Source: Sinisalibacter aestuarii (GTDB lineage Bacteria > Pseudomonadota > Alphaproteobacteria > Rhodobacterales > Rhodobacteraceae). From it: a stretch of 64,000 nt of DNA. Every line of letters starts with the position of its first letter. Positions within the stretch are counted from its first letter, which is position 1. Below are positions 1-64,000 of the stretch, piece after piece. The notes under the pieces are model-generated. The model was not told where the DNA came from. It ran no database searches and worked only from the letters and a program-made list of their open reading frames with translations. The translations under genes were made by a program, and so were the position numbers. The stretch spans positions 757,001 to 821,000 of the forward strand of contig NZ_BROH01000001.1 in assembly GCF_027923545.1 (NCBI RefSeq), given 5' to 3'.

Positions 1-58
1 CGCGCACGGCGATCTCGGCGCCGGGTTCGGCGAGGTGGGCAAGCGCTCCCTTTTTCAT
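1..58 (-). CDS. Possible 5' end of a gene running off the left edge
   Basis: Reading leftward from an ATG at position 58 gives an open frame starting MKKGALAHLAEPGAEIA that continues to the window edge without a stop. It would be divergent from the deacetylase gene that starts at 118. No clear Shine-Dalgarno sequence precedes it, and 19 residues are too few to recognise a family. It is listed only because the spacing and orientation are plausible. Confidence 0.3.
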   Translation of the reverse strand, partial: MKKGALAHLAEPGAEIAVR

Positions 59-117
59 GCCGCGACCATGCCCAATGGGGGTTGCGGGCGCAAGCCGGGC
101 CGGTCAGGGTGCGGCGC

Positions 118-1233
118 ATGAGACGAACCGGCTTTTTCTCCGATGAGCGGTGCTTCTGGCATTCCGGCGGCAATTACGCGGGCATGGTCCCGGTGGGCGG
201 GCTGGTGCAGCCCCTGGCGGCGGGCGGCCTGCCGGAAAACCCCGAGACGAAGCGCCGTCTGCGCAACCTCCTCGACGTGACCGGGCTGATCGCCGACCTC
301 GTGCCGCAAGGCGCCGCGCCCGCCAGCCGCGACGATCTCGAACGGGTCCATCCGCCCGGCTATCTCGACGCCTTCAAGGCGGCCTCCGATGCCGGTGGCG
401 GCGAGCTGGGCCTGCGCACTCCCTTTGGGCCGGGCGGCTACGAGATTGCCGCGCTCAGCGCCGGGCTGGCAAAAGCCGCGCTGTTCGCGGTGCTGAGGGG
501 CGAGCTCGACAATGCCTATGCCCTGTCGCGCCCGCCCGGCCATCACGCGCTGCCGGACTTCCCCAATGGCTTCTGCCTGATCAACAACATCGCCGTCGCC
601 ATCCGCGCCGCGCAATCCGGGGGGCTGGCCAAACGCATCGCCGTGCTGGACTGGGACGTGCATCACGGCAACGGCACCGAGGCGGTGTTCTACGACGATC
701 CGGACGTGCTCACCATCTCGATCCATCAGGAGCACAATTACCCGCTCGATACCGGCGAGATCGACAAGCGCGGCACCGGCGCCGGAGCGGGCGCCAACAT
801 GAATATTCCGCTGCCCCCCGGCGCGGGCCATGCCACCTGGCTCGAAGCGATGGAGCGGCTGGTGCTGCCCGCGATCCGCGCCCATGCGCCGGACGCGATC
901 GTGGTGGCCAGCGGCTACGATGCCGCCGCCGCCGATCCGCTGGCCCATATGCTCGCCCATGCCGCCACCTTCCGCGCGATGACGCGGCAGGTGCGCGAGC
1001 TGGCCGATGAGCTGTGCGGCGGCAAGCTGGTAGCGGTGCATGAGGGCGGCTATTCCGAATGGTATGTGCCGTTCTGCGGCCATGCGGTGCTGGAAGAGCT
1101 GTCCGGCAGCGCGATCACCGCCCCCGATCCGATGGAAGCCACCTACACCACCCGCCAGCCCAACGCGCGGATGCAGGCGGTGTTTTCCGACATCATCGGC
1201 GACTATGCGGCCTTTTTCGCCACGCCCGCTTGA
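118..1233 (+). CDS. Class II histone deacetylase / acetylpolyamine amidohydrolase-like protein
   Basis: This 371-residue protein belongs to the arginase/deacetylase fold and would remove acetyl groups from small amines or lysines using a metal ion. The family active site is visible: the HH pair in RPPGHHA (142-143), D180 and H182 in DWDVHHGNG, D268 in GYDAA, and the late EGGY tyrosine near 312. The start was set at ATG 118 (MRRTGFFSDERCFWH) because the FFSDE region is the usual family N-terminus and residues upstream look unrelated. A nitroreductase gene follows after about 50 bases on the same strand. The substrate cannot be told from sequence; acetylpolyamine is as likely as acetyl-lysine. 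Confidence 0.9.
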   Translation: MRRTGFFSDERCFWHSGGNYAGMVPVGGLVQPLAAGGLPENPETKRRLRNLLDVTGLIADLVPQGAAPASRDDLERVHPPGYLDAFKAASDAGGGELGLRTPFGPGGYEIAALSAGLAKAALFAVLRGELDNAYALSRPPGHHALPDFPNGFCLINNIAVAIRAAQSGGLAKRIAVLDWDVHHGNGTEAVFYDDPDVLTISIHQEHNYPLDTGEIDKRGTGAGAGANMNIPLPPGAGHATWLEAMERLVLPAIRAHAPDAIVVASGYDAAAADPLAHMLAHAATFRAMTRQVRELADELCGGKLVAVHEGGYSEWYVPFCGHAVLEELSGSAITAPDPMEATYTTRQPNARMQAVFSDIIGDYAAFFATPA

Positions 1234-1282
1234 TCTGATCCCCCCGCGCCCCGACATGAGGGGCGATGTAACGGAGAGTAAC

Positions 1283-1861
1283 ATGCCCGAGAAAAACCCG
1301 GCGGCGCTCGATTTTCTGCTCACCCGCCGCTCGCACCCGGCGAAGACCCTCACCACCCCGGTGCCGAGCCGCGATGAGTTGATGCCGATCCTCACCGCCG
1401 CCGCCCGCACGCCCGATCACGGCAAGCTGGAGCCCTGGCGCTTCCTGGTGCTGGAACGCGGCGCGCTGGAGCGGCTCGCCCATGAGGTGGAGTTGCGCGG
1501 CGCGGCGCGGGGCGAGGCGCCGGAACGGGTGCAGAAGGTCTACCGTCAGTTTGCCGATGCCCATCTCGTCGTCGCCGTGGTGCTCTCGCCCAAAGTATCG
1601 GAGAAGGTGCCGGAGATCGAACAGGTCTATTCCGCCGGCGCCGTCTGCCTTGCCATGCTCAATGCCGCGCTGGCCTCCGGCTGGGGGGCGAACTGGCTCT
1701 CCGGCTGGGCCTGCCATGACCGTGAATTCCTCGACGTGGCGCTGGGCCTCGCGCCGCAGGAGACGGTCGCCGGCTTCATCCATATCGGCACCGAAACCTC
1801 GCCGCCGCCCGAACGGCCGCGCCCGGATCTCGATGCCATCACCACATGGGTCAGCGCGTGA
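1283..1861 (+). CDS. Nitroreductase family FMN-dependent oxidoreductase
   Basis: This 192-residue protein has the nitroreductase layout. An N-terminal RRSHPAKTL segment contacts FMN phosphate, followed by AARTPDHGKLEPWRF, a pattern typical of the YdjA-like branch. A glycine-rich WGANWLSGW stretch lies in the second half. The family reduces nitro groups, quinones or flavins with NAD(P)H in the cytoplasm; the substrate here is unknown. The ATG at 1283 is preceded by a GGAGAG ribosome site. Its TGA overlaps the ATG of the EI24-like gene (TGATG at 1859-1863), so the two are probably co-translated. Confidence 0.88.
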   Translation: MPEKNPAALDFLLTRRSHPAKTLTTPVPSRDELMPILTAAARTPDHGKLEPWRFLVLERGALERLAHEVELRGAARGEAPERVQKVYRQFADAHLVVAVVLSPKVSEKVPEIEQVYSAGAVCLAMLNAALASGWGANWLSGWACHDREFLDVALGLAPQETVAGFIHIGTETSPPPERPRPDLDAITTWVSA

Positions 1862-2547
1862 TGCTCGGCGATTTTGCAAAAGCCCTCGGCCAGTTGACCG
1901 ATCCGCGCTTCCGCCGGGTGCTGCTCATGGGCCTTGGCCTCACCATCGCGCTGCTGGCCGGCGCGACGGTGCTGTTTGGCTGGGTGGTCGGCCTGTTCGT
2001 GCCGGATGTGGTCACGCTGCCCTTCTTCGGCGAGGTCAGCTGGCTCGATTCGGTGGCAAGCTGGGCCACGGTGCTGTTGATGATCGTGCTCTCGGTGGTG
2101 CTGATGGTGCCCGTCGCCGCCGCCTTCACCGGCATCTTCCTCGATGACGTGGCCGAGGCGGTGGAGGAAAAGCACTATCCCGGCCTCACGCCGGTCGGCA
2201 CCATCCCCCTGATGGATACGCTGCGCGACTCGATCTCGCTCATCGTTGTCACCATCGGCGTGAACCTTGTGGCGCTGATCCTGTTCTTCTTCGTCGGCCC
2301 GCTCGCGCCGGTGCTGTTCTGGGTGGTGAACGGCTATCTTCTGGGCCGTGAATTCTTCCAGTTGGCCGCCATGCGCCGCGAGGGGCGCGAGGGCGCCAAT
2401 GCGCTGCGCAGCCGTCATGCGGGGCAGATCTGGGTGGCGGGCACGCTGATGGCGGTGCCGCTCTCGGTGCCGCTCGTGAACCTGCTGATCCCGATCCTCG
2501 GAGCGGCGACCTTCACGCATATGTATCACCGCCTCGCCGGGCGGTGA
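1861..2547 (+). CDS. EI24 / CysZ-like domain membrane protein
   Basis: This 228-residue integral membrane protein has several long hydrophobic helices (about residues 22-45, 62-88, 128-155 and 195-220) and the GIFLDDVAEAVE motif typical of EI24-domain proteins, the family that includes the sulfate transporter CysZ. No sulfate-assimilation genes lie nearby, so sulfate transport is only one possibility. The start at 1861 overlaps the previous stop by one base; an upstream in-frame ATG at 1846 would add five residues and is less likely. It is the last gene of the three-gene run. Confidence 0.8.
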   Translation: MLGDFAKALGQLTDPRFRRVLLMGLGLTIALLAGATVLFGWVVGLFVPDVVTLPFFGEVSWLDSVASWATVLLMIVLSVVLMVPVAAAFTGIFLDDVAEAVEEKHYPGLTPVGTIPLMDTLRDSISLIVVTIGVNLVALILFFFVGPLAPVLFWVVNGYLLGREFFQLAAMRREGREGANALRSRHAGQIWVAGTLMAVPLSVPLVNLLIPILGAATFTHMYHRLAGR

Positions 2548-2573
2548 TCGCAGGCGGCGCCGGGCGGGTGCTG

Positions 2574-2855
2574 CTAGTTCGGCACCCGCTCGCCGAGCAC
2601 GCCGAGCCAGTCGAGATCCTCGACGGTGACCACATCCGACAGCACCAGCCAGGCGGCGATGCCCCAGAGCGGCACCGCCCAGAGCGTGGTGATCACCAGC
2701 GCGCGTTTGAGCCTGAAATCATGCGGAGCGCCTTCATGCGTGCCGGGCACCACATCGCCCACATCGCCCTGGGTGCGGGTCGAGACCTGGAGCACGATGA
2801 ACAGCGCGAGAAACCAGATGACGACGAACAGGACGATCCCGCCGGTGATCGACAT
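2574..2855 (-). CDS. DUF1467 family small membrane protein
   Basis: This 93-residue protein has two predicted transmembrane helices (about residues 4-24 and 48-72) separated by a short polar loop with a VVPGTHEGAP segment, the DUF1467 pattern of alphaproteobacteria. Its function is not known. The ATG at 2853-2855 overlaps the end of the methylmalonyl-CoA epimerase gene by one base, so the two share a transcript. In my experience this pairing is common in Rhodobacterales. Confidence 0.82.
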   Translation of the reverse strand: MSITGGIVLFVVIWFLALFIVLQVSTRTQGDVGDVVPGTHEGAPHDFRLKRALVITTLWAVPLWGIAAWLVLSDVVTVEDLDWLGVLGERVPN

Positions 2856-3259
2856 CAGACTTGCTCCAGTTCGATCAGGGTGCCGTTGAAATCCTTCGGA
2901 TGCAGGAACAGCACAGGCTTTCCGTGCGCGCCGATCTTGGGTTCGCCGGTGCCGAGCACGCGCGCGCCCTGATCCTTCAGCTTGTCGCGCGCGGCAAGGA
3001 TATCGTCGACCTCGTAGCAGACATGGTGGATGCCGCCCGAGGGGTTCTTGTCGAGAAAGCCCTGGATCGGCGAGCCTTCGCCGAGCGGGTAGAGCAGTTC
3101 GATCTTGGTGTTGGGCAGGGTGATGAAAACCACGGTGACGCCGTGATCGGGCTCGTCCTGCGGCGCGCCCACATCGGCGCCCAGCGTGTCGCGGTATTGC
3201 GCGGCAGCGGCTTCGAGGTCGGGCACTGCGATGGCAACGTGGTTGAGCCGTCCGATCAT
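2855..3259 (-). CDS. mce: Methylmalonyl-CoA epimerase
   Basis: This 134-residue single-domain glyoxalase/VOC-fold enzyme interconverts (2R)- and (2S)-methylmalonyl-CoA, between propionyl-CoA carboxylase and the B12-dependent mutase. The diagnostic features are RLNHVAIAVPDLEAA with the first metal histidine near residue 6, the IELLYPLGEGSPI segment, GIHHVCYEVDD with a second metal histidine, and the C-terminal metal glutamate in LIELEQV. The start is ATG 3259 because homology begins at MIGRLNHVAI; the frame is open much further upstream. Its presence fits the cobalamin genes elsewhere in the window. Confidence 0.95.
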   Translation of the reverse strand: MIGRLNHVAIAVPDLEAAAAQYRDTLGADVGAPQDEPDHGVTVVFITLPNTKIELLYPLGEGSPIQGFLDKNPSGGIHHVCYEVDDILAARDKLKDQGARVLGTGEPKIGAHGKPVLFLHPKDFNGTLIELEQV

Positions 3260-3391
3260 CCTGTCTCTCTCCCCTGACATTCTGGCCCGCTTATGCCCGT
3301 CCGCCGGGGGCGGCGCAATAGCGGGGCAGGGCGGCGTTAACCGGCTGTTAGGCAGTTTCGTGTTTGGCTCCGAAGCGAAAGGAGACCGCAT

Positions 3392-4093
3392 ATGAGCGAT
3401 GACCCGCGCCGCTACCATCCTCACCGCGCCGCCACGGCGGATCGCCCGCTTCAGGGCATGACCGTGCTCGTGGTGGAAGACAGCCGCTTCGCCTCCGAGG
3501 CGATCCGGCTTTTATGCCAGCGTTCCGGCGCCCGTATCCGGCGGGCCGACACTCTGGCCGCCGCGCATCGGCACCTTGCCGTCTACCGGCCCAATATCGT
3601 GATCGCCGATATCGGCCTGCCCGACGGCACCGGCGCCGAGCTTCTCGCGGAACTGGCCGCCGCCGCGCCCCGGCTCGACGTGCTGATCGGGATGAGCGGC
3701 GATCCCGCGCTTGAGGCCACCGCCTTGGCCGCCGGGGCCGATGGCTTTCTCGCCAAGCCGGTGGAAAGCCTCGCGCTGTTTCAGCAGGCCATCCTTGCCC
3801 ATCTGCCGGCGGGGGAGGGGCCACGCGGCCCGCGCGCCCTGCCGAACGAGACGGTGCGGCCGGACCGGCTGGCTTTGGAAGACGATCTTGTCCATGCCGC
3901 CGAGATCATCGGCGATGACCGGCGCCCGCTCGCATACGTGGCGCAGTTTCTCGGCGCGGTCGCCCGCAGCGCGCATGATACGGCACTGGAGGCGGCGGCC
4001 CGACGGCTGGCCGAGGCCGGGCCGGCCAGCGCGGAACGGGCCAGGATCGCCGGGCTGGTGAATGACAGGCTGGCAGGGCTGCGCGCCGGTTGA
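3392..4093 (+). CDS. Response regulator receiver-domain protein with unassigned C-terminus
   Basis: This 233-residue protein has one receiver domain (about residues 23-140). MTVLVVEDS supplies the acidic pocket, VIADIGLPDG the phospho-acceptor aspartate near residue 72, MSGDP the switch serine, and FLAKPVE the conserved lysine. Residues 150-233 are helical and alanine-rich and do not match a DNA-binding or enzymatic output domain that I recognise. No histidine kinase lies beside it. An AAAGGAG ribosome site precedes ATG 3392. It is probably a partner of a kinase elsewhere in the genome. Confidence 0.85.
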   Translation: MSDDPRRYHPHRAATADRPLQGMTVLVVEDSRFASEAIRLLCQRSGARIRRADTLAAAHRHLAVYRPNIVIADIGLPDGTGAELLAELAAAAPRLDVLIGMSGDPALEATALAAGADGFLAKPVESLALFQQAILAHLPAGEGPRGPRALPNETVRPDRLALEDDLVHAAEIIGDDRRPLAYVAQFLGAVARSAHDTALEAAARRLAEAGPASAERARIAGLVNDRLAGLRAG

Positions 4094-4096
4094 CGC

Positions 4097-4816
4097 TCAG
4101 CCGCGCAGGGCCGGGTCTTCGGCAACGCGCACCAGCCGGGTGAGATCGCCCAGCCGCTCTTTCTGCCGGCCCTCAGCGTCGAAGTTCGAGGGGCTCAGCC
4201 AGGCGGTGAAGGCTTCTTTCAGCGCCGGCCATTCGCCGTCGATGGCCGCGAACCAGGCGGTGTCGCGGTTGCGCCCCTTCACCACCGCGGCCTGGCGAAA
4301 GATGCCCTCATAGCTCAGGCCCAGCCGCCCGGCGGCCCGGCGCGAGGGCAGGTTGCGGGCATCGCATTTCCACTCATAGCGGCGATAGCCCGCCTCGAAG
4401 GCCCATTGCATCATCAAAAACATCGCTTCGGTCGCGGCGCGGCTGCGTTGCAGGGCGGGCGCGAAATTGATGTGCCCCACCTCGATCGACCCGGCCTCGG
4501 GGCTGATGCGCAGATAGCTCGCCACCCCCTCCCAATGCCCGCTCTCGCGGTTGCGGATCGCGTAGAAAAACGGATCGTCCCCCGCCGAAACCTCGCGCAC
4601 CCAGCGGTGATAGGACGAGGCCGAGGCGAAAGGGCCATAGGGCAGAAAATCCCAGATCGCGTCCGAGGCGATATTGGCCTTGAACAGCTCGGCGGCGTGG
4701 GTCTCGGCCCGCAGCGGCTGAAGCTCGGCATAGTGCCCGCGCAGGCTCGCCGCCCCGGGCCGGGGCGGCGCTGTCCAGCCGGGGATCCTGGCCCCGATAT
4801 CCCTTGTTTCCCGCAT
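4097..4816 (-). CDS. GNAT family N-acetyltransferase (RimJ/RimL type)
   Basis: This 239-residue protein has the RimJ/RimL acetyltransferase pattern: an N-terminal region of about 40 residues, then LRAETHAAELFKAN, IWDFLPYGPF, and acetyl-CoA-binding signatures around IEVGHINFAPALQRSRAATEAMFLMM and RRYEWKCDARNLPSRRAAGRLG. The substrate is unknown and may be a protein N-terminus or a small amine. It is convergent with the response-regulator gene, with three bases between the stops. No co-transcribed partner is evident. Confidence 0.85.
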   Translation of the reverse strand: MRETRDIGARIPGWTAPPRPGAASLRGHYAELQPLRAETHAAELFKANIASDAIWDFLPYGPFASASSYHRWVREVSAGDDPFFYAIRNRESGHWEGVASYLRISPEAGSIEVGHINFAPALQRSRAATEAMFLMMQWAFEAGYRRYEWKCDARNLPSRRAAGRLGLSYEGIFRQAAVVKGRNRDTAWFAAIDGEWPALKEAFTAWLSPSNFDAEGRQKERLGDLTRLVRVAEDPALRG

Positions 4817-5007
4817 GGTTACCCTTCGCTGTCACCTGTTTCCCTCTTACGTCGCGTTGCCACGCCCGTCACGGGAAATCCCCCAAAGGGGTCCGGTTCT
4901 GGCCCGCCCGTTCCGCAATCGCGCCCCATTTTCAGGGCAAAACTGGTCCACTGCGTTGTGCAGAAGTGAAAGCGCCGGCATTCCCCCGGCTCAAGTGGAG
5001 AGTGCGT

Positions 5008-5196
5008 ATGTGGTTCAGATTTAACCGTTTTGCAAAGGCCGAGGACGGTAACGCCGTCATCGACTGGATTGTCCTGATGTCAGGCGTGGTCCTGATGGCG
5101 ATCTCGGTTGTGATCACGATCACATCGAACGTACACACGATCACCGATGACACGATGGAACGTGTCGAGCAGATGGAAGATTTCCGTCCGGCCTGA
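5008..5196 (+). CDS. Orphan Flp/Fap pilin-like small protein
   Basis: This 62-residue protein has a short positively charged leader, a glycine after AED, and one hydrophobic helix (about residues 20-45). The pattern FAKAEDGNAVIDWIVLMSG resembles the Flp type IVb pilin start, in which prepilin peptidase cuts after the glycine; an acidic residue (D rather than the usual E) sits at +5. A GTGGAGAG ribosome site precedes ATG 5008. No tad/cpa pilus-assembly genes lie nearby, so its role is unclear. A strong terminator follows at 5224. Confidence 0.7.
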   Translation: MWFRFNRFAKAEDGNAVIDWIVLMSGVVLMAISVVITITSNVHTITDDTMERVEQMEDFRPA

Positions 5197-5223
5197 CCGG
5201 TACTTCCCAGTGGGCCGTTCCGG

Positions 5224-5256
5224 GGCGGTGCGCTTGGCAGAGCGCACCGCCATTTT
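5224..5256 (+). terminator. Rho-independent terminator after the pilin-like gene
   Basis: An 11-bp perfect stem (GGCGGTGCGCT pairing with AGCGCACCGCC, loop TGGCAG) is followed by ATTTTCATT. It lies 28 bases after the pilin-like stop and 12 bases before the aspS stop on the other strand, so it may serve both directions. Confidence 0.75.
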
Positions 5257-5267
5257 CATTCCCGCGT

Positions 5268-7067
5268 CTAGGCTTCGGGTTCGATCACCCGCAAATGCAG
5301 ATCGCGAAGCTGGGCGTTGTCGGGCACCGACGGGGCGCCCATCATCAGATCTTCCGCGCGCTGCGTCATCGGGAAGAGCATCACCTCGCGGATGTTCTCT
5401 TCCTCCGCCAGCAACATCACGATCCGGTCGATCCCCGCCGCGCAGCCGCCATGCGGGGGTGCGCCGAAATGGAAGGCGTTGACCATGCCGCCAAAGCGCC
5501 GACGCACCTCGTCCTCGCCATAGCCGGCGATCTCGAACGCCTTGAACATGATTTCGAGCTTGTGGTTGCGGATCGCGCCCGAAAGGATCTCGGCGCCGTT
5601 GCAGGCAAGGTCGTACTGGTAGCCGAGCACCGCCAGCGGATCGCCCTCCAGCGCCTCCATCCCGCCCTGCGGCATCGAGAACGGGTTATGCTCGAAGTCG
5701 ATCTCGCCGCTCTCCTCGTCCTGCTCGAAGATCGGAAAATCCACGATCCAGGCAAAGGCGAAGCGGGCGCGCCAGGTCTCGTCTTCCGGGTCTTTCGGGG
5801 TCTCGGCCCAGATCACGTCGCGCGCCAGCCCGGCGACGCGCTGGAAGCTCTTGGGCTTGCCGCCAAGGAAGAAGGCGGCATCGCCGACGCCAAGGCCAAG
5901 CTGCTGGCGGATCGCTTCGGTGCGCTCGGGGCCGATATTCTTGGCGAGCGGGCCGGCGGCTTCCATGCCGTCGTCGCCATCGCGCCAGAAGATATACCCC
6001 ATCCCCGGCAAGCCCTCTTTCTGGGCAAACGAGTTCATCCGGTCGCAGAATTTACGGCTGCCGCCCTTCGGCGCCGGGATGGCGCGCACCTCATTGCCCT
6101 CGGTCTCCAGCAGCTTGGCGAAGATCGCAAAGCCCGAGCCGCGGAAATGCTCGCTCACGTCCTGCATCTTGATCGGATTGCGCAGGTCGGGCTTGTCGGT
6201 GCCATACCACAAAGCCGAGTCGCGGTAGGAGATCAGCGGCCAGTCGGCATAGGCATCGACCTTGCGCGCGCCGGCGAATTCCTCGAACACGCCCTGCAGC
6301 ACCGGCCCGACCGTGTCGAACACGTCCTGCTGCTCGACGAAGCTCATCTCCATGTCGAGCTGGTAGAAGTCGGTGGGCGAGCGGTCGGAGCGCGGGTCTT
6401 CGTCGCGGAAGCAGGGCGCGATCTGGAAATACTTGTCGAAGCCCGACACCATCAGAAGCTGTTTGAACTGCTGCGGCGCCTGCGGCAACGCGTAGAACTT
6501 GCCCGGATGCAGGCGGCTCGGCACCAGAAAGTCGCGCGCGCCCTCGGGGCTGGACGCGGTGATGATCGGCGTCTGGTATTCGCGGAAATCCCGCGCCCAC
6601 ATCCGCTTGCGCATCGAGGCAACGACATCGGAGCGCAGCTTCATGTTTTCCTGCATCTTCTCGCGGCGCAGGTCGAGGTAGCGGTATTTCAGCCGCGTCT
6701 CTTCGGGGTATTCCTGATCGCCGAACACCATCAGCGGCAGCTCGTCCGCCGCGCCCAGCACTTCCATGTCCTGAATGAACACTTCGATCTCGCCGGTGGG
6801 CAGCTTGTCGTTGACCAGGCTCTCGTCGCGCGCGAGCACCTTGCCGTCAATCCGGATCACCCATTCCGAGCGCACCTTTTCCACCTCGTTGAACACCGGG
6901 CTGTCGGGATCGGCGAGCACCTGGGTCACGCCGTAATGGTCGCGCAGGTCGATGAACAGCACGCCGCCATGATCGCGGACGCGATGGACCCAGCCCGACA
7001 GGCGAACGATATCGCCCACTTGTGTCTTGCGGAGGTCAGCGCAGGTGTGGCTGCGGAAGCTGTGCAT
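5268..7067 (-). CDS. aspS: Aspartate--tRNA ligase
   Basis: This 599-residue class IIb aminoacyl-tRNA synthetase charges tRNA-Asp, and possibly also tRNA-Asn in this lineage. An N-terminal OB-fold anticodon-binding domain (about 1-110, with [19 protein letters not shown]) is followed by the catalytic core. Motif 2 is visible as [19 protein letters not shown], the bacterial GAD insertion follows, and the C-terminal motif 3 reads GIDRIVMLL. The start was set at ATG 7067 (MHSFRSHTC), where homology begins, not at the upstream in-frame codons. Length is normal for the bacterial type. Confidence 0.97.
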
Positions 7068-7297
7068 GATCGTCCCCTGAGGTGCGTGTTTCATCCGCGC
7101 CGATACAGCCTGCGCTGGGCGGGAAGTCAAGCCCGCGACCCCGGCTCAGCGGTGGAATCGACAGCCTTGACAGGAAAAAATCCTTTACAGCGGCCCCCTG
7201 ACCGAAACACAATTGTATGGAAAGGCATACCGATGGCGCTGCGCTACCCGGCGGGTGGGGCGGATGCCGCGGTGGAAGATTGGCGTAGGGGGTCGCC

Positions 7298-8521
7298 ATG
7301 TGGACAACGTTACTCGACAAGTTGCTCGCGCATATCGTGCGGGCCGGCACACTCAGGCTGACCCTGCCTGACGGCACAACCCGAACCTACGGATCCGGCG
7401 CGCCGGAACTGGCGCTTACCGTGCGCGATCCGGCACTGGCTGCCCGGGTGATCGTCAACCCGTCGCTCGCGGTTGGCGAGGCGTATATGAACGAGGGGAT
7501 CGAGATCGAAAACGACGATCTGCGCGCCTTCTTCCGCTTCATGATCCCCAATATCAACGCCGCCGGTTCGCCCTGGTTCCAGCGCCCGCTGGACGCAACG
7601 CGCCAGCTCGTGCGCCGGTTCCGCCAGTTCGCGCCGGTGGGCAAGGCGCAGGCCAATGTGGCCCATCACTACGATCTGTCGCGCGAGCTGTACGATCTCT
7701 TCCTGGATGAAGACCGGCAATATTCCTGCGCCTATTTCGCGCGGGACGGGATGACGCTGGAGGAAGCCCAGGCCGCCAAGAAGCACCATATCGCCCGCAA
7801 GCTGCAGATCGAGCCGGGGATGCGCGTGCTCGATATCGGCTGCGGCTGGGGCGGCATGGGGCTGACGCTGGCGCGCGATTACGGCGCCGAGGTGGTGGGG
7901 GTGACGCTCTCGAAGGAGCAGCACGCGCTGGCGATGGGCCGGGTGCGCGCGGCGGGGCTTGAGGGCAAGGTCGATTTCCGCCTGACCGATTACCGCAACG
8001 TAACCGAAACGTTTGACCGGATCGTCTCGGTCGGCATGTTCGAACATGTCGGCGTGCCGCATTACAACGAGTATTTCAGCTTCGTGAACAACGCGCTGAA
8101 GGAAGACGGGCTCGCCCTGATCCACACCATCGGCCATGTCGGCCCGGCGAACGAGGCCGATAGCTGGATCACCAAATATATCTTCCCCGGCGGCTACACC
8201 CCGGCGCTGAGCGAGATGCAGAAGGCGATCGACAAGCAATGCCTGGTGACCTGCGATGTCGAGGCGCTGCGTATCCACTATGCCAAGACGCTCGGCGCCT
8301 GGCACGATCGCTTCATGGCCCATGTCGACAAGGCCCGTATGCTTTATGACGAGCGCTTCGTGCGGATGTGGCGCTGGTATCTGCTGTCGATGGAGGCATC
8401 GTTTTCGGTGGGCACGCTGCTGGTCTATCAGGTGCAGCTCGGCAAACAGCTCGACGCCGCGCCGATCACCCGCGATTATCTGTATGAGGCCGAGATGGTC
8501 CGGGCTGAAGCGGCGCAATAG
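7298..8521 (+). CDS. cfa: Cyclopropane-fatty-acyl-phospholipid synthase family methyltransferase
   Basis: This 407-residue SAM-dependent enzyme would methylenate unsaturated acyl chains of membrane phospholipids. An N-terminal lipid-binding region is followed by NVAHHYDLSRELYDLFLD, the SAM-binding motif VLDIGCGWGGMGL (near residue 180), and FDRIVSVGMFEHVGVPHY, all typical of Cfa. Rhodobacteraceae often carry several Cfa-like paralogues, so the exact lipid product is uncertain. A GGGGG stretch precedes ATG 7298. It is divergent from aspS across a 230-base gap in which I see no assignable element beyond scattered -35-like hexamers. Confidence 0.92.
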   Translation: MWTTLLDKLLAHIVRAGTLRLTLPDGTTRTYGSGAPELALTVRDPALAARVIVNPSLAVGEAYMNEGIEIENDDLRAFFRFMIPNINAAGSPWFQRPLDATRQLVRRFRQFAPVGKAQANVAHHYDLSRELYDLFLDEDRQYSCAYFARDGMTLEEAQAAKKHHIARKLQIEPGMRVLDIGCGWGGMGLTLARDYGAEVVGVTLSKEQHALAMGRVRAAGLEGKVDFRLTDYRNVTETFDRIVSVGMFEHVGVPHYNEYFSFVNNALKEDGLALIHTIGHVGPANEADSWITKYIFPGGYTPALSEMQKAIDKQCLVTCDVEALRIHYAKTLGAWHDRFMAHVDKARMLYDERFVRMWRWYLLSMEASFSVGTLLVYQVQLGKQLDAAPITRDYLYEAEMVRAEAAQ

Positions 8522-8838
8522 CGGATCCGGTGGCGGCTGTTCGGTGCGGGCGCCGGCATGGCGGGGTCGGCTGGTGAGCGATGCGTTAACCCGAGGACCG
8601 GGAGAGCGGCGATTGCGCCATAATGCATTGACCTTTCGGCGGAACGGCTGAGGCCCGGACTCCGGAAATCCGGATTTCCGGAGTCACCGCCGCCGCGATC
8701 CCGCCCCGCCCGGTCCGACCGCCGCCCGCCTGCCGCAGATCAAGCCTTGCGCCCAACGCCTCAATCCCTATAACCCACGACAATTTGCGCGCACCGGGGA
8801 ATCCCCGGCCCGCACAACCGCTGCCAAGGGGTGCCGAG
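8522..8838. other. 317-base intergenic region with a perfect palindrome
   Basis: No convincing coding frame is present. The one clear structure is the 28-bp palindrome at 8658-8685, described separately. Promoter elements for carB should lie here, but no pair of hexamers stands out. Confidence 0.5.
8658..8685. repeat. 28-bp perfect palindrome, copy 1 of a dispersed repeat
   Basis: The half-site GACTCCGGAAATCC at 8658-8671 is repeated exactly as its reverse complement to 8685. The inner 26 bp recur unchanged at 56767-56792. Both outer ends here form GANTC, the CcrM methylation site. A terminator, a protein-binding site or a REP-like element are all possible. Confidence 0.85.
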
Positions 8839-12171
<3,333 letters not shown>

Positions 12172-12315
12172 AAACCACCCCCCGCCTGCATCGGCCCGGC
12201 TTCCCGCAACGCCCTGCCACGACATGCCAGACGCGCCATGGGTTTGTGCGAGACGCGCCCGGAAAATTGTGGGCGCGGTGGCTGGTCGATGTCACCTGCG
12301 GCGATTACCCCGAGC

Positions 12316-12344
12316 TTGCGCGAAACCATCTATGGTTGTGTAAT
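12316..12344 (+). promoter_or_regulatory. Putative sigma70-type promoter for the PD-(D/E)XK gene
   Basis: TTGCGC (12316-12321) and TGTAAT (12339-12344) are separated by exactly 17 bases and lie 30 bases upstream of ATG 12374, which has a GGGGGGAGAAA ribosome site. This is among the better promoter matches I saw in the window. Confidence 0.55.
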
Positions 12345-12373
12345 GCCCCTGTAGGTAGGGGGGAGAAACGGCC

Positions 12374-13735
12374 ATGCACCGACCGGACTATCTGGCGCAG
12401 GGAGAGGCCGCGCGTCTGTTTCCTGTACTTGCCAATACCTCGAAAGAAGGCCGAACCACATCCATTGTTCTGGCATGTCTCTCCAGCGTGCGGGAATTCG
12501 GAGCCGAGCTTCTCGGGTCGGTCGGGCAACGGCTTGGAGCACGCGCAACCGTCGATACCTATACGGAGATTGTCTTCACGGGCGAGAAGGGGGTCGGCAA
12601 GGATCGCCCGGATGGGCTGATCGTCTTGCGGAATGGCAAGAAGGAATGGAAGGCACTGGTAGAGGCTAAGGTTGGAACAAGCCAGCTTCAGTCCGATCAG
12701 ATCGAGCGCTACCGGCAGGTGGCGCGCGACCATAATATCGACTGCGTGATCACGATTTCGAACCAGTTCGCCACGGCTCCGGCAAATCACCCGCTGCCGG
12801 ATGTGCGCAAGAGCCGCTCAAGGGTTCCGGTGTTTCACTGGTCTTGGATGTCTATCCTGACGATTGCCGACCTGCTCATGAACCGCGAAGACATTGCCGA
12901 TACCGACCAGTCCTATCTGATGAATGAACTGCGCCGGTTCCTGACCCACGAGAGCGCGGGCGTGCGCGGATTTGAACGTATGCCGCCAGAGTGGACTGAC
13001 CTGAACCGGCACGTTTCGGCAGGCGGCAAGATCCTGGCCAGGTCGTCCGAGGCTGCCGCCGTGCTGGAGGCATGGCATCAGGAAACGAGGGATTTGTCAC
13101 TTATCCTCAGCCGGCAGGCGGAAACGGTGGTTCATCAAATGCTTCCTCGCAAGCTCGCCGCCGACCCCGCCGAACGCCACAGGCAGGAGCTGCAGCGTTT
13201 GCGCGACAGCAACCAGCTCTATGTAGAGCTCGACATTCCCGATGCTGCCGCTCCGCTGGAGGTCGTGGCGGATATACCGCGCCGTACCATTGATGTGGGC
13301 ATGAGTCTGCGTGCACCGCAGGACAAGAAGTCTTCCAAGGCCCGGGTGAACTGGCTGTTAAGACAGATCAAGACAGAGCGCACCAGCGAGCTTTTCGTGC
13401 GAATGAATTGGCCCGGACGAAGCCCGGAAACGCAATTCCATTTCGATGATCTGAAAGCGGACCCGGGCATTTGCGAAGAAGGAAAGCACGGTCTCCAGGT
13501 GGTTGGATTCCATGTTTACTTTGCCCGTCGCCTTGGCGCGCGATTTACCCAGCAAAGCAATTTCATTTCGGAATTGGAGGCGGTTGTTCCCGAGTTCTAT
13601 CGCGAAGTGGGGCAGGAACTGGCCCAATGGCATAAGCCTGCGCCACGGATCAAGCCGGAAAAAAGCGATCCTGACGACGTTGATGTTGAAAGCATCGAGG
13701 CCGACGCGGACGAATTGTCGCGGAGTTCGGACTGA
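12374..13735 (+). CDS. Orphan PD-(D/E)XK nuclease-like protein of unknown role
   Basis: I do not recognise the family of this 453-residue protein. Near its N-terminus it carries a textbook PD-(D/E)XK core: D80 in GKDRPDGLIVLRNGK and E97-K99 in WKALVEAKVG, on predicted beta strands, with a helix containing Q109 after. Such cores are found in restriction and repair nucleases. Residues 150-450 lack motifs that I can name; the C-terminus is acidic (DPDDVDVESIEADADE). The gene stands alone between carB and rimO, has its own promoter, and is visibly less GC-rich than its neighbours, which suggests acquisition. No methyltransferase or helicase partner lies beside it. A defence role is possible but not shown. 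Confidence 0.75.
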   Translation: MHRPDYLAQGEAARLFPVLANTSKEGRTTSIVLACLSSVREFGAELLGSVGQRLGARATVDTYTEIVFTGEKGVGKDRPDGLIVLRNGKKEWKALVEAKVGTSQLQSDQIERYRQVARDHNIDCVITISNQFATAPANHPLPDVRKSRSRVPVFHWSWMSILTIADLLMNREDIADTDQSYLMNELRRFLTHESAGVRGFERMPPEWTDLNRHVSAGGKILARSSEAAAVLEAWHQETRDLSLILSRQAETVVHQMLPRKLAADPAERHRQELQRLRDSNQLYVELDIPDAAAPLEVVADIPRRTIDVGMSLRAPQDKKSSKARVNWLLRQIKTERTSELFVRMNWPGRSPETQFHFDDLKADPGICEEGKHGLQVVGFHVYFARRLGARFTQQSNFISELEAVVPEFYREVGQELAQWHKPAPRIKPEKSDPDDVDVESIEADADELSRSSD

Positions 13736-13825
13736 CGAAGCTGCCCCGGCGCTTGGTCTGCCTCACACCTGAACGGCCCCCACCACCGCGTAGACCGGGC
13801 GTCAGCCCGGCACCCCCCGCGCCAC

Positions 13826-13850
13826 AAAAAAGACAGGCCGAAGCCTGCCC
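13826..13850 (-). terminator. Rho-independent terminator downstream of rimO
   Basis: On the minus strand a short stem (CAGGC/GCCTG with a UUCG-type tetraloop) is followed by six T residues. It lies about 90 bases past the rimO stop in the direction of rimO transcription. Confidence 0.75.
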
Positions 13851-13940
13851 CGTACCCCCCACGGCCCACACCCGAAGAGATACCGCTAACAATATATAAA
13901 TCAACTACTTAACGTGGTGTGCGACCTCGCCCGCCTAGCC

Positions 13941-15308
13941 TCAGACCAGCCGCCCCCAAAGGTCATACTCGCTGGCCTCATCCACCTCGACGGTGACGAT
14001 ATCGCCGGGCGCCAGCCCCTCGAACCCCTCGTCGATGAACAGATTCCCGTCGATCTCCGGCGCATCCGCCCGGGTCCGGCAGACGGCCCCGTCCTCGTCC
14101 ACGCTGTCGACGATCACCTGCTGCCGGCTGCCCACCTTCGCGGCCAGCCTGGCCTCCGAGATCGCCTGCGCCTTCTCCATGAACCGCGCCCAGCGCTCCT
14201 GCTTCACCTCCTCCGGCACATGGCCCGGCAGATCGTTGGCGGCGGCCCCGGCGACGTTCTCGTACTGGAAGCACCCCACCCGGTCGAGCTGCGCCTCGTC
14301 GAGCCAGTCGAGCAGCGTCTGAAACTCGTCCTCCGTCTCGCCGGGATAGCCGACGATGAAGGTCGAGCGCAGGGTGATATCGGGCACCACCGACCGCCAG
14401 GCGGCGATCTCGTCCAGCGTCTTCGCCGCCGCCGCCGGTCGCGCCATCCGGCGCAGCGTGTCGGGGTGGGCGTGCTGGAAGGGGATGTCGAGATAGGGCA
14501 GGATCAACCCCTCCGCCATCAGCGGGATCAACTCGCGCACATGGGGGTAGGGGTAGACGTAATGCAGCCGGACCCACGCCCCGAGCCCGCCCAGATCGCG
14601 GGCCAGATCGGTGATATGGGCGCGGCGCCCCTTCTCGGTCGCATGTTTCAGATCGAGCCCGTAAGCCGAGGTGTCCTGGCTGATCACCAGAAGCTCGCGC
14701 ACCCCGGCCTCCACCAGCTTTTCCGCCTCGCGGATCACCGCATGCGCCGGGCGCGATTGCAGCCGCCCGCGCATCGCCGGGATGATGCAGAACTTGCAGT
14801 GATGATTACAGCCCTCGGAAATCTTCAGATAGCTGTAATGGCGCGGCGTCAGGCTCACCCCAGAGGCGGGCAGCAGATCGACGAACGGATCGGGCGCGGG
14901 CGGGGCCGCGCCATGCACCGCGTCGAGCACCTGCTCATAGGCTTGCGGCCCGGTCACCGCCAGCACCGACGGGTGCACGCCGGTGATATAGTCCGGCTCC
15001 GCGCCGAGGCAGCCGGTGACGATCACCTTGCCGTTCTCGCTCAACGCCTCGCCGATCGCCTCCAGGCTCTCGGCCTTGGCCGAGTCGAGAAAGCCGCAGG
15101 TGTTCACGATCACCGCATCGGCCCCGGCATAGTCGGGGCTGATCGCATAACCCTCGGCGCGCAGCCGGGTCAGGATACGCTCCGAATCCACCAGCGCCTT
15201 GGGGCAGCCGAGGCTCACCATGCCGATCTTCGGCTGGCCGGGCCGCGCCTCCTCGGTGAAAGTGGCGCGGGCAAGGTCGGGGCGCAGGTCAGGCGGGTTG
15301 CTCATCAT
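13941..15308 (-). CDS. rimO: Ribosomal protein S12 methylthiotransferase
   Basis: This 455-residue radical-SAM methylthiotransferase modifies the conserved aspartate of ribosomal protein S12. The N-terminal UPF0004 domain supplies [4Fe-4S] cysteines ([25 protein letters not shown]). The radical-SAM cysteines appear as [13 protein letters not shown] near residue 165, and a TRAM domain closes the protein. Two tandem ATGs at 15308 and 15305 follow an AAAGGGG ribosome site whose spacing favours the second. A Rho-independent terminator lies downstream. Confidence 0.96.
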
Positions 15309-15310
15309 GC

Positions 15311-15339
15311 CCCTTTCATCTTGCTGAAAATATCCCGGG
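15311..15339 (-). repeat. Rhodobacteraceae-type intergenic short repeat
   Basis: Read on the minus strand, the pattern GGGATATTTTCAGCAAGATG resembles the element at 24890 (GGGAGTATTTTTGCAAGGAT). It sits between gcrA and rimO, beside a GC hairpin. Confidence 0.45.
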
Positions 15340-15344
15340 GGGGT

Positions 15345-15364
15345 CCGGGGGGCTGGCCCCCCGG
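15345..15364. terminator. GC-rich hairpin between gcrA and rimO
   Basis: CCGGGGGG pairs with CCCCCCGG around a CTGG loop, just past the gcrA stop. There is no T-run, so it may be a terminator, a transcript-stabilising stem or part of a dispersed repeat. Confidence 0.4.
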
Positions 15365-15371
15365 CCTTAGC

Positions 15372-15956
15372 CTACCGCTTGCGGTCGCGCCGCGAGCTCA
15401 TCGGCTGGAAGGCCACGCCCACATGCGCCTCGCAATAGGGTTTGCCCTGTTGCACCGGCAACCCGCAGAACCAGAAATCTTCCGTCGCCGGATCGCCGAT
15501 CGGCCATTTGCAGGTGCGCTCGGTCAACTCCATCAGGGTGAGCTTCTTGGCCGTCTTCTCCACCTCGCGCACCGTCTCCAGCGCCTCGGGGCTGATTTCG
15601 TTGGCCGAGGGCTGCGGCGGCAGCGGCTGGCCGGCGGGAATGATCGGCTTGCGCGCCGGGGCCGGGCTTGGCTTTTCGGCCGCGGGCTTTTCAGTCACCG
15701 GATCGGCCTCGACGGGCTTTTCGGCCTTCTTCGGCGCGGGCTTGGCCTTGGCCGCGGGTTTGGCGGGGGCTTCCTTCGCCGGCGCCTTGGCCGTGGCGGT
15801 GCCGCCGCCCGCGCGGTTCGAGAGCCCGAGCCGGTGCACCTTGCCGATCACCGCATTGCGGGTGACGCCGCCAAGCTCCTTGGCGATCTGGCTGGCCGAT
15901 TGCCCCTCGGCCCACATTTTCTTGAGGGTTTCCACCCGTTCTTCGGTCCAGGACAT
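15372..15956 (-). CDS. gcrA: GcrA cell cycle regulator
   Basis: This 194-residue DNA-binding regulator in Caulobacter acts with sigma70 at promoters carrying methylated GANTC sites. The N-terminal helix-turn-helix is clear (MSWTEERVETLKKMWAEG, SASQIAKELGGVTRNAVIGK). A long Ala/Pro/Lys-rich linker (about 50-125) is followed by the conserved C-terminal sigma-interaction domain with a CKWPIGDP segment and cysteine/histidine residues. The start is ATG 15956, where homology begins. It is found almost only in alphaproteobacteria and supports the taxonomic placement. Confidence 0.96.
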   Translation of the reverse strand: MSWTEERVETLKKMWAEGQSASQIAKELGGVTRNAVIGKVHRLGLSNRAGGGTATAKAPAKEAPAKPAAKAKPAPKKAEKPVEADPVTEKPAAEKPSPAPARKPIIPAGQPLPPQPSANEISPEALETVREVEKTAKKLTLMELTERTCKWPIGDPATEDFWFCGLPVQQGKPYCEAHVGVAFQPMSSRRDRKR

Positions 15957-16071
15957 ATGCCTTGCATCCTCTCGGCAGCGCGCTTGGCGCTCTCTTACAG
16001 CAAGCCCGGATACTAGTCAGCCCCCATCGGGGATACAAGGCGGCTAGGCCCTTGGTGTTCAGTCCCGCCAT

Positions 16072-16197
16072 CTGATCGCGGCATGGCGTGACGACTACAA
16101 GCACAACCGCCCCCCACTCGAACCTCGACGGGCTCATCCCGTGGGAGTATCACCAACGTTTAGGGCAGGACCAAACCCGGAACAGAACTTTCCAACA
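16072..16197 (+). pseudogene. IS3-family transposase (OrfB) C-terminal remnant
   Basis: Translation gives LIAAWRDDYKHNRPP in one frame and then, after a one-base shift, PHSNLDGLIPWEYHQRLGQD in another. Together these match the end of IS3-type DDE integrases (typical form WRDDYN.NRPHSSLGGLTP). The upstream catalytic domain is missing. It marks the left edge of an IS-rich accessory patch between gcrA and cobO. Confidence 0.75.
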
Positions 16198-16354
16198 AAT
16201 TGGGACTCTCAGGGGAGCAGGTCAATCAAACCATGGGATCAAACAGTTAGGGTCAGGACCTATGAACAGGTCCAATCTCAACGGTAGCTTCTACCAAGAG
16301 CGGACGAAAGGCAAAATCCGGGCTATGTCCGGGTTGCAGACAAAGCTGTCATAG

Positions 16355-17302
16355 TCAGGTCGCCGGTTGACTGTCCCGATCACCCAGGGAGGCCTCGCGT
16401 CTACCGACCAGATAGTTGATGAGCAGGGCGATCAGAACGTAGCAGACGATCGTGATGCCCGTTTGCTGTCCCAGCGACGGGCGGCCGTCGCTGAACATTA
16501 TGGCGGTCCCGGCAGCCGGCCCGCTGGCCGTGCCGTTATTCACCTCGATGATCTGGCCCAGGGAAAAATTGTTGAACCAGTGCCAACCCATTGGCATCCA
16601 CAGCGATCCGGTCCTCAGAACCATCCAGCCGAATAGGAGGGCTGGAAGGGCAAAGTTGATGAGGCCCCACCAAGGCCAATCGTTCATCAGCACATTGGGG
16701 TAGTGCGGAAGGGCAAAAGCGAACGCGGTGACGACGACGATCGCCACGGGGTTGGCCGTGAAGGTGCGGACCGCCTGCATGCCATAACCGCGAAAGATGA
16801 TCTCCTCCGCGGTTGTCTGCATGAAGACCTTCGGAATCGCGATCAGGAAGACTGGCAAATAGGTCGCCCAGTGCGGCGCACCGAACGAGATCGGCACCCC
16901 AAGCACCACGGTAAAATAGGTCCAAGACACGATCGCGACGATGAGCGCCGCCAGAATCCCCATCCCGAAATTCCACGCCTCGATTCTTGGCTTGGGGACC
17001 ACGATGCTCCACCAAGGCCGCTTGTGGACCAGCCACACCCAGAGGAACGGAATGAGGATCATCGGAAGCAGGACCAGCATCGCGGCCAGGCTGGCTACAG
17101 CCGGTGGCCATGTAGTGTAGTCGCCCAACAGAGTTATTGGAAGGAAGAACAGTGCCGCCCCATAGTGCATCATCACAATCAGGAACACGAACCCGACGGC
17201 GTAAAGCCACTTGTTCGACCGGCCCTCGAAGGCCCAGCTCAGAAACGATTGCGGGATGCTCCTTTCCCCCTGAACTTCAGAAGTTATTATTGTATAATGC
17301 AC
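16355..17302 (-). CDS. CPBP family intramembrane metalloprotease
   Basis: This 315-residue polytopic membrane protein has about eight hydrophobic helices. The CPBP (Rce1/Abi) motifs are present: EEIIFRGYG near residue 160, a histidine in FALPHYPN near 195, and HWFNN near 243, which together bind the metal in the membrane. Family members process prenylated proteins or bacteriocins, or act in immunity; the substrate is unknown here. The gene lies inside an IS-bounded patch with lower GC content than its surroundings, pointing to horizontal acquisition. The start at 17302 is tentative, since MHYTIITSEVQGE looks weakly hydrophobic and an internal start could be used. Confidence 0.85.
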   Translation of the reverse strand: MHYTIITSEVQGERSIPQSFLSWAFEGRSNKWLYAVGFVFLIVMMHYGAALFFLPITLLGDYTTWPPAVASLAAMLVLLPMILIPFLWVWLVHKRPWWSIVVPKPRIEAWNFGMGILAALIVAIVSWTYFTVVLGVPISFGAPHWATYLPVFLIAIPKVFMQTTAEEIIFRGYGMQAVRTFTANPVAIVVVTAFAFALPHYPNVLMNDWPWWGLINFALPALLFGWMVLRTGSLWMPMGWHWFNNFSLGQIIEVNNGTASGPAAGTAIMFSDGRPSLGQQTGITIVCYVLIALLINYLVGRREASLGDRDSQPAT

Positions 17303-17315
17303 TTGCTGGAGGATT

Positions 17316-17490
17316 AGTCCAGAAAAGTCCGCAGTTTCCCGTTGACCTGACCCCAGGTTTCTCCACCTCTCGGAGAACCTGGGGGTTGGTTTGATGGCCT
17401 TGCACGGCCAGTTTGTTCATCGTTCCTTTCGCCGCAAATTCTTTGGGCGTCAGGTTTCCGGGCGCCGAATGTGGTCTGAACGGCAAGTTG
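17316..17490 (-). pseudogene. Second IS3-family transposase remnant with terminal end
   Basis: On the minus strand, FRPHSAPGNLTPKEFAAKG matches the extreme C-terminus of an IS3 integrase of a different subgroup from the remnant at 16072. About 100 bases of non-coding sequence follow, ending near 17316 in TTTTCTGGACT, which resembles an IS3 terminal repeat. The rest of the element is absent. Confidence 0.65.
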
Positions 17491-17508
17491 CACACGGGCT
17501 GCGAGGGA

Positions 17509-17864
17509 CGCGGCCGACCGCTGACTTTCTTCCTCTCGGGCGGGCAAATGAGCAATGCCAAAGGTGCGCTGGCTATGTCTGGAAGCCTGCTACCTGCCAC
17601 AATGCTGCTCGGCGACAAAGGATATGATGCGGATTGGTTCCGGACGGCGCTGGCAGAGCGCGGCATCAATGCGTGCATTCCAGGCCGTTGTGGACGACGG
17701 AAGCATGCCGGCCACGACACCAGCCCGTATCGCAAACGACATCGCGTCGGGAAACTGTCCGCGTGGTTGAAAGACCGGTGCCATATCGCGACCCGCTACG
17801 ACAGATGCGGTGAACGGTTCGTATCGGCAATCTGCATCGCCACAACCGTCATCTTTTGGTTATG
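17509..17864 (+). pseudogene. IS5-family transposase C-terminal remnant
   Basis: The frame reads RGRPLTFFLSGGQMSNAKGA, then LLGDKGYDADWFRTALAERG and ending CIATTVIFWL, the second half of IS5 (IS427-like) DDE transposases. The N-terminal half is missing and the normal stop is lost, so the frame runs on through the terminal repeat. It directly abuts the right inverted repeat at 17865. Confidence 0.8.
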
Positions 17865-17874
17865 GGTCCTGACC

Positions 17875-18483
17875 CTAGAACTCCACCCCGGCCTGCGCCT
17901 TCACCCCGGCGCGGAACGGGTGCTTGATCAGCTCCATCTCGGTGACCAGATCGGCGATCTCGATCAGCTCGTCCTTGGCGTTGCGCCCGGTGAGGATGAC
18001 ATGGGTCATCCCGGGCTTTTCGTCGCGCAGGAAGGCCACCACCTCGTTCACGTCGATATAATCGTAACGCAGCGCGATATTGATCTCGTCGAGCAGCACC
18101 ATGCGGATGGCCGGATCGCGGATCAGCTCTTTCGACTTTTCCCAGGCGGCGCGGGCCATCTCGATATCGCGGCTCTTGTCCTGCGTCTCCCAGGTGAAGC
18201 CCTCGCCCATCGTGTGGAACTGGCAGATATCGGCAAAGCGGCTTTCGATCAGGTCGCGTTCGCCGGTCTTCATCCCGCCCTTGATGAACTGCACCACGGC
18301 GCAGGGCATGCCGTGGGCGATGGCGCGGAAGATCATGCCGAAGGCGGCGGAGGATTTGCCCTTGCCCTTGCCGGTATGGACGATGATCAGGCCCTTTTCC
18401 TCGGTCTTGGTGGCCATGATCTTGTCGCGTGCGGCCTTCTTCTTGGCCATTTTCTGGGCGTGGCGGTCTGTTTCTTCGGTCAT
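17875..18483 (-). CDS. cobO: Cob(I)yrinic acid a,c-diamide adenosyltransferase
   Basis: This 202-residue ATP:corrinoid adenosyltransferase of the CobA/CobO/BtuR type attaches the adenosyl ligand during cobalamin synthesis. The P-loop appears in IIVHTGKGKGKSSAAFGM (about residues 32-49), followed by MVLLDEINIALRYDYI and GRNAKDELIEIADLVTEM. The C-terminus ends at the family-typical QAGVEF, so the protein looks complete. Its TAG stop is made of TA plus the first base of the flanking IS end, and any native downstream terminator has been displaced by IS sequence. Confidence 0.95.
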   Translation of the reverse strand: MTEETDRHAQKMAKKKAARDKIMATKTEEKGLIIVHTGKGKGKSSAAFGMIFRAIAHGMPCAVVQFIKGGMKTGERDLIESRFADICQFHTMGEGFTWETQDKSRDIEMARAAWEKSKELIRDPAIRMVLLDEINIALRYDYIDVNEVVAFLRDEKPGMTHVILTGRNAKDELIEIADLVTEMELIKHPFRAGVKAQAGVEF

Positions 18484-18541
18484 GGCGGTCTCCTGGCGCG
18501 TCTGGTCGCCGATGGTAGCGCACGGGGGGGCGTGCGCAAGC

Positions 18542-18572
18542 GAAAGGGGCGGCCCGATGAGCCGCCCCTTTC
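18542..18572 (-). terminator. Terminator hairpin between the membrane-protein gene and cobO
   Basis: A 12-bp perfect stem (GAAAGGGGCGGC with GCCGCCCCTTTC) is followed on the minus strand by CGCTTG. It sits 22 bases past the stop of the upstream minus-strand gene and about 60 bases before the cobO start, separating the two transcripts. Confidence 0.65.
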
Positions 18573-18593
18573 CGGTTTGGTGAGGTGCATTCC

Positions 18594-19802
18594 TTATTCG
18601 GCGGGAACCGCCTGCGCGTCCTGCGACTTGGCGAAGTGCTGCTTGTTGAGGCGCAGAACCAGCCAGACCATCGCGAGCTGGAAGGCCACGGCGCCAGCCG
18701 ATTCGACCCAGTAGATCACGCCGAATTTCGGGATGATGCCGGCCTCGACCAGACCCTTGTTGATGAAGAACTGGATCATCACCGACAGCGCGACGCCGGG
18801 GCAGATCAGGGCGTAGGAGCCGGGCGAGGTCTTGTCGCCGAACACGAAATCCTTGAAGTAGCCCTGTTTGATCAGGATCAGCATGCCGAGCAGCAGGAAC
18901 ATGAACTGGATCGACAGCAGCCGGGACAGGAAGACCATGGTTTCGCCGGCATTGGTGTGCACGTCGAAGGTGCCGTGCAGCCCGTGGCTCTGGCGCAGGG
19001 TCATGATGCCGAGCGTGGTCATGATCGGGATGATGATCATCAGCGTCGGCGCGGCTTCCTTCGCGGTGCCGTAATGCAGCATCGAGTTGAAGGCGGTGAA
19101 CAGGGCGATCAGGCCGTAGACCGTGGCGGTGGTGCCGAAGAAGGTCGAGGTCATCACCCCTGCCGAGACGATGAATTCGTTGCCCGACATCGCCGCCGGG
19201 GCCGAGAGGCCGACGGCGACCATCGCCAGCGCGAAGGTCGGCAGCATCTGGGCGAAGGAATTATGGGCGGTCACGTCGAAGACGCCGCCCTTGGTCATCA
19301 CCCGGCCGAGGAAGTCGCCGATCGTCCACAGCGCGAAGGCGCCGATGGCGAGGAAGGCGGCGATGGCGAAGGGGAAGAGGTATTCGACCACATTCCACAG
19401 GCCCGGCACGAAGACGAGCCCGGCGATGAACAGCGCATTGACCGACATTGCCAGCGCCAGCGGGTAGGCCAGCAGCGTGGTTTCGGCGTTCGAGTTGCGC
19501 AGTTTTTCGTAAGCCTCAGTTTTCTTCCAGGCGTTATAGGCCGAGATGTTCCAGAAGAGCTTTTGCAGATTCATCACGGTGAAGACGGCGATGCCGGCCA
19601 CGGCGACGGCGATGGCGGCCTTGAGGCCGGCGCCGCCGGTGGCCCAGGCGGCGATGATGTCTTCAAAGATCGGAACCGGGCGGCCGGGATGCGGCACCCA
19701 GAACATGAGATACATGAAGAAGGTGACGGAGAGGCCGCCGGCGCCAACCGAGGCCAGGAAGTAGAGCGGAGAATATTTGTCCGCTGCGCGGGTGAGTTGC
19801 AT
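18594..19802 (-). CDS. Polytopic membrane protein, possibly TsoY-like
   Basis: This 402-residue integral membrane protein has about ten hydrophobic helices and conserved-looking segments YFLASVGAGGLSVTFFMYLMFW near the start, AYNAWKKTEAY, and HNSFAQMLPTFALAMVAVGLSAP near residue 180. From memory this resembles proteins named TsoY family (seleno)proteins, some of which carry selenocysteine; no in-frame TGA is used here. The function is not established and the name should be checked. An operator-like palindrome lies in its promoter region at 19844, and a terminator follows it. Confidence 0.65.
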   Translation of the reverse strand: MQLTRAADKYSPLYFLASVGAGGLSVTFFMYLMFWVPHPGRPVPIFEDIIAAWATGGAGLKAAIAVAVAGIAVFTVMNLQKLFWNISAYNAWKKTEAYEKLRNSNAETTLLAYPLALAMSVNALFIAGLVFVPGLWNVVEYLFPFAIAAFLAIGAFALWTIGDFLGRVMTKGGVFDVTAHNSFAQMLPTFALAMVAVGLSAPAAMSGNEFIVSAGVMTSTFFGTTATVYGLIALFTAFNSMLHYGTAKEAAPTLMIIIPIMTTLGIMTLRQSHGLHGTFDVHTNAGETMVFLSRLLSIQFMFLLLGMLILIKQGYFKDFVFGDKTSPGSYALICPGVALSVMIQFFINKGLVEAGIIPKFGVIYWVESAGAVAFQLAMVWLVLRLNKQHFAKSQDAQAVPAE

Positions 19803-19843
19803 GGTACAGCTCCAGTTTTACGTATTCATGATTTGGAATGTAT

Positions 19844-19858
19844 GTAGCAGAATGCTAC
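19844..19858. promoter_or_regulatory. Operator-like palindrome upstream of the membrane-protein gene
   Basis: GTAGCA-GAA-TGCTAC is a perfect 6-3-6 inverted repeat, 42 bases upstream of the start at 19802 and 75 bases upstream of the divergent lipoprotein gene. Its position suits a repressor or activator site. I cannot name the regulator. Confidence 0.4.
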
Positions 19859-19932
19859 GGACGCGAAACTGTGGCAGGCTGACGCAGCGTGTTTTTAATC
19901 CTTTATTAACTAAATTTTAGGTAGATGATCGC

Positions 19933-20265
19933 ATGTCCGGTTATCGCCTTTTCCCTGTTGTTCCTGGTCTTGCTCTGGGGCTTTCCCTGAGCCTCTCCGG
20001 CTGCGATACGCCCAGCCCCCGCATGATGGGTGGCGAACGCCAGACCGTTATCGTTGAAGGCACGGGTTTCACGGTGCACCGCAAGGGCAGTGCGGTGGAG
20101 GTTTACCGCACCACGCCGGAACTTATGCCGCGCCTCTCGGTGGTCTTTGCCCGTGCCGAAACGGCGATTCGGCAGGCCACGGGCTGCGCCGTGGTGCCCG
20201 GCACGCTGGTGGGCGACGCGGCGTTGATGAAAGCGGCGCTCGATTGCCGGTCGCCGGATATGTGA
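19933..20265 (+). CDS. Small hypothetical lipoprotein
   Basis: This 110-residue protein has a signal peptide with a lipobox (SLSLSGC, cysteine near residue 24), so it should be lipid-anchored in the envelope. The mature part is short, with two further cysteines (GCAVVPG and LDCRSPDM) that could form a disulfide. I do not recognise a family. It is divergent from the polytopic membrane protein and convergent with the acetyltransferase at 20291. Confidence 0.7.
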   Translation: MSGYRLFPVVPGLALGLSLSLSGCDTPSPRMMGGERQTVIVEGTGFTVHRKGSAVEVYRTTPELMPRLSVVFARAETAIRQATGCAVVPGTLVGDAALMKAALDCRSPDM

Positions 20266-20290
20266 GAATTTTGCCGGATGACGGCGCCGC

Positions 20291-20755
20291 TCAGAGCACT
20301 TTGGTGAAGGTGAGCGAGGTGGTCCGTCCGTAGCCCGGATGCGCCGTTTCGGCCGTTTGCACAAAGCCGAGCGCGCGGAACGTGGCGTGGTTTTCGGTAA
20401 GCTCCAGCCGGGCTTGCAGGGTGAGCGCGGTGAGGGCGAGCGCGCGGGCGCGTGCTTCGGCGGTGCCGATCAGCAGCCGTGCCAGCCCCTTGCCGCGGGC
20501 CGCCTGCGCGACCGCGAGCTTGCCGATGTAGAGCGCCGGCGGTTTCGGGGTGAGGAAGGTGCAGGCAACCGGCGCGGGGGCGGGGCCGATCACCCAGATT
20601 TCGCCGGTCGCGGCCTGCCGGGCGATGTCGGCCCCGGTGAGCCGGTGCATGGAGGAGGGCGGGTCGATCCGCCCATCCATATAGGCGAAACTTTCGCGGA
20701 TCAGGGCAAGCAGCGGGGCGGGGTCTTCGCCGGGCGTGAATTGCCGGGGTGTCAT
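20291..20755 (-). CDS. GNAT family N-acetyltransferase
   Basis: This 154-residue single-domain acetyltransferase has an acetyl-CoA motif A at VAQAARGKGLARLLIGTAEARA (about residues 82-103), with IGKLAV just before it. The substrate is unknown. Its ATG overlaps the TGA of the preceding acetyltransferase by four bases (ATGA at 20752-20755), so it is translationally coupled to the cobN run. It is the last gene of that run and could serve an unrelated purpose. Confidence 0.85.
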   Translation of the reverse strand: MTPRQFTPGEDPAPLLALIRESFAYMDGRIDPPSSMHRLTGADIARQAATGEIWVIGPAPAPVACTFLTPKPPALYIGKLAVAQAARGKGLARLLIGTAEARARALALTALTLQARLELTENHATFRALGFVQTAETAHPGYGRTTSLTFTKVL

Positions 20756-21162
20756 CCCAGCCTCTTGCGGAAGAAGATACGCGCTTCGCCCTCGGGATAA
20801 TCCTCGATCCGCCCGAATTCCTCGAAGCCGAGCGCGGTGTAGAAGCCCGGTGCCTGAAAGGTATAGGTGTCGAGCCAGATGCCGGTGAGGCCGCGCGCCC
20901 GCGCCTCGGCTTCGGCGGCCCGCATCAGCTGGCGTCCCCAGCCCTTGCCGCGCGCCGCGTCGCTCACGCCGAGCAGTTCGATATACATCCAGCCCTGCGT
21001 GATCCGGGCGATGAGCCCGCCCACCAGCGCCGCGCCGTCATCGGCGGTGAAGCTCAGATCGACGCGCGAAAACGGCTGGCCGACGGCGTTTGCGTGCTGG
21101 GTGAGAAACCCCACCACCGCGCCGCGCAGGGCTTCATCGTGGGTTTCGGTCATGGTGATCAT
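20752..21162 (-). CDS. GNAT family N-acetyltransferase
   Basis: This 136-residue acetyltransferase has motif A at VSDAARGKGWGRQLMRAAEAEARARG (about residues 65-90) and a C-terminal FYTALGFEEFGRIEDYP segment typical of the small-molecule-modifying GNATs. The start was chosen at 21162 (MITMTETHDEALRG), where its ATG overlaps the cobN stop as ATGA; an internal ATG at 21153 is also possible. The coupling to cobN suggests shared expression, not necessarily shared function. Confidence 0.85.
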   Translation of the reverse strand: MITMTETHDEALRGAVVGFLTQHANAVGQPFSRVDLSFTADDGAALVGGLIARITQGWMYIELLGVSDAARGKGWGRQLMRAAEAEARARGLTGIWLDTYTFQAPGFYTALGFEEFGRIEDYPEGEARIFFRKRLG

Positions 21163-24100
21163 CCGGCCAGACCCTCGATCTTCGCCCGTGCCGAGTTCGA
21201 ACGGGGCAGCCACAGGCCCCGGTCGATCGCTTCGCGCAGGCGCCGGGCGATCTCGGCCAGCGCCGGGGCGTTGTGCTCTGCGATGAAATCGCGGGTTTCA
21301 TCGTCTTCCAGAAAGGCGGTGTAGACCATGTCGAAATGATGCGCCTTCACCGCGCCGGTGGTGGCGGCGAAGGCGAAGAGGTAATCGACCGTCGCGGCGA
21401 TCTCGAAGGCGCCCTTGTAGCCGTGGCGCTTGATGCCTTCTATCCATTTCGGGTTGACCACGCGCGAGCGCACCACCCGGCCGATCTCGTCGTCCAGCGT
21501 GCGGATCACCGGGCGCTCGGGGCGGGAATGGTCGTTGTGATAGATCGGCCGGTCGCGCCCTTGCAGGGTAGACACCGCTGCCGCCGCGCCGCCCTCGAAC
21601 TGGTAGTAATCGTCCGAGTCGAGCAGGTCGTGCTCGCGGTTGTCCTGGTTCTGAACGATGGCTTCGGCCTGAGACAGTCGCGCTTCGAAGCCGGCGCGGT
21701 CGCGCTTGCCTTCGGCTCCGGCGCCATAGGCGTAGCCGCCCCATTCGAGGTAGGCTTCGGCGAAATCGGCTTTGGTCGACCAGACCCGCTCGTCGATCAG
21801 CGCCTGAAGGCCGGCGCCATAGGCTCCGGGCTTGGAGCCATAGACGCGGGCGGCCGCCTCGCCCGCGCGGGCACGGGCGGCGGCGGGGTTGTCCTCGTCC
21901 GGTTCGTCCAGCGCCTGCACGGCGCGGGCGGCGCTGTCGACCAGCGCGATCAGGCCGGGGAAGGCATCGCGGAAGAAGCCGGAGACGCGCAGGGTCACGT
22001 CCACCCGGGGCCGCCCCAGCGCGGTATGGGGGATGATCTCGAAGCCGGTGACGCGGCGGTTGGCGGCATCCCATGTCGGCTTCACGCCCATCAGCGCGAG
22101 CGCCTGGGCAATGTCGTCGCCGCCGGTGCGCATATTGGCCGTGCCCCAGGCGGTGAGCAGCATGGCGCGCGGCCAGTCGCCCTCGGTTTGCAGGTGCTTC
22201 TCAATGAGGAGATTGGCCGATTTCCAGCCCAGCGCCCAGGCGGTGGGGGTGGGCACGGCGCGGGTATCGACCGAGTAGAAGTTGCGCCCGGTCGGCAGGG
22301 TGTCGAGCCGCCCGCGTGTGGGCGCGCCGGAGGGGGCCGGGGCAAGGAAGCGGCCTGCGAGGGCGGTGAGCAAGCCTTGGCCTTCGTCCGGGCCACAAGC
22401 CTCAACGGCAGGGCGCACCTTTGTCGCGATCCCGTCGAGCACGGCGGCGGAGGCCGGGCCGGGGGGCGGCGCTTCGCCGTCGATCAGGCGGGCGGCGTAG
22501 AGTTCCAGCCGCTCCACCGTGTCGCCCGCCGAGCGCCAGGCGCCGGGGGCGGTGAGCGCCTCGGGGCGGGGGCCGTCCCACGGCGCGGCCATGTCGCAAT
22601 CGAGCGGATCGAAGCCAAGGGCGAAATCCGCCGCCAGCGCGCGGGTGAGCGAGGCATCAGCGCCCGTACCTTGGCCGCGCGGCACGCGCACCAGCGCCTG
22701 CACCAGATCGCGCGCCAGACGCCCCTCGGGCGACTGCCCGAACACATGCAGCCCGTCGCGGATCTGCGCTTCCTTCAACTCGCACAGATAGGCGTCGAGC
22801 TTGGCAAGGTCGGTCTCTTCGTCGTCACCCTTGATGCCCACATCCGCGTCCAGCCCGGTGGCGGACGAGAGCGTGAGGATCTCGCGGCGCAGATGCTCGA
22901 TGCGGCGCGGGTCGACCCCGGCGGCTTCGTAATATTCATCGACCAGCGCTTCGAGATCCTTCATCGGCCCATAGGTCTCGGCGCGGGTGAGCGGCGGGGT
23001 GAGGTGGTCGACGATCACCGCCTGCGCCCGGCGCTTGGCCTGCGTGCCTTCGCCGGGATCGTTCACGATGAACGGGTAGACATGCGGCATCGGCCCCAGC
23101 ACCGCCTCGGGCAGACAGGTTTCCGACAGCGCCAGCGCCTTGCCGGGCAGCCATTCGAGATTACCGTGCTTGCCCATATGCACGATGGCATGGGCGCGGA
23201 ATTCGTGGCGCAGCCAGACGTAGAAGGCGAGGTAATTGTGCGGCGGCGGCAGGTCGGGGGAGTGGTAGGTGTCGGTCGGGTCGATGTTGTAGCCGCGTGC
23301 CGGTTGCAGCCCGACCACGACATTGCCGAAGGTGAGGACCGAGAGCTTGAACCTTCCGCAATCCACCTCGCCCGGTTCGTAGAACGGATCGGCCTCGGGT
23401 GCGCCCCAGCGGCTTTCGATGGCGGCGCGGACCTCATCCGGGAGCTGGCCATAGAAAATCTGGTATTCGGCCATCGACAGATCGACGCCGCCCTGCCGAC
23501 GGGCACGGTCGGTGAGCCAGTTGGTCGGCCCGGCCATGATCGCCTGCATCAGCGCGTCGCTGTCGGCGGGCGGGGACGTCACCCTGTAGCCTGCCTGCTC
23601 CAGCAGCCCAAGGGCGTGCACCGTGGCGGCGGGGGTATCGAGCCCGACGCCATTGGCGAGCCGGCCATCCTTGTTGGGGTAGTTCGCCAGCACCAGCGCC
23701 ACCCGCCGCTCGCCTGCGGGCGTGTGGCGCAGGGTGGCCCAGTTGGCGGCGAGATCGGCGACGAAAGCCACCCGGTCGGCGCGGGCGCGATAGGTGGCGA
23801 TCGGGCATTCGGTGGCCTCGTCGAAATAGGCCTCACCCTTGAAGCTGATCGCGCGGGTGAGCACCCGGCCATCGACCTCGGGCAAGGCCACGTTCATCGC
23901 GATATCGCGGGCCGAAAGGCCGGTGAGCCCGTCTTCCCATGCCGCTTCGGAGCCGCCCGCGAGCACCACCTGAAACACCGGGGCCGCGTTGGCGGCGGGC
24001 ATGGTGAGCGGGTTGTCGGGGCTATCCTCGCCCTCATGCGGGCTGCCCACGGCAAAGGAGGTGGCGTTGAGGATCACGCTGGGCGGCGCGGCGGTGAACA

Positions 24101-24854
24101 GGGTTTCGAGCGTGGCGGCTGAGACCGGGTCTTTCAGCGAGGCGACGAAGATGGGCAGCGGGTTCAGCCCGCGTTTCACCAGCGCCTTGGTGAGCCGGGT
24201 GATCGGATCGAGGCCCGCGCCCTGCACCAGCGCCCGGTAGAAGACGATGGGCACCACCGGCGCGCCCTCGGTCCAGACCGCCTGAGCGGTGGCGAGGTCG
24301 GCGATGCCCGCACCGGGCCAGAACACGCCGGCGCGCAGCAGCGGCCGGGCCGGCTCGGGCCGCTCGCCGGCATCGAGCATGGCGCGGGCATGGGCGAGAA
24401 AGTTCACCGCATTGTCCGGCCCGCCCTCGACCAGATAGGCCCAGAGCGCATCGTAATCGTCATCCGAAACGGTGGAGAGGCGGCGCAGCTCCGGGTCGGG
24501 CTTGTCGTCGCCGGGCAGGAGCGCCAGCGGCACCCCGGCAGAATGCAGATGGGCGGCGTATTGCTCGGCGCCGTAGCGCCAGTAGCCCGTGCCGCCCAGC
24601 ACCCGCGCCACCACCAGCCGGGATTTCACCGCGCAGCCGTCGACATGCAGATCGACCGACATCGGGTGCATCAGATGGGTGAGGTTGGCGAGCCGCAGGC
24701 CGGGTGGGGCGTCCATCTCGGCGCGCGCCTGGCTCAGCGCCGCCAGTTCGGTATCGGCGGCGGAGATGAAGACCAGATCGGCGGGCGTCTGGCCGAGATC
24801 GACCGGCTCCTTGCCGTCGTCGATCTGGCCGGGGGTGGCGGCGAGCAGGTGCAT
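21159..24854 (-). CDS. cobN: Cobaltochelatase subunit CobN
   Basis: This 1231-residue protein is the large catalytic subunit of the aerobic cobaltochelatase that, with CobS and CobT, inserts cobalt into hydrogenobyrinic acid a,c-diamide using ATP. Family landmarks include FWPGAGIADLATAQ, the FGNVVVGLQPARGYNIDPTD region near residue 540, the HMGKHGNLEWLPGKALALS core near 575, and a C-terminal VDYLFAFAATTGAVKAHHFD segment. Length is normal. The start is ATG 24854 (MHLLAATPGQ). A small plus-strand gene and an intergenic repeat separate it from the upstream acetyltransferase; cobS and cobT are not in the window. Confidence 0.97.
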   Translation of the reverse strand: MHLLAATPGQIDDGKEPVDLGQTPADLVFISAADTELAALSQARAEMDAPPGLRLANLTHLMHPMSVDLHVDGCAVKSRLVVARVLGGTGYWRYGAEQYAAHLHSAGVPLALLPGDDKPDPELRRLSTVSDDDYDALWAYLVEGGPDNAVNFLAHARAMLDAGERPEPARPLLRAGVFWPGAGIADLATAQAVWTEGAPVVPIVFYRALVQGAGLDPITRLTKALVKRGLNPLPIFVASLKDPVSAATLETLFTAAPPSVILNATSFAVGSPHEGEDSPDNPLTMPAANAAPVFQVVLAGGSEAAWEDGLTGLSARDIAMNVALPEVDGRVLTRAISFKGEAYFDEATECPIATYRARADRVAFVADLAANWATLRHTPAGERRVALVLANYPNKDGRLANGVGLDTPAATVHALGLLEQAGYRVTSPPADSDALMQAIMAGPTNWLTDRARRQGGVDLSMAEYQIFYGQLPDEVRAAIESRWGAPEADPFYEPGEVDCGRFKLSVLTFGNVVVGLQPARGYNIDPTDTYHSPDLPPPHNYLAFYVWLRHEFRAHAIVHMGKHGNLEWLPGKALALSETCLPEAVLGPMPHVYPFIVNDPGEGTQAKRRAQAVIVDHLTPPLTRAETYGPMKDLEALVDEYYEAAGVDPRRIEHLRREILTLSSATGLDADVGIKGDDEETDLAKLDAYLCELKEAQIRDGLHVFGQSPEGRLARDLVQALVRVPRGQGTGADASLTRALAADFALGFDPLDCDMAAPWDGPRPEALTAPGAWRSAGDTVERLELYAARLIDGEAPPPGPASAAVLDGIATKVRPAVEACGPDEGQGLLTALAGRFLAPAPSGAPTRGRLDTLPTGRNFYSVDTRAVPTPTAWALGWKSANLLIEKHLQTEGDWPRAMLLTAWGTANMRTGGDDIAQALALMGVKPTWDAANRRVTGFEIIPHTALGRPRVDVTLRVSGFFRDAFPGLIALVDSAARAVQALDEPDEDNPAAARARAGEAAARVYGSKPGAYGAGLQALIDERVWSTKADFAEAYLEWGGYAYGAGAEGKRDRAGFEARLSQAEAIVQNQDNREHDLLDSDDYYQFEGGAAAAVSTLQGRDRPIYHNDHSRPERPVIRTLDDEIGRVVRSRVVNPKWIEGIKRHGYKGAFEIAATVDYLFAFAATTGAVKAHHFDMVYTAFLEDDETRDFIAEHNAPALAEIARRLREAIDRGLWLPRSNSARAKIEGLAG

Positions 24855-24889
24855 CAGCCCCGGCCCCCCTCTTGGCGGCGCGGTTGGGC

Positions 24890-24914
24890 GGGAGTATTTT
24901 TGCAAGGATGAAGG
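24890..24914 (+). repeat. Rhodobacteraceae-type intergenic short repeat
   Basis: The core GGGAGTATTTTTGCAAGGAT followed by GAAGG sits just upstream of cobN on the opposite strand. A diverged relative is at 15311-15339 and a looser one at 43469-43492. Confidence 0.5.
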
Positions 24915-24988
24915 TGCATGGCTCGCGCGGGCGGCAAAGCTGCGCTATGAGCCAGGCAGAGACCGCGCAGACAGGAAAGGTCACCGCG

Positions 24989-25153
24989 ATGGATTACAAG
25001 GCCGCAGGCGCGCCGAAGATCGGCAAGAACGCCCCCCGCCACGCCGAGCACAATGCGCGCGGCAGCGAGAAGAACCCCTACCGCAAGGCCGAGAGCAAGG
25101 CCGAGCTGCTGGCGCGGATGAAGGCCGCGGCCGAGGCGCGCAAGGGCAAATAG
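24989..25153 (+). CDS. Small basic hypothetical protein
   Basis: This 54-residue, lysine-, alanine- and arginine-rich protein (APKIGKNAPRHAEHNARG, then KAELLARMKAAAEARKGK) is probably cytoplasmic with a C-terminal helix. An AGGAAAGG ribosome site eight bases ahead supports ATG 24989; an in-frame ATG at 24947 would add 14 residues. It lies on the plus strand between two minus-strand genes of the cobalamin run. The function is unknown; the charge pattern could suit nucleic-acid contact, but this is a guess. Confidence 0.65.
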   Translation: MDYKAAGAPKIGKNAPRHAEHNARGSEKNPYRKAESKAELLARMKAAAEARKGK

Positions 25154-25185
25154 GCCGGGGGCCGGGCTATGGGCGGGATGCACCA

Positions 25186-25637
25186 TCAGCCGAGCCGCTT
25201 TTCCATGAAGATCGACGAGGCGGCGGCGGGATAATCGCCGAACGGCCCGCGCTTGGTGAAGCCGGCGCGGGCGTAGAGCCGGTGCGCGGCGTAGAGCACA
25301 TTGCCCGTCTCCAGCATCATCGTGGGCAGCAGCCGGTCGCGCGCCTCGCGTTCCAGCCGCGCCATCAGTGCCGCGCCGACGCCAAGCCCGCGCGCCGCCT
25401 CGCTGACGAACATCGACTTCACCTCGCCATAGGCGCCCTTGTCGGCCAGCGCGGCGGTGCCGAGGGTCTGGCCCTCGTTCAGCGCGACGAAGAAGGCGAT
25501 ATGCGGCGCGGTGAGCGCGTCGATATCGAGGAAGAAATTGTCCTCCGGTGGAAACAGGCTTTCCATCAGCGCGTGGCTCTGCCGCAGCAACGCCATCGCC
25601 GCCGGGTCGCGCGGATCGCCTCTTTCCACCGTCAGGC

Positions 25638-25641
<4 letters not shown>
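25186..25641 (-). CDS. GNAT family N-acetyltransferase
   Basis: This 151-residue acetyltransferase has the motif A stretch KSMFVSEAARGLGVGAALMARLEREARDR (about residues 73-102) and a YARAGFTKRGPFGDYP C-terminal segment. It resembles small-molecule GNATs sometimes annotated as PanZ-like or amine acetyltransferases; the substrate is unknown. Its ATG overlaps the cobW stop by four bases (ATGA at 25638-25641), so it is expressed from the cobalamin-riboswitch transcript. Confidence 0.86.
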
Positions 25642-26702
<1,061 letters not shown>

Positions 26703-26779
26703 GGGAGTGCGTCCTGAAAAACGGGGAAAGGCCGGGGCCGTGTCGGGCCCCGGCGGTCAAAGCGTCAGGCGGAGGGCGC

Positions 26780-27445
26780 TCAGGCGAAGAGGCGCGGGGT
26801 GACGAGGCCGGTTCTGGCCAGGCCGCGCACCGACTTGGCGCCGGCGAGCACCGCGAGATCCACGAGCGGCTCGATCAGCACGACCAGCATGTAGGCCGCG
26901 CCGAAGGTGGCCACGCTTTCCCAGGCGCCGAAGCCCTGACCGTAGAACGCCCAGAACGCCACCCAGGCGACGATCCCGCCCTGATAGGTGGTCGAAAGCG
27001 CCAGCGCCTGGCGGTATTTCAGGTCCACATAGGGTGTGGCGGGGGCGACGATCCGGTCGGCCAGCGCCTTGATCGCGAAGAGCGGCACCAGAAGCGTCGT
27101 CATGTTGGCGGCGTATTGCGGCAGGTCGAAGGGCGCGAAGAAGAGGCCCTGCATCAGCAGGCCGAGCGCGAGGCCGATGGCGGCGGGGGCCGCGCCGAAG
27201 ATCAGCAGCAGCGTCGAGCCGAGGATCAGGTGAACCTCGGAAACGCCGACGGGATAATGCGGCAGGACTTCGAAGAAGGAAAATACCAGCGCGGTGGTGG
27301 CGGCGCTGCGCGCCACGAGCGAGGCGGCGCTGCGTTCCCTGATCGCCTCCCAGGCGAGCCTGGCGGTCCAGGCGCCGGCACCGGCAGCGGTGGCGTAGGC
27401 GAGGATCATTTTGGCGGGCGCAACAAGGCCGGGTTCGATATGCAT
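26780..27445 (-). CDS. CbiM-like energy-coupling-factor transporter permease
   Basis: This 221-residue membrane protein has about six hydrophobic helices. The N-terminus MHIEPGLVAPAKM matches the CbiM-type start, in which the first residues and histidine coordinate cobalt or nickel. The later LPHYPVGVSEVHLILGSTL segment is also CbiM-like. The ATP-binding and CbiQ-type subunits are not adjacent, so how it is energised is unknown. The start at 27445 follows an AAAGGAGA ribosome site. It lies 50 bases after a cobalamin riboswitch, which supports a role in cobalt uptake for B12 synthesis. Confidence 0.85.
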   Translation of the reverse strand: MHIEPGLVAPAKMILAYATAAGAGAWTARLAWEAIRERSAASLVARSAATTALVFSFFEVLPHYPVGVSEVHLILGSTLLLIFGAAPAAIGLALGLLMQGLFFAPFDLPQYAANMTTLLVPLFAIKALADRIVAPATPYVDLKYRQALALSTTYQGGIVAWVAFWAFYGQGFGAWESVATFGAAYMLVVLIEPLVDLAVLAGAKSVRGLARTGLVTPRLFA

Positions 27446-27495
27446 GTGTCTGTCTCCTTTGCCCGTCTCCCCGACGGGTGGGTTGATGTTCACAT

Positions 27496-27665
27496 GGCAG
27501 GTCTCCTGGCTCGCGGGTCGAAGCTTCCGCCGCCTTCCCGGGGCATGTGGCCCCAGTGGCATCCGGCGGGCGCTCTCCGCATACAGTCGCGGGGGCGGCT
27601 GCGGCTGAGGGCCCCGATGTGGGTCACCCGTTCCGCATTCCCTATTCTCCCGTGGCGCTTTGCGC
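27496..27665 (-). promoter_or_regulatory. Cobalamin (AdoCbl) riboswitch
   Basis: Read on the minus strand, the conserved blocks occur in order: GGGAATGCGG near 27642, GGGTGACCCAC at 27629-27619, GCGACTGTATGCGG at 27590-27577 (the C-GACTGT core), GCCACTGGGG at 27560-27551, GGGAAGGC at 27539-27532, and the hallmark GCCAGGAGACCTGCC at 27510-27496. It ends 50 bases before the CbiM-like start, so cobalamin should repress the permease-cobW-cobN run. The 5' boundary is approximate. Confidence 0.93.
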
Positions 27666-27879
27666 CGGTATCGGGAACCATGCCCCTCCTTTGTGGCGCG
27701 TCGGGCAGGCGCGCGTCAAGCGCGATTGCGACGGTCTGGCGCATTCGGCGACATCGGTGAAAAGCAAGATGTTGTGGATAACCGGCGCCCATTCGCCACA
27801 TCGTGGGGAGGCTGCGTTGACTCTGTGCCGGCGGACCCGGAAACTCCCCGATCAGAAGAATCACGAAAGGGCAGGCCGC

Positions 27880-30800
27880 TTGCGGTTTACCAAACTCAGG
27901 CTCAACGGCTTTAAAAGCTTTGTCGACCCGACCGATCTGGTGATCGCGGACGGGCTGACCGGCGTTGTCGGGCCGAACGGCTGCGGCAAATCGAACCTGC
28001 TCGAAGCGATGCGCTGGGTGATGGGCGAGACCCGCGCCAGCGCGATGCGCGGCGGCGGGATGGAAGACGTGATCTTTGCCGGCGCCGCCACAAGGCCCGC
28101 GCGCAATTTCGCCGAAGTGGCCCTGACCATCGACAATTCCGAGCGCCTCGCGCCCGCCGGGTTCAACGAGAGCGACGGGCTGGAGATCGTCCGCCGCATC
28201 ACCCGCGATGCGGGCAGCGCCTACAAGGTCAACACCAAGGATGTGCGCGCGCGTGACGTGCAGATGCTGTTTGCCGATGCCTCCACCGGCGCGCATTCGC
28301 CCGCGCTGGTGCGGCAGGGCCAGATCGCCGAACTGATCAACGCCAAGCCGAAGAACCGCCGCCGCATTCTTGAGGAAGCGGCGGGGATCTCCGGACTTTA
28401 CCAGCGCCGCCACGAGGCGGAACTGAAGCTGAAAGGCACCGAGGCGAACCTTGCCCGGGTCGATGACGTGATCGAGCAGTTGGCCGGGCAGCTTTCGCAG
28501 CTTGCCCGCCAGGCGAAGCAGGCGCAGCGCTATCGTGCGATCGGGGCGGAGCTGCGCAAGGCCGAGGGGCTGTTGCTCTATCGTCGCTGGAAAGAGGCCG
28601 ACGAGGCGCGGCTTGCCGCCGAACAGGCGCTGACCGAACGGTCGAAGGAGGCCGCGCAGGCCGAGACGGCGGCGCGCGAGGCGGCGAAGGCCCGGGCCGC
28701 GGCGGAAGACAAGCTGCCGGCGCTGCGCGAGGAAGAGGCCATCGCCGCGGCGGTGCTGCAGCGCGTGCAGGTGGCCCGCGATCAGCTTTCCGAGCAGGAA
28801 GCGCATGCGAAGGACCGGATCGAGACGCTCACGCGCCGGATCGCCCAGCTTGAGGCCGATACCGAGCGCGAAGAGGCGCTGAACCGCGATGCCGGCGATA
28901 CGATCGAGCGGCTGGAATGGGAGGCGCGCGAGCTTGCCAAGGCGGGCGAGGGGCATGAGACCCGGCTTGAGGCCGCCGCCGAAGCGGCGCGGGAGGCTCG
29001 CAGGGTGCTGGAAGCGCGCGAGGATGCGCTGAGCCAGCTGACCGAGGATGTCGCCCGGCTCGCCGCCCGCCACCAATCGGCGCAGCGCCTGCTGGAAGAC
29101 AGCCGCAAGACGCTGGACCGGAGCGAGACCGAGGCCGAGCGCGCCCGCGCCGCCGTGGATGCGGCGAAGGCGGCGCTGGGCACCGCGCGGGTGGCTTTTG
29201 CCGAGGCGGAGCGCGTGCAGGCCGAGGCTTCGGCGGCGGCGGAGGCGGCGGAGGCCGCGCTGGTGGCGGCCGATGAGGCGCGCGGGCAGGCGCAGGCGAA
29301 GGAGGCCGATGCGCGGGCCGAACGTTCCGAGGCCGAGGGCGAGGTGAATGCGCTTTCGGCTGAGGTGATGGCGCTGGCCAAACTGCTGGAGCGCGACACG
29401 CGCGAGGGCGGGCAGGTGCTCGACATGCTGCGCGTCGAACCGGGCTATGAGAAGGCGCTGGGCGCGGCGCTGGCCGACGATCTGCGCGCGCCCGCGGTTG
29501 AGAGCGACGCGGCGTCCGGCTGGGTCGCGCTGCCTGGCTATCCGCAGGCGCAGGTTTTGCCCGAGGGGGTCGCGGCGCTTTCCAATCACGTCACCGTGCC
29601 CGAGGTGCTGGCCCGGCGGATGGCACAGGTGGGCCTTGTCACGCCGGAAGACGGTGCGCGCCTGCAGGCGGCGCTGAAACCGGGGCAGCGGTTGGTGAGC
29701 CTTGAGGGCGATCTGTGGCGCTGGGACGGGTTCCGCGCCGGGGCCGAGGATGCGCCCTCGACCGCCGCGCTGCGGCTTGAGCAGCTCAACCGGCTTGAAG
29801 GGCTGAAGCAGGAGCTGGAACGCGCCACCGCGCGGGCCGATGGCGCGCGCTATGCCCATGAGGCATTGCGCGAAGACCTCACCCGCGCCACCGAGGCCGA
29901 CCGCGCCGCCCGCGATGCCCGCCGCGAGGCCGACCGGGCAATGGCCGAGGGCGCGCGGGCGCTGTCGCGGGCAGAGGCCGATCAGAACCTTGCGCAAGGC
30001 AAGCTGGAAAATCTCGGCCTTGCCGTCGCCCGCCACGAAGAAGAGGCGATGGGTGCGCGGGCCCGGCTCAGGGAGGCCGAAAGCGCTGTTGCCGAGCTTG
30101 ACGATCTCGCCACCGCCCGCGCCGAGGTGGAAGACGTTAAGCTTACCGTCGAGGCGGCGCGGATGACGATGCTCGCCAAGCGTTCGGCCCATGACGAGGT
30201 GAAGCGCGAGGGCGAGGCGCGGGTGAAGCGGGCGCAGGAGGTGACGAAGGAGATCTCCGGCTGGCGGCTGCGGCTGGACACGGCGGGCAAGCGCATTGCC
30301 GAGCTGGGCGAGCGCAAGACCGCGTCGGAGGCCGAACTGAAAGAGGCCAGCGCCGCGCCTGCCGAGCTGGCGGCCAAGCGTGAGGAACTGGCCCGCGCCA
30401 TCGCCGATGCCGAGGCCCGGCGCGCCACCGCGCTCGACAACCTGACCGGCGCCGAGGCTGCCCTGCGCGACGCGATGGGCAATGAACGCGATGCCGAGAG
30501 GCTGGCGGGCGAGGCGCGCGAGGCCCGCGCGCGGGCCGAGGCCCGCGCCGATGCGGCGCGCGAAACCGTGGCCTATGCCGCCGAGCGGATCGAGGAAGAT
30601 CAGGAGACGACGCCGGCGGGTCTGCTCGAAAGCCTCGGTGAAGATCCCGACAAGATGCCCTCGTCGGAGCATATCGAACACGAGGTCAACAAGCTCAAGC
30701 GCCAGCGCGATGCGCTGGGTGCGGTCAACCTGCGGGCCGAGGAGGACGCCAGGGAGGTGCAGGAGGAGCACGATACGCTGGTGAGCGAAAAGGCCGATCT

Positions 30801-31335
30801 GGAAGCCGCGATCGCCAAGCTGCGCGCCGGCATCGCCAGCCTCAACCGTGAGGGCCGCGAACGCCTGCTGACCGCGTTTGAACAGGTCAACGCGAATTTC
30901 GGGATGCTGTTCACGCATCTGTTCGGCGGTGGCGAGGCCAATCTCGTGCTGGTCGAAAGCGACGATCCGCTGGAGGCCGGGCTTGAGATCATGTGCCAGC
31001 CGCCGGGCAAGAAGCTTTCCACGCTCAGCCTGCTTTCCGGCGGCGAACAGACGCTGACGGCGATTGCGCTGATCTTTGCCGTCTTCCTTGCCAACCCCGC
31101 GCCGATCTGCGTGCTCGACGAGGTCGATGCGCCGCTCGACGATGCCAACGTCACCCGGCTGTGCGACATGCTCGACGAGATGACGCGCCGCACCGATACG
31201 CGCTTTCTCATCATCACCCACCACGCCGTGACGATGGCGCGGATGGACCGGCTCTTTGGTGTGACCATGGGTGAACAGGGGGTGAGCCAGCTCGTCAGCG
31301 TCGATCTGAAGAAAGCCGAGGCGCTGGTGGCCTGA
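27880..31335 (+). CDS. smc: Chromosome segregation protein SMC
   Basis: This 1151-residue condensin ATPase compacts and segregates the chromosome. The N-terminal Walker A reads GPNGCGKSN, close to the FKSF motif. Two very long Ala/Glu/Arg-rich coiled coils flank a hinge around residues 490-620. The C-terminal head has the signature LSGGEQTLTAIAL and Walker B ICVLDEVDAPLDD. The start is taken as TTG 27880 (LRFTKLRLNGFKSF), where homology begins after a GAAAGGGCAGG ribosome site; no ATG lies at the right place. scpA and scpB are not adjacent. Confidence 0.95.
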   Translation: MRFTKLRLNGFKSFVDPTDLVIADGLTGVVGPNGCGKSNLLEAMRWVMGETRASAMRGGGMEDVIFAGAATRPARNFAEVALTIDNSERLAPAGFNESDGLEIVRRITRDAGSAYKVNTKDVRARDVQMLFADASTGAHSPALVRQGQIAELINAKPKNRRRILEEAAGISGLYQRRHEAELKLKGTEANLARVDDVIEQLAGQLSQLARQAKQAQRYRAIGAELRKAEGLLLYRRWKEADEARLAAEQALTERSKEAAQAETAAREAAKARAAAEDKLPALREEEAIAAAVLQRVQVARDQLSEQEAHAKDRIETLTRRIAQLEADTEREEALNRDAGDTIERLEWEARELAKAGEGHETRLEAAAEAAREARRVLEAREDALSQLTEDVARLAARHQSAQRLLEDSRKTLDRSETEAERARAAVDAAKAALGTARVAFAEAERVQAEASAAAEAAEAALVAADEARGQAQAKEADARAERSEAEGEVNALSAEVMALAKLLERDTREGGQVLDMLRVEPGYEKALGAALADDLRAPAVESDAASGWVALPGYPQAQVLPEGVAALSNHVTVPEVLARRMAQVGLVTPEDGARLQAALKPGQRLVSLEGDLWRWDGFRAGAEDAPSTAALRLEQLNRLEGLKQELERATARADGARYAHEALREDLTRATEADRAARDARREADRAMAEGARALSRAEADQNLAQGKLENLGLAVARHEEEAMGARARLREAESAVAELDDLATARAEVEDVKLTVEAARMTMLAKRSAHDEVKREGEARVKRAQEVTKEISGWRLRLDTAGKRIAELGERKTASEAELKEASAAPAELAAKREELARAIADAEARRATALDNLTGAEAALRDAMGNERDAERLAGEAREARARAEARADAARETVAYAAERIEEDQETTPAGLLESLGEDPDKMPSSEHIEHEVNKLKRQRDALGAVNLRAEEDAREVQEEHDTLVSEKADLEAAIAKLRAGIASLNREGRERLLTAFEQVNANFGMLFTHLFGGGEANLVLVESDDPLEAGLEIMCQPPGKKLSTLSLLSGGEQTLTAIALIFAVFLANPAPICVLDEVDAPLDDANVTRLCDMLDEMTRRTDTRFLIITHHAVTMARMDRLFGVTMGEQGVSQLVSVDLKKAEALVA

Positions 31336-31419
31336 GCCGGGCTGTTTTTGATCTCCGTCAGTTGCGCCCTGCGGTTCACGGCTTAAGGTGGTGCTGCGAA
31401 ACACGGGGAGGTGAAACCG

Positions 31420-31902
31420 ATGACAATCAAGCTCCTGCTCGCGGCCGGGATCGCGGCGAGTGCATTTGCCGGTGCCGCGATGGCGCAGGACGCGGTGCGG
31501 GCGGAAGATCCCGCGAGCCTGACCGCATTCCTGTTCGATACCGGGATAGCCTCGAAGGTCGATGTCGACAGCTATGGCGACCCGATGGTGCAGTTCCGCA
31601 AGGGCGACCGGCAATACACGATTTTCTTTTACAATTGCACTGACAACGCCGCATGCACCAATGTCCAGTTCTATATCGGTTATGAGACCGATGGCGAAGT
31701 CGGGATGGACGTGGTGAACGCGCTGAACCAGGAAAACCGCTTTGCCAGCGCCGCCATCGACGATGAAGATGACGTGGTGTTCACGATGGATGTGCTGACC
31801 GGCGCATACGGGCTTTCGCGCGAGGATTTCGGGCTGCTGCTCGATGTGTTCGTCGAAGCGGCGGCGGAGTTCGAAGACCGCGTGGGCTGGGTCTCGGAAT
31901 GA
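31420..31902 (+). CDS. Secreted YbjN-domain protein, paralogue 1
   Basis: This 160-residue protein has a clear Sec signal peptide ending near AMAQ (about residue 23) and one YbjN-like domain. Landmarks are DPASLTAFLFDTG, VQFRKGDRQYTIFFYNC, and two cysteines in a CX5C pattern (C73, C79) followed by VQFYIGY. ATG 31420 was chosen because GGGGAGG lies nine bases upstream; GTG 31411 would place the ribosome site against the start. Its stop overlaps the start of paralogue 2. YbjN is linked to stress and motility in enterobacteria, but that form is cytoplasmic, so the role here is open. Confidence 0.8.
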   Translation: MTIKLLLAAGIAASAFAGAAMAQDAVRAEDPASLTAFLFDTGIASKVDVDSYGDPMVQFRKGDRQYTIFFYNCTDNAACTNVQFYIGYETDGEVGMDVVNALNQENRFASAAIDDEDDVVFTMDVLTGAYGLSREDFGLLLDVFVEAAAEFEDRVGWVSE

Positions 31903-32384
31903 TGAACCGGGTCGGGCTGAAGCCGGTTCTGGCCGGGGCTGCTCTGGCCGCCACGCTGGCCGGCGGGGCCCGGGCCGACACCCTGCGCGCCTCCGATCCG
32001 CAGAGTTTCATCGACTTCTTCTTCGATGCCGGCTATCCGGCCCAGCTCTCCGAAGACGGGGTAGGCGATCCGTTCATCGAGTTCCGCTACAACGGTGTGA
32101 TCATGCCGCTGTGGTTCTACGATTGCGTCGACAACGCGAATTGCCAGTCGGTGCAGTTTTATTTTGCCTACAGCCTCGAAGAGCCGACATCCTATGAGGC
32201 GCTTAACGCATGGAACGGCGAAGAGCGCCGCTACACGCGGGCCTACCGGGTCGACGATGGGGTCGTCCGGCTGGAAATGGATGTGTTTACCGGCGTTGAC
32301 GGGATGAGCCCGGTGGATTTTGAAAGCCTCATGGATCTCTGGCTCGACCGGCTGACCGAGTTCGAGGAGTTCATCGGCTGGTGA
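31899..32384 (+). CDS. Secreted YbjN-domain protein, paralogue 2
   Basis: This 161-residue protein has a signal peptide ending near GGARA (about residue 26) and the same layout as its neighbour: DPQSFIDFFFDAGYPAQL, EFRYNGVIMPLWFYDC, CX5C (C76, C82), VQFYFAY. The ATG overlaps the previous stop (ATGA at 31899-31902), indicating an old tandem duplication expressed as one unit. The 3' end overlaps the convergent hypothetical gene by 14 bases. Conserved periplasmic cysteines suggest a disulfide; no enzymatic motif is visible. Confidence 0.8.
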   Translation: MMNRVGLKPVLAGAALAATLAGGARADTLRASDPQSFIDFFFDAGYPAQLSEDGVGDPFIEFRYNGVIMPLWFYDCVDNANCQSVQFYFAYSLEEPTSYEALNAWNGEERRYTRAYRVDDGVVRLEMDVFTGVDGMSPVDFESLMDLWLDRLTEFEEFIGW

Positions 32385-33279
32385 TCGGCCGGGCGGGGGC
32401 CGAGGAATTCGCCGCCGCGACGACGGCGGCGGTAACGGCGTCATAGAGCGCTTCGGAGCGGCGGGCATGGTCGCGCCATGTCGGTTCGTCCACCTTGAGC
32501 GGACCCCATTGCCCCATATCGTCGAACATCCAGCCCCGTTGCGCCGCGTGCAGCAGCCGGCGGGCCTCGTCCGACAGGGTATCGGCCGCGCCGGGCGAAT
32601 GCGGGAAGGGCCGTGGGTCCGGCGCGCCTTCGAGCAGGGCAAGCGCCGCGGTGAAGCGCAGATTGGCCTCTTTGGCGTCATGCGACCAGGCGAATTCGCT
32701 CATCTCAGCCAAAGCGTGGCGCAGCTCGGTCGCAGCGGCGTCGAGGTCGCGCCCGGCGGGCTGGGGATCGCTCGCCGTGGCGGTGTAGCGCACCGCCCAG
32801 ATCCGCCCGTCGCGCGCGCCCGGATAGGCCGCCTTCCATGCCGACCGCCAGCCCAGTGCGCGGCCATCGTCGGTTTCGGTCGTCATCGTCCAGAGGCTGC
32901 CGCCGCCGGCGAATCCGGCGGCCACGCGGTCGGGAATGGTTTCGCCCGGCACCATCTCCTCGTCCTGCCGCTCGAAGCCGAGCAGCACGCGCTTGGTGCC
33001 CGAGCGGGCAAGCTGATCGAGCCAGGCGCGCGGCGTTTCGGCCATCGTCACCCGCGCGGGGCCGCCCTCGCGCTGCTTTGCCGCCACCTCGAAACTGATC
33101 GCGCCGCACCGGGCAAAGGCGCGCTGCGTGGCGAACCAGAGCATAGGATCGTCGGGGTGGGTGAGCCGGTGGTTGGCCGAGATCACCAGGGCTGCCAATT
33201 GTGCGACTTCACCGTCCACGCGGGCCTCGTCCTTTGTCCTGTCCAATTGGTAACCGAGATTAACCCGGTATTCATCCAA
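32371..33279 (-). CDS. Hypothetical protein
   Basis: This protein has up to 302 residues and belongs to no family that I recognise. It is rich in Trp, Arg and Ala, lacks a signal peptide or membrane helix, and includes WFATQRAFARCGAISFEVAA near residue 50 and a GWRSAWKAAYPGARDGRIW segment near 145. The start is uncertain: TTG 33279 is the longest option, but GTG 33219, preceded by AGGACGAGG, has the better ribosome site and would remove 20 residues. Its 5' end abuts the tandem peptide/antisense locus and would share its promoter region. Confidence 0.6.
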   Translation of the reverse strand: MDEYRVNLGYQLDRTKDEARVDGEVAQLAALVISANHRLTHPDDPMLWFATQRAFARCGAISFEVAAKQREGGPARVTMAETPRAWLDQLARSGTKRVLLGFERQDEEMVPGETIPDRVAAGFAGGGSLWTMTTETDDGRALGWRSAWKAAYPGARDGRIWAVRYTATASDPQPAGRDLDAAATELRHALAEMSEFAWSHDAKEANLRFTAALALLEGAPDPRPFPHSPGAADTLSDEARRLLHAAQRGWMFDDMGQWGPLKVDEPTWRDHARRSEALYDAVTAAVVAAANSSAPARPITSR

Positions 33280-33296
33280 TTTGAGTCAAATCCCGC

Positions 33297-33326
33297 CACC
33301 GCGACCCTTCGCGGTGAGAGGAGGTG
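33297..33326 (+). promoter_or_regulatory. 5' hairpin and extended ribosome site of peptide 1
   Basis: CACCGCGA (33297-33304) pairs perfectly with TCGCGGTG (33309-33316) around a CCCT loop. AGGAGG (33319-33324) follows and is only two bases from ATG 33327; GGAGGTGAT matches the 16S anti-Shine-Dalgarno so well that it includes the AT of the start codon. The short spacing is shared by copy 2 and may reduce translation or favour an alternative start. Confidence 0.6.
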
Positions 33327-33422
33327 ATGACACTGGACGAAAAGACTTTTCGAAAATGGATGATCGCCATCGCGGTTGCATCGTTGATCGTGGCGGTTAT
33401 CCGGCTCTGGATCGGGGCGTGA
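33327..33422 (+). CDS. 31-residue hydrophobic peptide 1, candidate type I toxin
   Basis: This short ORF starts MTLDEKTFRKWM, continues as one hydrophobic helix (about residues 12-25), and ends VIRLWIGA. It shares FRKWM, the AS-L-VA spacing and IRLWIG with the ORF at 33654, in the same frame and with the same length, which argues strongly for real coding. The pattern of charged N-terminus, single membrane helix and no signal cleavage site is that of type I toxin peptides, but I recognise no named family. An antisense RNA candidate is encoded convergently at 33437-33502. Toxicity is inferred, not shown. Confidence 0.72.
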   Translation: MTLDEKTFRKWMIAIAVASLIVAVIRLWIGA

Positions 33423-33436
33423 CCCCGTGAAAGAGT

Positions 33437-33466
33437 TGCCCCGCGGAGCAGCAACTCCGCGGGGCA
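33437..33466. terminator. Shared bidirectional hairpin of unit 1
   Basis: TGCCCCGCGGAG pairs perfectly with CTCCGCGGGGCA (12 bp, loop CAGCAA). The plus side is followed by TTTAGATT and the minus side by ACTCTTTC. It sits 14 bases past the peptide stop and would end both the peptide mRNA and the convergent RNA. Confidence 0.7.
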
Positions 33467-33502
33467 TTTAGATTCGGTGATGACACTGAACACTTTTCGA
33501 TA
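33437..33502 (-). ncRNA. Candidate antisense RNA 1, about 66 nt
   Basis: The RNA would start near 33502, seven bases after the -10 element, and end at the shared hairpin. It is complementary to its own peptide mRNA in two blocks: GGTGATGACACTG (DNA 33476-33488, identical to 33323-33335, which covers the ribosome site and start codon) and ACTTTTCGA (33492-33500, identical to 33045+300 offset 33345-33353 inside the ORF). Pairing would hide the start codon. The convergent layout, shared terminator and split direct repeats match RNA II of the Enterococcus par/Fst locus. Confidence 0.68.
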
Positions 33503-33508
33503 GCTCAA

Positions 33509-33538
33509 ATTCTATCACAGACCTTTCGATTCGGTAAA
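33509..33538 (-). promoter_or_regulatory. Promoter for antisense RNA 1
   Basis: On the minus strand, TTTACC (33538-33533) and TAGAAT (33514-33509) are 18 bases apart; a TTACCG reading gives 17. The intervening AATCGAAAGGTCTGTGA is conserved almost entirely in unit 2, stronger conservation than in the surrounding spacer. Confidence 0.65.
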
Positions 33539-33617
33539 CTGCCGCCCGGTCGAAGCGCGTCTTTTCTGCCAGAGTCACCAGAGCTTTAAGGAAGTGGTGA
33601 CAATTTGCCCGCTAGCG

Positions 33618-33654
33618 TCACCTCACCGCGATCCTTCGCGGTGATTGGAGGTGA
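33618..33654 (+). promoter_or_regulatory. 5' hairpin that can hide the ribosome site of peptide 2
   Basis: TCACCGCGA (33623-33631) pairs with TCGCGGTGA (33636-33644). In addition, TCACCTC (33618-33624) can pair with GAGGTGA (33648-33654), which is the ribosome site plus the first base of the start codon. Together they make a longer stem with a small bulge that would block translation until remodelled, as described for the fst mRNA leader. Confidence 0.55.
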
Positions 33655-33749
33655 TGGCACTGAGTGAACACGGGTTCCGAAAATGGATGGTGATACTTGC
33701 CGCAGCATCGCTGCTGGTTGCAATCATCCGGCTCTGGATCGGTCTCTGA
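33654..33749 (+). CDS. 31-residue hydrophobic peptide 2, candidate type I toxin
   Basis: This ORF starts MALSEHGFRKWM, continues with a hydrophobic helix (about residues 12-26), and ends IIRLWIGL. About 17 of 31 residues are identical to peptide 1 and most other changes are conservative (I/V, A/L, V/I), the signature of protein-level selection. It has the same extended ribosome site two bases before ATG. The paired antisense RNA candidate lies at 33765-33830. A role as a membrane-active toxin is inferred from size, hydrophobicity and architecture. Confidence 0.72.
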   Translation: MALSEHGFRKWMVILAAASLLVAIIRLWIGL

Positions 33750-33764
33750 GGCCCTGAAAGAGAA

Positions 33765-33792
33765 GCCCCGCGGAGTTGCCTCTCCGCGGGGC
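33765..33792. terminator. Shared bidirectional hairpin of unit 2
   Basis: GCCCCGCGGAG pairs with CTCCGCGGGGC (11 bp, loop TTGCCT), 16 bases past the peptide stop. The stem is conserved with unit 1 but the loop is different, so loop-loop contacts would be specific to each locus. Confidence 0.7.
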
Positions 33793-33830
33793 ACTTGATT
33801 TCGGTGATGACACTGAAACAAGTTCCGATA
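33765..33830 (-). ncRNA. Candidate antisense RNA 2, about 66 nt
   Basis: Like RNA 1, it runs from a start near 33830 to the shared hairpin. Block one, GGTGATGACACTGA (33803-33816), matches the peptide 2 start region 33650-33663 with one A/G difference that leaves a G-U pair. Block two, GTTCCGA (33822-33828), matches 33674-33680 inside ORF 2 and not the corresponding ACTTTTCGA of unit 1. The antisense and its target have therefore changed together, which supports cognate pairing. Confidence 0.68.
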
Positions 33831-33836
33831 CCACAA

Positions 33837-33866
33837 AGTCTATCACAGACCTTTCGATTTCGTAAA
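33837..33866 (-). promoter_or_regulatory. Promoter for antisense RNA 2
   Basis: TTTACG (33866-33861) and TAGACT (33842-33837) are 18 bases apart on the minus strand. The spacer AATCGAAAGGTCTGTGA is identical to that of promoter 1 apart from its first positions. Confidence 0.65.
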
Positions 33867-33875
33867 CGGCCCCCG

Positions 33876-35084
33876 TCAAAGACGGTTAAGAAGCTCCACT
33901 GTCGGCCAGGCATCGGCAATGAGCCCGAGCCTGGCCTGCTCGCGCTGGACGGCGGCGCGGGTTCTGGCGCCGAGGATGCCGTCGACCGCGCCCACGTCAT
34001 AGCCCATCGCCTGCAGCTTCTGCTGCAGGGCTTTCATCTGTGCGCCCGAGAGCGCCGGACCGGGGGTGCCGGCATTGTAGATATCGGCGCCTTCGAGGCG
34101 GGTGGCGAAATAGGCCGCCGTCATCACGTAGGTGAAGCTCTGGTTCCACTCGAAATAGACGTCGAAATTCGGGTAGGCGATGAAGGCCGGGCCGCCATGC
34201 CCCTGTGGCACCAGCACCGAGGCCGGCAGGCTAGCCGCGCCGGTGAAGCTGCCCGAGCGCGGGGCCACCCCGAGCGTCGCCCACTGGCTCACGCTCATTT
34301 TCTGATCGGTGCCGGTTTTCGAATAGTCGAAGCCCTGCGGCAGCGTCACTTCCTGAATCCATGGCTCGTTTGCGCGCCAGCCGAGCTTGCGCAGCATGTT
34401 GGCCCCGGACATCAGCGCATCGGGCGCCGAGCCTTTCAGATCCACATGCCCGTTGCCGTCGCCGTCGATGCCGCTGTCGCGGATATCCATCGGCAGCATC
34501 TGGACCATGCCGATCTCGCCCGCCCAGGCGCCGGTGGTGCTGGCGGGGGAGAAATCGCCATGCTCGAACAGGTCGATGGCCGCCAGCACCTGCGGCTGGA
34601 ACAGGCCCGGCCGGCGGCAATCGTGGCTCAGCGTCATCAGCGAGTTGAGCGTGTTGAAATCGCCCTGGAAGGCGCCGAAATCGGTCTCGAAGGCCCAGAA
34701 CGCCACCAGAACGCCCCGGCTCACGCCGAATTGCCGCTCGATGGTGTCGAACACGCTGTCATACTGGCTGAGCTTCGCGCGGCCCGTGTCGATCCGGTAT
34801 TGCGAGATCAGCTTGCGCGAGAATTCGATGAAACCGGTGGTGAAGATGCCCTGCGCCCGGTCGGCCCCAAGCGTGCGCTGGTCCTGCTGTACGCTGGCGA
34901 AGAACGTGTCGACGGTGGCGCGGTCATGGCCTTTCGATACCGCGAGATCTTTCATCCGGCCCACGAAGGACGAGAACGAGCCGCCGCATTCGATCATCGG
35001 CGGGGGAATGTCGCCCGCGCCGGCGCCGAACGACGCGGTGGGAAGGCTGAGGCTCAAAGCAATGGCTGACAGAAATTTACGCAT
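33876..35084 (-). CDS. Lytic murein transglycosylase, MltB type, with peptidoglycan-binding domain
   Basis: This 402-residue periplasmic enzyme cleaves glycan strands of peptidoglycan. A signal peptide (MRKFLSAIALSLSLPTASFG) is followed by the SLT_2 catalytic domain, with the catalytic glutamate in LVAFWAFETDFGAF near residue 130 and the later GEIGMVQMLPMDI motif. The C-terminus (about residues 345-400, ALQQKLQAMGYDVGAVDGIL) is a PG_binding_1 domain. The start was set at ATG 35084, just before the signal peptide. Its 3' end lies beside the tandem peptide/antisense locus. Confidence 0.93.
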   Translation of the reverse strand: MRKFLSAIALSLSLPTASFGAGAGDIPPPMIECGGSFSSFVGRMKDLAVSKGHDRATVDTFFASVQQDQRTLGADRAQGIFTTGFIEFSRKLISQYRIDTGRAKLSQYDSVFDTIERQFGVSRGVLVAFWAFETDFGAFQGDFNTLNSLMTLSHDCRRPGLFQPQVLAAIDLFEHGDFSPASTTGAWAGEIGMVQMLPMDIRDSGIDGDGNGHVDLKGSAPDALMSGANMLRKLGWRANEPWIQEVTLPQGFDYSKTGTDQKMSVSQWATLGVAPRSGSFTGAASLPASVLVPQGHGGPAFIAYPNFDVYFEWNQSFTYVMTAAYFATRLEGADIYNAGTPGPALSGAQMKALQQKLQAMGYDVGAVDGILGARTRAAVQREQARLGLIADAWPTVELLNRL

Positions 35085-35126
35085 GGGGTCCCTCGTCATG
35101 TTCCGTGCGAGCCTAGCAGGCTGGCA

Positions 35127-36038
35127 TCACGTGACAATGGCGATCAGGATCACGAGACCGAGTGCGACGCCCCAGGCCCGCCAGAGCACCGCGACCGCGC
35201 CGTCGATCTCTGCCGCGCCGATCTCGTGCGCGCCATCGGGATTCACGAAGGCGTCCTCGGTCATCTGGCCGTGGTAGCTGCGCGGTCCGGCCAGTGCGAC
35301 GCGCAGGTTCACCGCCATCGCCGCTTCCGGCCAGCCCGCATTGGGCGAGCGGTGAAGGCCCGCATCGCGCCGGATCCTGGCCCAGCCGCCGGGGCGGGGG
35401 GCAAGCAGGTGGATGATCAGGGCCGAGAGCCGCGCCGGCACCCAGTTCAGCACGTCATCGAGCCGGGCCGCCGCCTTGCCGAATTGCTCGTGCTCGGGCG
35501 TGCGGTAGCCGATCATGCTGTCGGCGGTGTTGACCATCTTGTAGATCAGCATCCCCGGCAGACCGAAGACGAGAAACCAGAAGGCGGGGGCGATCACCCC
35601 GTCGGAGAAATTCTCCGCCGCGCTTTCGATGGCGGCGCGGGCCACTGCCGGCTCGTCCATCCCGGCCGTATCGCGCCCGACGATCCGTGCCACTGCCGCG
35701 CGCCCGTCTGCCAGCGACAGGCTCAGCGCATTGGCCACGTCCTTCACATGCTCGACCAGCGAGCGCTGGGCGAGCAGGATGGCGGCGGCCAGCGCCTCGA
35801 CGATCCAGCCGAGCGAGGCAACGAGATCGCCCACCACCCAGGCGACCACGATCAGGCCGGCCAGCGTCACCGCGCCGGTGATCATCCGGCCCTCGCCGTG
35901 ATTGAGCTTGCGGTCGGCCCAGCCCACCGCGCGGCCCATCAGCACCGCCGGATGCGGCACGCGCTTCCAGATCGCGTCGGGCTCGCCGATAGCGGCGTCA
36001 AGCGCGAGGGCAACGGCCAGGGCGAGGACGTGGATCAT
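35127..36038 (-). CDS. cbiB: Adenosylcobinamide-phosphate synthase (CbiB/CobD)
   Basis: This 303-residue membrane enzyme joins aminopropanol, or its phosphate, to adenosylcobyric acid. It has several hydrophobic helices, the N-terminal ALDAAIGEPDAIWKRVPHPAVLMG motif, the ENFSDGVIAPAFWF segment near residue 140, and YKMVNTADSMIGYR. Its ATG overlaps the cobC stop (ATGA at 36035-36038). It ends a three-gene cobalamin run starting with the DUF1636 gene. Confidence 0.94.
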   Translation of the reverse strand: MIHVLALAVALALDAAIGEPDAIWKRVPHPAVLMGRAVGWADRKLNHGEGRMITGAVTLAGLIVVAWVVGDLVASLGWIVEALAAAILLAQRSLVEHVKDVANALSLSLADGRAAVARIVGRDTAGMDEPAVARAAIESAAENFSDGVIAPAFWFLVFGLPGMLIYKMVNTADSMIGYRTPEHEQFGKAAARLDDVLNWVPARLSALIIHLLAPRPGGWARIRRDAGLHRSPNAGWPEAAMAVNLRVALAGPRSYHGQMTEDAFVNPDGAHEIGAAEIDGAVAVLWRAWGVALGLVILIAIVT

Positions 36039-37012
36039 GCCAGCGCCGCCTCAAGCTGGCCCCACCGGTCCACCGGCGGCAGGCCGAGGCGCAGCCAGGT
36101 GGGGGCATAGGGGAAGATGCGGCTCCAGACCTTGCCCTGCGCCAGAATCTCCTGCCAGCGCGCGGCATCGTCCACCTCATAGAGCCGGAACAGCCCGGTG
36201 CCGCCGATCAGCTCGGCCCCCTTCGCCTGCACCATCGCATCGAGCCGCGCCACGTCGAGATTCATCACCTGCCGGGCCATGTTGGCCCAGCCCATGTCTT
36301 CCAGCGCGGCCCGGCCCACATGCTGCGCCACACCCGAGACGGGCCAGGGCCCCAGCATCTCTTTCAGTTGTGCGATCAGCACGGGGTCACCGATGGCGAA
36401 GCCGAGACGCAGCCCGGGCAGGCCCCAGAACTTGCCGAAGCTTTTCAGGATCACCACGCCGGGCTTCGTGGCCCAGCCCTCGACGCGGGAATTGTAGAGG
36501 ATCACGTCGCAGAAGCTCTCGTCGATCACGAGGAGCGGGCGGCCCTCCGGCTCGTTCTCGCCGGAAAACATGTGGCCGGTCGGGTTGTTGGGATGGACCG
36601 CCACGCGGGCCTCGGCCAGCGGCCCCCTGTCGGGGTCGGCGCGCAGCACCTCCCAGCCCGCCGCGCGAAAGGCGGCTTCGTGTTCGTTGTAGCTGCGCGC
36701 GACGATCCGCACCCGGCCCGGCGCGGCGAGGCGCGGGATGTTGGCGATCAGCGAGGAGGCGCCCGGCGCGGCAAGAACCGCAGCGCCGTCGGGCACCATC
36801 CAGAAGCTGCGCGCGGCGGCTTCCAGCTTTTGCGCGGCCACCCGGTCGGGCAGGGCGGTGAAGGCTTCGGGCGGGATGTCGGGCACCGGGTAGGTGCGCG
36901 GATTGATCCCGGTGGAGAGGTCGAGCCACTCGGCCCGCGTGCCACCATAAAGCGCCACGGCATCGTCGAGCCCGCCGCCGTGATCGCGCAGATCGAAGCC
37001 TGCGGCGCTCAT
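36035..37012 (-). CDS. cobC: Threonine-phosphate decarboxylase (CobC/CobD type)
   Basis: This 325-residue PLP-dependent fold-type I enzyme supplies aminopropanol phosphate for the cobalamin lower loop. Visible features are LSTGINPRTYP near residue 31, VHPNNPTGH near 165, and the PLP lysine in KSFGKFWGLPGLRLGF near 220. The start was set at ATG 37012 (MSAAGFDLRDHGGGLD); the frame stays open far upstream, but that sequence is the shadow of other genes. It overlaps DUF1636 upstream and cbiB downstream by four bases each. Confidence 0.93.
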   Translation of the reverse strand: MSAAGFDLRDHGGGLDDAVALYGGTRAEWLDLSTGINPRTYPVPDIPPEAFTALPDRVAAQKLEAAARSFWMVPDGAAVLAAPGASSLIANIPRLAAPGRVRIVARSYNEHEAAFRAAGWEVLRADPDRGPLAEARVAVHPNNPTGHMFSGENEPEGRPLLVIDESFCDVILYNSRVEGWATKPGVVILKSFGKFWGLPGLRLGFAIGDPVLIAQLKEMLGPWPVSGVAQHVGRAALEDMGWANMARQVMNLDVARLDAMVQAKGAELIGGTGLFRLYEVDDAARWQEILAQGKVWSRIFPYAPTWLRLGLPPVDRWGQLEAALA

Positions 37013-37386
37013 GCCGTATCCTCCGGCAATGGCGGGTGGCGGGTGATGAAATGCCCCTTCACCGCCTGCGGCCATTCGCGGTAGGGCACCTGCCCGGTAT
37101 CGGAAGCCGCGTGGCCCTGCGCATAGGCGACGATCCCTTCGGCGGCCTCGGCGGAAGGCTCGAAGCGGCCCAGCGTATAGGCACGCTTGCCCTGCGCCTG
37201 GATCGCCACGTTGCAGGAATGGTCGCAGCCCATCAGGCAAGAGGTGCGCCGCACCGCCAGCCCGGTGCCTGCCGCCGCCGCTTCGACCAGATCGGCCAGC
37301 CGTTCGCCATCGGTGCGCTCCGCCCCGCGCGCGACCCAGTCGTCGCGTTTGCAGGTGTCGCAGATCGTGATCCAGGTGGTTGCCAC
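37009..37386 (-). CDS. DUF1636 family cysteine-rich protein in a cobalamin run
   Basis: This 125-residue protein has the DUF1636 pattern: ICDTCKRDDW near the start and TSCLMGCDHSCNVAIQ near residue 50, giving cysteines arranged as in thioredoxin-like [2Fe-2S] ferredoxins. DUF1636 genes commonly accompany cobalamin genes, and a metal-handling or redox role is inferred. It begins the run DUF1636-cobC-cbiB and overlaps cobC by four bases. No riboswitch is visible in the 133 bases upstream. Confidence 0.85.
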   Translation of the reverse strand: MATTWITICDTCKRDDWVARGAERTDGERLADLVEAAAAGTGLAVRRTSCLMGCDHSCNVAIQAQGKRAYTLGRFEPSAEAAEGIVAYAQGHAASDTGQVPYREWPQAVKGHFITRHPPLPEDTA

Positions 37387-37519
37387 GCCATCCTCCCAGC
37401 ATTGCCCCGCCGTTTGAAACGGAAAACGCCGCCGAAGGCAACAGAGCCACCGCCGGCAAGGGCCGCCTGCGGCCCGATTGCCGCTTCCCTCGCCCAGCCG
37501 CAGCCACTAGGCTTTTGTC

Positions 37520-38158
37520 ATGAGTCGTCAAAGCCTTCCACGGCCTGAAGCTGTGATCTTCGATATCGGAAACGTGCTGATCGAATGGCAGCCGGAAGCG
37601 CGATATGACGAGATCGTCGGCAGGGAGCGGCGCGAAGCGATGTTTGCCGCCGTCGACCTGCATCACATGGCCGACCGGATCGACCTGGGCGAGAATTTCC
37701 GCGATACGGTCTATGCCACCGCCGAAAGATATCCTGCCTTCGCGGACGAGATTCGCATCTGGCATGACCGCTGGTCGGAGATCGCCGCGCCGCCCATCGC
37801 GCGCTCGGTGCGGCTGTTGCGGGCGCTGCGCCGGGCTGGCGTGCCGGTCTTTGCCCTGTCGAATTACGGGCGTGAGAGCCTCGCGCAGAGCGAGCGGCAT
37901 CATCCCTTTCTGGCCGAGTTCGACCGGCGCTATATTTCCAGCCATATGGGCGTGACCAAGCCGCAGGCGCAGATCTACGAAATGGTCGAGGAGGATTGCG
38001 GGATCGCCCCGCAGCGGCTTCTGTTTACCGATGACCGGGCCGAGAACGTTGCCGCCGCCGAAGCGCGCGGCTGGCAGGGCCATTTGTTTGACGGGCCGGA
38101 CGGATGGGCCGCGCGGCTGGTGCGGGCCGGACTGCTCACGGAGGACGACGCGGCATGA
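37520..38158 (+). CDS. HAD family hydrolase (HAD-IA)
   Basis: This 212-residue phosphatase-like protein has motif I as VIFDIGNVLIEW, in which the second aspartate is replaced by asparagine, typical of the YihX/alpha-D-glucose-1-phosphatase-like branch. Motif II appears near ALSNYGRES, motif III as the lysine in GVTKPQAQIY, and motif IV as LFTDDRAENV. The substrate is unknown. Its stop overlaps the start of the next gene (ATGA at 38155). Confidence 0.9.
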   Translation: MSRQSLPRPEAVIFDIGNVLIEWQPEARYDEIVGRERREAMFAAVDLHHMADRIDLGENFRDTVYATAERYPAFADEIRIWHDRWSEIAAPPIARSVRLLRALRRAGVPVFALSNYGRESLAQSERHHPFLAEFDRRYISSHMGVTKPQAQIYEMVEEDCGIAPQRLLFTDDRAENVAAAEARGWQGHLFDGPDGWAARLVRAGLLTEDDAA

Positions 38159-39069
38159 CGATCGAGATTATTCCCTTCGAGGCCGAGAGCCTGCTCGACT
38201 GGCACGAGCTGGCCGATGCCTTCGTCGCCGGCCACCGGATGCCGAAAGCCGAGATCGGCGATACCTTTCTGTACCGCGAGCCGGACACGCTGTTGTCGCG
38301 CGCCGCCTGGATCGACGGCATGGGCAGTGCGGTGAAGACGGCCACGATCTTTCCCGAAAACCCTGCCGATAACCTGCCGATGGTGAATGGTGGCGTGACG
38401 CTCTATTCCGACGATCACGGCACGCTGGAAGCGATGGTCGATTTTCACCTCGTCACCAAGTGGAAGACGGCGGTTGATTCCTTCCTCGGGGCGAGGCTGC
38501 TGGCGCGGCCCGATGCCGATTGCATTCTCATCGTCGGCGCCGGCACGGTGGCGCATTCGCTGCGCGAGGCCTATGGCGTGCTGTTCCCCCATGCCCGCTT
38601 CCAGGTCTGGAACCGCTCGCCCGCCGGGGCCGAGGAGATGGCGGCGCATTTTCCCGATACGCTGGTGGCGAGCGATCTCGAAAGCGCGGTGATGGCGTCG
38701 GATATCATCACCTGCGCCACCATGACCCGCGCGCCGCTGGTCATGGGCGAATGGCTGCAGCCGGGCCAGCACCTCGACCTGATCGGCGCCTACCGGCCCG
38801 ACATGCGCGAAGCCGATGACGAAGCGATGCGCCGGGCCCGCATCTTCATGGACAGCCGGGCGACCGTGCTGGGCCATATCGGCGAGTTGAAGATCCCGCT
38901 GGAGGAGGGCGTGGTGACGCCCGCCGATGTGCAGGGCGATTTCTACGATATCGACGCCGGCGCTTTCACCCGCGCGCCGGACGACATCACCCTGTTCAAG
39001 AATGGCGGCGGCGCCCATCTCGACCTGATGACCGCGCGCTATATCCTTGAGAAGTGGCGCAGCCGGTAG
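38155..39069 (+). CDS. Ornithine cyclodeaminase / mu-crystallin family protein
   Basis: This 304-residue NAD(P)-binding protein has the Rossmann motif ILIVGAGTVAHSLREAY near residue 125 and the family segment GGVTLYSDDHGTLEAMVD near 85. Members convert ornithine to proline or reduce cyclic imino acids such as delta1-piperideine-2-carboxylate; which reaction applies is not clear from sequence. The start was set at ATG 38155, coupled to the HAD gene, although the frame is open upstream. Confidence 0.88.
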   Translation: MTIEIIPFEAESLLDWHELADAFVAGHRMPKAEIGDTFLYREPDTLLSRAAWIDGMGSAVKTATIFPENPADNLPMVNGGVTLYSDDHGTLEAMVDFHLVTKWKTAVDSFLGARLLARPDADCILIVGAGTVAHSLREAYGVLFPHARFQVWNRSPAGAEEMAAHFPDTLVASDLESAVMASDIITCATMTRAPLVMGEWLQPGQHLDLIGAYRPDMREADDEAMRRARIFMDSRATVLGHIGELKIPLEEGVVTPADVQGDFYDIDAGAFTRAPDDITLFKNGGGAHLDLMTARYILEKWRSR

Positions 39070-39129
39070 CCCGTTGCGCCGGGGCGCGCCGGGCGGCACA
39101 CTCGGCCCTGTCCCTGATCCGAGGCAGAT

Positions 39130-40062
39130 ATGACCTGGCTTATCCTTCTTGTTCCCGCCGCGATCCTCCTCGCGCTTCCGGCCATCCTCGAAGCGATGCG
39201 CCGCCCGATCGACGACCGCGCCCGCGACTACGCGCCGGGCCGGTTCGCCGATCTGGGGCAGGGGCGCACGCATTACCAGTGGCATGGCGGAAAATCGACG
39301 CATACCATCGTGCTGGTGCACGGGCTGAGTTCGCCCTCCTGGGTGTTTTCCGGGCTGATCCGGGGGCTGGTGCAGGCCGGCTACCGGGTGTTGAGCTACG
39401 ATCTGTACGGGCGCGGCTATTCCGACCGCGCGGCGGGCCGGCAGACGCTGGCCTTTCATACCGCCCAGCTCGGGGCGCTGCTCGACGATCTGGGTGTGGA
39501 CGAGCCGGTGACGCTGATGGGCTATTCGATGGGCGGAGCGATCGCCGCCCAGTTCGCGGCGGACCAGTCCGACCGGGTGGAGCGCCTCATTCTGCTCGCC
39601 CCGGCGGGCATGGAGTACCGCCCGGGCCGGCTGCTCAAATTCGCCGCCAGGACCGGGCCGCTCGGCACCTGGCTCTGGGGCCTGTTCGGGGGTGCGATGC
39701 TGCGGCGGGGCGCGCAACGGGATGCGCAATCGCCCAGCGTGATCGCCGATCTGCCGCACCGGATCGCGCAGGAGCTGCGCCATCGCGGCTACCTGGCCGC
39801 GATCCTCTCGTCGGAGCGCCATACGCTCAGCACGCCGATGGAGCCGGTGCACCGCGAAATCGCCGCGATGTACATTCCCACGCTGGCGATCTGGGGCGAG
39901 AAAGACCCGGTGGTCCCGATCACCGCGATGGGCGAGCTGACGCGCTGGAACCGGCAGGCCCATCACGAGGTGGTTCCCGGTGCCGGCCATGCGCTGGCCT
40001 ATACCAACCCGCAGGAGGTCAACGCCGCCGTGCGCACCTTCCTGCGCGATATGCCGGACTGA
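39130..40062 (+). CDS. Alpha/beta hydrolase
   Basis: This 310-residue protein has an N-terminal hydrophobic anchor (LILLVPAAILLALPAIL, about residues 3-19), then an alpha/beta-hydrolase fold. The oxyanion segment is LVHGLSSPSW near residue 65, the nucleophile elbow GYSMGG near 137, a late aspartate lies in WGEKDPVVP, and the histidine in GAGHALAY. The anchor suggests an inner-membrane location facing either side. The substrate is unknown. It is convergent with the aminotransferase, with nine bases between stops. Confidence 0.88.
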   Translation: MTWLILLVPAAILLALPAILEAMRRPIDDRARDYAPGRFADLGQGRTHYQWHGGKSTHTIVLVHGLSSPSWVFSGLIRGLVQAGYRVLSYDLYGRGYSDRAAGRQTLAFHTAQLGALLDDLGVDEPVTLMGYSMGGAIAAQFAADQSDRVERLILLAPAGMEYRPGRLLKFAARTGPLGTWLWGLFGGAMLRRGAQRDAQSPSVIADLPHRIAQELRHRGYLAAILSSERHTLSTPMEPVHREIAAMYIPTLAIWGEKDPVVPITAMGELTRWNRQAHHEVVPGAGHALAYTNPQEVNAAVRTFLRDMPD

Positions 40063-40071
40063 GCGCCGCGC

Positions 40072-41244
40072 CTATTGCAGATCGGCGAAGGCCGCGACCA
40101 GACGGTCGGCCGCCTCTTCCACCCGCGCGCGCTGCGTGCCGAGGTTGAAGCGCAGCCCGCCCTCGCCGCCGGTGCCGAAATTCGGGCCGGGGCTGGGCAG
40201 CACCCGGGCCTTCTGCGTCACCCGGCGCCAAAGCTCCTCATCCGTCATGCCGAGGCGCGAGAAATCGACCCAGGCCAGATAGGTGCCCTGAAGTTCGTGA
40301 ACGAGCGTGCCGGGAATGGCCGAGATCCGTTCGTGGAACAGCGCGTTGTTTTCGGCAAGGTAGCCGACAAGCTGATCGACCCAGGCCGCGCCTTCGGGCG
40401 AATAGGCCGCCCGCGAGAGGACGACGCCGAACAGGTTGGGATACAGATCCGCCCGGTTGACGATATTGGCATATTGGCGATGCAGCCTGTCATCCTCGAT
40501 GATGACCGCGCCGAGCCGGGTGCCGGCGATCGAGAAGGTTTTCGACGCCGATGTCATGGTCACCAGCCGCGAACGGGCATCCGGCGCCGCAAGGGCGGTG
40601 GGTACATGGGTGAAGCCGGGCATGACGATATCGTTGTGAATCTCGTCCGAGACCAGAACCAGATCGTGCCGCGCGGCGAAATCGGCGATGGCGCGCAACT
40701 CGTCGACGGTCCAGACACGGCCGCCGGGATTATGCGGCGAGGCGAGCAGAAGCATGGTTTCGCGCCCGGTCATCCGCGCCTCGCAGGCATCGAAATCCAG
40801 CGTGAACCGGCCATCCGCCGCGACCAGCGGCAGCTCGGTCACGGTGCGGCCGTTCTTGCGGATCTTCATCGCGAATTCGTGGTAGACCGGCGTGAAGATC
40901 GCCACCGCGTCGCCCGGGGTCGACCAGGTCTGGATCGCGAAGGCGATGGCGTTGCCGAGGCTGGCGGTATTGATGATCCGGTCGGGCGAGATCTCCCAGC
41001 CATGCCGGGTCTTCGACCACCAGGCAGCGGCCTCGCGGTAGGTATCCGTGTGGGCGAAATAGCCGAAATCCCCCGCTTCGGCGACCTCGCGGACGGCGTC
41101 GCTCAGAAAGGACGGCGCGCGAAAATCCATATCGGCGACCCACATCGGCAGGGTCTCGGCGTCGGTGATGCCGAACCCGGACGCCATCAGCGTCCACTTG
41201 CTGGACCGGGTTGCAACGCGGTCGTAGATTTCGTCGAAGTTCAT
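40072..41244 (-). CDS. MalY/PatB family aminotransferase (cystathionine beta-lyase-like)
   Basis: This 390-residue PLP enzyme of fold type I has LPMWVADMDFRAP near residue 30, SPHNPGGRVW near 170, VSDEIHNDIV near 200 and the PLP lysine in TSASKTFSIAGTRLG near 230. PatB/MalY proteins cleave C-S bonds in cystathionine or cysteine conjugates, so a C-S beta-lyase is the best guess. Length matches the family. It is divergent from def across an unusually AT-rich gap. Confidence 0.9.
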   Translation of the reverse strand: MNFDEIYDRVATRSSKWTLMASGFGITDAETLPMWVADMDFRAPSFLSDAVREVAEAGDFGYFAHTDTYREAAAWWSKTRHGWEISPDRIINTASLGNAIAFAIQTWSTPGDAVAIFTPVYHEFAMKIRKNGRTVTELPLVAADGRFTLDFDACEARMTGRETMLLLASPHNPGGRVWTVDELRAIADFAARHDLVLVSDEIHNDIVMPGFTHVPTALAAPDARSRLVTMTSASKTFSIAGTRLGAVIIEDDRLHRQYANIVNRADLYPNLFGVVLSRAAYSPEGAAWVDQLVGYLAENNALFHERISAIPGTLVHELQGTYLAWVDFSRLGMTDEELWRRVTQKARVLPSPGPNFGTGGEGGLRFNLGTQRARVEEAADRLVAAFADLQ

Positions 41245-41516
41245 GGGGCCTCCGGAATGGATTCGGGCGAGCCTATCGCGGGCGGGACGGTGTTCAAGGG
41301 TTGCTCCGAGGGCGCGGAGCTGTGAAGCTGATACATTGTTCTTATGAGATGTTCAATGTTGGCACATAATTCTGGCATTGATTTATGATCAGAATATTGT
41401 TCCTGATTGCGTCTGATATCCAGAACTCTATCTTTTCGTTCTCCCGTGAGCTTCAGGCTTATCGGAACACTCCCCCGCCGCTTGCGTGCGCACCGGCCTT
41501 GGCCTAAATCAGCCTC
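41245..41516. other. AT-rich intergenic region between the PatB-like gene and def
   Basis: Bases 41325-41470 are conspicuously AT-rich compared with the rest of the window, with runs such as TTGATTTATGATCAGAATAT. I found no RNA gene or protein with support. It probably holds the promoters of both divergent genes and may include foreign or regulatory DNA. Confidence 0.4.
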
Positions 41517-42038
41517 ATGTCTATTCGCCCGATCGTGATCCACCCCGACCCGCGCCTGAAGAAGGTGGCCGATGCCGTTCCGGATATCTCCGACGAACTG
41601 CGCCGGCTGGCCGACGATATGCTGGAAACGATGTATGACGCGCCCGGCGTCGGCCTCGCCGCGCCGCAGGTGGGGGTACTGAGCCGCGTGATCGTGGCCG
41701 ATGCATCGAGAGACCCCGAGGCCGAGCCGCAGCCGATCGCGATGTTCAACCCCGAGATCCTGCTCTCGTCGGACGAAACCTCCGTCTATGAGGAAGGCTG
41801 CCTGTCGATCCCCGAGCAATATGCCGAGGTGACGCGGCCCGCCGAGATCAAGGTGCGCTGGCTCGACCGCGATGGCAATGAGCAGGAGCGCGACTTCGCC
41901 GGGTTCTGGGCCACCGTGCTGCAGCACGAGATCGACCATCTGAATGGCAAGCTGTTCATCGACTATCTCAGCCCGATGAAGCGCCAGATGATGACCCGCA
42001 AGAGCCAGAAATACAAACGCGACCGGGCGCGGGCCTGA
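41517..42038 (+). CDS. def: Peptide deformylase
   Basis: This 173-residue metalloenzyme removes the formyl group from nascent proteins. All three catalytic motifs are intact: GVGLAAPQ (45-52), EEGCLSIP with the metal cysteine C95, and QHEIDHLNG with H137, E138 and H141. It is first in a tightly overlapping run def, def-like, fmt, which pairs formyl removal with formyl addition. Confidence 0.97.
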   Translation: MSIRPIVIHPDPRLKKVADAVPDISDELRRLADDMLETMYDAPGVGLAAPQVGVLSRVIVADASRDPEAEPQPIAMFNPEILLSSDETSVYEEGCLSIPEQYAEVTRPAEIKVRWLDRDGNEQERDFAGFWATVLQHEIDHLNGKLFIDYLSPMKRQMMTRKSQKYKRDRARA

Positions 42039-42535
42039 TGGGGCACCGCCCCTTCGTGATGTGGCCCGACAAGCGGCTGCGCAGCCCCGCCGCGCCGGTG
42101 GCGGCAATCACCGACGAGACCCGCGCGATCTGGGACGAGATGATCGAGGCGATGGAGGCGATGCCCGGCGTCGGCCTGGCCGCCGTGCAGCTCGGGATCA
42201 TGCAGGCGCTGGCGGTGGTGGATGCCTCGGAAGACCGCGGCCAGGCCGTGCGCATGGCCAACCCCGAAGTGCTGCATGCGAGCGTGCAGATGCGCGAGCA
42301 TGACGAGGCCAGCCCGAACCTGCCCGGCGTCTGGGCCAGGATCAGCCGCCCCCGCGCCGTGACCGTGCGGTTTCTCAACGCGGCGGGCGAGGTGGAGGAG
42401 CGCGACTTCGTCGGCCTCTGGGCAACCTCGGTGCAGCACCAGATCGACCACCTGAACGGCCGGATGTATTTCGACCGCCTGTCGAAGCTGAAGCGCGACA
42501 GGCTGGTGGCCAAGGCAAGGAAGCTGGCACGATGA
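42038..42535 (+). CDS. Degenerate peptide deformylase paralogue
   Basis: This 165-residue paralogue of the preceding gene keeps GVGLAAVQ (44-51) but has lost the catalytic set. The EGCLS motif is replaced by EASPNLPG (90-97), so the metal cysteine is gone, and HEIDH has become HQIDH, removing the catalytic glutamate at 135. Both changes should abolish deformylase activity as known. It is nevertheless intact, overlaps def by one base and fmt by four, and so is likely retained for another role such as binding or regulation. An annotation as active deformylase would be misleading. Confidence 0.88.
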
Positions 42536-43431
42536 GGCTGGTGTTCATGGGCACGCCCGAGTTTTCCGTGCCGGTGCTCGATGCGCTGGTGGCGGCGGGG
42601 CATGAGATCGCCGCCGTCTATTGCCAGCCGCCCCGCCCCGCCGGGCGCGGCAAGAAGGAACGGCCCACCCCGGTCCATGCCCGCGCTCTGGAGCTGGGGC
42701 TCGAGGTGCGCCACCCCGCGAGCCTGCGCAATCCGCAAGCGCAGGCGGAGTTTGCCGCGTTCGCTCCGGAGGTCGCGGTGGTGGTCGCCTACGGGCTGAT
42801 CCTGCCGCAAGAGATCCTCGACGCCCCCGCGCGCGGCTGCCTCAATATCCATGCCTCGCTGCTGCCGCGCTGGCGCGGTGCGGCACCGATCCATCGCGCG
42901 GTCATGGCGGGGGATGCCGAGACCGGGGTGTGCATCATGCAGATGGATGCCGGCCTCGATACCGGCCCGGTGCTTCTGCGCAAGAGGCTCGCCATCGGCG
43001 CCGAGGAAACCACAGGCGACTTGCATGACCGCGTTTCCGCGCTCGGCGCGGCGGCCATCGTCGAGGCGCTCGACCGGCTCGGCACGCTGACGCCCGAGCC
43101 ACAGCCCGATGCGGGCGTGACCTATGCCGCCAAGATCGACAAATCCGAAGCGCGGATCGACTGGTCGCAACCGGCGGAAACCGTCGACCGCCTCATCCGC
43201 GGCCTTTCGCCCTTTCCCGGCGCCTGGTGCGAGATCAATGGCGAGCGGGTGAAGCTGCTGGCCTCGCGCCTCGCCCCCGGCAGCGGCGCGCCCGGCGCGG
43301 TGATCGGCCCGCTGACCATCGCCTGCGGCACCGGCGCGGTGGAGATCATCCGCGCCCAACGCCCCGGCAAGCGGGCGATGGAGCGCGAAGACTTCCTGCG
43401 CGGTTTCGAGATGCCCGAGCGGGTGAGCTGA
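42532..43431 (+). CDS. fmt: Methionyl-tRNA formyltransferase
   Basis: This 299-residue enzyme formylates initiator Met-tRNA with 10-formyl-tetrahydrofolate. The N-terminal catalytic domain shows [31 protein letters not shown], and the [20 protein letters not shown] motif near residue 112 with the active-site N-H-D set. A C-terminal OB-like domain follows from about residue 205. The start overlaps the deformylase-like stop as ATGA. It is the end of the def run; GC hairpins and a dispersed repeat follow. Confidence 0.97.
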
Positions 43432-43468
43432 CGGCGAGGCCGGGGGATTTCGCATCCCCCGGACCCCC

Positions 43469-43492
43469 TGCGAGGTATTTACGGAACGAAGA
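43469..43492 (+). repeat. Possible intergenic short repeat after fmt
   Basis: GCGAGGTATTTACGGAACGAAG resembles the GGTATTT-type elements found at 15311 and 24890, and an inverted relative (ACCTTCGGGGGG) follows at about 43520. Flanking GC-rich hairpins (CCGGGGGA/TCCCCCGG upstream) may terminate fmt and smpB transcripts. Confidence 0.4.
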
Positions 43493-43569
43493 AGGTGATG
43501 GGCTTCTCTGTTCCCAAAATACCTTCGGGGGGAGCGCGCAGCGCGTGGGGGGCAGACAGCCCCCCTCTG

Positions 43570-44049
43570 TCAGCCCCGTTCGCGCAGAAGCCGGGCCTGC
43601 TGGCGCTTCCAGTCGTGCTTGGCATCGTCGGCGCGCTTGTCGTGCAGCTTCTTGCCTTTGGCGATGCCGATTTTGATCTTCACCAGCCCTTTGTGGTTGA
43701 AGTAGAGCACCAGCGGCACCAGCGTCATCCCCTTGCGCTGGGTCGCGTTCCACAGCCGGGCCAGCTCTTTTTTCGACGCCAGCAGCTTGCGGCGGCGGCG
43801 TTCGTCGTGGCCCCAGGTCTTGGCCTGTTCGTAGGGGGCGATGGAGCCGTTGACGAGCCAGAGCTCTCCGTCGTCGACCTCGGCATAGCTCTCGGCGATG
43901 TTCGCCCCGCCGTTTCGCAGGCTTTTCACCTCCGAGCCCATCAGCACGATGCCGCATTCGAGATCGTCCTCGATGGCATAATCGTGCCGCGCCCGCCGGT
44001 TCTCGGCGATCACCTTGTAGTTGGGATCGGTATCTTTCTTCTTCGCCAT
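43570..44049 (-). CDS. smpB: SsrA-binding protein
   Basis: This 159-residue RNA-binding protein delivers tmRNA to stalled ribosomes. The family pattern is clear: [18 protein letters not shown] near the start, [34 protein letters not shown], then a basic C-terminal tail ([19 protein letters not shown]) that enters the decoding centre. Length is normal. tmRNA itself is not in the window. It is followed upstream in the same direction by trmO and dapA. Confidence 0.97.
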
Positions 44050-44064
44050 GGGGTGGAGATAGGC

Positions 44065-44541
44065 TCAGGCGGGCGGGATGTCGATGGTTTCCAGCCACGG
44101 TTTGATGTCGACGAGCGGGGTGCCGTCGAAGCAATCAATCGCGTCGATGCCGATCCGGGCGCCGTCAAGCGCGGTGATGCGCACGGTGGCGGCGGCGATC
44201 GGGTTGGGCCGGTTGGGCGAGCGCAGGGCGAAGGTGCCGCGCGGCGCGTCGACATGTGCCGGCGCCTGCACGACGAGATCGCGCCGGGCATTGTCCATCC
44301 AGTAGAGCAGGATCACCGGCTGGCCGACCGTCAGCCCGGCCAGCGCCGGGGCGAATTCCGGTTTCAGCTCGATCCAGGTGTCCGGTTTTTCGGCGCGGGC
44401 CTTCGAGATGTTCTTCGGGCAATTGCCGCGCGCCCAGGGGCTGCGGATGCGGCCGATGAAGACCAGCCCGGCATCGGTTCGGGCGGCGGGGTCATGGGGG
44501 AGGGCGATTTCGCCCTCCCGGATTGCGGGCCGGTCGCCCAT
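44065..44541 (-). CDS. trmO: tRNA (t6A37)-N6-methyltransferase TrmO (TsaA/YaeB)
   Basis: This 158-residue SAM-dependent enzyme methylates threonylcarbamoyl-adenosine in tRNA. The UPF0066 barrel motifs are present: IGRIRSPWARGNCPKN near residue 30, VILLYWMDNARRD near 75, and the signature GTFALRSPNRPNPIAAATVRI near 102. It lies between smpB and dapA on the minus strand with one base separating it from dapA, consistent with one transcript. Confidence 0.92.
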   Translation of the reverse strand: MGDRPAIREGEIALPHDPAARTDAGLVFIGRIRSPWARGNCPKNISKARAEKPDTWIELKPEFAPALAGLTVGQPVILLYWMDNARRDLVVQAPAHVDAPRGTFALRSPNRPNPIAAATVRITALDGARIGIDAIDCFDGTPLVDIKPWLETIDIPPA

Positions 44542-44542
44542 C

Positions 44543-45415
44543 TCAGTTCATCAGGCCGGCATGGCGCATCGCGTCGTCGATGGCGGATTTGGTGGCGTCG
44601 GTCGCCTCCAGCATCGGCGAGCGCACCTCCGGCGCGATCAGGCCGAGGCGCGACATGGCGTATTTCACGCCCACCACGCCCGGTTCGAGGAAGATCGCCA
44701 GGTGCAGCGGCATCAGCTTGTCGCTCAGCTCCAGCGCCGTGGCATAATCGCCCGCGAGCGTGGCCTCCTGCACCTGGCTGCACAGCTTCGGCGCCACGTT
44801 GGCGGTGACGGAAATGCAGCCGGTGCCGCCCATCGCGTTGTAGCCCACCGCGGTGGCATCCTCGCCCGAGAGCTGGATGAAGCCGGTGCCGCAGGTGATG
44901 CGATGCTGCGCCACGCGGGCGAGATCGCCGGTCGCGTCCTTCACGCCGACGATCATGTCGAGCTTTGCGAGCTCACCCATCGTCGCGGGCGTCATGTCGA
45001 CCACCGAGCGGCCGGGGATATTGTAGATGATGATCGGCAGGCCGACCTTTGCCAGCTCGGTGTAATGCGCGATCATCCCGCGCTGGGTGGGCTTGTTGTA
45101 ATAGGGGGTGACGACGAGGCCGGCATCGGCGCCCACCGCCTTGGCGTGGTTCATGAAGCGCACCGCCTCGACGGTGTTGTTCGAGCCGGCGCCGGCAATG
45201 ACCGGGATGCGGCCGGCGGCGGCCTTCACCACCTCTTCGACCACGGTTTCGTGCTCCCTGTGGGTCAGCGTCGGGCTTTCACCCGTCGTGCCGACCGGCA
45301 CCAGCCCGTGCGAGCCCTGCTCGACGTGCCAGTCCACCAGGTGTTTGAGCGCGTCGAGATCCAGCTCGCCGTTCTTGAACGGCGTGACCAGGGCAGGAAT
45401 TGATCCTTTGAACAT
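44543..45415 (-). CDS. dapA: 4-hydroxy-tetrahydrodipicolinate synthase
   Basis: This 290-residue class I aldolase condenses pyruvate with aspartate semialdehyde in the lysine and peptidoglycan pathway. Signature features are [13 protein letters not shown] at the start, [15 protein letters not shown] near residue 44, [10 protein letters not shown] near 106, the tyrosine of YNIPGRS near 133, and the Schiff-base lysine in VGVKDATGD near 161. The start was set at ATG 45415 after a CAAAAAGGAGCG ribosome site. It is divergent from the transglycosylase gene at 45551. Confidence 0.97.
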
Positions 45416-45550
45416 GACACGCTCCTTTTTGCGGGTTTCAGAGGGGCACCTGAATCGGCGCCGGGTCAAACGCGGCGGAAACTAGCCGCATGGCGCGCAA
45501 ATGCCAAGATTGTGTGTTGAAGCAGCGCGCGTGCGCGTTAGGAATGCGGC

Positions 45551-47518
45551 ATGGTTGAAAAAATGCTAGTCTTTCTTCGTGCCCTGATGCTCGCCGCGAG
45601 CCTCGGGTTTGGGCTTTCCGGTGCGCTTCAGGCGCAGGACGCGGGCAGCGTCGCCGCGCTGGAGCGGGGATTCGAGCTTATGCGCAAGGGCGACTGGGAT
45701 GGCGCGCTCGACGCCGCTGGCCCGCGCGGATCGGTTGCCAGCGACATCATCCAGTGGAACCGGCTGCGCGCCTCCAGGGGCAGTTTCGACGAGACGGTGG
45801 CGTTTCTGGCCCGCCGCCCCGACTGGCCGGGGCTCGCGCTTTTGCGCGAGCGGGCGGAAGAAACGATTCCCGCGGATGCGAGCCCGGCGCTGGTGCTCGA
45901 CTTCTTCATCGCCCAGAAGCCCGAGACCGGATCGGGCACGCTGCGCTTTGCCAAGGCGCTGTGGGATACCGGCGCGAAGCAGGAAGCGATGGCCGAAGCG
46001 ATCCGGGGCTGGACCTCGTTCTCGCTCAGCCGGGAGGAAGAAGACCAGTTCATGGTGGACTGGCCGCAAACGCTGGCCAGCCATCACTGGGCGCGGATGG
46101 ATATGCTGCTCTGGCGTGGTCTGACGAGCGAGGCCAAGCGCCAGCTCGCGCGGGTGGATGAGGGGCATAAGGCGCTTGCCAATGCCCGTATCGCCCTGCG
46201 TGAGCAGACCGATGGGGTGGATGCCGCGATCGGCAATGTGCCCGGCGCGCTGCAGGACGATCCCGGCCTGGCCTATGAGCGGTTTCTCTGGCGGGTGCTG
46301 AAGGGCCGCAACGACAGCGCCATCGAATTGCTGCTGGAGCGCTCCGGCTCGGCGGCCTCGCTCGGACAGCCCGCGCGCTGGGCGGGGCAGCGGCTCATGC
46401 TTGCCCGCTGGGCGATGCGCGAGGGCCAGGACCGCACCGCTTACCGGATCGCGGCCAACCACCAGCTTGGCGATGGCGAGGACCGCGCCGAGCTGGAATG
46501 GCTCGCAGGCTATGTCGCCCTGCGCAAGCTGGGCGATGCCGAGACGGCGCTGCGCCATTTCAGAGTGCATAAGTCTGGCGTGGAAAGCCCGATCAGCCTC
46601 GGGCGCGGCGGCTATTGGGAGGGCCGGGCGCTGGAAGCACTGGGCCGGGCGGAGGAGGCGCGTGGGGCCTATTCGGCGGCGGGCCAGCATCAGACGGCGT
46701 TTTACGGCCTGCTGGCTGCCGAGAAGGCGGGGCTGGCGATGCGCACCGATCTGACCGGGCCTGAGACCTATTCCGGCTACCGGGAGGCCGGCTTCTGGGG
46801 ATCGTCGGTGATGGAAGCGGGGCGGCTCTCGCTGGCGGCGGGCGAGCTTTATTATGCCCGCCGCTTCGTGGCCCACCTGATGGAAAGCCTCGACCGCACC
46901 GCCACCGGCCAGCTCATGCAATGGGCCGAGGATGCAGAGGCGCCCTACCTGCAGCTTTCGCTCGCCAAATATGCGCTGAGCTTTCACGGCACGCTTTACA
47001 ACCGGCCCTATTTTCCGACGCCCGATATCGGGCGGGGCAACCGCACCGTGCCGCGCGCACTGGAACTGGCGATTTCACGCCGCGAGAGTGAATTCAACCC
47101 GCGGGTGGTGTCGGGTGTCGGGGCGATGGGGCTGATGCAGCTCATGCCGGGCACGGCGGAAGACATGGCCAGGCGTGTGGGCGTGGCCTATGACAAAGGC
47201 AAGCTGACCGAGGGCATGGCTTACAATACCCGGCTCGGCTCGGAATACCTGGCCTATCTGATCGAACAATTCGGTCAGAACCCGGTGCTGATCGCGGTGG
47301 CCTATAATGCCGGGCCGACGCGGGCGCGGCGCTGGAGCGAGGCCAATGGCGATCCGCGCGCGGGCAATGTCGATATCGTCGACTGGATCGAGCATATCCC
47401 GTTCGACGAGACCCGCAACTATGTGATGCGGGTGACGGAGAGCCTGCCCAATTACCGCGCCCGGCTGACCGGCCAGACCGAAGCGATCCGCTTCACCGAT
47501 GAGCTCAAGCGGCGCTGA
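45551..47518 (+). CDS. Soluble-type lytic murein transglycosylase (Slt family)
   Basis: This 655-residue periplasmic enzyme has a signal peptide (residues 1-29, ending in GALQAQ), a long helical superhelix domain and a C-terminal SLT catalytic domain. The catalytic glutamate is in AISRRESEFNPRVVS near residue 513, followed by GAMGLMQLMPGTA and AYNAGPTRARRW. It should cut peptidoglycan glycan strands during growth or recycling. An in-frame ATG at 45563 is an alternative start. Confidence 0.95.
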   Translation: MVEKMLVFLRALMLAASLGFGLSGALQAQDAGSVAALERGFELMRKGDWDGALDAAGPRGSVASDIIQWNRLRASRGSFDETVAFLARRPDWPGLALLRERAEETIPADASPALVLDFFIAQKPETGSGTLRFAKALWDTGAKQEAMAEAIRGWTSFSLSREEEDQFMVDWPQTLASHHWARMDMLLWRGLTSEAKRQLARVDEGHKALANARIALREQTDGVDAAIGNVPGALQDDPGLAYERFLWRVLKGRNDSAIELLLERSGSAASLGQPARWAGQRLMLARWAMREGQDRTAYRIAANHQLGDGEDRAELEWLAGYVALRKLGDAETALRHFRVHKSGVESPISLGRGGYWEGRALEALGRAEEARGAYSAAGQHQTAFYGLLAAEKAGLAMRTDLTGPETYSGYREAGFWGSSVMEAGRLSLAAGELYYARRFVAHLMESLDRTATGQLMQWAEDAEAPYLQLSLAKYALSFHGTLYNRPYFPTPDIGRGNRTVPRALELAISRRESEFNPRVVSGVGAMGLMQLMPGTAEDMARRVGVAYDKGKLTEGMAYNTRLGSEYLAYLIEQFGQNPVLIAVAYNAGPTRARRWSEANGDPRAGNVDIVDWIEHIPFDETRNYVMRVTESLPNYRARLTGQTEAIRFTDELKRR

Positions 47519-47850
47519 GGGCGGGGCTTTGGGCTGAGAGGCGGGTGGGCGTGCGGCCTGCCTGAAGCGGGGCACTGGAATTCCGGAAAAGTAGCGCCCC
47601 GACGAAGGCGCAAAACCCTGTAATTTCAAAGGATCAGGCCGGATTTTGCGTCTGGGCTCCGCTCATTTCCAAACGCAGGTACAGGACGTCAGCCGTGCCG
47701 AGCCGCCTTTTCCGGGCAGGCCCGCGCTCAGGCGCGAGGCCGCCGCACCTCACGGCTCCGTCAGCAGCACCGGCCAGATGCCGCACATCCATTGAACCCT
47801 TCTCTCCGGCCCTTTAGGGTGCCCCCAACCCTTTTGCGACGGAGCCCCCC
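47519..47850. other. 332-base intergenic region, no gene recognised
   Basis: I see no supported ORF, tRNA or riboswitch. An imperfect GGGGC...GCCCC pairing near 47570-47603 could form a weak hairpin. The stretch should carry the promoter of the following TPR gene. Confidence 0.4.
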
Positions 47851-49554
47851 TTGCCGCCTATTCGCCTTCTCCGCACGCTCGGTCTCGCCCTCGCGCTGAC
47901 CGGCACCAGCCTTCCCGCCGCCGCCCAGGACGGGCTTGCCGGCGCCTATCTCGCGGCCCGCACGGCCGATATGAGCGGCGATTACCGCGCGGTGGTCGAA
48001 TACGGCACCCGGGCGCTGGCGCGCGATCCGGACAATCTCGGCCTGATGGAAGGGCTGATCATGGCCGAGATGGGGCTGGGCGAGATTGCCGCCGCCGTGC
48101 CCGTGGCACGCCGCCTCACCGGGCTGGAAGACCACAACCAGGTGGCCGGGCTGGTGCTGATCGCCGACGCGATGCAGCGCGAGGACTGGGCGGTCGTGGA
48201 AGAGATGCTCGATGCGGGCACCACCGTGGGCCTGTTTCTCGACCAGATGATCCGCGCCTGGACGGCGATCGGCGAGGGTCAGGTCAACCGTGCCATCGGC
48301 CTGTTCGACGATCTGGCGAAAGACGATGCGGTGGGCGACGCGGCGCTGTTCCAGAAGGCGCTGGCGCTGGCGCAGGTGGGCGATTACGAGGGCGCGGCGC
48401 GTATTCTCGGCGGCGAAGACAAGGTGCTGCAGCTCAACCGTGCCGGCGTGGTCGCCTATGCCCAGGTCCTGAGCCAGCTTGAACGCAACCCCGACGCGGT
48501 GGCGCTGCTCGACAGCGCCTTTCCCGACACCACCGACGAAGAGCTGCTGACCCTGCGCGACGAGCTGGCCGCCGGCAAGCCGATCCCGTTCAGCGCCGTC
48601 AGCGGCGCGCGCGGCGGCTTGGCGCAACTGTTCTACGAGGTCGGCCAGTCGCTGCTCGGCGATGCCGATCCGGGGCTGGTGCTGATCTATGCCCGTATCG
48701 CCCAGCATCTCGACCCCAACCATGTGGGCGCGGCTCTGGTGGCGGCGCAGGTCTTCGAGGAGATGGGCAATGACGAGCTGGCCGCCGAAGCCTATGCCCG
48801 CGTGCCGGAGACCGACCGGGGCTATCCGCAGGCGCAGCTTGGGCGGGCCACCGCGCTGCGGCGGATGGGCGAGATCGACGAAACGCTCGCCGTGCTGGAA
48901 GCGCTGGCGGCAAAACGGCCGGAACTGGCCGCCGTCCATGCCTCTATCGGCGACACGCTGCGCTTTGAGCAGAGGTTCGAAGAGGCCACGCCGCATTACG
49001 ACGCGGCCATCGCGCTCTATATCGAAGACCTGCCGGGGCAGTGGAGCGTGTATTTCGCCCGCGCCATCACGCTGGAGCGGCAGGGGCGCTGGGACGAGGC
49101 CGAGGCGGATTTTCGCCACGCGCTCGAACTGTTCCCCGACCAGCCTTCGGTGCTGAACTACCTCGGCTATTCCTATGTCGAGCAGCGCCGCAATCTCGAC
49201 GAAGCGCTGGGCATGATCCAGCGCGCCGTCGCCGCCCGGCCCTATGACGGCTATATCCGCGACAGCCTCGGCTGGGTCTATTACCGGCTCGGACGCTACG
49301 ACGAAGCAGTGGAGGAAATGGTGCGCGCGGTGGAGCTTCTGCCGCTCGACCCGGTGCTGAACGACCATCTGGGCGATACGTTCTGGGCCGTGGGCCGCAA
49401 GCGCGAGGCCGATTTCCAGTGGCGGCGGGCTTTGTCTTTCGTCACCGACGACACCAATCTCGAAGAGCTGAACCCCGACCGGATCCGGCGCAAGCTGGAG
49501 GTCGGGCTCGATGCCGTGCTCGAGGAAGAAGGCGGGGAGCCGCTCCGCAAATGA
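47851..49554 (+). CDS. Exported tetratricopeptide-repeat protein
   Basis: This 567-residue protein has a signal peptide (ending near AAAQDG, about residue 23) and about ten TPR-like helical repeats; the clearest are in the second half (for example FEEMGNDELAAEAYARVPE, YLGYSYVEQRRNLDEALGMI and LGWVYYRLGRYDEAVEEM). It is predicted to be a periplasmic scaffold. The start is TTG 47851, supported by the signal peptide and an upstream GGAG. Its TGA overlaps the ispE start. Confidence 0.88.
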   Translation: MPPIRLLRTLGLALALTGTSLPAAAQDGLAGAYLAARTADMSGDYRAVVEYGTRALARDPDNLGLMEGLIMAEMGLGEIAAAVPVARRLTGLEDHNQVAGLVLIADAMQREDWAVVEEMLDAGTTVGLFLDQMIRAWTAIGEGQVNRAIGLFDDLAKDDAVGDAALFQKALALAQVGDYEGAARILGGEDKVLQLNRAGVVAYAQVLSQLERNPDAVALLDSAFPDTTDEELLTLRDELAAGKPIPFSAVSGARGGLAQLFYEVGQSLLGDADPGLVLIYARIAQHLDPNHVGAALVAAQVFEEMGNDELAAEAYARVPETDRGYPQAQLGRATALRRMGEIDETLAVLEALAAKRPELAAVHASIGDTLRFEQRFEEATPHYDAAIALYIEDLPGQWSVYFARAITLERQGRWDEAEADFRHALELFPDQPSVLNYLGYSYVEQRRNLDEALGMIQRAVAARPYDGYIRDSLGWVYYRLGRYDEAVEEMVRAVELLPLDPVLNDHLGDTFWAVGRKREADFQWRRALSFVTDDTNLEELNPDRIRRKLEVGLDAVLEEEGGEPLRK

Positions 49555-50378
49555 TGTCGCGCACCTTTGCCCCTGCCAAGATCAACCTGTGCCTGCACGT
49601 TACCGGCCAGCGCCCGGATGGCTACCACCTGCTCGACAGCCTGGTGGTCTTCGCGGATATCGGCGACCGGGTGCGGGTGATGCCGGCCGATGCGATCTCG
49701 CTGGAGGTCACCGGGCCGATGGCCGGGGGCGTGCCCGCCGACGAGCGCAACCTGGTCTGGAAAGCCGCGCAGCTTTTCGACATCCCGGTGGCGATCACGC
49801 TCGACAAGCATCTGCCCACGGCGGCGGGGCTTGGCGGCGGCTCGTCCGATGCGGCGGCCACGCTCTTTGCCATGGCCGATCTCGCCGGCACCACCACGCT
49901 GCCCGAAGGTGCAACCGATCTCGGCGCGGATCTGCGCGTCTGCCTGGCGCGGCAGGCTTCGCGGATGCGCGGGATCGGTGACGACGTGACGCCGGTCGAG
50001 GGGATGCCGGAGCTTTATGCGGTGCTTGCCAATCCGGGTGTGGATGTCTCGACGCCCGAGGTTTATGCCGCGCTCGAAAACAAGACCAATACCGGCCTGC
50101 CCAAACGCATCCCGCGCTGGCGCGGCGCCTGGTCGGCGCTCGACTGGCTCTCGAAGCAGCGCAACGACCTTGAGGAACCGGCCCGCAGGATCGCCCCGGT
50201 GATCGGCGAGGTGCTCGATGCGCTTGCGGCGCTGCCCGGCGCACGGTTCGCACGGGTGTCCGGCTCGGGGGCGACCTGCTTTGCCCTGTTCGAAGAGCGC
50301 GCCGAGGCCGACATGGCCGCCGATGCGCTGGCGCAGGCCCATCCCGATTGGTGGGTGACCCCGGCAACATTGCGCTGA
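49551..50378 (+). CDS. ispE: 4-diphosphocytidyl-2-C-methyl-D-erythritol kinase
   Basis: This 275-residue GHMP kinase phosphorylates CDP-methylerythritol in the MEP isoprenoid pathway. The family motifs are APAKINLCLHVTGQRPDGYHLL at the start, the phosphate-binding PTAAGLGGGSSDAAA near residue 88, and the late RVSGSGATCFALF. Two tandem ATGs at 49551 and 49554 overlap the preceding stop. A hairpin at 50469 may terminate the transcript. Confidence 0.96.
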   Translation: MMSRTFAPAKINLCLHVTGQRPDGYHLLDSLVVFADIGDRVRVMPADAISLEVTGPMAGGVPADERNLVWKAAQLFDIPVAITLDKHLPTAAGLGGGSSDAAATLFAMADLAGTTTLPEGATDLGADLRVCLARQASRMRGIGDDVTPVEGMPELYAVLANPGVDVSTPEVYAALENKTNTGLPKRIPRWRGAWSALDWLSKQRNDLEEPARRIAPVIGEVLDALAALPGARFARVSGSGATCFALFEERAEADMAADALAQAHPDWWVTPATLR

Positions 50379-50468
50379 GCCGGGCTGCCTAGAGGCGCTT
50401 ACCCTTAACAGGATGTTACCACGACGGGTGCAGGCGCTGGTTTTCCGGTGTTTCGGCGGGGTTGCGAT

Positions 50469-50492
50469 ATCCAGTTATCCGGAGAACTGGAT
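50469..50492 (+). terminator. Possible terminator after ispE
   Basis: ATCCAGTT pairs with AACTGGAT (8 bp, loop ATCCGGAG), followed by TTCTTG. It lies 90 bases past ispE and 49 bases before the convergent oxidoreductase stop. Confidence 0.45.
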
Positions 50493-50540
50493 TTCTTGCG
50501 TGTCATTTTCAGCGCGTCGGCACGCCCCGGCCCGGCATGG

Positions 50541-51569
50541 TCAGAGATTGGCCTCAACCCGGAATGCCGCCGGGATCGCATCTTCGCCGTCCAGCACCAG
50601 ATCGGCCATCACCAGCCCCACTTTCGGAGCCATGCCGAAGCCGATCTTGAAGCCGCCATTGGCGATGTAATGCCCCGCGCGCCCGGGCCAGCGGCCCAGC
50701 ATCGGCGCGCGGGTTTTCGAGCGCGGGCGCAGCCCGGCCCAGCGGTCGATCACCGGTGCATCGGCCAGAGCCGGGCAGGCGGCGCGGGCAGCGGCGATCA
50801 CATCGTCAAGCTGCGCGTCGCAGCCGCTCGGGTCGTCATAGTCCCGCTCGGTGGTCGAGCCTATCGCGACGGTGCCATCGGCATGGGGCACGATATGCAC
50901 GCCGCCGGCGAAGAGCTGCGGCAGGTGGCGCGCGTCATGGGCCAGCGCCGCCGACTGGCCCTTCACCGGCACGCCGACACTCTTGCCGAAAATGCCCGAC
51001 AGCTCCACCAGCCCCGCCGCGCCGGTGGCCCAGACCACCCGGCCTTCGTCGGGCGCGTCACTGGCAATGACCCCGCCCCGCGCCTCGATGGCGGCTTTCA
51101 GTGCGGCCACCGCCCGGCATGGGGCGGCGCGGGCGGTGAGCGTGTCGTGGATCAATAATCCGGTTGGGCTGACCGGCGCCCAGTCGCCCGTCGCCTCGAC
51201 GATCTCCCAGACAAAGCGCCCCTGCCAAAGCTCCGCCGCCGTCTGCGCGCGCGCGCGGGCAAGGTCCAGCGCGCGATCGTCGGCAATCGGTTGCAGCCGG
51301 CCGGTGCGGGCATAGCCGGGATCGACGCCGCCGGTGGCCGCGACCTCGGCCCAGAATTCTTCGGCCATGGCCAGCGAGGCAAACTGGAAGGCCTTTTTCT
51401 CGTTCCACATTTCCGGCACATGCGGGGCCAGCGCGCCGACGAGCCCGCCAGAGGCGCCCGCCCCCGGCCCGGCGGGATCGACCACGCGCACCTTCGCCCC
51501 CTTGATCGCGCAGGCATAGGCCACCGCAAGCCCGAAAGCCCCCGCGCCGCGCACCGTCACGTCTACCAT
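50541..51569 (-). CDS. FAD-dependent oxidoreductase, MnmC1-like
   Basis: This 342-residue protein belongs to the DAO (D-amino-acid oxidase) fold. The FAD-binding motif VTVRGAGAFGLAVAYACA is at residues 4-21, and the late GGFKIGFGMAPKVGLVMADL near 305 closes the FAD site. It is divergent from mnmD; in gammaproteobacteria both activities form one MnmC protein, so a role in removing the carboxymethyl group from tRNA wobble uridine is a reasonable inference. A generic amino-acid oxidase such as a ThiO relative is the alternative. The start was set at ATG 51569. Confidence 0.82.
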   Translation of the reverse strand: MVDVTVRGAGAFGLAVAYACAIKGAKVRVVDPAGPGAGASGGLVGALAPHVPEMWNEKKAFQFASLAMAEEFWAEVAATGGVDPGYARTGRLQPIADDRALDLARARAQTAAELWQGRFVWEIVEATGDWAPVSPTGLLIHDTLTARAAPCRAVAALKAAIEARGGVIASDAPDEGRVVWATGAAGLVELSGIFGKSVGVPVKGQSAALAHDARHLPQLFAGGVHIVPHADGTVAIGSTTERDYDDPSGCDAQLDDVIAAARAACPALADAPVIDRWAGLRPRSKTRAPMLGRWPGRAGHYIANGGFKIGFGMAPKVGLVMADLVLDGEDAIPAAFRVEANL

Positions 51570-51627
51570 TGCCAAGCCCTCCGGCCTCGCGCATCCTCGC
51601 GCCGTTGTCCGGGTTTTAGGGGAAGTC

Positions 51628-52293
51628 ATGGGCGGGAGCCAGCATGCCGAAGTCGCATGGAACGAGCGGGGCACGCCCGTCTCGACCCGGTTCGACGATC
51701 CCTATTTCAGCCTCGACAACGGGCTGGCCGAAACGCGCCATACCTTCCTTGCGGGCAACGATCTGCCCGCCCGGTTCCGGCCCGGCTTCCGGGTGGCCGA
51801 GCTTGGCTTTGGCACCGGCCTCAACATGCTGGCCACCGCGCGCGCCGCCGAAACCGGCCCGATCCGCTATACCAGCTTTGAAGCCTTCCCGATGACGGCC
51901 GACGAGATCGCCCGTGCGCTGAGCGCCTTTCCCGAGGCCGAGGCGCTGGCCGGGCCGTTTCTCTCCGCCTGGGGCGCGGGCGAGACCCGCTTCACCCTTG
52001 GCCTGCTGGAGGTCGAGGTGGTGCTGGGCGATGCGCGCGCGACGCTGCCGGCCTGGCCGGGGCAGGCCGATGCCTGGTATCTCGACGGGTTTTCGCCGGC
52101 GAAGAACCCCGAGCTTTGGGGCGAAGATCTGATGCGCGCCGTTGCCGCCCACACCGCGCCGGGCGGCACCGCCGCCACCTATACCGCCGCCGGCTTCGTG
52201 CGCCGGGGGCTGGAAGCCGCGGGCTTTGCGGTGGAGCGCCGGCCCGGCTATGGCCGCAAACGGCATATGAGCGTGGCGAGACTGGTGGAATGA
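51628..52293 (+). CDS. mnmD: tRNA 5-methylaminomethyl-2-thiouridine methyltransferase MnmD
   Basis: This 221-residue SAM-dependent methyltransferase performs the last step of mnm5s2U34 synthesis. It shows the DUF752/MnmC2 pattern: WNERGTPVSTRFDDPYFS, GLAETRHTFL, the SAM motif VAELGFGTGLNMLATA near residue 57, and the catalytic region AWYLDGFSPAKNPELWG near 150. It is divergent from the MnmC1-like oxidoreductase, 58 bases away, so the two halves of MnmC are encoded separately here. Its TGA overlaps the transporter start. Confidence 0.94.
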   Translation: MGGSQHAEVAWNERGTPVSTRFDDPYFSLDNGLAETRHTFLAGNDLPARFRPGFRVAELGFGTGLNMLATARAAETGPIRYTSFEAFPMTADEIARALSAFPEAEALAGPFLSAWGAGETRFTLGLLEVEVVLGDARATLPAWPGQADAWYLDGFSPAKNPELWGEDLMRAVAAHTAPGGTAATYTAAGFVRRGLEAAGFAVERRPGYGRKRHMSVARLVE

Positions 52294-53162
52294 CCGAGAG
52301 CAATACCCGCCTCGGCATCGTGCTGATGATCGCGGCCACCTTCGTCTTTGCCATGCAGGACGGCATCTCGCGCCATCTTGCCGCCGAGTACAACGTGCTG
52401 ATGGTGGTGATGATCCGCTACTGGTTCTTCGCCGCCTTCGTGATGGCGGTGGCCGCGCGCAAGGCGGGCGGTATCCGCGCGGCGGCACGTACCTCTCAGC
52501 CGCTGCTGCAGATCGCACGCGGGCTGCTGCTCATCACCGAGATCTGCGCGACCGTGCTCGCCTTCGTGCTGCTCGGGCTGATCCCGACCCATGCGATCTT
52601 TGCCTCCTACCCGCTGATCATTGCCGCGCTCTCCGGCCCGGTGCTGGGCGAAAAGGTCGGCCCGCGCCGCTGGGCGGCGATCTTTGTCGGCTTCGTCGGC
52701 ATCCTGATCATTCTGCGCCCGGGCTTTGCGGTCTTCGCGCCCGAGGCGCTGGTGGCGTTGCTCGCAGCACTGCTCTGGGCCGCTTATGGGCTGATGACAC
52801 GCTACGCGGCCCGGCGCGACAGCGCGGCCACCTCGTTCTTCTGGACGGGCACGGTCGGCGCGGTCGGGATGACGGTGGTGGGCCTGTGGTTCTGGGAGCC
52901 GATGACCGCGCCGGACTGGGGCTGGATGGCTGCGCTCTGCGTGACCGGCGCGCTGGGGCACTGGCTGCTGATCAGGTGCTATGAGGTGGTCGAAGCCTCG
53001 ACGGTGCAGCCCTTCGCCTATTTCCAGCTCGTCTTCGTTACCCTGCTGGCAATCCCGGTTTTCGGTGAGGTGCTGGAACCCAACGTCGCCCTCGGCGCGG
53101 CCATCGTGATCGGCGCGGGCCTGTTCACCGCCTGGCGCGAGCGGCAGGTGCGGCAGGGCTAG
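52290..53162 (+). CDS. DMT family (EamA) transporter
   Basis: This 290-residue inner-membrane protein has ten predicted helices in two EamA halves (about residues 8-140 and 150-282), with FAMQDGISRHLA early and AIFVGFVGILIILRPG closing the first half. The family exports metabolites or takes up small molecules; the substrate is unknown. The start is ATG 52290, overlapping the mnmD stop by four bases, although the frame is open upstream. Confidence 0.9.
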   Translation: MTESNTRLGIVLMIAATFVFAMQDGISRHLAAEYNVLMVVMIRYWFFAAFVMAVAARKAGGIRAAARTSQPLLQIARGLLLITEICATVLAFVLLGLIPTHAIFASYPLIIAALSGPVLGEKVGPRRWAAIFVGFVGILIILRPGFAVFAPEALVALLAALLWAAYGLMTRYAARRDSAATSFFWTGTVGAVGMTVVGLWFWEPMTAPDWGWMAALCVTGALGHWLLIRCYEVVEASTVQPFAYFQLVFVTLLAIPVFGEVLEPNVALGAAIVIGAGLFTAWRERQVRQG

Positions 53163-53208
53163 CCGGGGTGCGGCGGCCGGAGCGCTGTCCGTGCCGCCAG
53201 CCGGTATA

Positions 53209-54858
53209 TCACATGTTGCCGTAATTCGGCCCGTCGCCGCCCTGCGGCACCGTCCAGGTGATGTTCTGCGACGGGTCCTTGATGTCGCAGGTCTTGCAGT
53301 GCACGCAGTTCTGGAAATTGATCTGGAACCGCGGCCCCTCGTCGCCCTCGACCACCTCGTAAACCCCGGCCGGGCAGTAGCGCTGCGCCGGTTCGTCATA
53401 TTCCGGCAGGTTGAGCCGGATCGGGATCTCCGGGTCTTTCAGCTGCAAATGGCAGGGCTGGCTTTCTTCGTGGTTCGTGGCCGAGAACGACACGTTGGTG
53501 AGCCGGTCGAAGCTGATCTTTCCATCCGGTTTCGGATAGTCGATCTTCGGGAAATCCTTTGCCTTGCCCGTGGCCGCCGCGTCGGATTTGCCGTGCTTCA
53601 TCGTACCAAAGACGGAGAAGCCAAGGAGCGAATTCGTCCACATGTCGAAGCCCGCCAGCATCAGGCCGAATTTATCGCCAAAGCGCGTGGTGAGCGGCTT
53701 GACGTTGCGCACCGGCTTGAGATCGCGCGCCACCGCGCCGGAGCGCAGTTCGGCCTCATAGGCCGTAAGCTCGTCAGCCTCGCGGCCCGCCGCGATCGCT
53801 TCCGCCGCGGCTTCGGCGGCGGCGATGCCCGAGAGCATCGCATTATGGTTGCCCTTGATCCGGGCGTAGTTCACCAGCCCGACGCTGTCGCCCAGAAGCG
53901 CGCCGCCGGGGAACACGGCTTTCGGCATCGACTGCCAGCCGCCCGCGCTCACCGCCCGTGCGCCGTAGCTCACGCGCTTGCCGCCTTCGAGCAGCGCCGC
54001 GACCTTCGGATGATGCTTCATCCGCTGGAATTCCATGTAGGGGTAGAGGTGCGGGTTTTCGTAGTTGAGGTGCACGATCAGCCCGAGGAAGAGCTGGTTG
54101 TTCTCGGCATGGTAGACGAAGCCGCCGCCATGGGCGTTCTTGCCAAGCGGCCAGCCCATCAGGTGGCTGACCTTGCCTTGCTCGTGCCGGGCCGGGTCGA
54201 TCTCCCAGATCTCCTTCATGCCGATGCCGAATTTCGGCAGATCGCGGCCCTTGCACAGCTCGAACTGGCTGGCGATGTGCTTGGCGAGCGAGCCGCGCAC
54301 GCCTTCGGCGATCAGCACGTATTTGCCGTGCAGCTCCATGCCGGGCTCATAGGCCGGGCCGGGGGTGCCATCGGCGTTCTTGCCGAATTCGCCGGCCACG
54401 ACGCCCTTGACCGAGCCGTCGTCTCGGTAGACCAGCTCCGAGCAGGCCATGCCGGGATAGATCTCGACGCCGAGCGCCTCGGCCTGTTCGGCCATCCAGC
54501 GGGTGAGCTGGCCCATCGAGACGATGTATTTGCCGTGGTTCGACATCAGCGGCGGCATCGGCCAGTTGGGAATGCGCCAGCCGCCCTTTTCGGTGAGCAT
54601 CAGAAACTCGTCATCGGTGACCTCGACGGTCACCGGCGCGCCCTTGTCCTTCCAGTCGGGGATCAGCGTGTCGAGCCCGACCGGGTCGAGCACGGCGCCG
54701 GACAGGATATGCGCGCCCACCTCGGAGCCCTTTTCGAGCAGGACAACATTGAGATCCGCGTTGATCTGCTTCAGCCGGATCGCAGCCGAAAGCCCCGCCG
54801 GACCTGCGCCGACGATGACAACGTCGACTTCCATCGCTTCCCGTTCGATCTCGGACAT
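53209..54858 (-). CDS. Electron transfer flavoprotein-ubiquinone oxidoreductase
   Basis: This 549-residue membrane-associated flavoprotein passes electrons from ETF to ubiquinone during fatty-acid and amino-acid breakdown. The N-terminal FAD motif is VVIVGAGPAGLSAAIRL (about residues 12-28). GWQSMPKAVFPGGALLGDSVGLVNYARIKG near 340 closes the FAD site, and the C-terminal [4Fe-4S] ligands are in RYCPAGVYE and FQNCVHCKTCDIKDP. The start is ATG 54858 after AGGAGGG. ETF subunit genes are not in the window. Confidence 0.97.
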   Translation of the reverse strand: MSEIEREAMEVDVVIVGAGPAGLSAAIRLKQINADLNVVLLEKGSEVGAHILSGAVLDPVGLDTLIPDWKDKGAPVTVEVTDDEFLMLTEKGGWRIPNWPMPPLMSNHGKYIVSMGQLTRWMAEQAEALGVEIYPGMACSELVYRDDGSVKGVVAGEFGKNADGTPGPAYEPGMELHGKYVLIAEGVRGSLAKHIASQFELCKGRDLPKFGIGMKEIWEIDPARHEQGKVSHLMGWPLGKNAHGGGFVYHAENNQLFLGLIVHLNYENPHLYPYMEFQRMKHHPKVAALLEGGKRVSYGARAVSAGGWQSMPKAVFPGGALLGDSVGLVNYARIKGNHNAMLSGIAAAEAAAEAIAAGREADELTAYEAELRSGAVARDLKPVRNVKPLTTRFGDKFGLMLAGFDMWTNSLLGFSVFGTMKHGKSDAAATGKAKDFPKIDYPKPDGKISFDRLTNVSFSATNHEESQPCHLQLKDPEIPIRLNLPEYDEPAQRYCPAGVYEVVEGDEGPRFQINFQNCVHCKTCDIKDPSQNITWTVPQGGDGPNYGNM

Positions 54859-55145
54859 CGCTACCCTCCTCATTGGCTCACCACTCGATAGCGGGCCGCC
54901 CGAGACGGGTCAATCGCTTGTCAGGATAACATTGCCGCAACGCGGCATTTCTGGCCGGTGCGAGGCGGAAACGGCGGTTTTCCCCTGTGCCCGGGCGAAA
55001 CAAGGGCATTGCAAACCCAGCGGTTTTGCTTTTCTTTCAGGGTGACCTTGCGCCCCTTCCGGGGCGCTCTTCACGACGAAGACGACCCAACGGGGCAAGC
55101 CGGGCCGGGCCCGCGCCGCCTCACGACGAGCAGGAATACCGCCAG

Positions 55146-55616
55146 ATGGAAAAGATATTGATTACCCGCGCGGGTCACACCGCGCTGAATGACGAGTTGA
55201 AAACCCTGAAGTCGGTGGAACGGCCTGCCGTGATCGCGGCCATTGCTGAAGCGCGCGAACATGGCGACTTGTCGGAGAATGCGGAGTATCATGCTGCCCG
55301 CGAGAAGCAGAGCTTCATCGAGGGAAGGGTGAAAGAGCTTGAAGGCATCCTCTCGCTTGCCGATGTGATCGACCCGGCGACGCTGTCTGGCGCGGTGAAA
55401 TTCGGTGCGACGGTGCGGCTCGTCGACGAGGATACCGATGAAGAGCGCAGCTATCAGATCGTGGGCGAACCGGAGGCCGATCTGGAAAAGGGCAAGCTCA
55501 ATATCAAATCGCCCCTTGCGCGTGCCCTGATCGGCAAGGATGTGGGCGACAGCGTGGAGGTGAAGACGCCGGGTGGCGAGAAGAGCTACGAGATCCTGGG
55601 GATTGATTTCGTCTGA
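55146..55616 (+). CDS. greA: Transcription elongation factor GreA
   Basis: This 156-residue factor rescues backtracked RNA polymerase. The N-terminal coiled coil includes [35 protein letters not shown] in outline, with the conserved acidic tip D and E residues in [11 protein letters not shown] near residue 40. The C-terminal FKBP-like domain ends in SYEILGIDF. The start is ATG 55146. The 287-base gap upstream contains a GCGCCCC/GGGGCGC hairpin at about 55047-55064 but no gene. Confidence 0.97.
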
Positions 55617-55637
55617 TACCGCGGCACGGAGAGGCGC

Positions 55638-56669
55638 ATGGCGCGAGATAAACAGGACAGACAGGCCGAACTTGGCGTATTCGGCCGGGCGACGGGCCGG
55701 CATCTGGGCGCCAGCGAAGTGATTGCGCTGTCGCTGTCGGTGATCTGGGTGCTGGCCTGCATCGTGTTTTTCGTGGTGCTCGGCGGCGCCTCACCCGATG
55801 CCTCCGGCGCGCTGCGCTTCATCATGACGCTGATCGCGGTGGCCCTGCCGGTGGCGGTGATCTGGCTTGCCGCCTCCGCCGCCCGCTCGGCCAAGGTGAT
55901 GCGCGACGAGAGCGCCCGGCTGCAATCGGCGCTGAACGCGATGCGCCAGAGCTTTGTCGAGGCGCAGCACGCGCATGTGTTCGGCCCGCGCCCGGTGGAT
56001 CTGACCCGCAAGCTCGAAGAGATCGCCGAGAAGCAGCGCCAGACCGAGGATACACTGGCGATGTTTGTCTCGTCGCGCCCGCAGATGGAGCACCGCCTTG
56101 CGCCGCCGCCGCCGATCAGGACGGTGGGCGTGGAGGTGGAGGACGATACCGGCCAGACCCGGCTCGCGCTGGGCACCTCCGCTGAAGAGCTGGCGCCGCC
56201 CGTCGATCCGGAAGATTTGATCCGCGCGATCAACTTTCCTGAAAATGCCGAGGACGAGGCGGGGTTTGCCGCCCTGCGCCGGGCGCTGGCCGACCGCAAG
56301 GTGGCAACGCTGATCCAGGCGGCGCAGGATGTGCTGACGCTGCTGTCGCAGGACGGGATCTATATGGACGATCTGCGGCCCGACCGGGCGCGCCCGGAAG
56401 TCTGGCGCCGTTTCGCCGGGGGCGAGCGCGGCCGCGCGGTGGCCGGACTCGGCGGCATCCGCGACCGGTCTTCGCTCGCGCTGTCGGCGGGCCGGATGCG
56501 GCAGGATCCGATTTTTCGCGACGCCGCCCACCACTTCCTGCGGCGGTTCGACGAAATGCTCACCTCGGTGGAGCCGCGCCTGAGCGATGAGCAGATGTCG
56601 CGCTTCGGGATGACCCGCACCGCCTGCGCCTTCATGTTGCTCGGCCGGGTGACGCATACATTCGACTGA
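55638..56669 (+). CDS. Hypothetical membrane protein
   Basis: I do not recognise the family of this 343-residue protein. Two membrane helices (about residues 29-50 and 60-82, VIALSLSVIWVLACIVFFVV and LIAVALPVAVIWLAASA) are followed by a probable coiled coil (about 88-145, rich in Arg, Gln and Glu) and a cytoplasmic domain (200-343) containing LIQAAQDVLTLLSQDGIYMDDL and HHFLRRFDEML. It lies 21 bases after greA on the same strand and may be co-transcribed. I believe similar proteins occur widely in Rhodobacteraceae. Confidence 0.75.
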   Translation: MARDKQDRQAELGVFGRATGRHLGASEVIALSLSVIWVLACIVFFVVLGGASPDASGALRFIMTLIAVALPVAVIWLAASAARSAKVMRDESARLQSALNAMRQSFVEAQHAHVFGPRPVDLTRKLEEIAEKQRQTEDTLAMFVSSRPQMEHRLAPPPPIRTVGVEVEDDTGQTRLALGTSAEELAPPVDPEDLIRAINFPENAEDEAGFAALRRALADRKVATLIQAAQDVLTLLSQDGIYMDDLRPDRARPEVWRRFAGGERGRAVAGLGGIRDRSSLALSAGRMRQDPIFRDAAHHFLRRFDEMLTSVEPRLSDEQMSRFGMTRTACAFMLLGRVTHTFD

Positions 56670-56766
56670 CCGGCATTTACGATGGCGTTCCGATCTGCGC
56701 TGGCGCCGTGATTTTTCTATCCTATTGAAAAACTTTGGTATGTTTTGGATTTCCGGCGCGCTGGGG

Positions 56767-56792
56767 ACTCCGGAAATCCGGATTTCCGGAGT
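56767..56792. repeat. 26-bp perfect palindrome, copy 2 of a dispersed repeat
   Basis: ACTCCGGAAATCC and its reverse complement form a perfect 26-bp palindrome identical to the core at 8658-8685. The right outer base differs, so only the left end keeps a GANTC site. It lies between two convergent genes. Confidence 0.85.
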
Positions 56793-56823
56793 TGTAACCC
56801 GCGCATTCGAGGCCCGCGCGAAC

Positions 56824-58575
56824 CTAAAGCCCGAAGCTGCCGAACGGAATGAACCGCACCGGATCGCCCGGCTCGATCTGTTGGGCGTCTTCGCTGACCT
56901 CCACCAGCCCTTCGGCCCAGGCGAGGCTTGAGATCATGCCCGAACTGTCCGACCGGAACAGCACCGCGCGGCCCTCGCCATCGAGCCGGGCGCGGAGGAG
57001 TTCGCGCCGTCCGGTCCGTTTGCGCTTGGCGAAGGCGGCGGGCACGGTGAAGCCGCGCGGCTCCGGCCAGCGCCCGCCGGCGAGCAGCGACAGCGCCGGG
57101 CGGGCAAACAGCAGGGCGGTGACGAAAGCCGAGACGGGGTTGCCCGGCAGGCCGAAGATCGGCATCCGTTGCCATTGCGCCAGCACCAGCGGTTTGCCCG
57201 GTTTCAGTGCCACGCGCCATTGGGTGAGATGGCCTTCCTGCCCGAGCAGGGCCGATACGTGGTCTTCATCCCCCGCCGAAGCGCCGCCGGAGGTGAGCAC
57301 CACGTCCACCGCGCCGCGCGCGGCGTTCAGCGCCCGGCGCAGCGCGTCGCGGTCGTCGGGCACATGGCCGAGATCCACCGCCCGGTGACCCCAGCGCGCG
57401 GCGAGGCTCAGCAGCATCGGGCGGTTGGCGTCATAGGTGCGGGCCGGATCGCGGGTGGTGCCGGGGGCGGCCAGCTCGTCGCCGGTGGAGAGCACGCCGA
57501 CGCGGAGCTGTTTGCGCACCCTCACCTCGGCAAGCCCCAGCGCGGCGAGCAGGCCAAGCTCCGCCGGCCCCAGCACACAGCCCGCCGCGAGCGCCAGCGC
57601 GCCCTCGGCCACATCCTCGCCGGCGGCGCGGGTATTGGCGCCTGGCGAGAGGCCATCGGGCAGGGTGATGCGGCCGTCGGCGATCACCACCTCTTCCTGC
57701 ATCGCCACACTGTCCACCCCCTCGGGCAGCAGCGCGCCGGTGAGCACCTTGACGGCGTGGCCGGGCGCGACGGCCGAGCGATGCGGGGCGCCCGCCGCCG
57801 ACCGGCCCTCGTCAAGCAGCAGCACATTGCCGCCGGCAAGGCTGGCATGGGCGAAGCCGTAGCCATCCATCGCCGAATTGGTGCCCGGCGGGTTGGCGCG
57901 GGAGGCGATGGCGTCGTCGGCGAGAAGGCGGCCCTGCGCTTCGGCCAGCGCGATCCGCTCGACAGCCGTCACCGGCCCGAGCGAGCCGCGCAGCATTGCC
58001 TGCGCCTCGGCCACGCTGGCCATGCCCGGCGCGCTTTGCGGCAGGAAGCAGGCATCGGGCAGATCGCCCGGCGTTTCGGCCACCAGCCCGGTTTCGGCGA
58101 GGATGAAATCGGCGATCGCGGCGGTGTCGTTCAGATCGAAGACCGGCACGGGCAGGTCCGCGAGCGCCACGTCGGAGGCCACCGCGCGCACCGTCGGATC
58201 GTCGGGCTGGATCAGCTCGTGGCCGGCCGGCTCGCGAAACACTTCGATTTTGGCATGGGCGTCGCGCTTGTAGCCTTCGACCAGCACGAGGTCGACGGGC
58301 GCCAGCTTGTCGAGCATCTCGCCCATCGGCGGCTCCGGCGCGTCTGCCAATTCGTGCAGCAGGGCCCAGCGTTCGTGCGAGGCCAGCAGCACCTCGCGCG
58401 CGCCCGCCTGCCGGTGGCGGTGGCTGTCCTTGCCGGGACGGTCGAGATCGAAGGCGTGATGGGCGTGCTTGACCGTCGAGACGGTGAAGCCACGGGCGCA
58501 GATCTCGGCCACGAGCCGCTCCATCAGCCCGGTCTTGCCTGCGTTCTTCCAGCCGATGACGCCATAGATCTTCAT
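56824..58575 (-). CDS. MobB-MoeA fusion: molybdenum cofactor adaptor and molybdotransferase
   Basis: This 583-residue protein is a fusion. Residues 1-165 match MobB, with the P-loop GVIGWKNAGKTGLMERL at the start and the LVEGYKRDAHAKIEVFR segment near 107. Residues 180-583 match MoeA, with NPPGTNSAMDGYG near 240, VLSTGDEL near 365, TSGGASAGDEDHV near 430 and PIFGLPGNPVSAFV near 475. MoeA inserts molybdate into adenylylated molybdopterin and MobB assists MobA. The start overlaps the mobA stop, so both act in one pathway. Confidence 0.93.
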   Translation of the reverse strand: MKIYGVIGWKNAGKTGLMERLVAEICARGFTVSTVKHAHHAFDLDRPGKDSHRHRQAGAREVLLASHERWALLHELADAPEPPMGEMLDKLAPVDLVLVEGYKRDAHAKIEVFREPAGHELIQPDDPTVRAVASDVALADLPVPVFDLNDTAAIADFILAETGLVAETPGDLPDACFLPQSAPGMASVAEAQAMLRGSLGPVTAVERIALAEAQGRLLADDAIASRANPPGTNSAMDGYGFAHASLAGGNVLLLDEGRSAAGAPHRSAVAPGHAVKVLTGALLPEGVDSVAMQEEVVIADGRITLPDGLSPGANTRAAGEDVAEGALALAAGCVLGPAELGLLAALGLAEVRVRKQLRVGVLSTGDELAAPGTTRDPARTYDANRPMLLSLAARWGHRAVDLGHVPDDRDALRRALNAARGAVDVVLTSGGASAGDEDHVSALLGQEGHLTQWRVALKPGKPLVLAQWQRMPIFGLPGNPVSAFVTALLFARPALSLLAGGRWPEPRGFTVPAAFAKRKRTGRRELLRARLDGEGRAVLFRSDSSGMISSLAWAEGLVEVSEDAQQIEPGDPVRFIPFGSFGL

Positions 58576-59204
58576 GCCCTGCCTCCTGCCAGACGGGCGC
58601 GGGCAAGTGCAAGGTCTTCGGGCGTGTTGACGTTGAAAAACGGATCCTGCGGTGTGTCGGGGAAATCCGCGCGCGCCGCGCCTTGCCCAAGCGCCCAGGC
58701 GGCCACCTTGCGCGCGCCCGCCTCCAGCGCGAGGCGCAGATCGTCGCGCAGGCTGACCGGCCAGAGCCCGAAGGTGGGATGCAGGCCGGAGGATGTGGCC
58801 GCCAGCGCAATCGGCGCGTGCTCCCGTTTGGCGGCGGCGCCGAGGGTGCTGACGAGACCTGTGGGCAGGAAGGGCGTGTCGGCGGCGGCGGTGACGATAT
58901 GGCTCGCCCCTTCCCGCGCAGCCCAGTCGAGCCCGGCAAGCACGCCTGCGAGGGGGCCGGGAAAGCCGGGCAGGCTGTCGGGCAGCACCGGCAGGCCGAA
59001 GCCGGCGAAGCGGGCAGGGTCGTCATTGGCGTTCAGCGCCAGCCCCGCCACCTGCGGGCGCAGGCGGCGGATCACATGGGCCAGCATCGGCGTGCCGCCG
59101 AGATCGAGCAGCGCCTTGTCGCCCCCGCCCATCCGCGTGGCCTGCCCGCCCGCGAGGATCACGCCGAGGGGTGCCAGCTTTTCTCCGCGCTCAGGCAATT
59201 GCAT
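58572..59204 (-). CDS. mobA: Molybdenum cofactor guanylyltransferase
   Basis: This 210-residue nucleotidyltransferase joins GMP to molybdenum cofactor, giving the MGD form used by DMSO-reductase family enzymes. The N-terminal GTP-binding signature is LAGGQATRMGGGDKALLDLGG (about residues 17-37), followed by VLPDSLPGFPGPLAGVLAGL near 75 and the metal aspartate in VTAAADTPFLP. It is first in the run with mobB-moeA, overlapping by four bases, and divergent from azlC. Confidence 0.95.
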   Translation of the reverse strand: MQLPERGEKLAPLGVILAGGQATRMGGGDKALLDLGGTPMLAHVIRRLRPQVAGLALNANDDPARFAGFGLPVLPDSLPGFPGPLAGVLAGLDWAAREGASHIVTAAADTPFLPTGLVSTLGAAAKREHAPIALAATSSGLHPTFGLWPVSLRDDLRLALEAGARKVAAWALGQGAARADFPDTPQDPFFNVNTPEDLALARARLAGGRA

Positions 59205-59252
59205 CTCCGCCGGTTTCCCCCTACCGATAGTGCCTTAACCCTAGGACCAGCC

Positions 59253-59963
59253 ATGACCCGCTCCAACCCGAAATCTCTCGCTCTGCGAGGCTTTTATGAT
59301 GGCACGCCTTTCGTGCTCGTCGTCGTGCCCTTCGCGCTGCTCTTTGGCGTGGTGGCGACGGAGGCGGGGCTGAACGTGGCCGAGACGATGGGAATGTCGA
59401 TCCTCGTCATCGCCGGGGCCGCGCAATTTGCCGCGCTTCAGCAGATGGTGGCCGATACGCCGCTGGTGATGATCCTGATCACCGCGCTGGCGGTGAACCT
59501 GCGCATGGCGATGTATTCCGCCTCTCTCACGCCATGGCTTGGCAAGGCGCCGCTGTGGAAGCGGGCGGTGGCGGCCTATCTGATGGTCGATCAGTCCTAT
59601 ATGCTGGGGCACGCAAAATTCGAACGCGAGCCGGATCTGACGCTGTCGCAGCGCCTCAGCTATTACTTCGGCATAATGACCCTGATCGCGCCGGTCTGGT
59701 ATGCCGCCAGCTATGTGGGGGCGTTGGCGGGCAAGGCGATTCCGCCGGAATTTGCCCTGGATTTCGCGGTGCCGATCACCTTTCTTGCGATGATCGCACC
59801 GATGGTGAAGTCGCTCGCGCATCTGGCGGCTGCGGTCACATCGGTGGTCCTGGCGTTGCTATTCGCGGGATTGCCCTATGGCACTGGCCTGCTGGTGGCA
59901 GCGGCCTGTGCGATGGCGGTGGGGGCAGGGGTGGAAGTGGCTATGGGGCGGCGTGCGCCATGA
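59253..59963 (+). CDS. azlC: AzlC family branched-chain amino acid exporter subunit
   Basis: This 236-residue membrane protein has several helices and the family segments FYDGTPFVLVVVPFALLFG near residue 15, MSILVIAGAAQFAALQQM near 48, and ALAVNLRMAMYSASLTPWL near 80. With AzlD it exports branched-chain amino acids or analogues. The start was set at ATG 59253, where homology begins. It overlaps azlD by four bases. Confidence 0.93.
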   Translation: MTRSNPKSLALRGFYDGTPFVLVVVPFALLFGVVATEAGLNVAETMGMSILVIAGAAQFAALQQMVADTPLVMILITALAVNLRMAMYSASLTPWLGKAPLWKRAVAAYLMVDQSYMLGHAKFEREPDLTLSQRLSYYFGIMTLIAPVWYAASYVGALAGKAIPPEFALDFAVPITFLAMIAPMVKSLAHLAAAVTSVVLALLFAGLPYGTGLLVAAACAMAVGAGVEVAMGRRAP

Positions 59964-60289
59964 GCATGTCGAGCGTTGAAATCTGGACCGTGATCGTCGG
60001 GCTCGGGATCGGCACATTTCTGATCCGCTTTTCGTTTCTCGGGCTGGTGGGCGACAGGCCCTTGCCTGCCTGGCTGCTGCGGGTGCTGCGCTACACCCCG
60101 GTGGCGGTACTGCCGGGGCTGGTCGCCCCGCTGGTGCTCTGGCCGCAAGCCACCGATGGCGTGACGGATCCGGCCCGCCTTGTCGCGGCGGTGGCCACGG
60201 TGGTGCTTGGTGTCGCCACCCGCAACACGCTGATCGCGATCATCGGTGGGGCGCTGACGCTTTATGCAATGCTCTGGCTGGTGGGTTAG
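59960..60289 (+). CDS. azlD: AzlD family branched-chain amino acid exporter subunit
   Basis: This 109-residue small membrane protein has four helices; the partner-family features are GIGTFLIRFSFLGLVGDRPLP near residue 15 and LRYTPVAVLPGLVAPLVL near 43. It forms a two-component exporter with the preceding AzlC, to which it is coupled by an ATGA overlap. The 245-base gap that follows shows only a weak GGAGGGTG/CCACCTCC hairpin near 60453. Confidence 0.92.
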   Translation: MSMSSVEIWTVIVGLGIGTFLIRFSFLGLVGDRPLPAWLLRVLRYTPVAVLPGLVAPLVLWPQATDGVTDPARLVAAVATVVLGVATRNTLIAIIGGALTLYAMLWLVG

Positions 60290-60534
60290 CTGCGGCGCGG
60301 GGCCGGGCCGGGTTTCGGGGCCGGGCTGCTTTTGCGTTGTCTGTACCCTGTGAGGATGGTTTGCCGCGCTCCGGGCGAGGGGCCCCAGTCCTTCAGGATT
60401 CTAGCGGAGTAGAGTTGCGAGATGAGGGATAAGGCGCAGTGAATTCAAAGAGATGGAGGGTGTTTCCACCTCCGTCTTTCGGTCACGTATCGGAAGGCTG
60501 AGGCTAGGCTGAGGGCATCGCAGCCGCGCCGCGT

Positions 60535-60759
60535 TCAGCGCAGGTAATGCCCGATCACCCGCACGAAGGCTTGCGGGATATCCTCGAAGCTATAGCCGCC
60601 CGGCTTCTGGGTCAGGGCAATGGCGATCAGCCCGCCGCTGATCAGCAGCATGATCGCCGCAATGCGCGGCGGCCGGCCCTCGGAGAACGCCGAGACGATG
60701 GCGGGAACGGTGAAAACGAGGATGATGACACCAACCACCAGGAACAGATCATTTTGCAT
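60535..60759 (-). CDS. Small membrane protein of unknown function
   Basis: This 74-residue protein has two predicted membrane helices (about residues 4-25 and 33-50) separated by a SEGRPPR loop, and a short C-terminal cytoplasmic or periplasmic tail (FEDIPQAFVRVIGHYLR). A GGGAGAAGG ribosome site supports ATG 60759. It lies 53 bases after pyk on the same strand and is probably in the same transcript. I believe it is a conserved Rhodobacterales hypothetical protein. Confidence 0.75.
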   Translation of the reverse strand: MQNDLFLVVGVIILVFTVPAIVSAFSEGRPPRIAAIMLLISGGLIAIALTQKPGGYSFEDIPQAFVRVIGHYLR

Positions 60760-60812
60760 CGCGCCTTCTCCCGCCGGCGGCTGACCGGCCCGGAACACGG
60801 ACCGTCTTGCCA

Positions 60813-62261
60813 TTATTCGGGGTCGGTGGCGAAAATCAACCGTTCCGCGCAGGGCGCGACGCGCAGGATATTGGTGGTGCCCGGCACGTTGAAGGGCACG
60901 CCGGCGATCACCACGATCTGATCTTCGTCGCCGGCGATGCCCGAGGCCCGCGCCGCCCGTGCCGCCGACACGACGGCGATCTTGAAGCGGTCCACCTCGC
61001 CATGGGTCATGTGGCAGGAGATGCCCCATGACAGGCAGAGCCGCCGCGCCGTGCCCTCCAGCGGGGTGAGCGCAAGGATCGGTACACGGGGCCGCTCGCG
61101 GGCGGTGAGCACGGCGGTGGTGCCCGACTGGGTGAAGCAGCAGATTGCCTTGATGTCGGTGGCTTCGGCGATCTCGCGCGCCGCCGAGACGATGCCGTCG
61201 GCGACGGTGCGCCGTTCGATCAGGCGGCTGGCCTCGATCACCCGGCGATAGGTCGGGTCGAGATTCACCTCGGTCGCCACCGCATCCATCGTTTTTACCG
61301 CCTCGACGGGGTAATTGCCCGCCGCCGATTCCGCCGAGAGCATCACCGCGTCGGTGCCTTCGTAGATCGCGGCGGCCACGTCCGACACTTCGGCGCGCGT
61401 GGGCACCGGGCTTTCGATCATGCTTTCGAGCATCTGCGTGGCCACGATCACCGGCTTGGCGGCGGCGCGGCAGGCATGGACGAGCCGCTTCTGGATCGGC
61501 GGCACGGCCTGCACCGGCAGCTCGACCCCAAGGTCGCCGCGCGCGATCATGATCCCGTCGGAAACCTTGAGGATCGCCTCGAAATCCTTCACCGCCGAGG
61601 GCTTCTCGATCTTCGACAGCACGGCGGCGCGGCCATTGGCGAGGCGGCGCGCCTCTTCCACATCCGAGGCGCGCTGCACGAAAGAGAGCGCCAGCCAGTC
61701 GACGCCCAGCTCGCAGGCGAATTCGAGATCCTTGCGGTCCTTCTCGGTGAGCGCGGCGAGCGGCAGCACCACCTCGGGCACGTTCACGCCCTTGCGGTCG
61801 GAGATCGTGCCGCCGACCATTACTTCACAATTGGCATAGTCGGCGCCAAATTCCTTCACCCGCAACCGGATCTTGCCATCGTTGACGAGCAGCGACGTGC
61901 CCTTTTCCAGCGCGGCGAAAATCTCCTTGTGCGGCAGTTGCACGCGGGTGGCGTCGCCCGGCGTCTTGTCGAGGTCGAAGCGGAACTCGTTGCCCTCTTC
62001 CAGCTCGACCGCGCCGTTGGCAAAGACGCCGCAGCGCAGTTTCGGCCCCTGCAGGTCGGCCAGCACCGCGATCGGGCGGCCCAGATCGCGCTCCACCCGG
62101 CGGATCATCTCGTGGCGGGCGCGGTGTTCTTCATGGGTGCCGTGCGACATGTTGATGCGGAACACGTCGGCACCGGCCTCGAACAGTTTGCGGATCATGT
62201 CGTAATCGTTCGACGCGGGACCGAGGGTGGCCACGATCTTCACGTTCCGGTGGCGTTGCAT
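60813..62261 (-). CDS. pyk: Pyruvate kinase
   Basis: This 482-residue glycolytic enzyme converts phosphoenolpyruvate and ADP to pyruvate and ATP. Motifs include VKIVATLGPAS at the start, FRINMSHGTHEEH near residue 35, the catalytic lysine region AVLSKIEKPSAV near 213, IMIARGDLGVELP near 235 and TDAVMLSAESAAG near 316. The C-terminal regulatory domain is present. Length is usual. The start is ATG 62261. Confidence 0.97.
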   Translation of the reverse strand: MQRHRNVKIVATLGPASNDYDMIRKLFEAGADVFRINMSHGTHEEHRARHEMIRRVERDLGRPIAVLADLQGPKLRCGVFANGAVELEEGNEFRFDLDKTPGDATRVQLPHKEIFAALEKGTSLLVNDGKIRLRVKEFGADYANCEVMVGGTISDRKGVNVPEVVLPLAALTEKDRKDLEFACELGVDWLALSFVQRASDVEEARRLANGRAAVLSKIEKPSAVKDFEAILKVSDGIMIARGDLGVELPVQAVPPIQKRLVHACRAAAKPVIVATQMLESMIESPVPTRAEVSDVAAAIYEGTDAVMLSAESAAGNYPVEAVKTMDAVATEVNLDPTYRRVIEASRLIERRTVADGIVSAAREIAEATDIKAICCFTQSGTTAVLTARERPRVPILALTPLEGTARRLCLSWGISCHMTHGEVDRFKIAVVSAARAARASGIAGDEDQIVVIAGVPFNVPGTTNILRVAPCAERLIFATDPE

Positions 62262-62401
62262 AGTGCCAATTCCTTCGAATACGGGCCGTGTTAGCGGTCA
62301 CGGCATGTCAGGCGCTCTATGCCCCAATTCATTGCCAGTCGCAACTGGCGCTTTCCGGCGCGCTCGCCTAAAACCCTGTGGACGACCAAGACGACATACG
62401 C

Positions 62402-63142
62402 ATGACATACCTGCCTTTTCACATCGTCGGCGAGGACCGCGAGAGCCGCTGGCTCATCACCTGCGACCACGCTTCCAACGCCGTGCCGCCTGAGGTGAAC
62501 GGTGGCTCGCTCGGGATTTCGGATGACGACATGGCCCGCCATATCGCCTTCGATCCGGGGGCGGCGGGCGTGTCTCTGGCGCTGGGCGAGCTTATGAGCG
62601 CGCCGGTGGTGATGGGCAATTTCTCGCGGCTGGTGATCGACCCGAACCGGGGCGAGGACGACCCGACGCTGGTGATGAAGCTGTATGACGGCACCATCGT
62701 GCCCGCCAACCGGCATGTGGATGAGGCCGAACTTGAGCGCCGGCTGAACGCCTATTACCGGCCCTACCACGGCGCCGTGGCCCGGCTGGCGGCGCGGCGG
62801 GACGATACCGTTTATGTCGCCATCCATTCCTTCACCCGCCAGTTGCGGGGCCGCGATCCGCGCCCCTGGCATATCGGCGTTCTCTACGGCAAGGATGACC
62901 GCTTCGCCCTGCCGCTGCTGCGGCGGCTGCATGACGAGCCGGACCTCTGCGTGGGCGAGAACGAGCCCTATGGCGGCCATCTCGACGGCGACAGCGTCGA
63001 CCGGCACGCGATCCAGCCGCACCGGGTGAACGTGCTGATCGAGCTGCGCAACGATCTCATCCGTACCGATCAGCAGCAATACGACTGGGCCCAGCGCCTT
63101 GCACCGATCCTTGAAGAGGTGCTGGACGCTTCCCAATTGTGA
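62402..63142 (+). CDS. N-formylglutamate amidohydrolase family protein
   Basis: This 246-residue protein of the FGase (HutG-type) family has LITCDHASNAVPPE near residue 17, FSRLVIDPNRGEDDPTL near 77, VAIHSFTRQLRG near 140 and ENEPYGGHLDGDSVDRHA near 190, which carry the expected metal and catalytic residues. The family hydrolyses N-formylglutamate in histidine degradation, but no hut genes lie nearby, so the substrate may differ. The start is ATG 62402; GTG 62378 would add eight residues, and neither has a strong ribosome site. Confidence 0.9.
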   Translation: MTYLPFHIVGEDRESRWLITCDHASNAVPPEVNGGSLGISDDDMARHIAFDPGAAGVSLALGELMSAPVVMGNFSRLVIDPNRGEDDPTLVMKLYDGTIVPANRHVDEAELERRLNAYYRPYHGAVARLAARRDDTVYVAIHSFTRQLRGRDPRPWHIGVLYGKDDRFALPLLRRLHDEPDLCVGENEPYGGHLDGDSVDRHAIQPHRVNVLIELRNDLIRTDQQQYDWAQRLAPILEEVLDASQL

Positions 63143-63160
63143 ACAAACGGAGACGCGCCC

Positions 63161-63490
63161 ATGCCCCATGACATTGACCCGCAAACCCGGATTGAACTCG
63201 AAGCCGCCGCCTTCCGCCGGCTGCAGAAGCACCTGATGGAAGACCGGCCCGATGTGCAGAATATCGACCTGATGAACCTTGCGGGCTTCTGCCGCAACTG
63301 CCTCTCGCGCTGGTATCAGGAAGCCGCCAACGAGCGGGGTATCCCGATGACCAAGGAGGAGGGGCGCGAGGTGTTCTACGGGATGCCTTATGACGCATGG
63401 CGCGCGCAGAACCAGACCGAGGCGAGCGCCGAGAAACAGGCCGCGTTCGAGGTGGCGTTCAAAGAGAATGTGTTGAAAGACAAGGGCTGA
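63161..63490 (+). CDS. DUF1244 family protein
   Basis: This 109-residue small protein has the DUF1244 pattern IDLMNLAGFCRNCLSRWYQEAA (about residues 35-56), with a CXXC pair that could bind a metal, and GREVFYGMPYDAWR. The function is unknown. It is 18 bases downstream of the amidohydrolase gene on the same strand, so the two probably share a transcript. Confidence 0.9.
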   Translation: MPHDIDPQTRIELEAAAFRRLQKHLMEDRPDVQNIDLMNLAGFCRNCLSRWYQEAANERGIPMTKEEGREVFYGMPYDAWRAQNQTEASAEKQAAFEVAFKENVLKDKG

Positions 63491-63604
63491 GAGGCGTTCC
63501 AGCCTGTTGATGTGCGCCGCCGCACCTAACCTGTGTGAATTCGGGGAGTTCTGTGCGCTGCCTCGCGGCACTATGTCTGAACCAACGCAGATATGGAGGC
63601 CCAC

Positions 63605-64000
63605 ATGACCCGGCAACCGACTTATTTCATTTCCCATGGCGGCGGCCCCTGGCCGTGGATCGACGATATGCGCGGCGCATTCGGCCCGCTGGAAAAATCG
63701 CTCGCCGCGATCCCGTCTGAATTGCCCGAACCGCCCAAGGCGGTGCTGATGATCTCGGGCCATTGGGAGGCGCGCGAGGTGCGGGTGATGCACAATGCGC
63801 AGCCGCCGATGGTCTATGATTATTACGGCTTTCCGAAGCATACCTATGACATCACCTATCCCGCCCCCGGCGCACCCGCTCTGGCGGAACGGGCCGCCGA
63901 GTTGATCGGCGCGGCGGGCCTGCCGGTGGCGCTGGACGAGGCGCAGGGCTTCGACCATGGCACGTTCGTGCCCGCCTATGTGATGTATCCGCAGGCGGAT
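63605..64000 (+). CDS. Class III extradiol dioxygenase, DODA type (partial)
   Basis: The first 132 residues are present and the gene runs off the right edge. The protein resembles the 4,5-DOPA extradiol dioxygenase / YgiD family of non-heme iron ring-opening enzymes. The metal histidines appear in YFISHGGGPWPW near residue 10 and MISGHWEAREV near 50, with YDITYPAPGAP near 82 and the FDHGTFVP signature near 118. A GGAGG ribosome site precedes ATG 63605. The physiological substrate is unknown. Confidence 0.88.
   Translation, partial: MTRQPTYFISHGGGPWPWIDDMRGAFGPLEKSLAAIPSELPEPPKAVLMISGHWEAREVRVMHNAQPPMVYDYYGFPKHTYDITYPAPGAPALAERAAELIGAAGLPVALDEAQGFDHGTFVPAYVMYPQAD

Follow-up and report, generated by a model that had tools for sequence, protein, structure and literature searches.

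Elements of the IS5 family are generally regarded as gene-free insertion sequences (IS), and a mobile insertion cassette (MIC) is defined as IS ends without a transposase. Several described systems link an IS to additional genes. Copies of IS that carry passenger genes unrelated to transposition are described as transporter IS (tIS) in parts of PMC3129680 and PMC9330008; the same part of the former names the MIC, and that of the latter the TMo, a single IS with an adjacent fragment. Passenger genes are also carried by transposons of the Tn3 family, as stated in part of PMC7371123, and PMC6514802 deals with an IS427-group element without passengers. No IS5-family element with the architecture described below was found in the literature searched, which covered few subscription journals and had ISfinder outside its range.

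Here we examined positions 16248-17877 of the window, the whole stretch of 64 kb that was analysed. The segment is, in our judgement, likely to be a decayed cargo-carrying IS5-family element of the tIS kind that went into the CTAG at the cobO stop, and the gene for a CPBP membrane protease was probably carried in as its passenger. As in a tIS, there is one transposase with two ends and an unrelated passenger gene inside, here the CPBP gene between the left end (LE) and the right end; the conserved LE of ~100 bp, which consists in part of a genomic repeat, comes in addition. TMo and ISCR-like modules likewise combine a single IS with an adjacent gene, but here a conserved end also marks the far side. 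The window copy resembles a MIC in having both ends and no whole transposase; a transposase stub remains, however, so that it is a broken element and not a cassette by design. Nor is it a composite transposon, as there is one transposase stub with the right end on one side, and an end without transposase on the left.

Another related system is that of the simple IS5-family members. These likewise have a DDE transposase encoded in two overlapping frames and ends of the GGGTCAGGAC type, and they sit in CTAG with TA on both sides, as the window element would also have done. We take these simple members to be the IS427-like group, to which we also assign CTAG insertion with TA duplication. The simple copies in the window's own genome (contig C3) and in Paracoccus albus are ~0.83 kb long, with the left end lying ~65-75 bp ahead of the transposase start, whereas in the window element an LE of ~100 bp and passenger genes precede the transposase.

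Terminal repeats and structure of the element

The sequence TA-GGGTCAGGACC at 16248 is mirrored by its inverse ending at 17877. An earlier note on this DNA had reported the repeat and its exact inverse, both next to TA, and they are present as described, with the 11-mers at 16250-16260 (+) and 17865-17875 (-). The inverted arms reach 21 nt with 86% complementarity. Matching terminal inverted repeats are a property of the IS5 family, and the ends were compared with copies in the own genome and with related copies. When at most one mismatch was allowed, GGGTCAGGACC gave five matches in the window, compared with an expectation of 1.05, and in 100 shuffles five matches were never reached. The features of the region are listed in Table 1.

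Table 1. Features identified between gcrA and cobO in the window
Feature	Position	Strand	Description
gcrA	15372..15956	-	Pfam GcrA, 5.1e-49
IS481-type end (remnant)	16051..16074	.	92% over 24 nt to L060, which has an IS481-type element; E=8e-4
IS3-family remnant, transposase C-terminus and end	16070..16228	+	80% to the IS3 of L277; more matches in own genome
Other IS481-type end, abutting the IS5 LE	16225..16247	.	94% to L060 over 35 nt (16225-16259)
Left end (LE)	16248..16350	+	TA, terminal repeat GGGTCAGGACC at 16250-16260, ~90 bp conserved inner part
CPBP/Rce1-like membrane protease gene	16355..17302	-	315 aa from GTG; PF02517
IS3-family remnant between cargo and transposase, beginning at an IS3 end	17343..17478	-	85% to the IS3 end of L276
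IS5-family transposase C-terminal part and right end	17477..17877	+	DDE_Tnp_1_2, 2.7e-9; terminal repeat 17865-17875, TA 17876-17877
cobO	17875..18483	-	202 aa, intact; Pfam CobA_CobO_BtuR, 8.2e-66; 88-91% identity in relatives
cobO stop TAG	17875..17877	-	right TA and first IS base

The protein enclosed by the repeats is a CPBP membrane protease, as the note had proposed; the Pfam match is to the Rce1-like family with E=2e-17. Its motifs EEIIFR, FALPH and HWFNN fit the EExxxR, FxxxH and HxxxN-type residues that we take to mark CPBP/Rce1-like proteins. The note had further placed two unrelated IS remnants between the repeats. This holds for the remnant from 17343 to 17478, an IS3 end, but the other is the C-terminus of an IS5 transposase that runs into the right end itself. 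For positions 17413-17877, DDE_Tnp_1_2 and DDE_Tnp_1 exceeded the curated Pfam cut-offs, as is expected of an IS5-family DDE transposase, and plasmid matches are annotated as IS5 family transposase. A BLAST comparison aligned the transposase part and right end with L074/L212 (80% over 402 nt). In most of the related copies compared, L146 and the truncated L149 excepted, the transposase ends in TGA; the window has TGG instead, a further sign of decay. The module that precedes the transposase in related elements is absent from the window copy.

Left ends in other genomes of the family

We built an HMM of the LE without the window sequence, and it gave a single match in the 64 kb, at 16248-16349 (E=2.2e-19). 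Positions 16248-16346 match G405, a genome of the same family, in two places with 76-77% identity; weaker matches lie in G270 and G307. On this ~100-bp homology and the match of the window-free HMM we rejected the reading of the LE as a chance 11-mer. Of 394 genomes of the family, 26 gave a match in a model search, the window's own genome among them; the search used stricter filters and scored 10 candidates per genome. In 25 of the 26 at least one match spanned the greater part of the model (start ≤17, end ≥77), and in G286 the inner part only. Judging from the named relatives Paracoccus and Sedimentitalea, the host family of the 394 genomes would be Rhodobacteraceae or close to it.

The association of the LE with IS5 components was counted in 33 stretches picked from LE-model matches, mostly ones covering most of the model. 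Excluding inner-part-only matches, 32 of these stretches contained 35 LE copies (model start ≤17, end ≥77). A pre-transposase module, transposase or right end was found downstream on the same strand in nine, the window included, and upstream on the same strand in none. The other 26 had no module, transposase or right end downstream in the fetched stretch; 25 lacked any such feature, and in L194 an IS5 transposase lies upstream, on the opposite strand. A contig end lay within 2 kb of eight of the 35 copies, namely L198 among the nine and seven among the 26. The LE can therefore exist alone, and sequences of the 16248-16346 type may be solitary repeats in other genomes, while the window copy has a matching right end.

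Probable cargo-carrying elements of the same class

In all eight loci outside the window, the LE is followed by one or more genes and then by the pre-transposase module of the same IS5 class on the same strand, and five of the eight also have transposase sequence. L212 was found through its LE, and L211, L213, L214 and L215 by way of the transposase or the module; L212, L211 and L213 are seeds of the LE model. L198, L199 and L204, fetched blind by the LE model, still show the module downstream.

Two of the elements are complete from LE to right end. In the first, L212 (1.6 kb; L074/L212 in G405), the order is LE, an opposite-strand ORF of 157 aa with no Pfam match, module, two-frame IS5 transposase and right end. 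In the second, L211 (2.85 kb; L144/L211 in G153), the LE is followed by genes for TetR, NAD(P)-binding and anthrone-oxygenase-family proteins, then by module, transposase and right end. L213, L214 and L215 have the module and a truncated or cut transposase, and L198, L199 and L204 the module only; neither transposase nor right end was found in L199 and L204, and the sequence of L198 stops soon after the module. The window element has a transposase stub and right end. The cargo comprises a class A beta-lactamase-like protein, a serine hydrolase and an AraC regulator in L213 (= L147, G061; transposase truncated), an alpha/beta hydrolase, LysR and EamA in L215 (= L149), an alpha/beta hydrolase and MarR in L198, an arginase family protein in L199, a P5C-reductase-like protein in L204 and a T5orf172 protein in L214 (= L148). 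A regulator gene is thus present in four of the nine loci, L211 counted. L219/L146, with amidohydrolase and AraC genes, has a partial LE inside a whole copy of the genomic repeat (repeat R, see below) and was left out of the nine.

The earlier note had suggested that the CPBP gene may have come in as cargo. The suggestion is supported by these eight loci, in which the same LE precedes other genes and a same-class module on the same strand. Because the same LE and architecture recur in other genomes with cargo varying by locus, we favour the cargo-carrying element as the explanation of the window segment. Filled and empty versions of one site were not seen for any of the elements, G405 and G153 each being represented by one genome per genus, nor was a second whole element carrying the same cargo. 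Against plasmids, the LE of L151 gave no match, and the L144 element matched over the transposase part only, among the matches listed (60 of 527).

Two further arrangements were observed around elements of this class. The upstream flank of L211, which contains a tyrosine-recombinase-like gene (by eye) after a tRNA, recurs several times in G153, with repeats spaced by ~108 bp beside some copies. In G171, two identical 1052-bp stretches ~58 kb apart (L217 and L218, at ~2.31 and 2.25 Mb) each comprise the pre-module, an IS5 transposase and the right end, and continue as far as the 3' part of a tRNA-Asn, which is called as a gene in L218 only. The two copies look as if they were the bounds of an island.

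Origin of the CPBP gene

A close CPBP relative was not found among the 60 relatives searched, the best being 31% identical. The six same-genus genomes contain CPBP paralogues at 26-30% only and no orthologue; the arrangement that the note had named as speaking against its own reading, in which the CPBP gene lies between gcrA and cobO but IS sequence is absent, was not seen. One scan of 84,980 species genomes, in which exact peptide seeds were required, returned a sole CPBP relative, from Sedimentitalea xiamensis, at 88% identity. At the DNA level the homology covers 16362-17253 at 89%; it is confined to the gene and starts ~12 nt past the LE. The absence of a close relative in the 60 genomes and the presence of a near one in S. 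xiamensis are a further reason for preferring a cargo element. In the S. xiamensis locus, neither the LE nor the module, the right end or R was found with a cut-off as lenient as E≤10, and no terminal repeat stood above chance. The dN/dS ratio between the two genes is 0.18 (NG86) or 0.14 (YN00), indicating that the CPBP gene has mostly been under purifying selection.

As for its start, the window has ATC where S. xiamensis has ATG, and the open frame goes back to a GTG that lies 15 codons before the ATC (17255-17302 region). Translation may begin upstream of the ATC, or the start may have been lost.

Probable insertion at the cobO stop codon

Together, the right TA and the first base of the IS make up the TAG stop of cobO, as the earlier note had recognized. 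Its statement that insertion at the stop spared CobO is also supported: the gene has its full length, with the stop on a CTAG, the site of two intact related simple copies, both found in C-TA...TA-G (C3:304866-305688 in the own genome and a Paracoccus albus plasmid). The protein is unchanged because the target itself contains the stop. Among same-genus relatives, cobO ends in TTC-TAG in G001 and G005 and in TAC-TAG in G006, that is, in C-TAG in all three readable cases; the match in G003 is without the 3' end of cobO, and G002 and G004 gave no cobO match. Taking into account that cobO of the relatives ends in C-TAG, the target site would be CTAG and the stop most simply TAG both before and after insertion. 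TAG thus looks like the ancestral cobO stop.

The note had predicted that removal of the element and one TA would leave TAA, and that a related genome would show an empty site with one TA. Neither expectation is supported, and TAA at the empty site was rejected. The readable relatives have TAG. The left flank is IS481-like and does not represent the sequence that formerly adjoined cobO; in the relatives the gcrA and cobO genes lie apart, and the junction is a rearrangement breakpoint. Where the TA beside the LE is clear, it is preceded by C in L209, L210, L211, L213 and L215 and by T in L198, L212 and the window; the LE flanks of L199 and L204 are degraded ends. The window has C-TAG on the right and T-TA on the left, where IS481-like sequence replaces the original neighbour.

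Rearrangement at the gcrA-cobO junction

In alignments, the homology to same-genus loci ends at ~16045 on the gcrA side and at 17872 on the cobO side. The two genes lie ~954 kb apart on the same contig in G001. A TPP-enzyme gene (by eye) follows cobO in each of the three relatives whose flanks could be read (G001, G005 and G006; 85-92% protein identity), and an EamA-type gene (by eye) precedes gcrA in G003. The 250 nt before gcrA are alike in G001 and G004 (by eye), not in G002 and G005. In the window's genome, the EamA and TPP genes are found together on contig C8 (L278, G000:C8), with ~1 kb of IS481-type sequence between them that is 78% identical to L060. Both ends of such an element are retained at the window junction, and a 35-nt match to L060 (16225-16259) runs 12 nt into the IS5 left end. 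We presume the IS481 family name for these pieces from their sequence.

The arrangement of these sequences lends good support to a reciprocal exchange by which gcrA and cobO on the one hand and the EamA and TPP genes on the other would have become neighbours, each new joint containing IS481 sequence. The IS copies thus mark a rearrangement breakpoint at the gcrA-cobO locus. IS481 elements mostly make 6-bp duplications, as stated in part of PMC10045372. A clean IS481 duplication at the breakpoints was considered and rejected, the 6-mers beside the ends (CCTTGG, GTTAGG, GCTGGT and GCTAGG) not pairing. The exchange itself may have been homologous recombination or replicative inversion.

Proposed history of the element and alternative explanations

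The intact element would have consisted of the ~100-bp LE, the CPBP passenger on the strand opposite to the transposase, the pre-transposase module, the transposase and the right end. Transposases of this class would act at the two ends and mobilize all the DNA in between, the cargo presumably moving as a unit, and in this way the IS5-type transposase would have placed the element, with the CPBP gene inside, into the CTAG of cobO. A later IS3 insertion with a deletion would have removed the module together with the N-terminal half of the transposase. The damaged copy should no longer be self-mobile and could at most be moved in trans, possibly by a relative with similar ends such as the C3 copy. 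An IS481-type element would have landed beside the LE, and recombination among IS481 copies would have joined the locus to gcrA. The order of events, the DNA-cutting mechanism and the arrival of the CPBP gene with the element are what we infer from these comparisons. Counted against the cargo element are the 26 of 35 LEs with no module downstream, the loci L199 and L204 with a module but neither transposase nor right end, the lack of a module in the window, the S. xiamensis CPBP gene without ends, the T-TA left flank and the absence of a filled and empty site pair among the genomes compared.

We consider it rather unlikely that the two ends derive from different insertions, a solitary LE and an IS5 stub at the cobO stop, which IS-driven rearrangement would have joined with an unrelated CPBP gene. 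Such an origin would agree with the predominance of LE copies lacking a downstream module, with the nature of the patch as a rearrangement breakpoint with IS3 and IS481-type pieces, and with the left TA lying outside C-TAG. On the contrary, the order, strand and class of the parts agree with those of the complete L211 and L212, the two window ends match each other over their 21-nt arms, and the order of LE, gene(s) and module is repeated in the eight other loci; that an LE and a right end of the same class should have come to lie 1.6 kb apart in the correct orientation by accident seems unlikely. That the CPBP gene was resident or otherwise acquired, with IS copies piling up around it, is very improbable: although IS3, IS481-type and IS5 pieces are crowded into 1.8 kb and the S. 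xiamensis gene is without such ends, the same-genus genomes have distant paralogues only, and the similarity to S. xiamensis is limited to the gene, beginning just after the LE.

If a subclass of IS5-family elements carries genes, some with a regulator, as the cargo-element explanation implies, this would be a route of gene spread that annotation of transposases only would miss. Its cargo would range from the membrane protease here to hydrolases, an arginase-type enzyme and beta-lactamase-like proteins elsewhere, and the conserved ~100-bp LE is a usable handle for searches.

A repeat shared by the left end and the pre-transposase module

The inner LE (27-105) makes up one half of repeat R, which is ~165 bp long, and the initial 66 positions of the pre-transposase module make up the other. 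R also occurs whole between genes, and 35 distinct whole copies were aligned; often several lie on one strand, ~1-4 kb apart. Inside the IS element the order is second half, cargo, first half. The position of the halves suggests that cargo may be exchanged by recombination at them. One could go further and suppose an undescribed class of IS5-family elements in this bacterial family, with an exchangeable cargo slot bounded by the halves of R, into which an R-flanked gene would be swapped and then spread by the transposase, a cassette-like capture without an integron; we put this forward as a speculative proposal with a small chance of being correct.

R is partly self-complementary and forms same-strand arrays between accessory genes in G171, G296, G307, G270 and G085 (loci including L222, L224, L186, L238, L230 and L235). 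On account of these arrays we considered whether R is an integron attC site, and found no support for this: the genes between copies face both ways, one copy that was folded was not better than shuffles (z -0.23), and a search of seven R loci with Rfam at the gathering score gave no match for R, only tRNAs. Several of the accessory genes among the R copies are, by eye, adenylate-cyclase-like.
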